Below are positions 1 to 64,000 of a stretch of DNA of 64,000 nt, in pieces. The stretch spans positions 45,984,245-46,048,244 of the forward strand of contig CM067354.1 of assembly GCA_034190875.2 (NCBI GenBank), given 5' to 3'. The stretch is from Urechis unicinctus (taxonomy: Eukaryota > Annelida > Polychaeta > Xenopneusta > Urechidae). The notes beneath the pieces were generated by a model that was not told the DNA's origin, searched no databases, and worked only from the letters and a program-made list of their open reading frames with translations. Numbering within the stretch: position 1 is the stretch's first letter; each line of letters opens with the position of its first letter. A program made the position numbers and the translations under genes.

Positions 1-1116
1 GGGTGGTGAGCCTAATTTTTCATAGATGGTGTAAAGTTGAGTTTCATTAAGTGTAATAAATCACATTCAAGATGCTTGTTGAGATATAGATATAATAAAG
101 TCTTGATTATAGTCTTGATATTGCAAAAGTCAAACATTCATTTGCAAGATGCAAGTCCTGGATGCAGCAGAAGGGAATCGGATAGTTTATAAGATAGATT
201 CAAGATGAGCTTCAAATCTACATTTCAGACGATACAGCGATCAATTGTTGTCGAGCTTTGTGTGCTTTACGCGTATATATACGATTGTAACATTAGCTGA
301 AATGAATTGGAAACACGCGTAACAATGAATAGATTTCTCCTGACCATAGATTGCTGGAGTTTCGTGTCCCGTATTCTAATGTGGATAGACACAGGTTGTA
401 CCCCATATGCACCAGTTGTTTAACGTTTGAGTAGTAGTATGTGCCAGTAATATAGCATGAGACACAACATACAGGTTCTATATGAAACATTGATGCTTAC
501 AAAATACCCCAGTCAACAACTGACCTCTTTATAAGATACGAGTTTTGACAGCACGATAGCTTATATGGTAAATAGCTCTGTCGGCGGATACGAACGACGC
601 TTTGAACACGTTTGAGGGGGAGTGCTTTGATAACTAATCAAATACCAAATGTCCCACCCCAACGCATCAGCAGAAATGCTCAGAAGTAAGAACAAATAAG
701 ATGAGCCTCTTGATTGCCAGATTACTGTTCACAATCAACGGAAGCCTACCAAACTCTACCATTTCCCCCCGCTAACTGCGATTCATATGGTTCATCCACA
801 TCCATGTCCAGCAAACGTTAATTGTTATTGGAGGTAAACGATAGAAAACAAACAATTAGGGATCTTCTATAATTTTAGAGCCTGGCAATGAATTACCTCA
901 CGTACCCATCTTTAGAGATGGCAAGTGATAAATGCAATAGCGATAACGCAAAGGGTCGCTTCTGGATTTACTCACGGACATATGTTTTTTGTCGAATTAC
1001 ATATAAGGGGCGCTGTGCTTAACTAGACGCGAGCATCTAGATGGATACATAACCCACAGAGAAAATGGGATGTATATCCACTGGGAAATGAGCTTTACAT
1101 AGTATTTGTGTGTGCT

Positions 1117-1668
1117 TCATTCAATGATAAGGAATATATAGTACTCTCTACGGAGATGTGCTGGCCGTGTAGTTATTTGCGACCACAAAACCCAAGGTAG
1201 GCCCCGCATTAAACTACCCGTAAATCTATTTGATAGACAGAACATTTCCCAAAGCGGAAGTTCTTCTTGGCAACAGGTCTGGCTTGTTCGTATGACAGAT
1301 TGCTGGTAAGTAGCAGCTGATAGTGACAGACTTGGTCGGAGTAAGTGGGAAAAATATTGAAAACCATTATCCCGGTGTTTGCTGCCAAAACGATCGAACC
1401 CATGTCTCGAGACAGCATATGCTTGAATGTGAAATACATAGGTGATTAATTTTTGCATAGAATCGAAGCTCCATGTGATGGTCAGACAATCTCCCCGCAA
1501 ACGATACACATTTGACATTACAATACCATCAATATTCGAAACTAGCATCTCATCCATCTTGAACACGTGGTGTTGATGAGCCCAATTTAATACATTATCA
1601 AATGTATCAATAGGCCAACACTCAACAAGGCACTTAATGGTAATGCTACTAATAATATGATGGCGCAA
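1117..1668 (-). CDS. Unrecognised open frame, possible exon
   Basis: An uninterrupted minus-strand frame of about 183 codons, the longest in the window that is not microsatellite. The first in-frame start-like codon is TTG, so if it is genic it is more likely an internal or terminal exon than a whole gene. The translation is not low-complexity and has scattered cysteines, but no signal peptide, membrane segment or family I recognise. A rough chance estimate for an AT-rich 64-kb window gives about 0.1 frames this long, which is suggestive only. An overlapping minus-strand frame of 76 codons (1,209-1,439) competes with it. Function unknown. Confidence 0.22.
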   Translation of the reverse strand: MRHHIISSITIKCLVECWPIDTFDNVLNWAHQHHVFKMDEMLVSNIDGIVMSNVYRLRGDCLTITWSFDSMQKLITYVFHIQAYAVSRHGFDRFGSKHRDNGFQYFSHLLRPSLSLSAATYQQSVIRTSQTCCQEELPLWEMFCLSNRFTGSLMRGLPWVLWSQITTRPAHLRREYYIFLIIE

Positions 1669-2039
1669 AAGGGCGGGATCGCGGAAGAGGAAAGCTTAGT
1701 CAAGACAATGTTATTTTGCCTTCACGACTTCTTGCTCTATAAAGACTTGTAAGGAGACATTATTATAAAGAATATAGACCAGTAAGGGGGTAGAATGCCT
1801 ATCCTACGTAGAACAGTGATGTTATCTATGTAGCTCTATCCCCGTACGTAAAGATTGCCCATCACTCGGTGTTTACCCCTCTGTCCTATATTTCCCCTTG
1901 AAAACGGTGGATGCAATCGAACACTTCTTGGCAGATTTGTTTGGTACATTGTATAACATTCCGTAGTGAGAAGGTTCCTTCTCCCGACAGGTTAACCGTC
2001 ATATCATTATCCGTTAGATATGTGTTACTAACACAGTAG

Positions 2040-2410
2040 AGAAGCATTAACGTTACTCGAGGATGAAATTACTTCTATGCACCTCATTCCACATGCGTAT
2101 ATGTTAGGTACTTTCCGGAAGCGATTCCCGTTTACGAGGTGTTGTTTTCTTTTGATGCCCCAATGCGGTTTAACCCAATCACCATGCTTGGTTACCCATA
2201 CATGATTACTACACTATTCTTCCATATAGTGCATAGTAAAGGGATACCGCTGTTGACATGCATATGACGAGACAACAGAAACATAAGTGACCCATTCCGA
2301 GTTGGTGGTGAATTGGCCTAAAAAACCCATGCACAAAATCAATATTGTACTTACAGAATATATGGAGGGGTATTGTTTTGAAACTATAATAGTCATTTGC
2401 GCAGTGCATA
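2040..2410. repeat. R1 block, copy 1
   Basis: Shares ordered motifs with 24,200-24,600: a CTCATTCCACATGCGT core, an ACGAGGTG stretch, a GATGCCCCAATG stretch, and an ACAGAATATAT(GG/CC)A motif near the end. Shorter relatives of the first part occur at 11,570-11,650, 30,235-30,330 and 40,985-41,065. This is an old dispersed or array-internal repeat with no coding signal. Confidence 0.6.
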
Positions 2411-2517
2411 TATCAGGAAGTTATTCCTGGGAATACTAATGTAAATAATGCAGCAAATGAAAGTCTAAAATACAAGCCACACAAATTGCATTGTATTGAC
2501 TCACTAGGTAATTTGGG

Positions 2518-2946
2518 TTAAAAGTCAAATATGCCCAACATTCGAGCTGACAAATCCTGGAAGATTTCAGGGTGTACAAAAAAGTAAATGAAACAACGGT
2601 GAAGGTCACACATTAAGCCACTAACCAAAGCAACATTCAGAAAATCTGAAGCAAGAAAGGTTTGATACAAAGTATTTGTGCATCTAGATAAAGAGCGTAA
2701 GGCGTTTCCTACTTGGCAACAATTATCATAAGTGAATCTGTGAAGATCTGATTTGTGCGATATTATTTCACTAAACGTCCCAGAAACCGTGTGAAAAATC
2801 AACATCAGTGAAAAGTTCGTAATATGAGTAGCTACATGTTTACCAAGGATTCGCGAAGACATGGTTCTGAAAGACGGGTAATCTTTGGATGAAAAACTCT
2901 GCTGCATTGAAGATACCAGTGCATTAAGCAATACACCTGATGCCAA
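2518..2946 (-). CDS. Unrecognised open frame, 142 codons
   Basis: An open minus-strand frame beginning with ATG near 2,946. The translation is mixed in composition with several hydrophobic stretches; no domain is recognised. Its 5' end (about 2,870-2,960) is repeated at 35,300-35,400, sharing CACCTGATGCCAATCT, but there the frame is not maintained. Frames of this length are expected about once by chance in a window of this size and composition, so coding status is doubtful. Confidence 0.15.
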   Translation of the reverse strand: MASGVLLNALVSSMQQSFSSKDYPSFRTMSSRILGKHVATHITNFSLMLIFHTVSGTFSEIISHKSDLHRFTYDNCCQVGNALRSLSRCTNTLYQTFLASDFLNVALVSGLMCDLHRCFIYFFVHPEIFQDLSARMLGIFDF

Positions 2947-5929
2947 TCTCTCTCTGTTGTTCTCTTAACATCCCCGTGTTACGGTCCCTTTGTATCCGTC
3001 AGTATGGCAGATATTTGTTCGGTAGATACCTGGTGATGAACAGCACGAAGCTGCCTGATTAAGTCAGAGGAATGTGATCAAAGGTGTAAAATGAAGCCTC
3101 TGGTTGCCTCCATGGCAACTTATTGTTAGGATATGCCGGCTATTGACACAATGATGAACCTATTACAGGTTATGATTGAGGTGCAATGCAAACAAAACGC
3201 TATGTATTAGTTTCTGTTATAGCAATGCTCAAAATATTGCTAAATCAAGCAAAACCAGAATTTATAAAACACAGCGATAGGCAAGCACGCCATGCTGGGT
3301 AAAATCAATTGCGAAGCCAAGGTTGTTATTTAGGCTTCATGGTTATGAATATATTCAATAATTCAGACAGTAAGCGCTTTAAATAATGTTTGAAATGCAT
3401 TTGCCAGGGTAGGGCTTACTGTGAAAGTAGCTGAGGAAATGCCTGATATATTTGATATGTATTGTTGATTATCTTGAGTTTGCCAACATGAGCTTACAAG
3501 ATGTTCTTTACGTCACGGTTTCTATTGATATAAATATAAAACATCACCAATTATTTTTGACTAACCATACAGATAATGATGATACCTACATAATGCATGA
3601 TTGTCTGACAAGCGTGGTATTGGGGCAAATAATGTCCTATATGCTCTATGTGATAGACATTTCAAATCATAACATTCCATTAGTAGAGTAAATACCATCC
3701 AGTGGGAATGGTTATCCTGTACAGAGCGTGGAACTTTGTTACGAACTGACCTCCCCTAGTAGAAACTGGAATTCCTTATCTCTCCCGTCACAATACCCAG
3801 GATTAAATGTATGCGACGGTCTTACCCCTGGTTTTGACTACTTACTTTCTGGCCTAGGGTTGTTATCTAGATCCGTTAGATGCCAATGATATAGAATTGC
3901 ATGTGCTATACTGACTTATTCTGTCTCTAGACCAAGGACAAACCCGATATAGCTGTTTACCTACTATATCGATGATCAAAATGAACCATCTTATCAATGT
4001 CCCTTTAATAGATGGTATCTATTCGTAATAGAAATATGACAATAGAATGATTTGCCTGTTAGCTTATCTGGCAAGAATGGAATTTCACATGAATAAAATC
4101 ATTCACAATTAACTAGCTATAACGTTTGTAGAACAGCAAATGCTTAGGAGCATCAACACAACTCATATGCAACCATCTATTCAAGTGACATATATATGCT
4201 CAACATTTCTTCACGTTAGACCAGGCAGTGACGGATTTATGCCATGACTAGTATGAATTCCAGATATCTTGACAATATGCGTGCTCAGAATATAAATATG
4301 GCATTATTTCTCTGTTGATTTGTAATGCAAGTAACGTCCATTGCCATTAATGTTATGTTATGAATCCATGGACTGTCCATGTGAAGTGCCATCTTCCTGA
4401 TGGACAATGGTTTTTATTCACGCATATGTTACATTTTTGCAGGGATCTATTATTTTTGATATAGAAACAAATCCATACCTTTTATGCAGTTGGCCTTCAT
4501 AAATTAATATCATGCATATTTGCATTGCTCATTTGTTGAACATTGGCAACAGATGCATCTGTATTCAATAATTGTTATTAATGATTGTTTATGATTAGAA
4601 AAGCTTGCTATTTTCTATACCCTGTGCCATGGGTCTGTTATATTACTTGCCTGTTAATCACAAAGAACGGGTTGCATTTTTTTTTTGTATATTACATTCG
4701 CATATTACATTTACGGGATTTATATATTCAAGAGGTTACATTAAAGAGGTTTCATTTGTGTCTAATTTGACCTATTGTGATAGCCCAAACTGAGCATTGC
4801 CGTAGTCGTAACACATAGAGTGGAAAATAAATCGGAATCTGTTATATTGTAATGCTTAATCGTTTCATATTTTTATATAGACATTAAACTTATGCCTCTC
4901 ATAATAATGATGCACATATTCATTGCCGACATGTGCAAGATTCTCGATGATTGCTGTTAGCTTGAAAGTAAAACATGGGAGCGCATGGAAATCTGCTTGA
5001 TTGGCTCCTACCTTTAGGCTTGAAAGCTCATCATCTTCGCTGTGAGGGATTTACATACTATTATGAATCGCATGTGTCTAACGCCAAGAAACAGAAATGT
5101 GTAATACTAGACTCGGGTTTGCAATCTTTTCTTCAGCTGATATTAAATCCTTAGAATTCTTCATCAAACACAGCTTGTTTATATCTCTGAATATGTAATA
5201 GGTTGTATAGAAAAAAAACCCAGGCGTGGACTTATTTACATTGGTTAAATTTAAAACGTTGTAGTGCTTGCAGCAGGTCCAAATAAACTGGAAATTTCTT
5301 CATCTCCGTAGTATTTGAGAAGCGAATAGTTACTTAGATGGCATTGAGAATGGCAATGTTAATCATTGTTATCGAGCTATTTTACATATTAACTCAGACA
5401 AACATAGAAAGAGTAACGTCGAGGGACAAATTGTGTAGATTGCGACCCTTAAAACAAATTATATCCTGCAGAGATAATCCTTGCATGGAAACGACGCATC
5501 ATAAGAGGATGTAAGAAGGAAGTTTACTACATTCCACTACATTCTATTTAGTAATGCTCAGGCCTTGCTGTATGCCGCTAGCGATTGTTGGTTTGTTAAC
5601 TCAGCGTATGGCTGGGCTTTATAATTGCGTTCTCCAATGATTAACTCCCCGAATGTTAGCTTTTAGAGATAATTGCCATTGCGTGGCTTACTCCTTCAAC
5701 TCATTGTGAAGTGGTGTCTTCGCTGAATGAGTGTAGGAACCAATAGAAGGGAACATAGCACAGACGTTGGTAATTGCTGACAATGCGTGGCTTTAGGCGA
5801 TAGAGATAATGGAGGTATATTTCATCAAACGGGCCATCGCAACCAAGGGGTTTATCAGCACTCGTCATGAACAGGGCTTAGGGAATGGTAATGTGCCAGA
5901 GGATGCATCAAATGACTTTGCGTAGCGGA

Positions 5930-6180
5930 AATTGAGCCTTAAATGTTCTTTCTCATTGGACGCCACAACATTGTCTCATGCAAAGGTGAGTGTATGCTGT
6001 TGTGTTATGATTGGGACTGCTCTTCTGGACAATGCATTCACAAAGGTTCAATGCGAGCCACACCCAGACATCGGACCCATTACTTGCAGGTCGAAAATGC
6101 CTGCTAATGAGATGTCTTCGTATGAGGCGTTATTGCAAGGAAGGGGCACTTTGCAAGTGGTGGTTTAAGTGATACTCCAG
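5930..6180 (+). pseudogene. W-family block, copy at 5.9 kb
   Basis: A diverged copy of a recurring block whose most constant part here reads TTATTGCAAGGAAGGGGCAC. The local plus-strand frame (5,932-6,168) ends with a stretch of the form MSSYEALLQGRGTLQ. Equivalent stretches of the form SSxExLLQG occur at about 25,240 and 56,400, and related DNA at 14,700 and 44,540. A splice-acceptor-like TTACTTGCAG lies just before the conserved part. It could be an exon of a small multi-copy gene or simply a repeat; no function can be assigned. Confidence 0.35.
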
Positions 6181-7651
6181 TCATTAATATAGTTTTTATA
6201 AAACTATCGAAGATAAGTCGGTTTGACTGAAATACGCCCGATAAATGATAACAAATTTCCACGATAGTTGCTTAGGAATGAATGCTCAGTTGTGCCCCCA
6301 AAATGTGTAAGTCTAACTGGTTAGAAATGAAGTTTGAACTTAATTTCTACTCTCTCTGTGGTCACAGGTTTCACAGCAAATCATACTCAAATTTCCCGAG
6401 AACAGGCGCTTCGGGTATCTTACACGAATATAGTGCTTGTTCAGCCCTACAATGGATTGACATAACCACACCTGTGTTGGCCCGGTGAATGGATCAAGAG
6501 AGACCGACTCAGTGCCCAGAAGAGATGATATCATCAGTTCAGTGCCATGTGAGTATAGTTTGCAGCGGCTGCTCTTTGATATTTCTTGTATATCTATGTT
6601 ATGTATCATAACTTTAATTTAAACCAATGAGTGATACGCTCTTCTTTTCCAGATGATCGCTTCAAAGACATCGACTACCAATGTTGAAGTTGACGTACCT
6701 GGTTCGTAAGCAAGCGGTATTCTACCAAGACCACAGGATTTCAAACCGAACTGATGAACGAACCTTTTCCTTTGAAAGCTTCATCTATTATAGGGGTTGC
6801 ACTAGTCTGGCTTGGAGTCTGAGGTACCTGAGGTAGTATTCCGGCTAACCGACCAATGAAACGAAGTCCAATCCCTGAAAAATAAATCTATTTTCTGGTG
6901 CCGCTTGTAGCGAGATAATAGATGCCCTACTACCGGGACAATTAAAGATATAATGCTTAAGGCTATAAAAAGACTACTAAAATAAATCTCGGAACGTCAT
7001 GCGTAAGCAAGACAAATAAGTAGCCGATAGAATGGCGGCTGCAAACGCGTCCCAAAATAACCCCAATTCTTGGAAGGAAGTTCGTAAGAAATTTAGCGCA
7101 CGTGTGTCCAACCCTACCCTTTGTTTGGTCGGCGATGTGGAGTTTAACACCTAACCAGCTGGTCAAATTATGTATATAGAAATTAGAGTCCAGGACACGT
7201 TCAATTCACGTTCAATTCATTTCGGGAACTTAACCCTTAGAAATCAACTGATGTTGCGCTTCGTCAATTTCTTTCATAAGTGCCTGAACAGCCTCAATGG
7301 TTTAGCATCCCATGTGAGTAGATGTTGTTTTCACAGGAGAACAATTGATAGCAATAATGTTCGAACAATAATGCATGCCCTGAACATCAATAATTGTTAT
7401 TTATTACAGCATAGTGAATGCATTAAAGACTATAAGATTACGCCATTCTGAATAGGAGAATATTGCATTGTTCATAAAGGAGCTTATTTCTATTGGGGAT
7501 TCATCATAAGTGCTTACCTGAAATGAAGCTGAAGCTCTGTCAAAGAATTGTGCTTATCATAACTGTTCTATTTGCTTCTTTTCCGTTCTCGTGTGTGTTT
7601 TGCTGTTGCAGCAAATAACAGTTTCTGAACACCTGCTGTGCGAAAATAAAG

Positions 7652-7800
<149 letters not shown>

Positions 7801-8059
7801 GGATCAACAAATTTGCAATTTGCAATGAGTGGGTTTGGGCTGTTGTTCGCGGCAATTTCTTCACAGCGGATATAATAACGTAATATAAGTTTAATTAGTT
7901 AGGGCTGGATTGATACCACAAAAGAGATGGCACTACATTTGAAAACTGTTATCCATTTGAAAGAAACCGGTAACATTGTCACAATCAAGGTTTGAATCAA
8001 AAAGATGTGGATCAGAAGGCATAGCTGAAATAACCGCTGAGACTAGTATTATGTAAGAA

Positions 8060-8330
8060 CCATTGGTATTGATATTTCTGATTACAGTTAATTACATACT
8101 GTCTGGATATATTAGTTCTTTCAACGCGTCGAACAGTTCAACATGGTGATAATACTCCATTTCTTTGCCTCCCTCTCCACCTTAGCCTGACTTGTCACCA
8201 TCAAATATTCACCGATAGTCTGGCAAATTAGACGGGCCTCACAGTAGTTGCAAAAGGGCAATTGTTTTTTTTTATGACGGTGGAAGAGATACGCGGATCG
8301 TACGGGAGAAAATGCAATTTAACGCGCAGC
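8060..8330 (+). pseudogene. Degenerate W/X-family copy, plus strand
   Basis: Contains AGCCTGACTTGTCACCATCA in the plus orientation. The reverse complement of the same 20-mer is found in the minus-strand X copy at 34.3 kb and, with one or two changes, at 63.3 kb. Upstream similarity (a pyrimidine-rich TTTCTTTGCCTCCC stretch) and downstream similarity (a GACGGTGGAAGAGAT stretch opposite the PSGE-coding part) support homology. In-frame stops make it a relic. Confidence 0.4.
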
Positions 8331-9869
8331 CATTATAGACTTTACTCGATTTTGAGCTCTGACTCCCGATATGATGTCATTTGCAGAATCGTTTTGCTAA
8401 TGTCTAGTTAATATTTAATTTCCTGGTCGAAGAGTATCCATTTTATTCTACACATATTTCATTTTTGTTCTACACAGCTAACAGATGTCTTATCCGGCAG
8501 ACAAAGACCGTATTCGAATACTGGCACTGGTAATTAGATAAGGAGTTGAATAACAATACATCACAATCCTCATAAGGACTATCTCTCTTTGTTTCAGCAT
8601 TGAACCAAAGAGAGCAAGCCTTTTGCTGTTTGTTCCCTAATACTAAGGCACCCGGAACGCTTTCAGGTGTTTATATCAAATTTATTGCTAATCGCCAGTA
8701 CTGCTCAGCGCCAATAATATGCAACCAATATTATACGCTTATGGCCCATTGCTGAGCTAATATTTACCGCGGTTAATCGTATTCAGCTAGTTCCATTTCG
8801 CCTTTGCAGCGCGCATACTAGGATGAATATAATATTTACATAGAGTGAATTCTCATCAGAGGGATTGTCAGTGAGCACCTTCAACAAACTAATGATTGTA
8901 AACACGAAAGCCTTTCAACATGGTGTTAGAGTGTGAAGGGCGTTTTATATGTAATACCAGAACTATGATTACGTTCCTAGCTTTATTCCATTTGTTGATA
9001 TTTTCTCGTCGACTCCAGCATTGGGTAAAATCATAGTCAATGGTATAGGTTGAAAGCAAAACTAAGGCTGTAGAGAAATCGTTACACCAGTATGCAATGA
9101 AACAATATATTTGTTTGGTTTCGTAACTGCTGTGATATACTCCAATCTGTATTGGGAATATTATTTAAGACTGGCATTATCAAATGCGTTCGTACATGAA
9201 AAATTAACAGTTTCAAGAAACTCTGCAGTAGATATATATAATTTGTATTAAAGTCGCCTATACTTTAATTGAGAATGACGTCTCCTGACGTCTCTCTTTA
9301 ATAATGAACAGTCGTAACCATGTAATAAGTAGGCCTTCGTCATGAACATCAAGGAGCTATTGGTAATGCGCCAACAGATTGCATTGGAGCTGCTATTCGA
9401 CACAATGTGTTTACTACGACTGATAATAAACCCACGTAACGCAAGTTGTGGGTTGGATGGCGCTTACTACTACGCTACTGGATCCAGCAGCAGCTATTCT
9501 AGTTCAGATCGCAGTTAATATCGAGCTGCCTGATGTCATCAATTTGTACGTCATGATCTTCTAATGAAGGCCATGCAATAAGTTCTAATCGCTATTGTCT
9601 TGCTCGAACAAAGCCTGGAGGTGTATGGGGTCTAACTGGTATCAACAGGAAACCTAGCGTCATCGAACAGACATAAGAAGCTGTGGGCCCGACGTCGTTG
9701 TTTGAAATTGCTATTTTGAGCATGAACGCTTAGCTAATGTTTAATTGTTATCAAGTTTACCACTCTGATATCCAATGTGTTCAACTAATAATACACTAAT
9801 TCTAGACTGACTGGTATCATATTTGGTAGACAATGACCTTATTCAGAAAGTCAGTAGTGATTGGCCTAT

Positions 9870-10650
9870 GTGTTGAATTGCCAGACAGCACCATCCACAT
9901 AACGATTATTGGCGTCTTTTTTGTTGTTGATGTTTGCTTTTAGTTTACCCCACAGTAATTACACATCCAATTTGCAAAATGACATATGTATCCAATTTGT
10001 AGATGATCTCAAGTAAAGCTCAGCGCAATAAAATGCAAGCCACAGTCTGTAATATGCATTTGATAAAATCCACATATGCTTCAGTAAATCATGTTCAGTT
10101 GGTGTACATTACCGACACGTATATTCAATGCAGGATTACAAACACGACTGTAGACGTTGAAATGGTATAAGGCAACCCCGCGATATGATTGGGGTTTATG
10201 ATAGGAGATTTACGTAATTTTAGAAAAAAACCTGTATCAAAATATGTTCCCAGTCCCTATTAGGATAATAAACCTATGAATATCTTTCCTTCCTAAGCCA
10301 TACGCCATTTATCGATATGAATATAGTGATTAATGAAATTGCGCTCCTTTGCGTTCCTCTTACAGGCGACGGCAGGGGCTCATGATGTAGTGATCGTATC
10401 GCCAACACGTTCTACGGTAGTGTGTTCATTGACACGTCATAATACCCAATTATTCACGCTCACCTCTCCTGACTAAGAGCAATGACTTTGAAATGAGGCT
10501 GTATATGGTGGCAATATCGTGCTGAATGAGTGTCTTACCAACAACAGAGAGTGACAGATGATATAGAATCTAGTGCAATATCTGTTACCTTGGATCTGTT
10601 TACTTGATTTGATCCGTAATCACACTCTCTGTATAAGCATATATAAGTAT
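9870..10650. repeat. R2 block, uninterrupted copy
   Basis: Matches 45,055-45,450 plus 48,393-48,790. Shared anchors are GAATTRCCAGACAGC, TTCAGTAAATCATGTTCAGT, TGCGTAAT-type and AGTGATC(G/A)T stretches, and a TGYTACCTTG near the end. The copy at 45-49 kb is interrupted by the transposon, so this one serves as an approximate empty-site reference. Weaker partial relatives are at 8,690-8,810 and 19,640-19,760. No coding signal. Confidence 0.65.
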
Positions 10651-11569
10651 ATAGAAAGGGGAAGATCCAGTTTTATTCAGTTGGCGTATATTATCGATGG
10701 ATGATATGGAAATAAAAGTTTCCAGCCAAAGTATTTGTATTCAGTATTTTTAACACACCCTGGGTGACAAAACTGCCCAACGCGCTCATATTGCAATATA
10801 CTGTACTGTGATCACGGTCATAAGGACTGTTAATGAGCTGTTAAAATAATGATATAATCATATCATCTTTATTTTCTGGAGTATCCCTTTGATCAAAGCA
10901 TTTTAATAACAGTTTCATTATTTACATTTGAATTTGATTTCACAATATTTAATTGTAGCAAATAAGCCAGGATTTCCTCGTCTTCGTCTGCTGGAGAATG
11001 AGTGTATGTCGGTAAATCAATGGCTGACTCTCGTTGTAACAGATGTTTCCTGTGCTTTCATAAGATCATAGCTCCTAAAACCCGCCATATTACGATAGTT
11101 ATAGGAGCGGTTATTGTAACGACACATATACACCGCTGTGTACAGTTTCAATCCGCAACTAAGCTTATATTCATTAGTTCTTTTCTAGGCCCATACATCG
11201 ATAAATTATGGGTGATTTGGTATTTTCAGTACCAATAAATGTCTCTTATCAAGTCAGCAATACAGAAAGCACAACATCTACAAACTGCGCTATCCTTCAT
11301 ATTCCTGCAAGGCTTAGATTAATAACAACCATTCTGATTGTTTCCACCCTTGGCCTTAAGCCTAATATGATCGATTTACCAAACAAAACCATTATCAAAT
11401 CGACATTTACTTTGATTCAAACTGAATATACCAAGATGAAAATAAGAGCCATATCAGTTGGATCTCTGTGTTCTTGTGCATAACTGAATAACGAACAGCA
11501 AGAAGTGTAAATATTTTAAAACCAATCACGTGTTGCTGTTAATATATATCATATGGATAAGCAAGAAAT

Positions 11570-11655
11570 GTTTCCATGCGGCTCATTCCATGTGCGTGAA
11601 TATGCGAGTTACTTTCCAACCGCCAGTTTTGTCATGCAGTGATAACCTTAATATT
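11570..11655. repeat. R1-type block before CA repeat, copy A
   Basis: The CTCATTCCATGTGCGTG core followed by CGCCAGTTTTGT. Orthologous to 40,985-41,065 and related to 24,200 and 30,235. It sits immediately upstream of a (CA)n tract in three of these places. Confidence 0.6.
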
Positions 11656-11713
11656 CTTGTGAAGCCTTATTGTAGCATCATATACACACAGTAGCACAGG
11701 CAGAGCCACACAG

Positions 11714-12183
<470 letters not shown>

Positions 12184-13468
12184 TAAACGCACACAAACGC
12201 AATGCATGGTTACCAATACACAATATGTAACGGCTTCTCGTTTCTTCTATATTGCAAGGGCAGAGAGGTGGTATTTCAAACTTACAGCTGGTGAGCAGTT
12301 TATGAGAAAACATATGGAACCTTAGCATATATAAGTGTCTAACAATAAAATATCCCACGAGATTGAGTTGAAAAGACAACGACACCCAAGTGATGAAGAA
12401 TGATTGTTGCCACCTAATTTATCCAAGGGGGTTTACATCGTTTAAACATGTAAAACCATAAATTCATGAATCATTTATCAAAAGTTAGTGGGTAATGCCT
12501 TACAGCTGCTAATTGCAGCAAGGGATGCACTCCGTTTGCTTGCTATAAAAACGGTAATTTATGATATTGCGTCGAGAGACGAGAAATGAATCTTGACTCA
12601 ATAAGATAAGGTCAAGGAAACCTCTCCATCAATGATTAATCCGACCCCCTCGACACCACTACGTCATAGACAGCGGACCCAACTCATGCCTCTGAGAGTA
12701 ATAGCTATTGGCGACAATCGCCACGGTGTGACACTGCGGTTCCTGAAGCAATACTATAACTTCTGTAGTGTCAGCTGTGTATTGATTGGATTTATGGTGT
12801 AGTAGCTTCTGCAATGACTTATAAGTGTTGGAATATTGCCTCGCTTGTAGGCTTTAATTTCGATGCAGATGTTATAATACGGTTTTCCGCTCAATCGATA
12901 AATACTTCTGCACATAATTGGAATAGATATTGGCATTGTCGTTTTACAAAAACGCTTGAAGGAGTAAGCATGCGTGATAGCCAACGACACAGCTGGCTGC
13001 TAAGCCTCTGAATGAGCAGGGATGGATCAAATGCTTGAAATAAGCAAGGCTTTGACATATCTTTGATAATTTTTTATGTGAAGGTCAGTCAAAACACAAC
13101 CAATACACTTGATAACTGTTCTAGATTTTCTGGTGCTAGAAATCAGCCAGAAGCCACCAATGATAACGTCAATAACAAATGCATGCACGGCATGTCCCAA
13201 GGTCGTCGCAGAGGGAGCATCCTGTTAGTGGTGGTCTTTATCATTTAACATATCTGGTACCTGTACTCAGTATAAATATGGAAAGAGCTGGTTTTAGGCT
13301 TTACTGGAATGAATGCTATTTTGCAGGAATTAAACATGGCGGACGAATATGTTATTTCAAGGCTTAACAACTGCTTTGGAATATTAACACACACGATACT
13401 TATCAACATCTTGTTTTTGAACCAGTGATTTCCCGAACGATTCAACCAGAACCCTTGCCGCGAATCTA

Positions 13469-14433
13469 TCATACAGCTCGTCCCAATGGCTCCATTTCAC
13501 TGACCATTACCACAAATATTTGTTTTCTAGAATTACATCATATACCCGAGGTTTGCAATAAGAAGGTGGGATGATTCACCTGGACCCATCTCGTCGAGTC
13601 TGTTGCCATGATGTCCGTCTACTGCCATTACGACAAGCATGCAGCGTGAAGTGCCACTCTCGGTCTCTTCCACAATTATCAACGGCGTATTATATGCAGT
13701 GTAATGGCTCTTATTTCTTGATGTCATGATTGAAAAGACTGCGAAACTTGAGAAACGCTTGAGCTTCAACAGGCAGACTAAGGTCGTGATTAAACCAATA
13801 TGATATATTTAGGGCTATATGTATTATTATGAATATGTGAATACTGCCGTTAGAATCTCGGTAAGTTTAGCAATCCATGTAACATGTTGGTATTGGTCAG
13901 ATGACTCAATTGTAATCCTTCTTGTTGTTGGGAACACCAAATCATGGAATTTTTTTTTGATTTCGGCTCCTTGAAAGCAGCCCCTTTACATCAACATACA
14001 AATGAATAGCCATCCTAGCAGGACATACGCATTAGCAATTCGATAACTTTCCGGTATTATCACTCAAACTCCGCCCGTTTTCAGCATAAGATGTCTAGAA
14101 GCGACAACCGTATGTCATACTTGATTTATGATTCCCGTAAAATATAAGGAATCGGACCTTTACTAGGTTCCCAGATTGGACACAAGAAGTAGGAAATAGG
14201 TCAATGAAAATGACTTACCAGAGACGAGTTTCGTCTGGGCCGAATTTATCCAACAGAGTTTTCTTTTCAAGAACCGATGGCACGTGGATGCTCCTGCCAT
14301 AGAACTCCCAAAAAGATGGGGTATTTGACATTGTAGCGGCTTTCATTATTTCATTCTCTGATAAGACAATTATTTCTTCTGTCTGGGCCGACAGGATGGC
14401 GACGAAGATAAATGACACAGAAACTATGGACAC
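13469..14433 (-). pseudogene. Family Y: three-exon secreted-protein gene, copy A
   Basis: Exon 1 (14,433-14,219) encodes a hydrophobic leader ending near ILSAQTEE, then about 50 residues including FWEFYGRSIHVPSV, and ends at a consensus donor (CTG|GTAAGT, phase 2). Exon 2 (about 13,735-13,546) reads through SHYTAYNTPLI, SRCMLVVMAVDG and DEMGPGESSH to a GTATA donor, phase 2. Exon 3 starts after GGTCAG at 13,499 and stops at TGA 13,471-13,469. Phases agree with copy B, where the same TGA closes the frame. The predicted product is about 145 residues, secreted; family not recognised. Copy A has GTG where B has the initiator ATG, and its exon-2 acceptor reads TTTTCA-A instead of TTTTCAG, so it is probably dead although its exon-1 and exon-2 frames stay open. 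Confidence 0.5.
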
Positions 14434-14559
14434 TAAGAAGTTGAAGGTTTAATTCCAGTAACGACAAGAAAGAAAAATTAGTTTGACATTTATTCACTGG
14501 CCACTGGCAAATATGTCCATGTCAAAAAATAGTTGGCTTTAAATTTAACAATTTAATTT

Positions 14560-14790
14560 GTCTTTACAATGCATATGTTATTTCCATTAGTAAAACTCAT
14601 CCGTTTTGTAGCAAATTGGTCATGCTTCACTCCAGTTACAGAGGGCAATTGCTTCGTCCGTCTGGGGAAAGTGACATGCACAAATACCGGTGGAACGTCG
14701 TCGAATTAACTGTTATTGCAAGGAAAGGACACTTTGCAAATATCAGTTAATATCCGTATTTCATTTATTCGAGACAGCTGATAGAAGTTA
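14560..14790 (+). pseudogene. W-family block, copy A S1
   Basis: Orthologous to 44,290-44,640. Contains CACTCCAGTTACAGAGGGCA, CGTCCGTCTGGGGAAAGTGA and TTATTGCAAGGAAAGG. One frame reads through SYRGQLLRPSGESDMHKY and continues to a TAA after ANIS; a second frame shows TEGNCFVRLGKVTC. The PSGE...HK pattern resembles the minus-strand X copies. The leader seen in copy B is shortened here and no complete gene remains. Confidence 0.4.
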
Positions 14791-15599
14791 GTGGTAACTG
14801 TGTAAGCCGTTTCATTACCGGGCAACACCAAATCCGCAAGTTTTATCTCCCTTTTAAACAAGGTGCACTCAACTCATTTCCCTGTAAGCATGGCCTCACT
14901 TTCTAATGTTTTCACCCAATTTGTTGTGCATATATATTGAACTAAATCCCGGCCTCGCATTTGCGTTAGTAAATTCTGTCTGTTCCTGTCTGTTACGGAT
15001 ATATAATTGCCAATAATCATGGCTAGAAAAAGGACACAACGAAGTTTATAAAACATTAATTATACGATAAAGGTGTTAAAAACACAGAGAGCTCTGTGTT
15101 AAGGAAACATTTGACGCAAACCGTGTTTCATGGGGAAGTTCGATCGGAGTCGAATGTCATTATGCAATGTACATTCCACGAACCTGTGGTTAATGAATCC
15201 CAAGTCGTGCGTTGGTAGACCGTAGTACAGTGGACGGTCCACACAGCCCTAGGCGTGAGAATGGTTGCTTGACCAAAACATAAAATCTGCATAACGATTA
15301 ATTATGCCAGCATTGGAAATAACTGACCAATATAACAAAATCGCTTGCTAAATGATAAGTGACAGAACAATAGGATACATTCATCACATTCAATTTGTTC
15401 CTTCTTTTGACAAGACGATGCACTTGCGACATGAAGTCTGCGAGTGCGTGTGCGTGGTCGTTCTATGCATTTACTCGGTTTTAAATTCGATCATAGCTTA
15501 CGTTTCTGTGAAAATATGCTGTTTCAAGTTTGAATGTATCTCTGTGAAGCGTCTGATGAAGCCGCGTTTCAGTGAGTTGGCGTGCTGACTGTGATCAGG

Positions 15600-15760
15600 G
15601 TGCTGCATTACAGACACCTAACATTTACATTCACCTCAATAAGGGATGTTTTTGTTATGAAGCAAGTAAATCACACACCCTCATCACAGTGACGCGTTGC
15701 TGACACAAGCCATTCACATTCACTCCATCAAGATGTTGATTTGTTGACGCATTCATGAAT
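15600..15760. repeat. ~45-bp minisatellite, copy A (short form)
   Basis: About three degenerate units of the form CAT(T/C)(C/T)ACATTCACCTC...AGGG(A/C)TG. The orthologous site at 49,237-49,487 holds about six. A related run occurs at 39,596-39,800. Confidence 0.6.
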
Positions 15761-16225
15761 GTCTAAAATATGGCAAGGATTTTGGCATATCCTTCTTTGC
15801 ACTGTGCGCTGGCTTTTTCATCTCATAGGATTCGAAACGTTTACGTTGCCATGATGTCTAGTACAGCCAGAGCACTGATTAATCTGCCTACACAAAACCT
15901 AATTGACCCGATATGAGAGTCACTATGTGGAATAAATGATGCCTATTTCAAACTGTCGGCACACACGATATCACTTATGATAGCCAACCAACCCTACGCA
16001 TCAGTGCCAGTCCGTCCGTCCATGACGCCTTTACTCGGCGCCAGAACGCTAAACCTCTGATCGGTTGACCTTGACATCAATGATAAGCATTCTCACGTGA
16101 TATATGTGCGATAATATTGCTTTGGATTTAAGATAATTGTACCTCATCTGTTAAGTGAAATGTATATCTTGATAATTTGTTAGATTTAAAGAAGACGCAT
16201 AAGGATGTCTTTAATCTACCGATCA

Positions 16226-16310
16226 TGACGAGTAACGAAAGACACACTAAACCGGAATCCCTGTCACGATTAGAACCGATTTATACACTAACCGGGAATC
16301 CTTGTTACGC
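16226..16310. repeat. ~41-bp minisatellite, two units
   Basis: Two degenerate units around GACACACTAAACCGGAATCC. The orthologous site in copy B (49,965-50,185) has expanded to at least four units plus a partial one. Confidence 0.55.
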
Positions 16311-17935
16311 CCATCACTTGCTTATAATGAGCGGAAGCCAAATTGTTCTGAGATTTGTGTCTTAACTGCCTGAACTACGCACTTAAACACGGAGGTCATC
16401 CTAGCCCAGTGCTCAGCTTCACCACTGTTGCATATAATGAAGGAACTTACCAAATTTGTGAACAGGTCATCTTAATTTCGAATGTTTCAAATGTAAGTGG
16501 AGTTTACGTTCCTACCCATGACACAATCAATAGGGCCATCAGCTTATCAGTTTGCTTTTACATGTGCAATTCATTTCTATGGACATTTAACCAATGCGGC
16601 CAAGCTATCACGTCGCAATTCTGCCAATGATGAATATATGTTGAAATGATTAGGGCATCCTTTGTAATCATTCTTACACACACGATCCTTACACGCAGTA
16701 CAATAAGCCATGTCACAATGCGAAAGTATTAATCATCATTGAAGTTGTAATGTACTGACCCTGTAGCGTGCCAGTCTGGCTTGTTTTATAGCAGCCACTG
16801 ACCAATCCACATGCTTGTCATACCGAATACTATTTTCGTATTATTGCGTTTAATGGCGACGAGGCGTAACCAATTCGTACATTTCCAAGAGTTACTAAAC
16901 TACAGTTGGCTGTTAGCAACAATTGTTGATTGTCTGATTGGTTGGTTTCAATGAAATATATAATGCATCGTATAACTCAATGTTTTGAGCATATGAATAT
17001 GAAAACTGATTCAGAATTACATGGCTTCTTCTTGTGTAGCATGGGATAAAACATTATGAAACTTCTGTTGGGATATCACTATTTCTGACTCGTTCCTATA
17101 TCGAAACAGAGAGATCGCACCCTCATCCGCTCTTATATATGGCTGCTAATTGATCCCGATTTAAGGCTCATATGACACGAGGTGGACACTAGTAGATATA
17201 ACAAGCTTCAAAGTGGGCGGAGATTAAGCAATTATCCCTGTAGACGGTTACAGTGCGCATACCTAATAAGTCAACCCGCTCACCTGACGCTTGCATATTT
17301 TTTGTATGCAAAATTGAAGGCTGCTTTCAAGGCCCTCATTTCGATTAACTATGGGTTGTTTGGTATTTTCAATATCAAGAAATGTAAGTCATAGTATGAT
17401 CAAAAGGCCAAAAAAAAGGAAAAAAATAACAATTACGTCCAATCGTCGAAAAAGGAATCGGTGTAAAAATATAACACAATATCTACAGCCCGCGCATTTC
17501 TGGATGCTGCTGAAAATGGGCTCATTCAGGGCAATATATGACAGCAAGGTTTAGGTTAACAACACCAAACGTGGTATGTTTTTGGCCTAGGCCTGGGCTA
17601 AATTTGATCAGTTCACCAAATAAAGCACCATTATCAAATCGACATCTACTGAATATGCCAAATTGACCATAGGAGCCATACCAGTCTGGCGGTTATATCT
17701 CAGTGCTCGGACGTATTACTGAAAACGTATTCGCAACAACTGCAAATGTTGTAAAACCAATCTCGCAATACTATTCATAATAAAGCATGCATCGCTACAA
17801 ATACGAATTTCAAATATTGTCCACATAAATGTGAATGCTCTTCAGATGCCCCAGAGCATTATTATACACACAGACATATCGACACCAGTAGACAGACAGA
17901 CAGTCTGGCACTCCGCCAGACATACACTCAGACAG

Positions 17936-18121
<186 letters not shown>

Positions 18122-19089
18122 AGATATTTCAATGTCATTATGCAGTGCGCAATTCACGCACCATTTCTATATAGTAAATAGGTTTATGATAAACTAACCA
18201 TGAAGGAGACAATTCGCCGACAACAGACTAGTGGATTAACGTCTAAAGCTGCTTGCTGCACCAGGTGGTCGATTCTATTAACGTGTTAGTAGAGTGGCCT
18301 GTGAATGATTATGCCTCATGTGCCGCGAAATGAATCTTGACTCAATGAGATAAGGTCGCGAAAGGCTATTCATCGATGATTAATCCCATCCACTCGAAGC
18401 CAATACATAATAGACAAGGTTCCAATCTGGTGCTCAGAGAGTATGAGGTATTTGCGAATATTGTCTCTGTGTGACGCTGTGGCCGTTATTATTTGGGTAC
18501 CGCAATGTGGGACGGGGATTATACATTATTGAACCTTCTGGTAGTATTTGAAATACGGTTTGCTGCATTACCATGAAATTCATTGGAGATGCTAATCATA
18601 GTCGAAACATTAATAAATGAATTGATATGAGCGATAGACCCGATAACTTGAATAGATCATTCGGTGAAAATGGATTGGTGCTAGCAATCCTGTCAAAGGC
18701 TAGATATGCTCAATTATTTTAATATTTGAATTCATCAATCAGGCATTCAACTATGAGTTTATGCATAATATGTCTCAGATCTGCATGGTTGTAAACTCAT
18801 GCAGACAAAGGCTATGGTCACACTAGACAGAGCTTCCGATTAATGATGGCCATTATCATTAAACACCACTGGCATATATTATACCTAGTTCACTGCTGGC
18901 TTTACTTGCATGACTGCAGTTTCACAGGTAAAACCAAGGTCTATGTCGTATCTCAATATCTACACAATTGCAGGAGAGTATTTGCATGTAGACTGATTAA
19001 ATGATTATGAGGCTTGAAGTAAATATTGAAGCCATTGTAGTGTCAGTTGTGTTTCGTTTGGGAGGTGGTTGACAAGCAATAATTATGCA

Positions 19090-19590
19090 CCAGATCCTTA
19101 ACATACAAATGTAAATGCCATTTGTATCGATATTTTACCTCACAGTTGATTAAATGCTGTCTGTTGTTCATGACCATGTGCGGTGCCAGAATCTTGAATC
19201 AGTAATGCAATCATGTCTAATTTGACGTATAACGTGCATAACTGTTAGCTTCAGCGCCTTTGGGCAGGATTATGTCTTGGATACAGGCGCTTAACATATT
19301 CGTTGTGTGTATGTATGTGTATGTGTGTTAGGCATGATCAGATGCAGCAAAGGCGCATCATTTTTCCATCGGATTAGTCAGGCGCCGTTGTGGTTACAGA
19401 GGGCTTTTGCTATTTCCGATGTTATGGCAGTGCTGGGGTTATTTCTTGTATCAACAGCAAATCAACAAACTGATATGTGGTTGTCGGTGAGATGTCGTTG
19501 GCGGAACCCTCAGTCGAAGGGTAGAACACTTACATATCCAACAGTCATTCCACCCGTATTACATCTATTCGAAACAAATGGTTAATATCC
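19090..19590 (+). pseudogene. W-family block, S2 of copy A
   Basis: Contains GTGGTTACAGAGGGCTTTTGC, aligning with the TTACAGAGGGC core at 14,635, preceded by ACCTCACAGTTG (compare 44,340) and followed by GATGTCGTTGGCGG (compare GATGTCGTCGTCTG at 25,250). The plus-strand frame 19,307-19,585 is open but does not keep the frame used by the other copies. Confidence 0.35.
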
Positions 19591-20581
19591 CATATGGTAG
19601 ATACTGTCTGTATTTGGATAGCGTCACTATTGACAGCCTAACAAGTGTGCATTTACTCTCTAGTCAATCAAATCAAGTTTAGCTCAGAGCCCATAATATG
19701 GAAGTCATATTTGCGTCCTGTTAAACTCCCTTCCATTATCGACATAACCATGCCATTACGGGGCCTATATATAGTAATCGATCATATTATATAAATCGTC
19801 GATTCCGACGGGTTGTAGTGAACCCCATTGCAATACAAGAGAAGTCCCAGCAGCACTCTTTTCATTGATTGCCGTTTTTTATCCCTCTATGTAGGTCAGT
19901 CATATGTCCACCAATATTTTTGAAGTTAAAGTTAAGTATGCAAAGTGTTTTCAAATAGGTTAACAGAGATATTAAAACAGTTCATGATCAACTCCTCTTT
20001 GATAGGAAATCGCAGGGTGTGTGTAGTTTAACGTCAACTGTACGATCCAAGAATGTAGGTATCGTCTGATACGAAAACATTAAGTTTGTTGAGACCCACA
20101 GCAAATGCACAATCACTCATGTCCATCTTTCCTGGCTATCTTTGATCGCCTTGGAATGAGGTTGGACGCAAATGCTGTCTTTGTGTTCCTGGAATTCGCT
20201 CTTGAATTATAGAGACGGAAACTAACGCTGCATGTTTGTTCCCTGTGTGTGTCATTGGTCCTTTAGAAATACACAACGACACGAGGACCCATCTGTGCTG
20301 CCGGTAAAAGGCTGCGTTCATATTTTCTGCAGGAGAGTAAATGAGAAACCTCCCTCAATGGAGCAGTTACAAAACGTTGTATCACAATGTCAGCCGTAAA
20401 TGCCTACGGTTCAGTCGTATCACTGGTGTTCGGTATAATGCCATGTATTTAGAACATATCCAGCAATACTGCGAACACTGGAGGTATGTATACTAATTTG
20501 GAAAAAGCATGCTCCCTACGCTACCATGAAATGTTCTATGATTATTTCCATATGGAACGTGTAAGCGCAATACGATAATAA

Positions 20582-20860
20582 AGCACTATGTACCAGTGAA
20601 TGGGTCAACCATATAGCACTATGTACCCGAAAATGACTCAGCCATACAGCACTATGTACCAGTGAATGGGTCAACCATATAGCACTATGTACCAGTGAAT
20701 GGGTCAACCATATAGCACTATGTACCAGTGAATGGGTCAACCATATATCGCTACGTACCTGTAAATGACTCAGCCATACAGCACTATGTACCAGTGAATG
20801 GGTCAACCATATGCACTACCCAGTGAATGGGTCAATCAATGAACCCGTAAATGATCAGCC
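20582..20860. repeat. 33-bp minisatellite, seven units plus a degenerate one
   Basis: Units start at 20,582, 20,615, 20,648, 20,681, 20,714, 20,747 and 20,780, exactly 33 bp apart, each beginning AGCACTATGTACC and ending GGGTCAACCATAT or a variant. Two variants (ATGGGTCAACC and ATGACTCAGCC) are interspersed. Because 33 is a multiple of three, one minus-strand frame repeats an 11-residue motif (WLTHSLVHSAI), but this is a by-product. The orthologous position in copy B, about 52,706, lacks the whole array. Confidence 0.93.
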
Positions 20861-22689
20861 ATGCCCAAAAATCAATTAGATAAAAGTAATTATATCCTAT
20901 ATGATTGCCAATGCACTAGCTAATTTTCGGAGTTGGTGAAAAGACACAGAGCCCTTGTTCCTACAGCCAATGAATGTGAAATAGCGCAATATACCGAACA
21001 GTTTTGTCACTGGGTTTGCAACATTGACGTAAGCGTAGTGCTGCAGTAGTCAGGAAGCTGCTGCTAACACATTCAACAACGAATTTCTTAATCAGGCCAC
21101 CTTGACCAATAAGAGCCAATTACTGTGTAAGCTATGATTAACGTGAGCGTGAAGGAATGCCTATATTAACTTATTTGTTGTCTATGTAATGATAATTGTT
21201 TTAAGCAAGACATTGTTGCTAGCAATAATATGTTTTGCTGGACTATTCGTGGGGTCCCACTGGAAGCCACGAGTTTTGATACTTAAGACGATCTATCAAT
21301 CAAATGACAAAGAATGAATGGATGATGTGTCACGGCACTGGATGGTTGGGAACAAACGAGGTCAAGTTAATTCCAGATGGACTTGATAAGACTCATAATT
21401 GATGATTTCATTTCATCAGCAACGAACTGTACCGTGGTACCCGAGCAATACTAAGAGATGCATGCTGGCTTTAATCAAATTGTTTGCATAAAGAATAATT
21501 TATGATATATAATAAAACAATTAACCTACTGTTTATTTAATAATGCTAGATGTAGATAAGTGTTTTATTTCAAGGCTTCACAGCGCATTTGCTTTTATGC
21601 AGAAACTCACAATATGCTACGTACTCGCAAAACGCTATTTTAATTATAGAAGGACAAAATGGGCCAGTGAACCCCTTGTTCTTACCAATACAGCGTTAAT
21701 AGGCCTAACTACTAATGTACGACCAATACGCCATTCTAGAGGAACGTGACTAAGATATTCATATTCGCCAACATTCATTAACACATGTAGGTATATTACT
21801 ACAACGCCGAGCACTTGAAATATAGTAGTAGATATCTTCGCGATGAGACATTTATGCGCTGTCTCAAGTATTGTACCATTGTTAACCGGGCTACATAGTC
21901 CAATTTTATAAATTTGGAATAATACTTATCTGTCATTCAGGGTTGTATATCCCATGCTAAAGAGTATCAGTCTTCCATTCCGGGCCATATCGTTATATTC
22001 TGCACCCTTTCTAACCTACCTATCCGTTTTGGACTTAAAGCAAGATCATTATAGTAATGTAATGGATGCACCCACCTTCAACTATTAAGCCGCGACAAAG
22101 AAACGCCCTTCAGATGAAATTCTCGTTCTTTGTTACGAATTCGTTTTGGTTTCAATCCAAACAACTTTATTAATAAATTCCTGCGTCATAAGAGCAAGAC
22201 GCGTGACTCAACTCAATTAATTAGGTGTAACTAAATATAATATAATTAACTACATGTTCTGGTTGATCTGTAACTGTCGCACATGGAAACCCATAAACGA
22301 AGTCGTCTATTCTTTTTTGTCGCACAGCAGTACAACAAACGCAAGTGTAATTGAGCTGAGCGAGTTTCTCATATAGAAGGAATATAAAGTAGAAGGAGCC
22401 ACCATGCGTCATGAACCACGATGGACCTTTAATTTTACATGGTTACAAACGGAAGTAATATTTACAGATCGTCTAGAAACTGTTTGTCATAATCACATTA
22501 TGTGCAGATTTTCCGTTGCGTCATATAACCATTGGTTGCTGGATGGTTGAATAGAAACTTCGATTAAAATACCCCATATCACAGCCGCCTATGTAGCCTG
22601 ATTAGATAATAAGCAACGCTTTGGGTGTTGAGGCATTCGAATAATTCTCAGCAAAATCGTCCGCTGTAATTCCCCTCCCGCCTGTTTCT

Positions 22690-23190
22690 AATTATAATAT
22701 CATGAATAAGGATGCGCTCTGAGAAAATCTACTCAAAAATCCTATAAGTCACCAGTACGTTACCCCGTTGTTCTCACCTGCTAGGTGAGGACACAGTTTA
22801 TGCTAAGGACATGGTGCTTAACTTTACATTATCCATCCACGCCCCTACATAAGCTTTTATTGATAACAGATGTCACGTTGGTGTTCCCGCCATTGTCCCA
22901 AACGAACATGGCAGTTGTCATTCTAGTGGTTTTTATTATCTCACTCTCTTACACGCGTCACATGCAGGAGTGCTACTGGTCTGCTGCAGATAAGCCTGTT
23001 AGAAAAGCAATTACTGCTTCTTTGTATGAGCTCGTGAGACTGTCAGCGATGAAGCACATTCCGTCCAGTGAAATCTTCTTCCCTCAGTGGAGATCAACAA
23101 CTGACCTGGCCCTACTTTTGCAGATATTATTCATTCTTCATCTGCACCAACACATCGGCTTAGTGAGTAATGCGCATGTTCCCTAGAAAT
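22690..23190 (+). pseudogene. Family Z: signal-peptide open frame, copy A
   Basis: A conserved upstream segment (GGTGCTTAACTTTACATTATC and following) precedes ATG at 22,908. From there 93 codons stay open to TAG at 23,184: leader MAVVILVVFIISLSYT, then ECYWSAADKPVRKA and RSTTDLALLLQ. In copy B the same ATG is followed by a 2-bp deletion and stops, with later +4 and +7 changes that bring the frame back. The product would be a small secreted protein of unknown function. DNA resembling the 3' half recurs at 26,265-26,400 and 57,350-57,600. Confidence 0.35.
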
Positions 23191-24199
23191 TGCTAATCCT
23201 TTCAACAAACATAGGTCTTTCCTGTGATAAATCTGCCAGAATGTCAGGCTTAGTGGCTGTGGAGTAAGGTATACAATACAATCTTTTATCAGTGTGTTAA
23301 TATTATCTTACACGAATGTTTTGATAACTACAAAGGTAAAAATGCTTGGTGAAACATTTCATGCAATGGTATCAAACGTATGGGGTTGCTCAAATAGGCT
23401 CTCTTTGTCTACCCTCACTGAGTCACATCGCTGTCATGAATTCGTCTTGTTACATTATTAACGAGACCATATTTAATCCCTGATCGCGACAGACTGACCC
23501 ACCAAGCGCTGCTAGGAAACAGCCTCGCTGTCAAGGCATATATACGGTTGTTTCCATTTTTTGATGACCTGTGTCCTGCTCAAATAAAAATGCATTCCCA
23601 ATACACGTATTTCAGTCTTCGCTATTCTTGACTATTATAGCTTCGGAACCCCCCTTTTTCTGCATTCATTACTACAAGATCAGTTGCATTACTTGTTTTT
23701 TATCTGGATAAATAATTCTTATGACAGAGGACTTTATTTTTTTTGTACCGGTTAAGCTTTCAAGGTTGTGGTTCATATTAAGTATCCCATACATTCCAAG
23801 GGCTGGATATCGCCCCCAATATGCTTGTATTGACCATAAGATACTCGAACCTTTAGTAATATTAATACACTGATGCTAACGAACTGTTGGTCAGTTTAGG
23901 CCAATCTATACATTGATCACAACGGGATCCCGGCAATGATGAAATGGCATCGAGAGTCAAATCGCTGAAATGACTTCCTCCCCACGCCCACTCAACTCAC
24001 CTGAATAGGCGGTATCATTTCGTCGTCTCCTGATACATTGTAATTTGCTTGACCTAGTATTCATGACTAATACCTGTAAAATCGTGTCGCCGGGAAATAC
24101 CCTCACCGCCATGGCTCGTTGTATATTGTTGCCATATCTCTATGTAGTCAAACAATACCTACGACAATATACTCTGTTTTTGTCCTTCATTGCGTAAAT

Positions 24200-24600
24200 G
24201 TTAAATTGTTTCCATGTGACTCATTCCACATGCGTGCATGTGTGAGTTAGTTTGCAGAAGCGCTTTTCGTGAAACGAGGTGAAGTTCTTAATCATTGTGC
24301 TGTTATGATGCCCCAATGTGTGCATGGTTGCCACAGCATAACTGATATTGCCAATTACTGTCACGCTTTTCAACCATATAATATATAAAGAGCTTTTATT
24401 GCAGAATATTGGCGTTGTTTACAGGTAAAATACAAGAGAAAAGCAGCATTGAGGTGAATTGACACAGAAACCCCAGGACTAAATCAACATTGTACCCACA
24501 GAATATATCCATGGATATCCACAAATACCATTCCATTGAATAGTTCCTAATAATAATACCAACAACACAATGGATAAAATGCACACGATCAACTCGCAAT
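24200..24600. repeat. R1 block, copy 2 (A only)
   Basis: Aligns with 2,075-2,400: CTCATTCCACATGCGTG, then ACGAGGTG, then GATGCCCCAATG, then CAACATTGTACCCACAGAATA. Copy B has no counterpart between 55,985 and 56,190, so this was inserted in A or lost from B. Confidence 0.6.
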
Positions 24601-24699
24601 GTATTTGCTTTGGAAGAAATAGATCGATGCTTAGTTTCTTGGCGCGGCTTAACAATTGTTGCTTCGCAGCATCAATAGATACGCTGCCATGTTTTTATG

Positions 24700-25370
24700 C
24701 ATTGCAAGTCTAAATAATGACGTGCTCATTGATTGTAGCATATTTTTATGCTGCCGATTGCAGATGGCATTATCTGACAATAATACCATCTTGCAAAAAT
24801 GCTTTGTTGTGCAAGTGGTGGTAACTGGAGATTATACAGACACATATTATGAAAACAGCAGAGCGAATGACAATTATTAAGAGACAGCATATCATAATCC
24901 CATGGTACAATTAATTTCTGCTCAAAATCTGCGAAGTGCTAGGAGTGAATATTAGCTATTGTTATGTTGACTGTATTACGTTTGACTGACACTCTCATAA
25001 TCTATTAGTCCCTTAAAATACAGATGTACTTGCCATGTGAACTGCTATTTCTACTTACGGTCAATCATATGCTGCGTGGCATATGTAATAATCAGATGCA
25101 GAAACAGTACAGATTGGTCAGGCCTTACTCCAGTTACAGAAATCTCAAATGACTCCATCAAATGCTGACAACTATGTGGGGGTCTCTCTGTTATCTACTG
25201 CAAACCCGAGATTAATTTGCAGATATAGATGGTGTGGCTGCTGGTGGGATGTCGTCGTCTGAAATATTATTACAAGGTAAGAATAGTAAGTTAAAGTAAC
25301 ATGCTGCTCGGTCTGAGAACATTCAACTCTTATTTCGTGTTCAACTCGTATTCCGTTTATTCAAGACATT
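24700..25370 (+). pseudogene. W-family block, copy A, with exon-like piece
   Basis: Orthologous to 56,190-56,540 (from 25,030 on). TTAATTTGCAG is followed by about 54 bp reading IDGVAAGGMSSSEILLQ and then GGTAAGAATAG, a good donor. The copy at 56.4 kb keeps the open reading and the donor with four residue changes. Upstream, ACTCCAGTTACAGAAATC matches the W core. It may be a small exon of a decayed or unrecognised gene. Confidence 0.35.
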
Positions 25371-26822
25371 GAACTGATATCCTATGAGATAGGTAAATGT
25401 CATATTCAATTGAGTCGCTGGTGATTGGATTTGGCTTTCGATTGGCGTTGGCTTTCGATAACCATTATTAAGCAATTCAGTGCATTAAATATTTTACGTT
25501 CTGCCGTTAGTACCAAATGTGTTGATCATCTCATTGTTTGTAAGACAACCAACACAATTTCCACTTGATTAAATCCTGACGCCACCTATGCTTCAGTACA
25601 TTCCTTTGTGGTGGTCCCTGTAGCTGGCTCTTAAATGCCAATTTTAAGCATGAATAATGTAAATGCTCACGTAGTGCACATATCTGATATCTACATATTT
25701 TAATCGTTCCCATCACAGTACAAGAGAAGTCCCAGCCTCATAATGATAATGATCAATACCTTGCCTTATATGTCTAGTTTTGGGAATTCGCGAGGTGTTT
25801 GTAACTAGAACGAATACAGTACATTTAACCATCCTCTCTAATATGATCTTAATCTGGCCTGTGCATTGACGCCACATGTAAATGGAATGCGATGAGAAAA
25901 CATCCAGATTCACTATGTACCTCTAACTTAGCGTTATTCTTGGTATCGCATAGCAATGTTATAAATGGAAGCAACATGAATCGATAGTATAATGCCAATG
26001 GTCGTTGCATGTCAAATTATGCATGTTCGGCTTAATATTAGATACAGTCGATGGGGTTTTGCTTGTCAGAAAGTTGCTCGTTGATTGCCGAATTCCAACC
26101 AGGTGCGTTAACAGTTGAAATGCCAACAATGAATGCAATAACGATATCATGATTAACTTTTCATCATTTACGCCAATCCCTGCATAGCTATAAATGTCAC
26201 ATAATGGTGCCTTTCATGGTACCAAAACAACTTGATATTGGACATTTCGATAGCTACCTCATCCTCGAAGAAGCATCATGTGCGAGAGTCTTCCACCAAT
26301 GCGTATGTTTGAATGGTCATTGCATTCACTCTGCAAATACATCGTACCGGTAAAGCAGCTATATATCCTATGTTAATGGGCATGCATAAGCACTCTTATG
26401 TTGTGTAAAGCACCGACGAGAAGGAGGTTAGTGTTTGCTTTGTTTAAGTGCAACATACGAACATCTAAACACCATTACAAGATATTGCATGCTATTTTTA
26501 ACTATGAAACGTAGGAGTATATTTTGTTTGGCGTACATAGTTGGTGCTTTCTGGCTTTCAAGTGCTTATTTATGCATGCCACCTCTTCAATGTATCGGCA
26601 CAAAGCTACGATGATGACTTACGACGTAAAAGAACGAACGATCAAGCATGTGAAAAGGTTAGGGTGCTGGCTTGTAAGCCTGAACAAGTTGGGAAAGTAA
26701 AATACGACCACATCTATTCCCACACGAGGCTTAAATTAAAAGAAAGCCATTTCATTGACAATCATCAATGTTGTGCGCTATGAATTAGCTAAGCACCACT
26801 TATCACATTAAGGCGTAAATTA

Positions 26823-26977
<155 letters not shown>

Positions 26978-27839
26978 TTATAATGTATCCGTGAGTGAAG
27001 GCAGCGTTATGTAACAGCAAGTAGTAATGCATTATCAATCTGCAACCTACTGAGGCTAGAGGCAACAGAAAGCAGACAAGCCCTCACGCACGAACAGAAG
27101 CCATATTTAGATAACGCTGATGAATATTATTAATGTCGTCATCAATATATACGTAAATTTATTCTTTCAGTCTGACAGCATTCTGCCCAGCTGAGCGACA
27201 GTGACGGGACTGCTGGCAAGCACCGTGGTGTCAGCGATAGAGGCAGATTGTTCTATGGGCTGTCATTTCTTTTACTCATCAAGTCAAGGCGGTATTGTTA
27301 CGCCGCTGTAACGTATTACGCTGCACCATGAGTACATGAGAAGTACCTATATATACTTTGAACAATCTAATTGCTGAATAATGTGGGTCTAATGCCTGAT
27401 TTGTCAGAGGGTGTTCTCGCTATAGTTGCTGATACATGTACATGTTTCCATAGTGAAACGCTACCCTCCACCCCATTAGGTGTCAGAAGAAAAACCCAGA
27501 GGTATAAAGAGAAGTTATACTTCTTTAATAACGGAAGATGATTCTCTTGGTTATTGAAAAACACCAGTGGGTGTCTAGGTTCATCTGCTTTCTCCTTTCG
27601 CCTACTGTAATCTATGACTCAAATATCGATGTCTAGTAGCAAAGACCAATCTAGACTCAAATGTCAAAGATAAAAAGGTGTATTCATTTTGTTAAACGAT
27701 GTATTTTGGTTCTGACGATGAAAAAAACTTAGTTCCATGCACCTACTGTAGCAGTTGAGCTGAAAATACGACACCTTTAAGTTGAGGTTAGAGTGAGGTT
27801 AATATCTGTAAAATTGTCGCAGTATCAGTCTGCGATCCC

Positions 27840-28600
27840 GCGTAATCAAGGGAAAATGCAGAACGCCGAGGTGTGTGCAGTAGGGTCTCCTACAGCGCCG
27901 CAACAACGCGGTGGCATCGCCATTTGACGCGTCGGGGTCGCCGTAGCAGTGCAGCAAGGTCTCCTACTCTCTTTGGGAGCACCAAGGACGCACATGATCG
28001 CAGTACGGACGCAGTGTCTGTGTGGGTGGATGGAATGTGTGACGTAGACAAGTTGGATGGACTGCTTTCCCGAGAGGTCGGATGTGACTCCTCCCCTGCT
28101 TAGTGAGGTGACTCCTACCCTGCTTGATGAGGTGACTCCTCCCCTGCTTGATGATGCGATGGCGGTGGACTGGGATCCTTGGTTGTCTTCTTTATTCTGC
28201 CTCTAGTACCCCTCTTGCCGGCCAAGATGTTTTTTTTAAGTGAATATGCGACGAACGAAATGGCAACTAATGATGGTGTATGTATACACTTGGCGTAATA
28301 CGAACGTTTTGGGCACGCCGTCAGCTCCCTGGACGCACTGTGGCAACTCCCAGCACTCCATGATAACTGTGTGAGGACGCAGTCAATCGCCAACTAGAAC
28401 TCCGTGGGATCGCTGTAGCATGCCAAGGGCGCCCCGTAGAAAAGCCTTAGTCCCCATAAGGACGCCTAGAAATCTACATCTTGTGAAAAATTGTAAATAA
28501 TTCAGAACTCCCACGGATCTCTGAGAAATTTCACAACGCCGTGGAAACGCAGAATATTGTGCACTGACGTTTACTGAATATTTGTCTAAATATATAAGTC
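27840..28600. repeat. GC-richer repetitive stretch
   Basis: Markedly richer in G+C and CpG than its surroundings and made of recurring words such as GGACGCA, AACGCCG(T/A)GG, CGCTGTAGCA and GGTCTCCTAC. At 28,084-28,155 there are three tandem 24-bp units (GTGACTCCTCCCCTGCTTAG and variants, starts 28,084, 28,108, 28,132). Short open frames cross it on both strands with no domain. It is likely a non-autonomous mobile-element relic or an expanded CpG-rich repeat; no terminal repeats were identified. Confidence 0.45.
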
Positions 28601-28827
28601 GCATTATGCGATCTTTTTATAAATCTGTCTTAAAATTACAAACTGCCACTAGGAAAACAGTTTTACTGAAGTATATAGGGGACCAGAATTCAACCAAATG
28701 CACATTATGGTATAAGATCTTACTTTCACGATGTCAACTACATTTAACAAGTCCAATTTAATAAGCAATCGGTATTATGAAGTGATCGCCCGGAGATTTG
28801 ATAAAAAGAAAACAGAGCTATTAAATT

Positions 28828-28983
28828 CAGTCGATACTCTCACCGTAGGTTACTTTAAATTCTTCTCAGTTCGTACTGTCAGTCGATACTCTCACCGTAG
28901 GTTGCTCTAAATTCTTCTCAGTTCGTACTGTCAGTCAATACTCTCACCGTAGGTTGCTTTAAATTCTTCTCAGTTCGTATTTT
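28828..28983. repeat. 52-bp minisatellite, three units
   Basis: Units begin at 28,828, 28,880 and 28,932 with CAGTC(G/A)ATACTCTCACC and end in CTTCTCAGTTCGTACTGT, with only a few substitutions between units, which implies recent duplication. Confidence 0.95.
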
Positions 28984-29154
28984 GAACGTGATAAGTGATG
29001 ATAAGTTAAGCATGTTTGTCAATCTACCAATAAAAGTGGGGTTTCCTGTTAGACCAACAAGGGAGTATCCGATCTACTGTTGGTCTTTTGGGCTATATAA
29101 GATGCTTTATTGCCTTGGGAAATGAAGGTGATAAACTAATTTTGTATTTATCGA

Positions 29155-29505
29155 TCAAAAATATGTACTCCTTACATGGATTGTGCTGTGTAGTAATTGG
29201 TGGTCGAAGCGCTGTATGATGGCATCGCATTGACATGTTCTTTCAGCCATTCGACCGAATTCTCTCTTTCCCCTGACGGAATCAATATTCGGCCTTACCC
29301 CGCTGGCATGTTGCCTGAATAACGTCTCTGACGGATGGTCAGATACTGATGGTGCTAAGTCAGTCTTGATCAAAGAAGGAGAAGAAGCAAAGGGAACACA
29401 TCTCATGTTTTTCCCCCACTGTTTTTCACCGTCAAACAAACTGATGACTCCAGACAGCGTATCAATTACTCTAATCAGAAGAATCAATAAAAGCGATAGT
29501 TGCAT
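29155..29505 (-). CDS. Family X: small secreted protein, open copy
   Basis: A minus-strand frame of 116 codons from ATG at 29,505 to a stop at 29,155. The first ~20 residues form a typical signal peptide (MQLSLLLILLIRVIDTLSG). The mature part contains SLIKTDLAPSVSDHP, a basic VRGKREFGRM stretch that could be a dibasic processing site, and cysteines in MRCVPF and TCQCD. Two other copies with the same start-site context and order (34,090-34,410 and 63,110-63,410) are broken by stops and indels. At the LFRQHAS position they read RHYASWKGHL or RHYASWKSHL, and further on GHKWVE. No known family is recognised, and no intron is needed. It may be a hormone-like, defence or reproductive secreted protein, but the sequence does not say. 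Expression evidence would decide whether it is a gene. Confidence 0.45.
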   Translation of the reverse strand: MQLSLLLILLIRVIDTLSGVISLFDGEKQWGKNMRCVPFASSPSLIKTDLAPSVSDHPSETLFRQHASGVRPNIDSVRGKREFGRMAERTCQCDAIIQRFDHQLLHSTIHVRSTYF

Positions 29506-30234
29506 TTCCTGAAAACCATCGCATTGTGCTGTAAATGTAAATATTCCGTAATTTGAACGTCAGTGAAAACATGTGTGTCAAAGAACCGTCACCTTGCGTT
29601 CAGGAATCAGACGAGTAACGCGGCGTTAGGCGTCAGACGGTATGATGATGTGGTGGTAATATTGTTCAAGAGGCAAAAGTACCATATACCACTGAGCAAA
29701 ACGAAGTTCTTTCGTCGGTCCTTGACTCTTTACCATTCATGCTGACCACGAGCGCCTTATACCTGGCTACAACTGCTTGCTATATAAAGATCTATCATGA
29801 GGCATAGTTATTGTGAAACGAGAACTATGCTTACTGTTTTGCGTGGTGACAAACATGTGATAGCGAAATGATTAACATTTTATAATCTTTCCCAATCCCA
29901 CCATTAGCATTTACTGAGAACCGATGGCTGATGAGCTTTCGGGCCATTGTATCAAAAGGAGATGATATGTATTTCGCAATAAATGATCGGCCGTATTAAT
30001 ACCTATCACATGGGTTCGAATGCTTTACGAGAAGCAGCAACATAGCAGTAATGGGTCATTTGTAAAAAAGTCTGTGGTAGGATGGTTTCCACTTTCTGTT
30101 TGTCACGTTGATTCGTTTTTACAGTGTTTACCCAATGTATAAATTAATCAAGCGCAAAGGTAGCCATTGTTTCATTCACGAATAAACATTTGTTACGTCC
30201 AAAGCAGACTTACACCGATTATTGTTCAATCACT

Positions 30235-30425
30235 GAAGCGTCAAATTGCTTCCAGGCAGCTTGATTCTCTTACGTTAATGTGTGAGTCAGTTTGTTGTAT
30301 CGATATCTGCATACGAGTTGAACTTAATGTGTTATTGTGACGCTTTGGTACAAAAAAAACCCTCTCTCTCTCTCACAAGCACACATACACACACATATAC
30401 ACACATCCACACACACACCATGCAA
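30235..30425. repeat. R1-type block with short CA tract
   Basis: TTAATGTGTGAGTCAGTTTG followed by (CT)n and a broken (CA)n, then ATGCAAGGTTACCAACGCACAA, which parallels ATGCATGGTTACCAATACACAA after the CA block at 12,200. It is another copy of the R1-CA-R3 order. Confidence 0.5.
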
Positions 30426-31494
30426 GGTTACCAACGCACAATTGACTCGATAATGCGATGTTGCATAATTCCCCAACAATTTGGAAACCTCATCATAATG
30501 CACAAAATTGTTGCATACAAATTATTGCAGATGAACATGGCTGTTACTAATCAGTGTGCAAGACTACAAAACTAATCATTATGTAGATGACCCTTAAATT
30601 GACGAAACACCGTTGTCACAATTTATTCAAACAAATATCCCATGTAGCTGTAGCATGCCAGTTTATTTATCAAACAAAATCCTACATCGACCCATTTAAA
30701 CCGTATTGATCACACAATTCGTCCTACTATTTTAATCCACATCCTTCATAGAAATGTCGACATTGTGGTCACTGAATAATCTAATCAGACATAAAGTGAG
30801 TTGGCAATTGCTTAGTTGGGACTTGATGTACGTACTGAACTTCAGATTATGTTACTTGTCGTTCAAAGTCGAACCCAAAGTTAATTAGCCAAACAGGGTC
30901 AACGTTGCAACTACATTGTCTATTCCTGGAAAAGCAGCTCAGCTTAACATATTTAACTTGTCTTTACCATAAGTTGCTTTCAGTTGGGTTGCTACCCTTT
31001 TTATCAGTATTTTAAGATAATTATGCATTCATTTTAGGAGAAATGGTATTCTTATAAACCAATGATAAGTAAATCATTGCGCAGCACGGTGAAATCTTGC
31101 GTATAGTAGAATCTATGCAGTATTGCTGGTTAATTTCGCATAGGACACATGCCAACGATCAAGGTGCATTTCTTCTATGCTTACGTTCCCATATGTCCTT
31201 ATCACCCATAGCATATTTATTGTATATCCGTGTACATTGCAATGCTTACCATCAGCCAACAGACAAATTTCAACTGAAATGGTCTCGCTGTTGCCTAAAT
31301 GCGATTCGGAACGATGTGGAAGCTGTAATAGCGCCACGGGTTAGTAAACTCTCCGTCTGGTAGTGTAAATCATAAGTATCCCATCAGCATGAGATATTAA
31401 TAGAAGCATCATGTGTATACTTGGCAAAGCAATGGCAAATAAGCTATGCGTTCTCCGAGGCTCTAAGGTGTGCGTGGACAAACATACTTTGTGC

Positions 31495-31621
<127 letters not shown>

Positions 31622-33126
31622 GATCAAGTTGAGTGATACATCATTATTAATGGCGTCCATCACAAGAATTTTAACTCATCCATAAGCTTATTGGTCGCCT
31701 TTTAAAACTGTGTCAGTATTGCTTAAGAGGATGAACTTTGAATAAGAGGAATAGTGACTGGAGTTATTCTTTATGTTCTTGTATCACTAACGGCAAAGTA
31801 GCAATATAACATTGCATTGCTACGCCACAATAACCAGTGCTCAATAACGATACAACCGTTAGTATTCAAACTCAATGAAAACGTTTATAGTCTTTTAAGA
31901 GTTATTTGTTCAAGAATATGGTAGAAGTGGTGCCCCCCTTTGTAATGAGATTCTGTTTATTAAATACCTACCGGTACTTTCAAACATCTCGTTGCAGACC
32001 TTTCGATGACCCTTCGGCATATCGATCTCGTAAAGTTTGCTTTAATATCAGTATGACATCCAATCGATATTGGAGCCGGGTGATCTGATATTGGGTCTGC
32101 TAAAATGTACACGGGCTTAAAGTATATGCCGGATCTAGATTCGTGAAGGTCGTATAACGATTTCAATAGATAGAGAGAGTTCATTTGCGATGTAATGGTG
32201 CAAACTAAATGTGAAACCTTTTGGGTTTATAGACGATTTATTACGTTTAATTTTAATAATGTGATTTATCCTAAAAGTCTGATATGTTGTAAAGTGTCTA
32301 AAAGAGTGAAACAATGTTATATGTCAGAGTTACCGCTAGTATAGACGCTCCATCAGTCTGCAAAGTATAATTAAGTTCCATGCAACCTGGGGTAACCTAT
32401 TAAATGGATATGCAGCACCATTACAATACACCCTTTGATGAATTCGGTTAAAGCAATATTGCAGGAAAGACGATTAATCAAGTGTTTGTGAGAAGACATA
32501 TAATGCAAGGTCGGTAGCATCTATTCTGCCTTGATCCCGATGCTGTATACCAGCGCGTGAAACATCCATTGGGAGCCTCCAAATATTAGCCATCCTGTAT
32601 GGATTGCAAATAGACATGAATATAAAAGAAGTAATTCGCGTATGCCATTTGCATTCCGCTATTTGCCTTGCTTGGTTTTGTGAATATACACGCAATATGT
32701 TTAGGAACAGGAAATGGATACTTATATGGTGGATACTGCCCATAGCGGAGCAGTTAAGCCATATTAGTGTCAGAGATTCCTCGACCAAACCACTTCATCT
32801 CATAGGTCCAGGTGACGTTGGTGAGCACAATGCAATATGATGTGAAGTACCAGAAACCATGACAATTTAATATGGTTTGATAAATGGATTTCGGCATACA
32901 GTGCTCTGCGAATTGGAATCAGCTGCAACACCACGTTGACATGAATAAGCATGTGGCTAAAAGGAAGACGGATTACTTTGTCCGACTTGTCATGACCTGG
33001 GATATATTTGGCAGATTCTAACAAACCGACCACTATATGTGACACCATGTGGCTATACAGATAATCGCCATCGCTCAATTATTTATGGTCTCATTGCCAT
33101 GCAATAGAAAATTGTTTTCGCATCGC

Positions 33127-33328
33127 TGCCCTCTGGCTCGTTTCGGGGAATCACGCCACGAGCGTCCACAAGGAAGCCTCCTACTGCCGTTTATCTTTTC
33201 AACAAGCATATGTCCTACCCACGAAAACATTGCCCGAACAGTAGATTTAATTGTTATCGAAATAAAATAATAGAATCATATATCAATTTGGTCAATGTTA
33301 TTGACCATGACAAATGTATTGATTCAAA
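33127..33328. other. Hyper-conserved block 1, copy A
   Basis: 202 bp differing from 62,031-62,233 at only five positions (about 97.5 %); the first ~97 bp are identical. Flanks on both sides drop to roughly 80 % with indels. A plus-strand frame through it (CPLARFGESRHERPQGS...) is open in both copies for about 45 codons. Two of the five substitutions are synonymous in that frame, one is Asn/Tyr, one creates an earlier stop in B, and one lies beyond. Either gene conversion or functional constraint could explain it. No known element is recognised. Confidence 0.7.
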
Positions 33329-34089
33329 AGGTAGATAATTAGTTGTGTTATGAAATGATGAGTGCTGCAGTACCGATAGAATGAGGATAACTCAATAGGA
33401 CTGTGCTTCTTTCTTACCAATAATAAATTCCTCTACAGCAGTAATTAACAATTATTCGATAATTTTGGACCGAAATATCAAGTAAAAGTTATCCTATTTC
33501 TGTAATGTAGATTAATCTCAATGCATACACCTCCTGTTTGATATCTGGCAAGTCGAGCATGTTCATAAAACTATATAAAACAAGCCGGTCACAATTGTTG
33601 TGCGCGTGCTGCATTCTGGCATTCAATAATCATAAGTACACTATTTTAAGACAGTACTTTTTCAGAGACAGAAAAAGGAATTTGCACGACCAAAACTAAC
33701 GCACAAATTAGATAAGTTGAGTGTCTGTGATTTACAAGATATATCTAGGGGTGAATCAATCGACAATTTGAGTGCGTCCTGTCACATTGAGATTTAAAGA
33801 CTTTTACACTGTTGGAAATCTTCAGGCTTACTTAAAGGGTTCATTGAAAATCTGTCTGAATAGACGCATCATGTGAACACTTAATAATTCTACGTGAAAG
33901 ATTGGCATTGCAAAGTCGTTGATGCTGATTAGCTAAACATGATTTACTGAAGTAAATGAGGGTCAGGATTTTAATCAAATGCTTGTTTTTTTGGCTGGGA
34001 AACCGATTTTTGAACAAAGACAATTAATGTAGAAATAAACCGATTAATCCGGTAGTGTATTTTTAGCAATCACAAATCAAAGAGATGAT

Positions 34090-34410
34090 TATACTGGTTA
34101 TGTAGATTGTGCTGCATGACGATTGACAGAAGTGCCCTGTGATGGTGTTACAACGAACTGCTCCCTCATCCGTTCAACCCATTTATGCCCTTCTCCAGAC
34201 GGAAACACAAGATGGCCTTTCCAACTGGCATAATGCCTCAATGATTTGTCGGACGAATGTCAGTAATTGATGGTGACAAGTCAGGCTTAGTTGATATGGG
34301 AGGAAAGTAATCGGATGGTGTTTTCTACTTGTCAGCATCGTCGTACTAGAAAGACTAATGAATAACTGTCGTCTGAAATATCAATAAAATAGCAATTACA
34401 TTTCCATATC
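34090..34410 (-). pseudogene. Family X secreted-protein relic, copy A
   Basis: The minus-strand counterpart of the 29,155-29,505 gene. The start context ATGGAAATGTAATTGC has a stop in place of the third codon, and a frameshift near 34,255 separates STKPDLSPSIT from RHYASWKGHLVFPSGEGHKW. Orthologous to 63,110-63,410, which keeps STKPDLSPSITGHSFDKLF and RHYASWKSHL in one frame but has a TAA before GHKWVEW. Comparing the copies shows the ancestral order: leader, PDLSPSIT, RHYASWK, PSGEGHKWVE. Confidence 0.5.
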
Positions 34411-34586
34411 TAAGAGCCAATGCAATGTGAGCGGATCAATGCACCTATCATCCAAACACCTCATCCATCAAGACCACCTTTTGTAAGGCGCGGCCCATCA
34501 TCACACATTGGCTAATCTATCAAACAGATCACACAAAGCATTAGATATAGAAGACAATAATGATGAAATGTTTTGAAAGGAAGAGA
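34374..34586. promoter_or_regulatory. Hyper-conserved block 2, copy A (5' flank of X gene)
   Basis: 213 bp differing from 63,378-63,590 at only three positions, no indels. It covers the start region of the minus-strand X relic and about 180 bp upstream of it, while the X coding body next to it has accumulated frameshifts and stops. Conservation centred on a 5' flank suggests a promoter or enhancer, or a short conversion tract. No TATA-like box is evident. Confidence 0.5.
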
Positions 34587-34994
34587 CTGTTAAGCATTGA
34601 CACTTAAAATAAACGGCTGGGCCTAACATTACCTCCGCCTCGTCATTGCATTGCTACGCAGTTCTCGAAATAAATCTCACCATAACATATGTGGCTCACA
34701 CTAATCTAGCACTAAACGACATAAAATACCTGCACTAGAGAAACTTTGTACTGACAGAATGAATCTACGGTATATTAAGAACAAAATCGAGTATAATGTG
34801 ATTTTGAATTTCGCATATCTGGAACTTATTAACAAGTAATTTACCTAAAACATCCTTCAGAATGTGAATGTCAAGTAATACAAATACCATACATTCCATA
34901 CCATGTGTTATGTTTAACATATGGCGACGTCAAATATGTCCTGTGTAGAAGTATTAGTAACGTATGAAAAAAGCACTGGCTAAGTAGCTGCGAC

Positions 34995-36970
34995 TACCAC
35001 AGAGGATCTAGTGGCTTCTCACCAAACGTGTCATGGCCGTGTTTGTGACCCCAATATAAAGCTCCACTCCTTCCCTTCTTCTCATCATCTTGTCAAAAGG
35101 TATTATCTGTATATTTGTGGTGCTGTTGTGCATACGTGACAAGCATGTGATGGAACAGAAACATGTTAGACGGACTAATTGATATTGCCATGGATTTGTG
35201 GGTACTATTGGATACAGCCAATGCCAGCAGCTGCAACCGGGAAAATTTAGTAAATACTTCATGTATTTCAACATGAACATCTACTTTGTTGCCATTGATT
35301 TACGAAGTAATCCTCTGGAAAGGGAAGTGATTATTGGATGTAGAACAATATTGCATCGCAGGAGCCAAAGCAGTGCACCTGATGCCAATCTGTCATCCTG
35401 TTATCCTCTTAGGTCCCTTTGGATCGCCATGTTGAGGGTCTGTCATACCTGTCATTATAGTGATTTTTTGTTTTATGTTTGAGGGTTAAATAAGTGAATT
35501 AGGCAGGGCTGTATCATCAAAGATATGCTATGAGGCATTAGACGCAATTATCGCAACTTATGGTTCTTTGCTACCGTATGTCGATACGATGATGAACATG
35601 TGGCATGCTTTAATAATGTACATCTATCCCCACATTCTTCATCATGTGCGTCCTGAAGTAAAGTTAAAGCCGATGTCAAATGTACATTTGGTTAACGACA
35701 CAGGTCCCATAATTATCTGCAGGGCGGGTTATATAATGCTGTGGCGTAAGTGATTCAATTGCTCATCTGGCTTCCTGTACCTTAACTTATCGTGCCAAAG
35801 CGGTGTAATTTCGCCATTTCGTCACTCATACCATTCTTTCCTCCTCGTGCTTGCCATATAAAGCAGTGCCTTTAAATATCTTAAATGTCAAGATTCCATG
35901 CGGGTTGCTTTTATGTTTTTTTTAAAGAATAACTATTTATCTCCAATATACGTACTGAATTGCATCGAATCCTTGTCTTATGGTGAAGCCGTGAGCGACA
36001 TTGCTTATAGGGGTGTTGCATTAAGGTATTGTCAGTCTGTTCTTTGGTAAAGTAGATCTCCTTACATTGGTCAACTTTTAATGTTTATGTCTTAAGCTTG
36101 AATTGTTGAGTTTACTGTTAACTACTCTTGTAGCTATCGGCTTAACGTCACACTCTATAAACCATATTAAGCACCTTTCAGTTTTTAATGTCATATTTAA
36201 GCAAAAAATGAAACACTGATTTGCAACAGTTCGTCAGCGTGAGACTATCGACGATAATTAATCGAATATAATGGAACAAATCGAAGATAAAGCTGTTTGA
36301 AGACAGGGTCATGAGATGACAGATAACGCAGATAAATATTTACTCAAAATGCATGAGCCTATGTACACTACGTGAGTCTGGCAGTGCGCCGCCAACCGAC
36401 TCGACCATTGGCATTGATACTCAATGACATGCCAGCAGCAGAACTGAGAGAGGGTAAGGATCATATCACAGATCGAATAAAGAGTGATCTCATATTAACC
36501 AATACATGCATTACACACTTGAACGTTTGGAGGATACATCATTAAATTATTTATTAGCTGAAAGTGTTTACCTGAACATGGAAGATGGAGATATACAATG
36601 CATAATTTGATGTAGTAATGCTCTACCAAGGTCGCTACCAAAACGGCACGAGTATCATTGATGAAATCAGCCTTGCATTTTCTATGGCGATCAAATATCA
36701 TCTTTGGAAAGCAATTGGCTTGGATTGTACTGGCTGGATGTATCATGACACAGGAATATTCTTTTACAATACAATGGTGATATTACAAGAAGCAAGGTTG
36801 CTCGTTTGTACTGCGCAAACATTCTAACATATCACGATTTGATCTTCCTTGTGTTATATAAACATAGCTTTATTGTTGCCAATCTCATGACCCCCTTTAT
36901 GAACAACCTTAGATTTACCCTAAAGCACGGCATCTTATGAACTATACCGCTGTACACTCAAGTTACCGCA
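34995..36970. other. Unique sequence, nothing identified
   Basis: Part of copy A whose B partner would lie beyond the window. A piece at 35,300-35,400 matches 2,870-2,960 (CACCTGATGCCAATCT). Several open frames of 60-95 codons are within chance expectation and show no domains. Confidence 0.4.
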
Positions 36971-36971
36971 T

Positions 36972-37412
36972 ATGTTCATGTTACCAGGACAGCTATTTCA
37001 TAGCTATATTATTGCTGTCATTTACTCAATACGAATAATAAGGCGTGTATTGGTGCGAGGTGATACAAATATAAAGCTCTACATAGACTATTTGGCAAAA
37101 CACGTTTCAGCATTGGTGCTCGTTACGGGTGTTTTGAGAGTTTTTGACTTATATTTCTTCATAATTCAATGCCATCCTGTTGTCGATGTGTCTATGCCCC
37201 ATGGGTTTATTCAGTGGACCTCCCGTACGCTTAGCCTTAGAAAGAGGGTAAATGTGAAGGACAACTTACTACGGTATGATACTGAATATTTTGGCCGAAC
37301 ATATAAGCAGGATTCAGATCCTCGAAAGGACAGATCCAAATCGAATAATCAGAGTAAAGATAATAACGTCAACCATCTGGTCTACGTACCTAATAAACTC
37401 AGTATACTCTGA
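36972..37412 (+). CDS. Unrecognised open frame, 146 codons
   Basis: ATG-initiated plus-strand frame. The N-terminal half has two hydrophobic stretches (around residues 11-24 and 45-65) and the C-terminal half is hydrophilic and basic (RKDRSKSNNQSKDNN). No domain recognised and no flanking splice signals obviously demand an intron. A frame of this length is expected about once by chance in the window, so it is listed only because it is one of the longest. Confidence 0.18.
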   Translation: MFMLPGQLFHSYIIAVIYSIRIIRRVLVRGDTNIKLYIDYLAKHVSALVLVTGVLRVFDLYFFIIQCHPVVDVSMPHGFIQWTSRTLSLRKRVNVKDNLLRYDTEYFGRTYKQDSDPRKDRSKSNNQSKDNNVNHLVYVPNKLSIL

Positions 37413-37744
37413 ATGTGAGACACAATAACGACAATCCGAGGCCAACGGTTGTCAATCATCTAGAGGATACTTAACAAATCTAGATACATGTGATAAAACA
37501 TCTGACATAATCTTGAAGAATATTGAAACAAGACTGTCAACCGAACAAAGCGTACGCATTTTGCGAAATAGAGCTGCCATTGGTATATTCAAGCAATCTC
37601 CACATAAAAAAATATATACACAGGTTGCTGAACTACATCACACTTAACACACAAAAATCGCACACAGACACACACACTCACACACACTCACATAACATAC
37701 ATACGCTCATATACACACACAAACACACACAGACCTGCGCACAC

Positions 37745-38226
<482 letters not shown>

Positions 38227-38227
38227 G

Positions 38228-38520
<293 letters not shown>

Positions 38521-39595
38521 CTGGGTATATACAATTCAACCTCGTTTAAATTTCTCAAACTTATCACTACCTGATATATCGACCATAATTGTTGACGCTT
38601 ACTGTCAATAACGATATTCGCGCTTTTATAATACTAGTTGCATGGTGAGCAGTATGGACTATTTTCTACCCTCATGCACGATCTTGTGGCTAGCGTCGCC
38701 TGGTGAATGGAGCTTCGGCGTTCTCTGAGAGAGCTCGTAATTGCCTTTTCACCTGTCAATAAAGTCGCTGCACTATATACCCACTCTCAGGAAGCACAAT
38801 TCCTTGGGCAACTGTGTTTCCTTATAAGCTAAGCGTTCAATGGTGGGGTAATACTTGACATCTTAGCACGCTATTGGAATGACATACCGAAGTCCAATTA
38901 TGTCTGAAAAACAGCGCCGAACAAGTTTATTCGACACCAACACTTGCATATACATTATATATCCTCATGTACAAAACCCTTAATTGTGTCTCTCTCTTGA
39001 TAGTATACTATTCTACAGTAGCGAAAGATAATCATTTTAAAAATTGTTAAAAAAATATCTTGTGGTATTGAAAATGTGATTGGTATATTGGCATGAATCT
39101 CGGCAATCCACTTAGAGATAATTGACGTAACTTGCAATCCATTTCAACATGTCAATGCCTAAGCCTAGTGTTACAGTTCTACCCTGATTTGCTCAATAGA
39201 GAGATACATTGTAAAAACCTAATTAGGATACCCGATGAGAAAGTGACCAACTGAAATATCGATATGGCAGCATTTCAAGTCACCTGATTTCGGAGTCAAT
39301 CCTTTTCTTTTTCCTCGTTGTATAATCCTTTAATGAAAAAAAAAACCAACAGCCTCCATTCCGTGCTGTTAATCAGAATAAAGCCGGGCAGGGGTGTAAT
39401 CATATACGTGATGCATATGACACTTACATCACACTGTTGTGTGGACATACCAATGTCAGACCACGCACAAGTTTCAAAAGAACAATTGTTGCGTGCGTCT
39501 GTGATAAGAGATATGGTCGAAAAGTCAGATAAAAGCGAGCGGTACTATGTACCTCTCAGAAAGAACACACGGCTGGGTCCTAGGGTGGTTCTTCA

Positions 39596-39800
39596 CGGTG
39601 CTGCGTTTTTGACACATACCATAACAATACACCTCCATAAAGGAGCTTTTATTGCAATGACCCAGATACACCTCACCTATCCTCATTACAGCGCTGCTTT
39701 ACCGACACTCACCCTCATCATGGTATACCTTTGATGACACCGGCTATTCAAATCCACTTTCGTCATGGTGCTGTTGTATTGGCAACGTCCGCTGCCGAAG
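39596..39800. repeat. Degenerate ~40-bp minisatellite
   Basis: Recurring pieces such as ACACCTCCATAAAGGAGCTT, CACCTCACCTATCCTCAT, and CACCCTCATCATGG alternate with GGTGCTGyrTTt-like words. The pattern is the same as at 15,600-15,760 and 49,237-49,487. An open plus-strand frame (39,318-39,734) runs into it. Confidence 0.5.
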
Positions 39801-41134
39801 TTGAAACTAGTAGATTTTTCGGATCTTTCTGTGCACTGTGCGCTGCCGACATTTGAATCGAAGCATGGCCCATCGCGTCTAACAAAACCGGAACAATGAT
39901 TGCTCCCCCTAAACAAACTCAATTGACCGATGTGGGGGCCAGTAAGTAGAGTGAAGGATGCATGTTACAAACAGTCATCACACAGTATCAAACATAATAG
40001 CAAACCAATCACTCGCATCAGCACAAGTCCTGACGTTTCTGATCTCAAAACTGTTGAACAGAATACCATTTTCAGATTGGTTTAAGGACAACGATACAAG
40101 AAAAATACATAGGTTTTCATAAGTTACTGAAATAATGTTGGAGATGCTTTTCGGACCGCAATGAATCACAAAGCTAATAGAAATATCATAAATCGTGTAT
40201 TATATTATCATAAAAACTTCCAAGGTATTTCATGGTTTGTTCTATCATAAATAATCGACCTGCTGCTGGGATTACAAACGTACCGACTTTTTCCTTATTT
40301 ATCTATATTCCGTCAATTTCAATCCGCAACTACACTTATATTCATTATCGATAAATTATGGGTGATTTGGTATTAGCTGTAGCAAGAAATGTCTTTTATC
40401 GAGTCAGCAGTATAGCTAGCACAACATCTATACACTGCGAAATCCTTCATTCTGCTGCAAATGGGTAACTCTAGGGATTTATACCAGCAAGTCTGAGGTT
40501 AATAACAACCATTCTGATTTGTTTCACCCTGGACCTCAGCCTAATGTGATCGATTTTTACCAAACCAATAACCACTATCACATCGACATTTACCATGATT
40601 CAAACTGAATATACCACTATGAACATATGAGCCACGGCGTATCCGTTGGATCTCTGAACTTTAATGCATTACTGAATAACTAACAACAAACAAATTGCAA
40701 ATATTGTATAACAAATGTCTTGCTGTTGTTGACAATTGTATGTACGACGTTATCGTCTGGGGTGCCACTTATGTTTGACTTCTAACTACAGTGCAATACC
40801 TAGTACATTTATGTAACAACTGAAAAGTAAGCATGTGACTCAATGTGTTAAAAAAGGAACAGATAAATAATACTATATAAAGAGGAATTGTCGAATATTG
40901 CAATATACATATCATATGGATAAGCAAGTGTTACCATAATATCACCTATTTAGCAACATCCATCGCTGATGCATAAGACAGACAACAAACATGCAGCTCA
41001 TTCAATGCGCGTGGATATGCGAGTTCTTTTCCAACAGCCAGTTTTTTTGTATGTAGTGATGAACTTAATACTCGTGTGAAGCCACAGAGTAGCATCGTGC
41101 ACACACATAAAAATAGGCAGAGGCACACAGACGC

Positions 41135-41203
41135 ACAGACGCACAGACACACACACACACTCGTTCTCTTAATCTCTTTGTTTCTCTTTCTCTCTCTCGC
41201 TCC

Positions 41204-41245
<42 letters not shown>

Positions 41246-41258
41246 CACACACACACAA

Positions 41259-41285
<27 letters not shown>
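41135..41285. repeat. (CA)n-(CT)n-(CA)n microsatellite, copy B
   Basis: The short orthologue of the 11,716-12,180 compound repeat: CAGACGCACAGACACACAC, a CT block, then a CA block ending near 41,285, followed by the shared ACTTAAACGCACACAAACGCA. Confidence 0.9.
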
Positions 41286-41290
<5 letters not shown>

Positions 41291-42382
41291 TTAAACGCAC
41301 ACAAACGCATGAGTGGTTACCGACCCACAATATGAAACGCTACTCGTTATTGCAAGGACAGAGAGGTGGTATTTCAAACTAACAGCTGGTGAGAAAATTT
41401 GTAAGTGTCAAAACATGAAATATCCTGAGATGGTGTTAAAAAAGACAACGAAACTCAAGTGATAAAGAAAGATTGTGGCCACCTAATTCATTCAAGTGGG
41501 ATTTCATCGTTTAGATATGTAAAACCATGCCTATATAACATGCGCAATTCATGAATCATTTATCAATAGTTAGTGCGTAATGGCATAGTGCTAAATATTG
41601 CAGCAGGGGGTCCATTCTGTTTGCCTGTTATTAAAACGGCAATGAAAAATAGTACGTCGAAAGACGAAAAATAAATATAGACTTAATAAGATAAGGTCAA
41701 GAAAACCTCTCCATCAATGATTAATCCGACCCCCTCGACACCACTACGTCGACAGCGGACCCAACTCATGTCTCCAAGAGTAATAGCTATTGGCGACAAT
41801 TGCCACGATGTGACACTGTGGTCCCTGAAGTAATATTATAGTTACTGTAGTGTCAGCTGTGTATTGATTGGGAACATTCTGCGGTCGTTCCTGCAATGAC
41901 TTATTAGTGTGCGATCTATGTTGGAATGCTGCCTCGCTTGTAGGCGTTTATTTCGATGCAGATGTTATAAATATGGTTGGCCAATAAGTCGATAAATAGT
42001 ACTATACAAAATTGGAATGAATGCTGACATTGGTTTTTTACAAAAACGCTTAAAGCAGAAAACAAGACTGACTGTTCCAGATTGTGCGCACCGAATACGA
42101 GAGGGTGGATGCTACCCAGTAGTATTTGCGGTAAGGTTGGCTGGTAAGCCTCTCAATGAGCGGGGATGGAGCAAATGCTGGAAATAAGCAAGGCCTTGAC
42201 AACTCCTCAACAATTTATAATTTGAGGGTCAGTCATGACTGAACCTCTACTCTTGATAACGGTTCTAGATTATCAGGTGCTAGAAATCCAGCGAGAAGCC
42301 ACCAATCATACCGTCCATAATAAATGCATGCACGGTATGTCACAAGGTCGTCGCAGATGAAGCTTCCGTTTCTGCGAATCTG

Positions 42383-43422
42383 TCATAAAGCTCGTCTCAC
42401 TTTAGAACCGCTCAATAGCTCCATTTCACCCACCATTACCGCAGGAATCTGTAAAGAGGTTTATCTATTAATGACAGAACCAGACACTTTTCTGTTGTCT
42501 ATAATTGCAGCGTATACCCGAGGTGTGCAATAACAACGTGAGATGATTCACCTGGACCCATCTCGTCGCGTCTGTTGCCATGATGATGAGCTGATCACAT
42601 CTGGCCGTCTACTGTCATTACGACAAGCATCTAGCGTGAGGTGTCACTCTCATTCTCTTCCACAAGTATCAACGGGCTATTATATGCAGTGTAATGGCTC
42701 ATATTGATTGTTGCGTAACTGAAAAGACTGGGAAACTTGAGAGACGCTTGAGCTTCGGCAAGCTTGAATGCTTATCGAAAAGGTAGACTCGGGTCGTAAG
42801 GCGTGGGTAAACCAATAAGATATATTAACGGCTATACGTATTATTATGTACATTTGAATACTGCCGTTGGAAACTTTGTAAACTTTGCAATCCATTTTAA
42901 CATGTTATTATTGGTGAGAAGACTCATTGTAATCCTTCTTGTTGTTGGGGACACCAAATCATGGATAATTATATTTTTTTTGGCTCCTTGAAAGCAGCCC
43001 CTTTACATCAACAAATAAATGATTAGCCATCCTATCAGGTGATACGCATAAGCAATTCGAATTTTCTGGTATTATCACCCAAACACCACCCGTTTGCAGC
43101 ATAAGATGTCTAAAAGCGACAACCGTATGTCATACTTGATTTATGATTCACGTATATTACAAGGAGTCGGACTTTGACTAGGATCACAGATTGGACACAA
43201 GAAGTAGGAAATAGGTCAATGAAAATGACTTACCAGAAACGCGTTTTGTCTGGGCCGAATCTATCCAACAGAGTTTTCTTTTCAACCGATGGCACGTGGA
43301 TGCTCCTGCCATAGAACTCCCAAAAAGCAGCTTTCGTTTATTCATTTTCTTATAAGACAATTATTTCTTCTGTCAGGGCCGACAAGATGGCGACGAAGAT
43401 AAATGACAATGACTATGGACAT
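42383..43422 (-). pseudogene. Family Y: three-exon secreted-protein gene, copy B
   Basis: Keeps features lost in copy A: ATG at 43,422 and an exon-2 acceptor TCTTTTCAG before 42,718, which gives phase 2 in line with the exon-1 donor at 43,234 (TG|GTAAGT). Exon 3 ends at TGA 42,385-42,383, the site homologous to A's stop; the 15-bp length difference from A in exon 3 preserves frame. It is nevertheless broken: a 2-bp deletion in the leader, a TAA after the EEIIVL-coding part, a deletion of the MSNTPS-coding part, a TAG where A has Cys (SRCM), and a 19-bp insertion with a TGA in exon 2. A and B together reveal an ancestral small secreted protein of unknown family. Confidence 0.5.
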
Positions 43423-44286
43423 TAAGAAGTTGAAGGTCAAGGGTAATATTCAATTCCAGTAACGACAAGAAAGGAAAATTAGTTTGACATTTATTCACTT
43501 GCCACTGGCAAATAAGTCCATGCCAAAAAGGAGTTGGGTTTAAATTGAATTGCTATCATTCAGTTTTGTCAACATTCATACCAGCAAAGATTACATGAAT
43601 TGACCGTCTTATATGTTATAAACTGGCTATATTGATTGTGAGATGTGATGCATAACATATGATATAACTAGATATATAGTTGTTTCCAATTCTGGAACTA
43701 TATTCATGCCTGCTGATTAACACGAACCATTTATTTTTGATCCTCGGTCGAGATATTACTGTGCTCGTTATAGTTTGGTGCATTCTTGCTTTTGATCTGT
43801 GATGTAATATTCTGAAGCGAATGGGTCGCTTGTATAGGATCCAAACCCTCTTTGTCATTAATTGATCTCGCCCTTTTGCCGGTAAGACATAATGGATATC
43901 AACCAGAATGAGTTAATAAATCTTAGAGTGTCAGCTGCTTGACACGATTGCCATTGTGTGATTAACGGCTAAGATGCCAAGAGTTAGTTAATATTTCTTA
44001 ATTTAGTTTAAAATATTCTCTGCAAGAATTGAGAAATATACGGTGGTGCGCACGACAACTAATAAAGAAACCAAAATGGTCAAAACGCATAATAAACCCA
44101 TTCTCTAGACAAAAAGACCTCATTGCTGAAATATACCTCTGATGCCACGTGGAGTGTGGACTTGTGTTGCTGATGTTACAATATGTTGCTTGGGGACGAT
44201 CGCCAAAACAATGCGTTTAAAAGGGTGAAATGCCATTGTAATGTCAGAGGCTCTTCAATTGGGTGTAGGTAGACGGGGCAAGTATT

Positions 44287-44640
44287 GTGCAATTTATATT
44301 TACAGTGCATATGTTATTGCCATTAGTATTCATTTTGCACCTCACGGTTGGCCATATTATGTTTCCTGTTCATCATAATCTGATGCAGTATAAACTCACC
44401 AGTTTTCTAGCAAATTTAGTCATGCTTCACTCCAGTTACAAAGGGCATTTGCTTCGCCCGTCTGGGGAAAGTGACCTCCCCTTACATTGACGATTGTGAG
44501 TGGTCTATCCTCAGCAAACCAGACACAATTACTAGTGGAACGTCGTCGAATAAACCGTTATTGCAAAGAAAGAACATTTTGCAAATATCAGTTAATATAT
44601 CTATTTCATTTATTCGAGACAGCTGACAGATTTCCCAGTA
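44287..44640 (+). pseudogene. W-family block with signal peptide, copy B
   Basis: From ATG 44,287 a 67-codon frame encodes a strong leader (MQFIFTVHMLLPLVFILHL) then HSSYKGHLLRPSGESDLP and a stop. The SYKGHLLRPSGE part parallels SWKGHLVFPSGEG of the X relics on the opposite strand, and the DNA also aligns (TCCGTCTGGRGAA). Downstream, CCTCAG precedes a SSNKPLLQRK reading. Copy A (14,560-14,790) lacks about 46 bp here. Likely a relic of the X/W secreted-protein family, unless the 67-residue form is itself expressed. Confidence 0.4.
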
Positions 44641-45054
44641 ACTGGATACCAGCCATATGTCACTGGTAATTGCGGGGTTGTGACGTCTGGTAATGGACCG
44701 TATTTAAGGCGTTCCATTACCACACGTCACCAAACCCACAAGTTTTGCCTCCCTTTTAAAATTATGTGTACACAACTCATTTCCCTGTAAGTATGGTCTT
44801 ACTTTCTATTATTTTCGCCCACTTTGTTGTGCATATGCTTTTAACTATATCCCGATATCGCATTTGCGTCAGTAAATTCTGTTAAGTTCCTTTCCGTTAC
44901 CGATTTAAAATTTCCAATTATCATGGCTAGACAAAAGACTCTTATATAATATTAATTATACGGTTCATGTGTCAACAAATTAGAAACCTCTGTGATAAGG
45001 AATCATTTTACCCAAACCGTGTCTCATGGGGTGTGATGAGCGGGAGTCATACAT

Positions 45055-45450
45055 TCTCTAGTAATTGGTAAATCAGTTGAATTACCAGACAGCTCAATAC
45101 AACTTGCTTATGGTTTTTGCTTTCCTTTCCTTCCCCATTTACGAACGTGATTTGCTGCATAATTCATATATCTAATGATCTCCAGTCGAGCTCTGTGCCT
45201 ATAAAATGTAAGCCAATAAATCTAATGATCTCCAGTCGAGCTCTGTGCCTATAAAATGTAAGCCAATAAATTTCCTATGCAGTAGGTTAAATTCTCATTT
45301 AACATTTCCTTCAGTAAATCATGTTCAGTTAATTCCATTGCGGACTTTTTAATGAATGATTAAAGATGACATGGTATCAGGTTACCTGCAGTATGATAGA
45401 GGTATTGCGTAATTTAAGATAAACGACTTAATCGATTTCCTTTCGATTCT
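45055..45450. repeat. R2 block, left part, interrupted by transposon
   Basis: Aligns with 9,870-10,225 and breaks at the TTAA where the transposon begins; the alignment resumes at 48,393. Contains a private exact tandem duplication at 45,171-45,270. Confidence 0.65.
45171..45270. repeat. Perfect 50-bp tandem duplication
   Basis: Positions 45,171-45,220 and 45,221-45,270 are identical (each begins TCTAATGATCTCCAGTCG and ends GTAAGCCAATAAA). Zero divergence means it is very recent or an assembly artefact. The homologous R2 copy at 10,000 has a single unit. Confidence 0.95.
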
Positions 45451-45454
45451 TTAA

Positions 45455-45474
45455 AGGTCACATTCAACGATTTT
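45455..45474 (+). repeat. Left terminal inverted repeat
   Basis: AGGTCACATTCAACGATTTT directly after TTAA; it pairs with 48,369-48,388 with two mismatches. Confidence 0.85.
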
Positions 45475-45528
45475 CAATAATATAAATATAAATTTACAAT
45501 GATTCTTTAATTATTTCTCTAACTTAGG

Positions 45529-46377
45529 TGTAGCTGTCATCACTGCATCCCAATGGACACAGCCAGAGTGTGCTGCAGAAGTTTGGAGATGGCTATAACG
45601 GAGGAATGGACATGCATCACCAAGCATCCCAGATTCCTGGCAAACTGCATGAATACAAATGTGCTGGAAGCGTCCAAATTTGAATCTATTCAAATGAATG
45701 GATCTGTTGGAGATGAGGTCTCTACAATGAGTAAGTAAGCCATTATTGCTACCAAAAAGGACGGTTTGTGGTTGAGCAATCATATTTATTGCTAAGGGAA
45801 CATCAATCCCGCTGTGTAAAATATTCAGTGTTCATATTGATAAACTACAATATATTTCACATAGCCAAGAATAAATGATACCAGTAACATGAAATCCAGA
45901 GGCAGAGCTTACAACTAAGGGAAAAATCCCGCTGTACAAGTGAGGGAATGGTTGACAAATGACAATTGTTTTTTTAACTATACAACTTATTTCAAAACCA
46001 TAGACAACTAATTGACATATTGCTTCAGATTATTCAGGTATCTAGCCTACCGCCAGTTTACATTCTGGATATGGCACAGACTGGGCAAAAGAAACAGGAA
46101 GGTGCAGGCAGTCTGTGTGGTAACAGCTGATAGAGAATCCTTCCCTGACCCGGGCGGCAAATATACAGGTTATCTACAATGGAGCGGAAGATTTCTTGGT
46201 CAGGTTGAATCGACACCCGTGAGCACCTACGAGAAGATCCTTTTCAGGTTTCTCGTACTGGGAGGCAATAGGTGGTGGGACAGTCCTGTCCTCTGCAAGG
46301 TCCTCAGCAAGTCTGTAGCTTGGGTATTTTTGCCTGAGATCAAGCACCTCAGCAATGAACTGATGTACATAGTCTGA
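45529..46377 (+). CDS. P2X7 receptor ballast-domain-like protein, two exons
   Basis: Exon 1 (45,528-45,734) follows a pyrimidine-rich CTCTAACTTAG acceptor and ends at AA|GTAAGC, phase 2. Exon 2 starts at 46,029 after TGCTTCAG and ends at TGA 46,375-46,377. The spliced frame is open throughout. It shows CSCHHCIPM, VCC, TCITKHPRF, YLAYRQFTFW, then VCVVTADRESFPDPGGKYTG, the same order of Cys/His and aromatic positions as the intracellular C-terminal ballast domain of P2X7, which in the receptor binds zinc and guanine nucleotide. About 65 further residues follow with no known match. No P2X channel part (no two membrane segments) is present. The first in-frame ATG is 45,553, inside the domain; an in-frame TAA lies at 45,520, and only 73 bp separate the acceptor from the element's end. 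The true first exon is therefore missing or lies outside the element. A typical AATAAA follows at 46,494. Confidence 0.8.
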
Positions 46378-46493
46378 AGCAAATCAATGTTATTCATATT
46401 TTATGATAGTCATATAATAAGTTAGTAATATTATATGCCCATATCGAATTGGGTAACAATGTTTGTGCATATGAAACTTGTTTAGGTTTCGGT

Positions 46494-46499
46494 AATAAA
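46494..46499 (+). promoter_or_regulatory. Poly(A) signal of the ballast-domain gene
   Basis: AATAAA 117 bp after the stop codon at 46,377, and before the convergent transposase gene ends (46,529). Confidence 0.55.
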
Positions 46500-46528
46500 T
46501 GTCAAAATAACATGTGTTTCATTTTAGA

Positions 46529-48121
46529 TTAATGCATGTACACACAAAAAGAAATTGGTACTTTGACAGGCTTGACAACTGGGTCTCCCTGTCTGGCTTT
46601 GGGGTAAGACACTCTCTATTGGGACTGACCTCCTTCAGTGATGGCTTGAGCTCTGTTCGAGTTTTCATTGAAGTGAATAACTGCTAGGAGCAATCTGGAT
46701 ATATATATAGCAGGTTGATAACATATTGCTAAGTAAGAATTGAAACTTGAGCACATAATTCTACAAAGAACATTACAGCTGTCACTACACAAATGTGCTA
46801 AGCTTCCATGCAACCCCAATTCAAATATACACAATCGAATTTCAAAATATGTTATTTGATTGGTATTACCTGGCCTCCATGGTGGCATAGGGATAGTGGA
46901 CACTCTTTGGTGCGAAGAATATGACTACTTAGTGATATGATTCCAGGCTTGATGTCTGCTCTGATGGGGAAAGCCTGCCAATGTCGTTTAGGAGACTCTC
47001 AATTCCAACTCTTTGTGTGGCTTCAATCCTATTTATGGTTAACACATATATCAATACAGATTACATTTCTTTGGTAAAGTAGTACCACAGGGGCATGGAT
47101 TTCACCATAACGACTCATTTAATAACACTACCACTGGAGTAAATATTTCTATATAAACTTATATGATTAAAAACTAATACCGATCCTTCAGTATTCACTT
47201 CCTGTCCTCTAATAGTGCATGCTCAAATTCCAGGTACAGCTCCCCATGCCCCACGTGCTCATTGACGATATGCCTAGTGACAGAGAGCCACTTAGCTCTG
47301 ACCAGATCTGCATCTCCATCATTTGAGGCAGCACAACAGTAAACATGATTGGAAATGCTTCTGGCCCACTCACTCAGGATGTTGCAGTCTTTTCTTTTCC
47401 CTTTGGCCAGTATTTTCTTCTTGATCCCTTCATTTACAAATAAGTGTGAGTTTGTCTTTAATGCTAACATATAAATTTGGTATGCTAACATGTTAAATAT
47501 TCTTTAAATTGTTACACGGAGTGTTGTGTCGGCTTAAGTCACACAAAGAAACTAACCTTTGGCAACATGCCACACATCAAACCAGGTTGGACTGTAGGTT
47601 GCTCTTCCCTCATGTACTTTTTCACTCCCAAATGTCTGTCAGACAGGGATTTCAAAACAAGCTTCAGACCAGCTAACTCCATAGCATTTGAATTTTTAAC
47701 TTGGTTGCTCTGAAAGAAATTAACAGGCAATTGATAGTACAATAGACATTAACGAATCCATCATATACTGGTCATAAATTGTAACTTTTATACCTGAACA
47801 AGTTGCATGTCTAGAACCTTCGAAATCTTTATAGGTCCATCAGGGTCGACTCCAATGTGGCTAAAGAGAGTCGGTATAGCTTCTTTTCGGAGCCGAGGTT
47901 TCTTACGAAATTCTAGACTTATGAGCAGCTCTGGGTCAGTCTCATAAGCACCATTCTCGAAATGATCAGAACATAGAACTGTCGTAAGGGTAGATCTCCA
48001 GTGTTTACGCTTGACTTTCGACACCCATATGCGGCGCATTTTGCTGTCTTTTGGAAAAAAAAAAAAAATTCACGCCTGACTTCTCATTGTTCCGACAACC
48101 GAACGCACAACAATAAGGCAT
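46529..48121 (-). pseudogene. THAP-domain transposase, five exons, disrupted
   Basis: Exons: 48,121-47,794; 47,709-47,557; 47,427-47,181; 47,028-46,870; 46,694-46,529, all joined by GT-AG introns with matching phases. Exon 1 starts MPYCCAFGCRNNEKSG and, after a +1 slip in a 14-T run (48,055-48,068), continues RRIWVSKVKRKHWRS and LCSDHFENG: the C2CH zinc-binding THAP domain. Exon 2 has VKNSNAMELAG and SDRH...KKYMREE, then a second frameshift near 47,590 before WFDVWHVAK, a probable catalytic-Asp motif. Exon 3 gives GIKKKILAKGKRKDC and ARSISNHVYCCAAS, with TGA at 47,197-47,195 where related proteins have Trp. Exon 4 gives QTSSLESYH, then TAA (46,931-46,929), then VVIFFAPKSVHYPY. Exon 5 gives LLLAVIHFNENSNRAQA, with TAG at 46,618-46,616. 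The stretch between THAP and DMQLVQ that should carry the first catalytic Asp is absent. Confidence 0.85.
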
Positions 48122-48368
48122 AATCCACACCAAGAAACGCACCAGACCGGGAAGAAAGACGAGTAAGTCACACGCTGTCAACCAACCGTGAAGGCTGAAG
48201 ATGTCACTGTCCGGAAATTCACGAATTTTACCGAGCGGTATCTTGTCAGATTCGACGTTGGAAATGTACATTTAAAAATCATTTTTCTTAAAGAAAAAAA
48301 CGCGCAGTCACTTTATTTTTGTTACGATACCCTTTTAAAACATAGAACTTGGGGAAAATGGAATAAAA

Positions 48369-48388
48369 AAAATCGTTGTATTTGACCT
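48369..48388 (-). repeat. Right terminal inverted repeat
   Basis: Reads AGGTCAAATACAACGATTTT on the minus strand, ending against TTAA 48,389-48,392. Confidence 0.85.
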
Positions 48389-48392
48389 TTAA

Positions 48393-48790
48393 GAAATATC
48401 CGACCAATGAATATCGGTTTTCTTCCACTCGATGTGTCAAATCCTAGCCTTATCATTGAGATTGGGAGCAAAGAAATAGCTGGAGAAAAATTATTACACT
48501 TGGATGCAATGAAAGAATATGTGAAAATAGCACTGTTCGTATTGCTCGTACAAGAGACGGAAGCGTAGTGATCATGTGACCATGCACACCAAACACCCAA
48601 TTACTCGGGCCACCTGACTCAACGCGATGACTTTACAATAAAATTGTACATGGTAGCAATACCGCGTTTAACCAACTGCAGATATGGTCAGACAATAAAG
48701 AAAATCTTGTGCAGGATCTGCTACCTTGTAATAGTATACGATATATGTGTCCAGGTGTGCTGTGTTGACATGTAGTATTAACTTATATAT
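48393..48790. repeat. R2 block, right part
   Basis: Resumes similarity with 10,260-10,650 (CYTATGAATATC-like start, AGTGATCATGTGACC, ACACCCAATTAC, GCAATACCG, CTACCTTG). Together with 45,055-45,450 it defines the transposon's host sequence. From 48,800 to 49,050 nothing is identified. Confidence 0.6.
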
Positions 48791-49236
48791 TAAACTGCTT
48801 TGATCCCTTACCGCACACACTGGCTGTATGATGCGATATTAGCAAAACGCAATGTGGAGAATATCCTATTTGTATTACTGGCAACAACCTGGCTGATAGG
48901 AAAAATGAGGCCTAGGAATAATGAAGTCTCCGGTCGATGTTTTATATATTCTGCGACTATATCCTTTGGTAGATGATTGTTGTGTTTATACACCCAAGGC
49001 TGTCCCTGGTTGTAACTGTACTTCCACAAGATTATATTTCTTGGAATTCGCTAAACTGTGAGTGCGTGTGCGTGGTCGTTCTATGCATTTACGTGGTTTT
49101 AAATTCGATCATATCTTACGTTGCTGTGAAAATATGCTGTTTCAAGTTTTAATGTATCTCTGTGAACAATCTGATGAACCCGCGTTTCAGTGAGTTGGCG
49201 TGCTGACTGTGATGCTAAAAATGAAACTACCCAGGC

Positions 49237-49487
49237 CATCCACACCTACCTTCACCAGGGCGCTGCTTCAACGACACCAAACCATTGATGCACACCCTCA
49301 TCAGGGTGCTGCATTACAGACACCTAACATTTACATTCACCTCAATAAGGGATGTTTTTGTAATGAAACAGGTAAATCGCACTCCCAATGAAACCGGTAA
49401 ATCAAACACCCTCATCACAGTGACGCGTTGCTGACACAAGCCATTCACATTCACTCCATCACGATGTTGCTTTGTTTACACAGGGCA
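49237..49487. repeat. ~45-bp minisatellite, about six units
   Basis: Units start at 49,237 (CATCCACACCTACCTTCACC), 49,283 (CATTGATGCACACCCTCATC) and 49,328 (ATTTACATTCACCTCAATAA), then degenerate ones to 49,487. In one frame the units read as ~15-residue repeats, but the frame is interrupted. Copy A has about half as many units (15,600-15,760). Confidence 0.75.
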
Positions 49488-49964
49488 TTCATGATTGTCC
49501 ACTGCTAAATATGGCAAGAAATTTGGCATATCCTTCTTTGCACTGAGCGCCGCCTTTTTGATCTCATATGAATCGAAACGTGTGCGTTGCCATGATGTCT
49601 AGTACAGCCGGAGCAATTATTGATGTACCTACACAAAACCTAATTGACCCGATATGAGAGTCACTATGTGGAATAAATGATGGCTATTACAAACTATCGA
49701 CGAACACGATATTACTTATGAAAGCAAACCAGCCATACGCATCAGCGCCAGTCCGTCCGTCCTTCCGTCCATGACGCCTTTGCTCGGCGCCGGAACGCTA
49801 AACCTCTGATCGGTTGACCTGGACATCAATAATAAGCAATATTTCGTGATATATGTGTGATAAAATTGCTTTTTATTGAAGATAATAGTACCTAATCTAT
49901 AAAGTCATCTTGATCATTTGTTAATTTTAAAGAAGACCATAAGGATATCTTCAATTTACCGATC

Positions 49965-50185
49965 GTAATGAATAACAAATGACACATGACACAAACAACA
50001 GCAATCCAAGCCACGATGAGTAACGAATGACACACTAAACGGCAATCCCGGTCACGATGAGTAAAGAATTGCACAATAAACGGGAATCGATGTCACGATG
50101 AGTAACAAATGACACACTAAACGGCAATCCGGTCACGATGAGTCACAATAAACGAGATGCCACGATGAGTATAAATGCTAAACCA
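49965..50185. repeat. ~41-bp minisatellite expanded in copy B
   Basis: CACGATGAGTAA recurs at 50,012, 50,053, 50,094 and 50,134 (spacing 41, 41, 40) and a shortened unit at 50,161. Each carries GACACACTAAACGGCAATCC or a variant. Copy A shows two degenerate units at 16,226-16,310. Confidence 0.85.
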
Positions 50186-52064
50186 ATGGAAGTCCGAATT
50201 GTAACGTAACGCCAATCACTTGCGTAAAATGAGCGGAAGCCAAATTGTTTTGAGATTTGTCTTAACTGCCTGAACTACGCACTTCAACACGCTTTACCCT
50301 TATAGGTACCTTTCCAAATATGTTCATCGGTGGCAAAGAATTCCATACAGCCTTCGATAGATGAGAAGCTTCACTACTATTGCATATCATGACGTAACTT
50401 ACCAAATAGGTCATCTTAATTTCGAATGTTTTAAATGTTAATGGAGTTTCGGTTCTTACCCATGACGCGATGAATAGGCCTTTTAGCATATCTATTTCTT
50501 TACACAAGTGCAATATATTTTTGTGGTCTTTTGGCCACTGCGGACATAAATATCATATGTCTCACACAGGCCAAGTGATCAAGTCGGAATTCGGCCAATG
50601 ATGAATATAAGTTGAAATAAGGTAACCTTTGTAATCATTCTTACATACACGATCCTTACACACAGCAGAATAAGTCTTGCAACAATGAGGAAGTTTTAAT
50701 TATCATTGTAGTTGTAATGTATTGACCCTGTTGGCTGGCTTGTTTTAAAAGTAGACACTGAGTTTGGAATCCAAGTGCTTGTCAAACAGAATTATTACGT
50801 TTAAGGCCGACGAGGAGTAACCCATACGCGTATTTCCAAGGGTAACTAAAATACCTTTGGTTGCTAGCAACAATAGTTGATTGTCTGATTGGTTGTTTGC
50901 AATGAAATATATTATGCATCGTATAACTCACCTGACTCTTACATATATTTTGTAGGCAAACTGTGAAGGCTTTTTTCGAGGCACTCATATCAATTAACTA
51001 TGGGTTGTTTGTTTTTTTATCAATATCAAGAAATGTATCTTATAGTGTCAGTATGATAAAAAAAGAAAAATACAAAAAATAAACAAAACAAATCGAAATA
51101 ACAATTACGTCCAAACATGAATAGCTACAGCCCGCACATTTCTGGATGCTGCTGAAAATGGGATCATTCAGGGCAATAAATGACTGCAAGGTTTAGGTTA
51201 ATGTCACCCAACATGGTATGTTTATGGCAAGGGCCTGGACTTAATTTGATCAGTTCACCAAATAAATTACCATTATCAAATCGACAGTCTACTGAATATG
51301 CCCATTCTGGCGGTTATCTCTCATTGTTCGGGTGCATTACTGAATAACTATTTGCTGTAAAACCAATCTCGTGTAGTGTTTGAACACAGAATGTATCAGG
51401 TGATGCTATCGTAGCCCTTTTGAGTGCCACTTATACTTGGCTATTGACAACAATGAAACAACTTGGTAGAGTCGCATGTATGGAATAATGACAGTGTTGC
51501 CTGTGAAATAGCATCTGGATTCATTGAAAATGAAGATAGTTAATCGCAAATTAGATCAATCTTGGAGAATGTATTAATCGATGTACTTGAGAGACTTAAG
51601 GTCTTGATTTGAACGATTGACTCGATAACTGGAGCAGACCATTCGGTAAAAACGGCATTGGTGCAAGCAATCCTTTTATTACTTAAGTTCATCAATCCGG
51701 CAGGCATGTCTCTGATCTGTATAGTTGTCAGTCGTACTGTATAAATCTCTCGATACATGGTGAACATTATCATCAATAACCACAGGCCCATTTAATGCCT
51801 AATATCCATACATTTACGATAATCGTCTCAGTTTATAACCATCCCTGGTCCTATAGCACCTATAATAATGATGGGAATCTGTCTGGAGGACATCTACTCA
51901 TGTGCAATGAAGACTCCATTCTGCTGGATTAAAACTTACAAAAGTCCAGAGGAATATAATCATGCTGTGAGATGATTCATTTGGAATACATACATCATGC
52001 AGTATCTTCATATTATCTGTTACCAACGGCGTGTTATTCACATTTTGTTACTGTAACAGGAGAA

Positions 52065-52490
52065 ACAAGATGATATGCCATGATCAGTTTCACGCGACAT
52101 GTGGCATGTTTGCGGTTGACCCAGATTCCGATCGCTCAATTGTAAACACGAGTACCGGCCTGCCTCCTCCCCCGATCTCTGCTAGTGAGGATAGTACAGA
52201 TACTTGTGTAGCCGTCACAACAAACACACTCACAGACGGCAATCGTGTATCAATGTGGGACACTTAGCCTAACAGCTGAAGAATGGCTGTGTTGTGTGTG
52301 GAAACGATCTACAGCTCAGTGACATTGAGTCGGAGAAGCTAATTGGATATGCAAGTGTGTTTACTATGAACTGTTCGATATGTGGCGGTGGGACCCCAAT
52401 GCACACATCAAAGCGTCATATTCCTGATCCAAGCCCTGGTGAAGAATTCGGCCCAACAAGAAAGCGAAAACATGCTATTTTTCGCCTATA
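52065..52490 (+). pseudogene. Probable Mutator-like transposase N-terminal remnant
   Basis: Two adjacent plus-strand frames look like one broken protein. The first reads through ISASEDSTDTC to DGNRVSMWD and stops at 52,267. The second, from about 52,270, gives GCVVCGNDLQLSDIESEKL, IGYASVFTMNCSICGGG and MHTSKR, ending at 52,491. The GNR, C-x2-C, G-Y-A, C-x2-C, TSKR order is the pattern of the zinc-binding segment that precedes the catalytic domain in Mutator-like (Phantom-type) transposases. The join is spoiled by a TAA near 52,270. No catalytic part follows and copy A has no counterpart. Assignment rests on motif order only; another zinc-ribbon transposase is possible. Confidence 0.45.
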
Positions 52491-54299
52491 GACAAATTAT
52501 AAAACTACAATTTTGGACAAAATTAGTTTGGGAACACCAGTTCATATTTTCTATAGATTCCCTGTGTGTGTCATCGGTCCTTGAGAAACACTCAACGTCA
52601 CGAGGACCCCATTTGTGCTACTGGTAAAGGCTGCGTTCATATTTTCTAAAAGTGAGTAAAGGAGAAGCCTCTTTCAATGGAGCAGCTGCAAAACGTTGTA
52701 CCACAATGTCAAATAGCGCGATATAGAGAGCAGTTTTTTCACTGAGTTTACAACATTGACCTTAGCGTACGGCTGCAGTAGTCAGGTTGAAAAATTCAAC
52801 GAAGGATTTCTTAATCACGCCACTTCGACCAACAAGAATCAATTACTGTGTAAACTATGGTTAACGTGAGCGTGAAGGAATGCATATTTTCTCTTATGTA
52901 TTGTCTATGTGAATGATAGCTGCAAACCCAAAACCCGGAGTGCAATTACTATGCAATTGTTGAAGGTGGATACGTCAAGAACTACATTATCAATAAAGCA
53001 AGCGAAATCTCTCTTTGCCTCTTTATGATCATTCTACGTATACAACATATATCACTGATGTGATATTTTTAAAAACTTTATCACTTGAATCAAAGACTCG
53101 TTGAACTTCTGTTAAACTATTCCTCCCTTAGATAGGAAATAGTATCCATAAACTGCCAGCCAAAAGGCAAAAACTCGTACACAACGAGGGAAAGGTATTG
53201 TCTCCACATCTTCTGGCCCAGGTTAATGTAATATGCAAAAGTAGAATTTGTTGAGCATACATGCAAAGTATACAAATGGTATAAACTGCATTAATATTGG
53301 TCTTGATTGAATGGCACATTCTCGTTTTCAGCCATGTAATACAACGCAATGTGCTTGTAAGCAAGACATTGTTGGTAGTCATACGATGTTATGCTAGACT
53401 ATTTGAGGGGTCCCACTAGAAGCCGGGAGTTTAATACTTCAGTCGATCTATCAAGCAAGCGACACAGAAAGAATGGATGATGTTTCGCGGCACTTGATGA
53501 TTGGTACAAAAAGGTCAAGTTAATTCCAGATGGACTTGATAAGATTCGTGGTTGAAGACTTCATTTCATCAGCAGCCAACTGTCCGTTGTCACCTGGTAC
53601 CTGGGTAACGATAAGAAATGCATGTTGGCTTTGCTAGAATTATTTTAATAACAAACAATTTATATTATATGATAAAACAGTCACAATTAACCCATCATTT
53701 ATGTAATAATGCGAGATGTAGATCCGTGCTTTATTTCAAGGCTTCAGAGCGCATTTGCTTTTATACAGAAACTCACAATATGCTACGTACCCGCAAAACG
53801 CTATCTTAAATAGAAAGGCCAAATTAACGAGTGAACCCATTGTTCTGTTCAATACAGTATTAGAAAGTCTAACTATTGATGTACGACCAATGTGCCATTC
53901 CAGAGTGTCGTGATCAAGATATTCATATTCGCCAACCTTCGTCAACACATCTGGACTCGCATGTGTGTCTCAACGACGAGCACTTGAAACTGTTGTAGAT
54001 GCCTTCGCGGTGAGATATGTTTTTACAAATGCCTCTGTCTCATTTATGCGCTGTCTCAAGTATTGCACCATTGTTTACCGGGCTACGTGGTCCGATTTTG
54101 TAATAATACTTATCTTTCATTCAGGGTTAAATATCTCATGATAACGAGTATATGTCTTCCATTTCAGGTCACATCGTTCTATTTTGCACCCTTTCTAACC
54201 TTCATTACATTGCAATATAATGTTTAAGGATACGCTCTGAAAGATTTGCTCAACGATCCTATTAGACATCAGAACGTTACTTTATCTGGGCCGAATTCC

Positions 54300-54810
54300 A
54301 CCCCGTTGTTCTCACCTGCTAGGTGAGGACACAGTTTATGCTAAGGACATGGTGCTTAACTTTGCATTATCCATCCACGCCCCTACATAAGCTTTTATTG
54401 ATAACAGATGTCCCCAACGAACATGGCAGTTGTCATTCCAGTGACTTTTATTATCTCACTTTTACGCACGTCACATGCAGGAGTGCTACTGGTCCGCTGC
54501 AAATAAACCTGTTAGAAAAGCAATTACTGCTTCTTTGTATGGGCTCGTGAGACTGTCAACGATGAAGCACATAAAGGACGTCCAGTGAAATCCCCCATCT
54601 TCTTCCCTCGGTGGAGATCAACAACTGACCTGGCCCTTCTTTTGCAGATATTATTCATTCTCATTGAGAGACTTCATCTGCACCAACATATCGGCTTAGT
54701 GAGTAATGCGCATGTTCCCATGGTGATGGCTTTTCATCCGCAAATACATCGTTCCGTTCCGGATTGCGTAATTATTGACAATGTCTCAACTCATATCGGC
54801 GCACCATAGA
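54300..54810 (+). pseudogene. Family Z, copy B, frameshifted
   Basis: Orthologue of 22,690-23,190 at about 93 % in the upstream part. The ATG (54,424) is followed by substitutions and a 2-bp deletion leading to TAA; later +4 and +7 length changes restore the original frame. The last part (54,585-54,809) is open and longer than in A, through LHLHQHIGLVSNAHVP to a TAG after THIGAP. Confidence 0.35.
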
Positions 54811-54953
54811 TCTTAACAAGCATTGTGGTTTTATGTAAGCCACTCATAATAGGTAGGCGTTGTTTACATTGCCTCAGATAAATATATAGACATCCACATA
54901 ATTTTATCAAATGTTATTTCAAACTAGGAAATATAATAGTTATTGTTGCATTA

Positions 54954-55460
54954 ATGTCTGCTTGTATTCATTGCTCGATGTATATTGGCTCAGCATTTAA
55001 TCATGTAGGCTTTGAGTCGAGAGAGAAATTACTAATCCTTTCAACAAACATATGTCTTTCCTATCATGAATTTGCAAGAATATCAGGCTTAGTTGCTGTG
55101 CGGTTAAGTACAATAGAATCTATTATCAGTGGGCTAATACTATCTTCGACGAATGTTTTGATGACTAAAAATGTAAAAATGATTGGTGAAATATTTCATG
55201 CAGTGGTATCAAACGTATTGGATTGCTCAATAGGCTTTGTTTGCCTTACCTCATTGAGTCAATCGCTGTCATTAATTCGTCTTGTGACACCATTTCGCTA
55301 TGCGCATAAGGCCCTGTTAAATCCCTTGGCGCGACAGATTGACCCATCAAGCCCTGCTAGGAAGCAGCTTCGCTGTCAAGGCATATGTTGGATTGTTTCC
55401 ACTAGTTGGCGAGCTGTGTCGTGCACAAATAAAAATGCATTCCCAATACACGTATTTTAG
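54954..55460 (+). CDS. Unrecognised open frame, 168 codons
   Basis: ATG-initiated, mixed hydrophobic composition (for example SIGFVCLTSLSQSLSLIRL), no domain recognised. The orthologous DNA in copy A (23,190-23,620) has stops and frameshifts in the same frame, so if it codes it does so only in B. Chance expectation for a frame this long is about 0.2 per window of this composition. Confidence 0.18.
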   Translation: MSACIHCSMYIGSAFNHVGFESREKLLILSTNICLSYHEFARISGLVAVRLSTIESIISGLILSSTNVLMTKNVKMIGEIFHAVVSNVLDCSIGFVCLTSLSQSLSLIRLVTPFRYAHKALLNPLARQIDPSSPARKQLRCQGICWIVSTSWRAVSCTNKNAFPIHVF

Positions 55461-56189
55461 TCTTCCCTATCTTTGTCTGAAATTGCATGCATTACCACAA
55501 GATCAGTTATGTACATTACTTGGCTTTTGTCTGGAATAAACAATTACCACGACACAGAACATTATTATGGTTTTTACTAAGTACCCCATGCTTACCAAGG
55601 GCTGGATATCACCGTCATTATGCTGGCATTTACTATAAAATACACTGAAAAATATTAATACACTGATGTTTACGAACTGTTGGTCAGTGTAGGCCAATCT
55701 ATACATTGATCACAACATGCAACGGCCGGGATCCCGTCAATGATGAAATGGCACCGAGAGTCAAATCGCTCAAATGACTTCCTCCCCACGCCCGCTTAAC
55801 TCACCTGAATAGGCGGTATTATTTCGTCGTCACCTGGCACATCGCAATTTGCTTGACATAGTATTTATGATTAATACCTTAAAAATCGCCTTGTCGGCAA
55901 TTACCCTCACCATGGCTTGTTGTATATTATTGCAATATTTCCGCGTGGTCCAACAATGCTGACGACAATATACTCTGCTGTTGTCCTACATTGCTTCAGT
56001 GAGCGCGGGCATGACACATAGAGGATAGAAAGCCTCCCTGACGTAGCATTGCGGTGTCTCATCCAACTATGTTGCTCACTCGCGTATCTTGAGCACTCCC
56101 GTCAGTCGGCCATCCCAGCGTTATACTATATGCCGAATCGCGGGAATTTTTCCCTACATTCATCACGAATCAATCATCACCAACACAGT

Positions 56190-56540
56190 ATGCAAACATG
56201 GATCGTTGTTCGTGGTGCTCTATATTCCCTTTGTAATAATCAGTTACAGAAAAATTACACATTGGTCAGTTCTCATTCCAGTAACAGAACTCAAAAGGAC
56301 TCCATCGAATGCTGACGACTATGTGGGGGGTCTCTCTGGTATTTACTGCATACCGGACATAATTTATCAGATATAGACGGTGTGGCTGCTGAAGGGATGC
56401 CGTCGGCTGAAATATTATTGCAAGGTAAGAATAGTAGGTAAATGTAACTTTATACCATGCTGCTCGGTTTGAGAACATTCAACTCTTATTTCCTGTTCAA
56501 CTCGCATTTCGTTTATTCAAGATAATGGACTGATATTCTA
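56190..56540 (+). pseudogene. W-family block, copy B (56.3 kb)
   Basis: Orthologue of 25,030-25,370. Contains TCATTCCAGTAACAGAAC, and the exon-like piece IDGVAAEGMPSAEILLQ followed by a GGTAAGAATAG donor at about 56,423. Four residue changes against copy A and no stop within the piece. Confidence 0.35.
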
Positions 56541-57349
56541 TAAGGTAGGTAAATGTCATATTTAATAAAGAAGCAGGTGATTGGTGTTGGCTTTCGATAA
56601 CCAGGCAGCAGTAACTCCAATAATTAAGCAATTCACGCCGCAGTACATTAGTTACTTCACTTTCGGCCGTTAGCACCTATTGTGTTGATCATCTCATTAT
56701 ATGTAAGACAACCTACACAATTTCCACTTGATAAAATCCTGACGCCACCTATGCTCCAGTACATTCTTTGTAGTAGTCCCTGTAGCTGGCTCTGGAATGC
56801 CAATATTTAGCCTGGATAATGTAAATGCTAACATAGTGCACTTCGCTGTTATTGACGATTTTAATCCTTCCCATCACAGTACAAGAGATGTCTAAGCCTC
56901 ATACATGATAAGGAACAATACCTTGCCTTATATGTCTAACCATCATCTTTAATATTATCTTAATCAGGCCTGTGCATTGACGCCACATCAAGATGGAGTG
57001 CTCTGAGAAAACATCCGGATTCATTATGCATCTCTTACTTAACTTGATCCTTGGTACCGCATTGCAATGTTATAAATGGAGGCAATATGAATCAATAGTT
57101 TAATGCGTTAATCACTGTTAAGGTGTTAGTTTGTCATTGGTCTTTGCATGGCCAATTATGCACGTACGTTATAATACTTGATGCATACTGTCTATATATC
57201 TCAAAAAATTAATGAGTATCGTGGTGAGTGACATTGTAAAAACATTCGCCCTAGTGAGTTTGCTTGTCAGAACATTACTCGTTGATTGCCATCACGGTGT
57301 GTTTGCAGTTGAGATGGCAACAATGAATACAGTAACGATAGGCTGTTTA

Positions 57350-57600
57350 CGATGAAGCACATCATCGAGAGCAACTGAAATCCCCTCAATTACTACCCTC
57401 ACAGGAGATGAACATCAGAGCTAACTCTTCTGAAGCAGTACTCTTACTTCTATGTAGAATTATTTTAGTTTCACCGACCCACTTGTGAGAAATGCTTATG
57501 TTTGAATGGTCATTGTATTCACTCTGCAAATGCATCGTACCGGTAATGCAGCTATATTTCCCATGTTAATGGGCATGCATAAAAATTATTATGTTGTTTA
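57350..57600 (+). pseudogene. Family Z-related block, second pair member
   Basis: GATGAAGCACATCATCGAGAG and TGAAATCCCCTC, followed by GTGAGAAATGCTTATGTTTG and TCTGCAAATGCATCGTACC, parallel the 3' half of 54,560-54,750. A corresponding, shorter piece is at 26,265-26,400. It is degenerate and marks an older internal duplication within the 29-kb unit. Confidence 0.4.
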
Positions 57601-58401
57601 ATGCACCGATGATAAGGAGGTTAGTGTTTTCTTTGTTTCAGTGCAACATATGGACATATCTAAACACCATGACCAGATATTGCATGCTATTTTCAACTAT
57701 GAAGCATAGAAGTAGTTTGTTTTGGCTTACATATCTGCCAGTAATAGATAGTTGGTGTTTTCGGGCTGTTGTGCTAAATGCTTATTTATGCATGCCTCCT
57801 CTTTAATGTATCGGCACAAAGCTACGATTGTGACTGTTGACGTGAAGGAACGAACCATCAAGCATGTGAAAAGTGCTGGCTTGTAGGCCTGAACAACTTG
57901 GGAAAGTGACGTACGACCACATCTATTCCCCACAATTTCATTGGCAATCAGCAGTTTTTTGCGTGGAATAAATAGATGATATGCCATATATCTGGGTGCC
58001 AGATAAATTGCAGCTGCTTTGTCCCCGGGCGTATCCTAGGTAGCTTTATGCCATTTCATTTATCAGACAAAATCGTTTATTGACGCATTTAAACAGAAGT
58101 TTAACCGTATTGATCACACAATCCGTCCGAATTATTCTACATCCTTCATGGGAATATCAAAATTGTGGCCCCTGAATTATCATATCAGACATCAGATGAG
58201 CTAGACAGCAATTGATTGTTTTGGAGTTGATGTACGTAATGAATTTATGACCATGTTACTTGTCGTTCAAAGACGAGCGCAAAGTAGATGTTAATGAACC
58301 AAATAGGGCCAACGTTGCAACTACATTGTCAATTCCCGGAAAAGCAACTTCGGTCAACATAATCGACTGAGCGAGGCGTGGGGCTCAACTATTTAACTTA
58401 A

Positions 58402-60283
<1,882 letters not shown>

Positions 60284-62030
60284 CTTTATCATAAGTTGCT
60301 TTCAGATGGGTTGCTACCCTTTTTATCTGTAATTATAAATAATTATTCGAAGAGAAATGGCATTGCTATAAACCAATTATCAGTAAATCATTGCACAGTA
60401 GGATTGAATATTGAAAATAGTAGAACCTATGCAGTGTTGCTGAATATTTTTGCATAGGACACATGCCAACAATCAATATGCATTTCTGCCCTGTTTACGT
60501 TCCCATATATCCTTATCACCCGAAGCATATTTATTGCAAATTCGCGAAAATTGTAATGCATAGCTACAGCCAACCAATTGTTTAAATGAGATGAAATTGG
60601 GGCAAGAATTTATCGAAAAGGACGATGAGAGAAAAAGACTGGTTTTATCATAATTGCTTGTATTGATATACATTAGCAGAAACTGATATATGCCATTTAT
60701 AAATATCCCGATATGTAATGTATACTACCTGTTGTGTATTTCATGGCGGCGACGGGGATAAATAATGCTGACCAAGGGTGATTCAGTTCACATATGGGGG
60801 TAATTTGACGCTATAATTACACTGCTACACAAGGCAGACAAGCCTTGAGTGTTAAACGTCCGATAAATCACCAACATGCATGCAATGAAACACAAATACC
60901 GCTGCATCAGATGCGTAACAGTAATCTCTTGGCATACAGGTTAGAATTAGCTACTACAGCATTAACGACCACTTAAGAACAGATACCATACAAAACGATT
61001 GGTAACTATGGCTTATTTGTGCATATGAATGGTTTATTTCATTACGGTTTTTACTATGATAACACTACGTAACGCAGATTATTGCAGCACTGATCACTTG
61101 AACGACAATGCATATCGGAATGATGTGGAAGCTGTAATAGCTCCATGGGCAAGTATACTCTCCTTCTGGTAATATATATCCGCCTAAGCGATAACATCAT
61201 TAAAAATCGTAAATAATCCATCCGCATGAGTTATGAAACAGTTTTTATATTTCAGAGTGACCGCTACTTTAAACACTTCACAAGTCTACAAATGCCTGTG
61301 CATAATTTGGTTCCATGCATCCTGAGGTAACCTGTTTGATGGATCTGCAGCACCGTTACAAGACAGCTTTTTTAATTTCATGCGATATTGTAGGATAGAC
61401 GAGTAATTAAGTATTGTAAGAAGACGTATAATGCAAGGTCGGCTGTATCTATGCTGCTTTTATCCCGATGCTGTAGGCCAGCTTGTGATACATGAAGGGT
61501 GTACTGGAACCTTTAGATATTTGTCATCCTGTATGGAAAATAGACATGCATATGGAACAAGTAATTATTTATCGCGTATACCATTTGCACCCCGCTGTTT
61601 GTATATTTGCAAGCAATATGTTTAGGAATAGGAAACGGATACTTATATTGTGAAAAATGACCACATCTGAGCAGTTAAGCCATATTAGTGTCAGAGGTTC
61701 CCCCGACAAACCAGTTGACGTTGGTGAGCATAAAGCAATAATATGTGACGTACCAGACCCCATGACATTTTAATATGGCTTGATAAATGGATTTCGGCAT
61801 ACAGTGCTCTGCGAATTGGATTCAGCTGCAACACCACGTTGACCTGAATAAGCATGTGGCTAAAAAGAAAGACGGATTTCGTTGTCCAACTTGTCATGAC
61901 CTGAGATATATTTGGCAAATTCTAACAAACCGACCACAAGTGACATACTTTCATGAACATACTTTCATGAACCAGCGTTCAGATAATTATGGTCTTATTG
62001 CTATACAATAGAAAAATGGTTTTGCATCCC

Positions 62031-62233
62031 TGCCCTCTGGCTCGTTTCGGGGAATCACGCCACGAGCGTCCACAAGGAAGCCTCCTACTGCCGTTTATCT
62101 TTTCAACAAGCATATGTCCTACCCACGAATACATTGCCCGAACGGTAGATTTAATTGTGATCGAAATATAATAATAGAATCATATATCAATGTGGTCAAT
62201 GTTATTGACCATGACAAATGTATTGATTCAAAG
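62031..62233. other. Hyper-conserved block 1, copy B
   Basis: Partner of 33,127-33,328, five substitutions and no indels. See that entry for the comparison. Sequence 60,290-62,030 before it is ordinary diverged copy-B DNA in which no gene was identified. Confidence 0.7.
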
Positions 62234-63109
62234 GGTACATATTGTGTTGCGTTATGAAATGATGAGTGCTGCGGTATTGATAGTATGAGGAGCACTCAAA
62301 AGGATTGTGCTTCTTCCTTACCAACATTTAAGTCTTCTAAGCAGCAATTAACAAAATATGATAAAATGTGACCGAAATGATTTCACGATTGCTCTGTTAT
62401 GTGCAGTATATGTTATCCTATATCGGTAATGCAGCATTATCTCAATGCATACACTTCTTGCTTGATATTTGGCAAGTCAATCATGTAACAAGTCGGTCAC
62501 AATTGTTGTGCGCCAGCTGCTATCTGGCAACCAATAAGCATATGTACACTGTATCAAGACTGTACTATATCAAGGTGGGGATGGGGATAGGTTGCCTATG
62601 TTTTCACATTTATTGGCAGTTATGCTCAATAAAGGAGAGGGGGCGTGAGTAATTGTGCAAAAAACATATATGTGTATATATAATTTTGAAACACAGCTCG
62701 ACCCATCATTTAATATAGAGGAGAATCGATCGACAATTTGAGTGCAGTCTGTTACATTGAATGAGAAGCAATCTTGACTAGATGACTTACAGATTACTGT
62801 TATGTCGGAAATCTTTAGTTTTATTCAAAGGGTTCATTAAATAGTCGCATACTGTGAACGCTAAATAAATCGAGGTCGAATATTGGCATTGCTAAGTCGC
62901 TGATGGCTACAAGCTAAACATTATTTACCGAAGCAAATTAGAGTTAGAATTTTAATCAAATGCATATTTCGTTGATTGCCTTACAGGCACGGGAATGGGA
63001 AACCACTTTTTTTAACAAAGACCAAAAATCCAACGGGTTGTTTTATTAAATAAGAAATAAACTAATTCGGTGGTTTACTTATAATAATCACAAATCAAAG
63101 AGATGATTA

Positions 63110-63410
63110 TACTGTGGATTATGCCGCATGGCGATTGACAGAAGCGCCCCATGATGGTATTGCTCCGTCATCCATTCAACCCATTTATGCCCTTACCCAG
63201 ACGAAAACAACAGATGGCTTTTCCAGCTGGCATAATGCCTGAATAATTTGTCGAACGAATGGCCAGTAATTGATGGTGACAGGTCAGGCTTAGTCGATAT
63301 GGGAGGAAAAGCAATAAAAACTAATCGCATGGTGTCATCGTCGTCGCACAAAAAAGACATAATTAATAACTCTCGCCTGAAATATCAATAAAATAGCAAT
63401 TACATTTCCA
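63110..63410 (-). pseudogene. Family X secreted-protein relic, copy B
   Basis: Keeps a longer in-frame stretch than its A partner (STKPDLSPSITGHSFDKLF, then RHYASWKSHLLFSSG), interrupted by TAA before GHKWVEWMTEQY. The leader region is broken by stops, as in A. It shows that the ancestral gene was similar in size to the open copy at 29,155-29,505. Confidence 0.5.
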
Positions 63411-63590
63411 TATCTAAGAGCCAATGCAATGTGAGCGGATCAATGCACCTATCATCCAAACACCTCATCCATCAAGACCACCTTTTGTAAAGCGCGGCCC
63501 ATCATCACACATTGGCTAATCTATCAAACAGATCACACAAAGCATTAGATACAGAAGACAATAATGATGAATTGTTTTGAAAGGAAGAGA
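63378..63590. promoter_or_regulatory. Hyper-conserved block 2, copy B
   Basis: Partner of 34,374-34,586 with three substitutions and no indels, covering the start region and 5' flank of the X relic. Confidence 0.5.
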
Positions 63591-64000
63591 TTATCGATAA
63601 TTTATGTTTAGAATAAATAGCTGGGCCAAAAGGATGGTATTGCATATGCTTTTGACACATTACCTAACTTTTTCCCGCCTCGTAAATGCATTGCTACACA
63701 GTTCTCACACTTATCTAGCGTAGCACTGACATAAAAAAAACTGCACTGAAGAACTGTACTAAAGAACTGACCGAATGAATCTACGAGTAAATTAAAAACA
63801 AAATCAAGTTTAATGTGATTTTTAAGTTTGCATATCTGGAACTTATTTACAAGTAATTCACCTAAAACTACCATCAGAATGTGAATGTCGAGTAATACAA
63901 ATGCCATAAATTCTATTTGAAATATGGCGACGTCAAAAATATCTTGAGTTGATAACACGTAGAAGTATTAGTAATGCATGAACAAAGCACTGGCTAAGTC

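Follow-up and report, generated by a model that had tools for sequence, protein, structure and literature searches.

A THAP transposase and a P2X7 ballast-type gene share a decayed, very probably Kolobok-type transposon copy in Urechis unicinctus

Whether a domain known from the tail of the P2X7 receptor belongs to a DNA transposon or lies in one by chance is the question raised by an element at positions 45451-48392 of the window, i.e. the whole 64-kb stretch of Urechis unicinctus DNA analysed here, in which a THAP transposase gene converges with a ballast-type gene on the opposite strand. Such a gene has already been described for one transposon lineage: Kojima and Bao (2022) reported that KolX, a protein encoded in the Kol0 lineage of the Kolobok superfamily (Kapitonov and Jurka 2007, as cited there), has the P2X7 ballast fold, and that P2X7 arose by fusion with KolX (PMC9587614). 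The novelty that a preliminary description of this locus had implied for the pairing therefore has to be withdrawn, as the pairing and its link to the origin of the P2X7 tail were published together in 2022, and what is new here is a further family with its counts. That P2X7 owes its tail to a gene of this kind is, going by the sections of that article drawn on here, the conclusion of Kojima and Bao and not a result of the present analysis. Beyond this article, the literature searched gave no further description of a THAP transposase-ballast pairing. The ballast domain itself was described across animals by Rump et al. (2020), with one or a few (<10) genes per species, and the string 'transpos' has no occurrence in the portion of their text available to us (PMC7016195).

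Inspection of the element's borders confirmed the TTAA duplications and the inverted repeats noted earlier. The element comprises 2942 bp and is bounded by TTAA on both sides (45451-45454 and 48389-48392), corresponding to the 4-bp target-site duplication of Kolobok elements. Its left end (45451-45474, plus strand) reads TTAA+AGGTCACATTCAACGATTTT and its right end (48369-48392, minus strand) TTAA+AGGTCAAATACAACGATTTT. Comparison of the 20-bp terminal inverted repeats (45455-45474, plus strand, and 48369-48388, minus strand) revealed 18 of 20 identical bases, with outer ends AG on the left and, read on the plus strand, CT on the right, in agreement with the 5'-RR ... YY-3' termini of Kolobok. 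With up to three mismatches allowed, the end pattern matched the window at the element's two ends only, and 100 shuffles of the sequence yielded no match. With up to two mismatches, the 1.19-Gb host genome contained 1281 matches (611 + 670), in contrast to two matches for the reversed pattern used as a control.

On the minus strand, a Pfam scan detected a THAP domain (PF05485, E = 2.3e-12), so that the proposed THAP transposase was recovered as a domain on the expected strand, although its reading frame is broken in this copy. The THAP domain begins at the start codon (47845-48121; located by Pfam and piece comparison), contains a frameshift in a run of T, and has an AIPTLF box near its end. 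It is followed by a piece (47555-47679; piece comparison) presumed to hold the first and second D, which is also frameshifted and lacks 11 residues before the first D. Further downstream are a zinc-finger-like region assigned by eye (NHVYCC...H...NEH; 47186-47446), a piece (LSPSEQTSSLESYH; 46869-47009) taken to contain the last catalytic E, a residue likewise chosen by eye, and a piece reading RLLLAVIHFNEN... (46541-46705; piece comparison), each interrupted by one of the three stops found in the later pieces. The C-terminal piece (46204-46374; piece comparison) overlaps an open frame of the plus strand. Another copy, L016, gave E = 1.2e-18 for THAP in its transposase piece. The usual features of Kolobok transposases, as listed in the consulted text of PMC6004289, are THAP, DDE, H2CH and an AVPTIF box. 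The Xenopus enzymes treated there resemble the present one in a C2CH-type THAP domain with P/W/F residues and an AVPTIF-like box (here EAIPTLF), as well as in putative DDE and H2CH-type features, the DDE-like motifs TTDRH, FDVWH and SSLESYH having been assigned by eye in the copies. All Pfam transposase matches for the L016 pieces were below the cut-off. The term P2X has no occurrence in that article as far as its text was available.

The plus strand carries the ballast gene, hereafter KolX. Its exon 2 (45528-45730, splice sites placed by eye) supplies six zinc-type cysteines out of seven (CSCHHC, CC, CIT) and has an ambiguous 3' boundary with GT at 45731 or 45735, while exon 3 (46038-46173, splice site by eye) encodes AYRQF...VC...FPx5YTGY in a frame that remains open up to 46377, antisense to the end of the transposase. 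A plain GT-AG choice gives no in-frame join of the two exons. The plus-strand open reading frame 46012-46377 alone reached 22.2 bits against P2RX7_C, below the Pfam cut-off of 23.5, and matched no solved structure at E 0.1. Joining exons 2 and 3, including EW, two residues supplied by exon 1 of relatives, raised the score to 47.2 bits (PF20478, E = 3.3e-12, profile positions 80-191 of 192), which passes the cut-off, and among solved structures the joined sequence matched P2X7 over residues 475-591 (E = 9e-4). All seven cysteines are present by eye in the window copy (C-x-C-xx-C, CC, CIT, and a C ahead of the FPx5YTG tail) and agree, together with that tail, with the published domain consensus (PMC7016195). 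The KolX feature of the Kol0 lineage, a ballast fold with seven cysteines, is thus found here as well, the fold being predicted from sequence.

Alignment to the structure match further revealed arginines at the positions of P2X7 R546 and R578, in line with the invertebrate pattern given by Rump et al., whereas H547, P570, R574 and K583 of P2X7 are not conserved. The element therefore shares CxCx2C, CC, CIT, C, FPx5YTG and both arginines with the domain known as the P2X7 ballast domain, ZCD or NANOR-like (PMC7016195, in the sections used), and differs from P2X7 in being transposon-encoded and in lacking the channel part: the P2X channel domain had no match in the eight scanned open reading frames of the element. 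The gene is nevertheless incomplete, and the complete-looking ballast domain of the preliminary description stands as a convergent domain and not as an intact gene. Comparison with other copies placed a deletion junction at 45483-45484, where approximately 390, 535 and 720 bp are missing relative to copies L009, L038 and L010, respectively, including exon 1, which is absent from the window copy and present in 20 of the 21 copies that retain both ends. Searches of KolX against a protein database gave 27 candidates, none of them at E 0.001, and a scan of viral contigs with KolX yielded no relative. One viral contig, L068, matched a transposase piece and was set aside, as it appears microvirus-like by our own reading of its open reading frames and shares a short stretch only.

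To what extent the two genes travel together can be judged from the other copies. A whole-element search of the 926 contigs (1.19 Gb) of the host genome recovered 81 stretches from the 40 scored of 2236 candidates, from which 40 copies were obtained, namely the window copy and 39 others. As these were chosen by whole-element similarity, the 40 copies alone could not reveal elements without a ballast gene, and elements with the same ends that lack it, for example short non-autonomous ones, may well exist. Both ends are present in 21 copies, whereas the remaining 19, in which an end is missing, diverged or not retrieved, were excluded from the end counts. TTAA was found on both sides in 18 of the 21, with differing flanks, and in the other three (L015, L034, L044) one base of the TTAA is altered on one side each. 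All but one of the 21 start with AG (the exception, L039, has the non-RR dinucleotide AT), and 20 finish with CT, L038 having TT and thereby retaining YY. The 20 both-ended copies other than the window copy span 3249-4207 bp compared with its 2942 bp. Long direct repeats were sought between the first and last 900 bases of four of the 21 both-ended copies without a match at E 0.01, and a KolobokP element, which has long terminal direct repeats, was rejected on this ground.

In every both-ended copy (21/21), the ballast exons lie between the two ends, and pieces of both genes occur in all 40 copies in the same convergent order, i.e. the ballast exons followed by the transposase from its end to its start. 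The repeated two-gene elements between TTAA sites predicted by the preliminary description were thus recovered, and no copy was found with the ballast gene outside the inverted repeats. Among the 40 copies, exons 2 and 3 were each detected in 39, exon 1 in 35, THAP in 34, and the first-D piece in only 13; the latter is missing from 12 of the 21 both-ended copies. Five copies without it (L020, L021, L025, L029, L031) differ by 0.5-1% from their nearest relative and have distinct flanks, which indicates that a version without a full transposase of its own moved recently, presumably driven in trans.

From these observations, i.e. TTAA duplications, inverted repeats, a THAP transposase, a convergent KolX gene and many two-gene copies, we conclude with high confidence that the element is a decayed, internally deleted copy of a KolX-bearing, Kol0-like family of Kolobok DNA transposons, a placement made by features and not by a tree. 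It resembles the Kol0 Kolobok elements with KolX in its TTAA sites, its RR...YY ends and the combination of a putative DDE-type transposase with a seven-cysteine ballast protein, and differs from them in being deleted and broken. The orientation of the two genes in Kol0 families is unstated in the part of PMC9587614 considered here; in the family of the window it is convergent.

More distant relatives were reached from either gene. A search with one transposase piece gave 214 matches from the 150 scored of 1589 candidates, 62-98% identical among the matches listed. Five loci picked up solely through such a piece, at 65-85% identity (L069-L073), all contain KolX exons on the opposite strand, exon 2, exon 3 or both reaching at least E = 1e-15 in each locus; two of them, L070 and L072, form one family, and L069 belongs to one family with L076. 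Conversely, the ballast profile yielded at least 150 matches in the host genome, all above the cut-off among the best 150 of 2591 candidates scored, as compared with fewer than 10 genes per species in the available text of Rump et al. (PMC7016195), and no match in 14 control genomes. Nine ballast loci were opened, comprising ranks 1 and 2 (L074, L075), L076 from a repeated group of 59-residue exons, and L077-L082, taken by eye down the list. A convergent transposase-like gene was found nearby in eight of the nine (L074-L076, 3/3; L077-L082, 5/6). The case that elements of this kind never carry the ballast gene did not arise, since it was paired at 5/5 transposase loci and at 8/9 ballast loci, six of the latter weakly Kolobok-like.

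Clear Kolobok likeness was seen in two of these eight, in L076 through its THAP domain (E = 3.6e-33) and in L082 through a zinc-finger piece (E = 1.7e-14). The transposase-like genes of L074, L075 and L077-L080, with L078 and L079 containing fragments only, resemble one another and are only weakly like that of the window. The zinc-finger probe of the window matched L074 and L075 at E = 5e-4 and 2.6e-6, and the Pfam matches for this group were below the cut-off (PF20700 Mutator, E = 5e-4; PF21058 Stereocilin, E = 8e-5). Their assignment to Kolobok is accordingly a weak one, drawn from such faint matches, mutual likeness and our own reading. The ballast gene of L074, an open reading frame of 180 residues, matched P2X7 structures at E = 4.2e-18 and the Pfam profile at E = 2.6e-30. 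A scan of nine other-family loci, in which most stretches need not span both ends, revealed no TTAA-bounded inverted repeats. Copies, diverged families and the account of Kojima and Bao (PMC9587614, as far as drawn on) together support the earlier suggestion that the ballast domain has a mobile-element history or role, and one genome thereby lends independent support to the view, already in the literature, of the P2X7 ballast domain as a transposon gene.

The same loci bear on the direction of this history. An ancient host ballast gene may instead have been captured by a Kolobok ancestor, in which case some stand-alone genes would be original and not relics. The neighbours common to sponge, mollusc, arthropod and echinoderm that Rump et al. 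describe (PMC7016195, in the sections used) would fit such an origin, as would the ninth ballast locus, L081, where no transposase was found within the 4.5 kb examined. A transposase-like gene adjoins the other eight, however, and Kojima and Bao argue that KolX was the source (PMC9587614, in the text considered), and we regard capture from the host as unlikely, with a real if minor chance of being correct.

Whether KolX contributes to transposition was approached through its substitution pattern. An ungapped comparison of exon 3 between families (42 codons; seven of eight sequences, L076 left out) gave 0.70-1.01 synonymous versus 0.25-0.49 nonsynonymous differences per site in all 19 between-family pairs. 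The KolX protein is thus conserved between families, with synonymous sites saturated. The transposase end behaved similarly in eight between-family pairs from five of the eight sequences (0.77-0.98 synonymous versus 0.11-0.26 nonsynonymous per site). The family of the window itself consists of two subfamilies of 5 and 16 copies, between which KolX has 13 differences in 335 sites, distributed as 5, 5 and 3 over codon positions 1, 2 and 3, compared with 4, 7 and 16 in four transposase pieces and with 3/256 and 6/98 differences in two introns, the numbers being small. To judge from these positions, KolX looks relaxed within this family. In addition, exon 1 contains an in-frame stop, read by eye, in 19 of the 20 copies having exon 1, and the CC pair reads CS in 15 of 16 readable copies, with CC in the window copy only. 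Together with the subfamily pattern and the missing in-frame join, this suggests that the family of the window may be able to do without KolX in cis.

KolX could accordingly be a passenger without any role in transposition. The relaxed pattern between the two subfamilies would be expected of a passenger, and the near-identical, differently flanked copies without the first-D piece have a broken exon 1, so that no functional KolX of their own can have taken part when they moved. Against this stand the conservation of KolX between families and its presence in all five diverged transposase loci opened, and we consider a pure passenger improbable. As conservation between families makes some role in transposition likely, KolX probably does something in this process, and its role constitutes a testable question on a domain of medical interest.

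By analogy with what is known of the family, intact relatives would transpose by a cut-and-paste mechanism, with the THAP domain binding the element ends, the presumed DDE catalytic core cutting and joining at TTAA, and KolX, the element's own small two-zinc protein, assisting the transposase. The window copy would be mobile at most in trans. The P element transposase, which likewise belongs to the THAP proteins, is unusual in its dependence on GTP when transposon ends are paired, cleaved and joined (PMC7776569, in the part drawn on). P elements and THAP9 share with the present element an N-terminal THAP domain on a transposase of RNase H type, which for Kolobok is presumed, and P elements differ in binding GTP inside the transposase and in their 8-bp duplications, as opposed to TTAA here and to a second, distinct protein with kinship to a guanine-nucleotide-binding fold. 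It is conceivable, if quite improbable, that KolX is a guanine-nucleotide-using partner of the THAP transposase, with the GTP duty placed in a separate two-zinc protein; in that case the P2X7 tail would have kept its guanine-nucleotide site as a remnant from DNA transposition. Only the arginines matching R546 and R578 and the between-family conservation of KolX are in keeping with such a use of guanine nucleotides, and the loss of H547, R574 and K583 speaks against it.

Two further readings concern the element itself. A host ballast gene picked up by chance by, or lying beside, one transposon copy would be compatible with the window copy taken alone and with the consulted text of Rump et al., in which each species has few ballast genes and neighbouring genes are shared (PMC7016195). 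The position of the ballast exons between the ends in 21/21 copies and the convergent order in 40/40 refute it for this Kolobok family, diverged families also have the ballast gene, and the genome holds at least 150 ballast matches, which leaves such a capture exceedingly unlikely; a chance pairing of the two genes was likewise rejected, both occurring together in 40/40 copies. A piggyBac element, suggested by the TTAA target and by a relative of the KolX C-terminus in a few piggyBac families (PMC9587614, in the part used), has next to no chance of being the right identification, as it is contradicted by the THAP domain, by the AG...CT ends and by the seven cysteines of the window copy, mostly lacking in the piggyBac versions (PMC9587614, same part), and no piggyBac Pfam match was found in eight open reading frames of the window element or in three pieces of L016.

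No tRNA or RNA family was detected above cut-off anywhere in the window, and ten of its open reading frames, scanned for host genes, likewise had no match above cut-off. The window contains an old tandem duplication, approximately 11.1-35.0 kb versus 40.3-64.0 kb, with pieces about 65-87% identical. An exact empty site was not found, as the joined flanks were unmatched in the paralogous region, where the counterpart of approximately 300 bp is too diverged. The element itself resides in the second unit, within a stretch of 4.0 kb for which the first unit has this short counterpart, an arrangement that would fit insertion after the tandem duplication.

Five other copies of the element in the host genome (L020, L021, L025, L029 and L031) are near-identical, differing by 0.5–1%, and are devoid of the transposase piece that carries the presumed first and second catalytic aspartates while keeping the ballast exons. 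These copies represent a non-autonomous version of the element that was mobile recently.

Use of the plain GT at 45731 would join exon 2 of the ballast gene (window 45528–45734) to exon 3 (from 46038) out of frame, and inspection by eye revealed a second GT at 45735 that makes an in-frame join of the two exons possible in the window copy. In the relatives inspected, however, a GTTAGC-like sequence was seen by eye at the position of this second GT. Past the domain, the ballast frame remains open for about 200 bases (46174–46377, + strand), antisense to the transposase C-terminus; the few differences present in this stretch follow the pattern of the transposase frame. At L070, L072 and L074, the ballast ORF ends shortly past the domain.

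The diverged loci L070 (2571, − strand) and L072 (665, + strand), which belong to a family other than that of the window element, show a single end-like site, TTAAAGGTCAAAATTAACG, at the flank where the ballast gene lies; the opposite end was not contained in the fetched stretch. The broken ballast locus L081 (190–661, + strand) was the only one of the nine ballast loci opened for which a transposase was not found within the 4.5 kb fetched. At L078, integrase-like sequence of retroelement type (985–1419, + strand; by eye) adjoins a remnant in which parts of both the ballast gene and the transposase persist. Upstream of the ballast ORF of L075 lies a cysteine-rich ORF (1883–2200, + strand) that appeared CXC-like by eye and gave no match in a Pfam search.

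The window itself consists mostly of an old tandem duplication (11143–34985 versus 40314–63999, offset mostly ~27–34 kb), with pieces ~65–87% identical, and its two units are distinguished by insertions such as the Kolobok transposon at 45451–48392. Long microsatellites, judged from the ORF list to be of the CA, TC and TA types, occur at 7609–7835, 11623–12282, 17855–18207 and 37639–38270.
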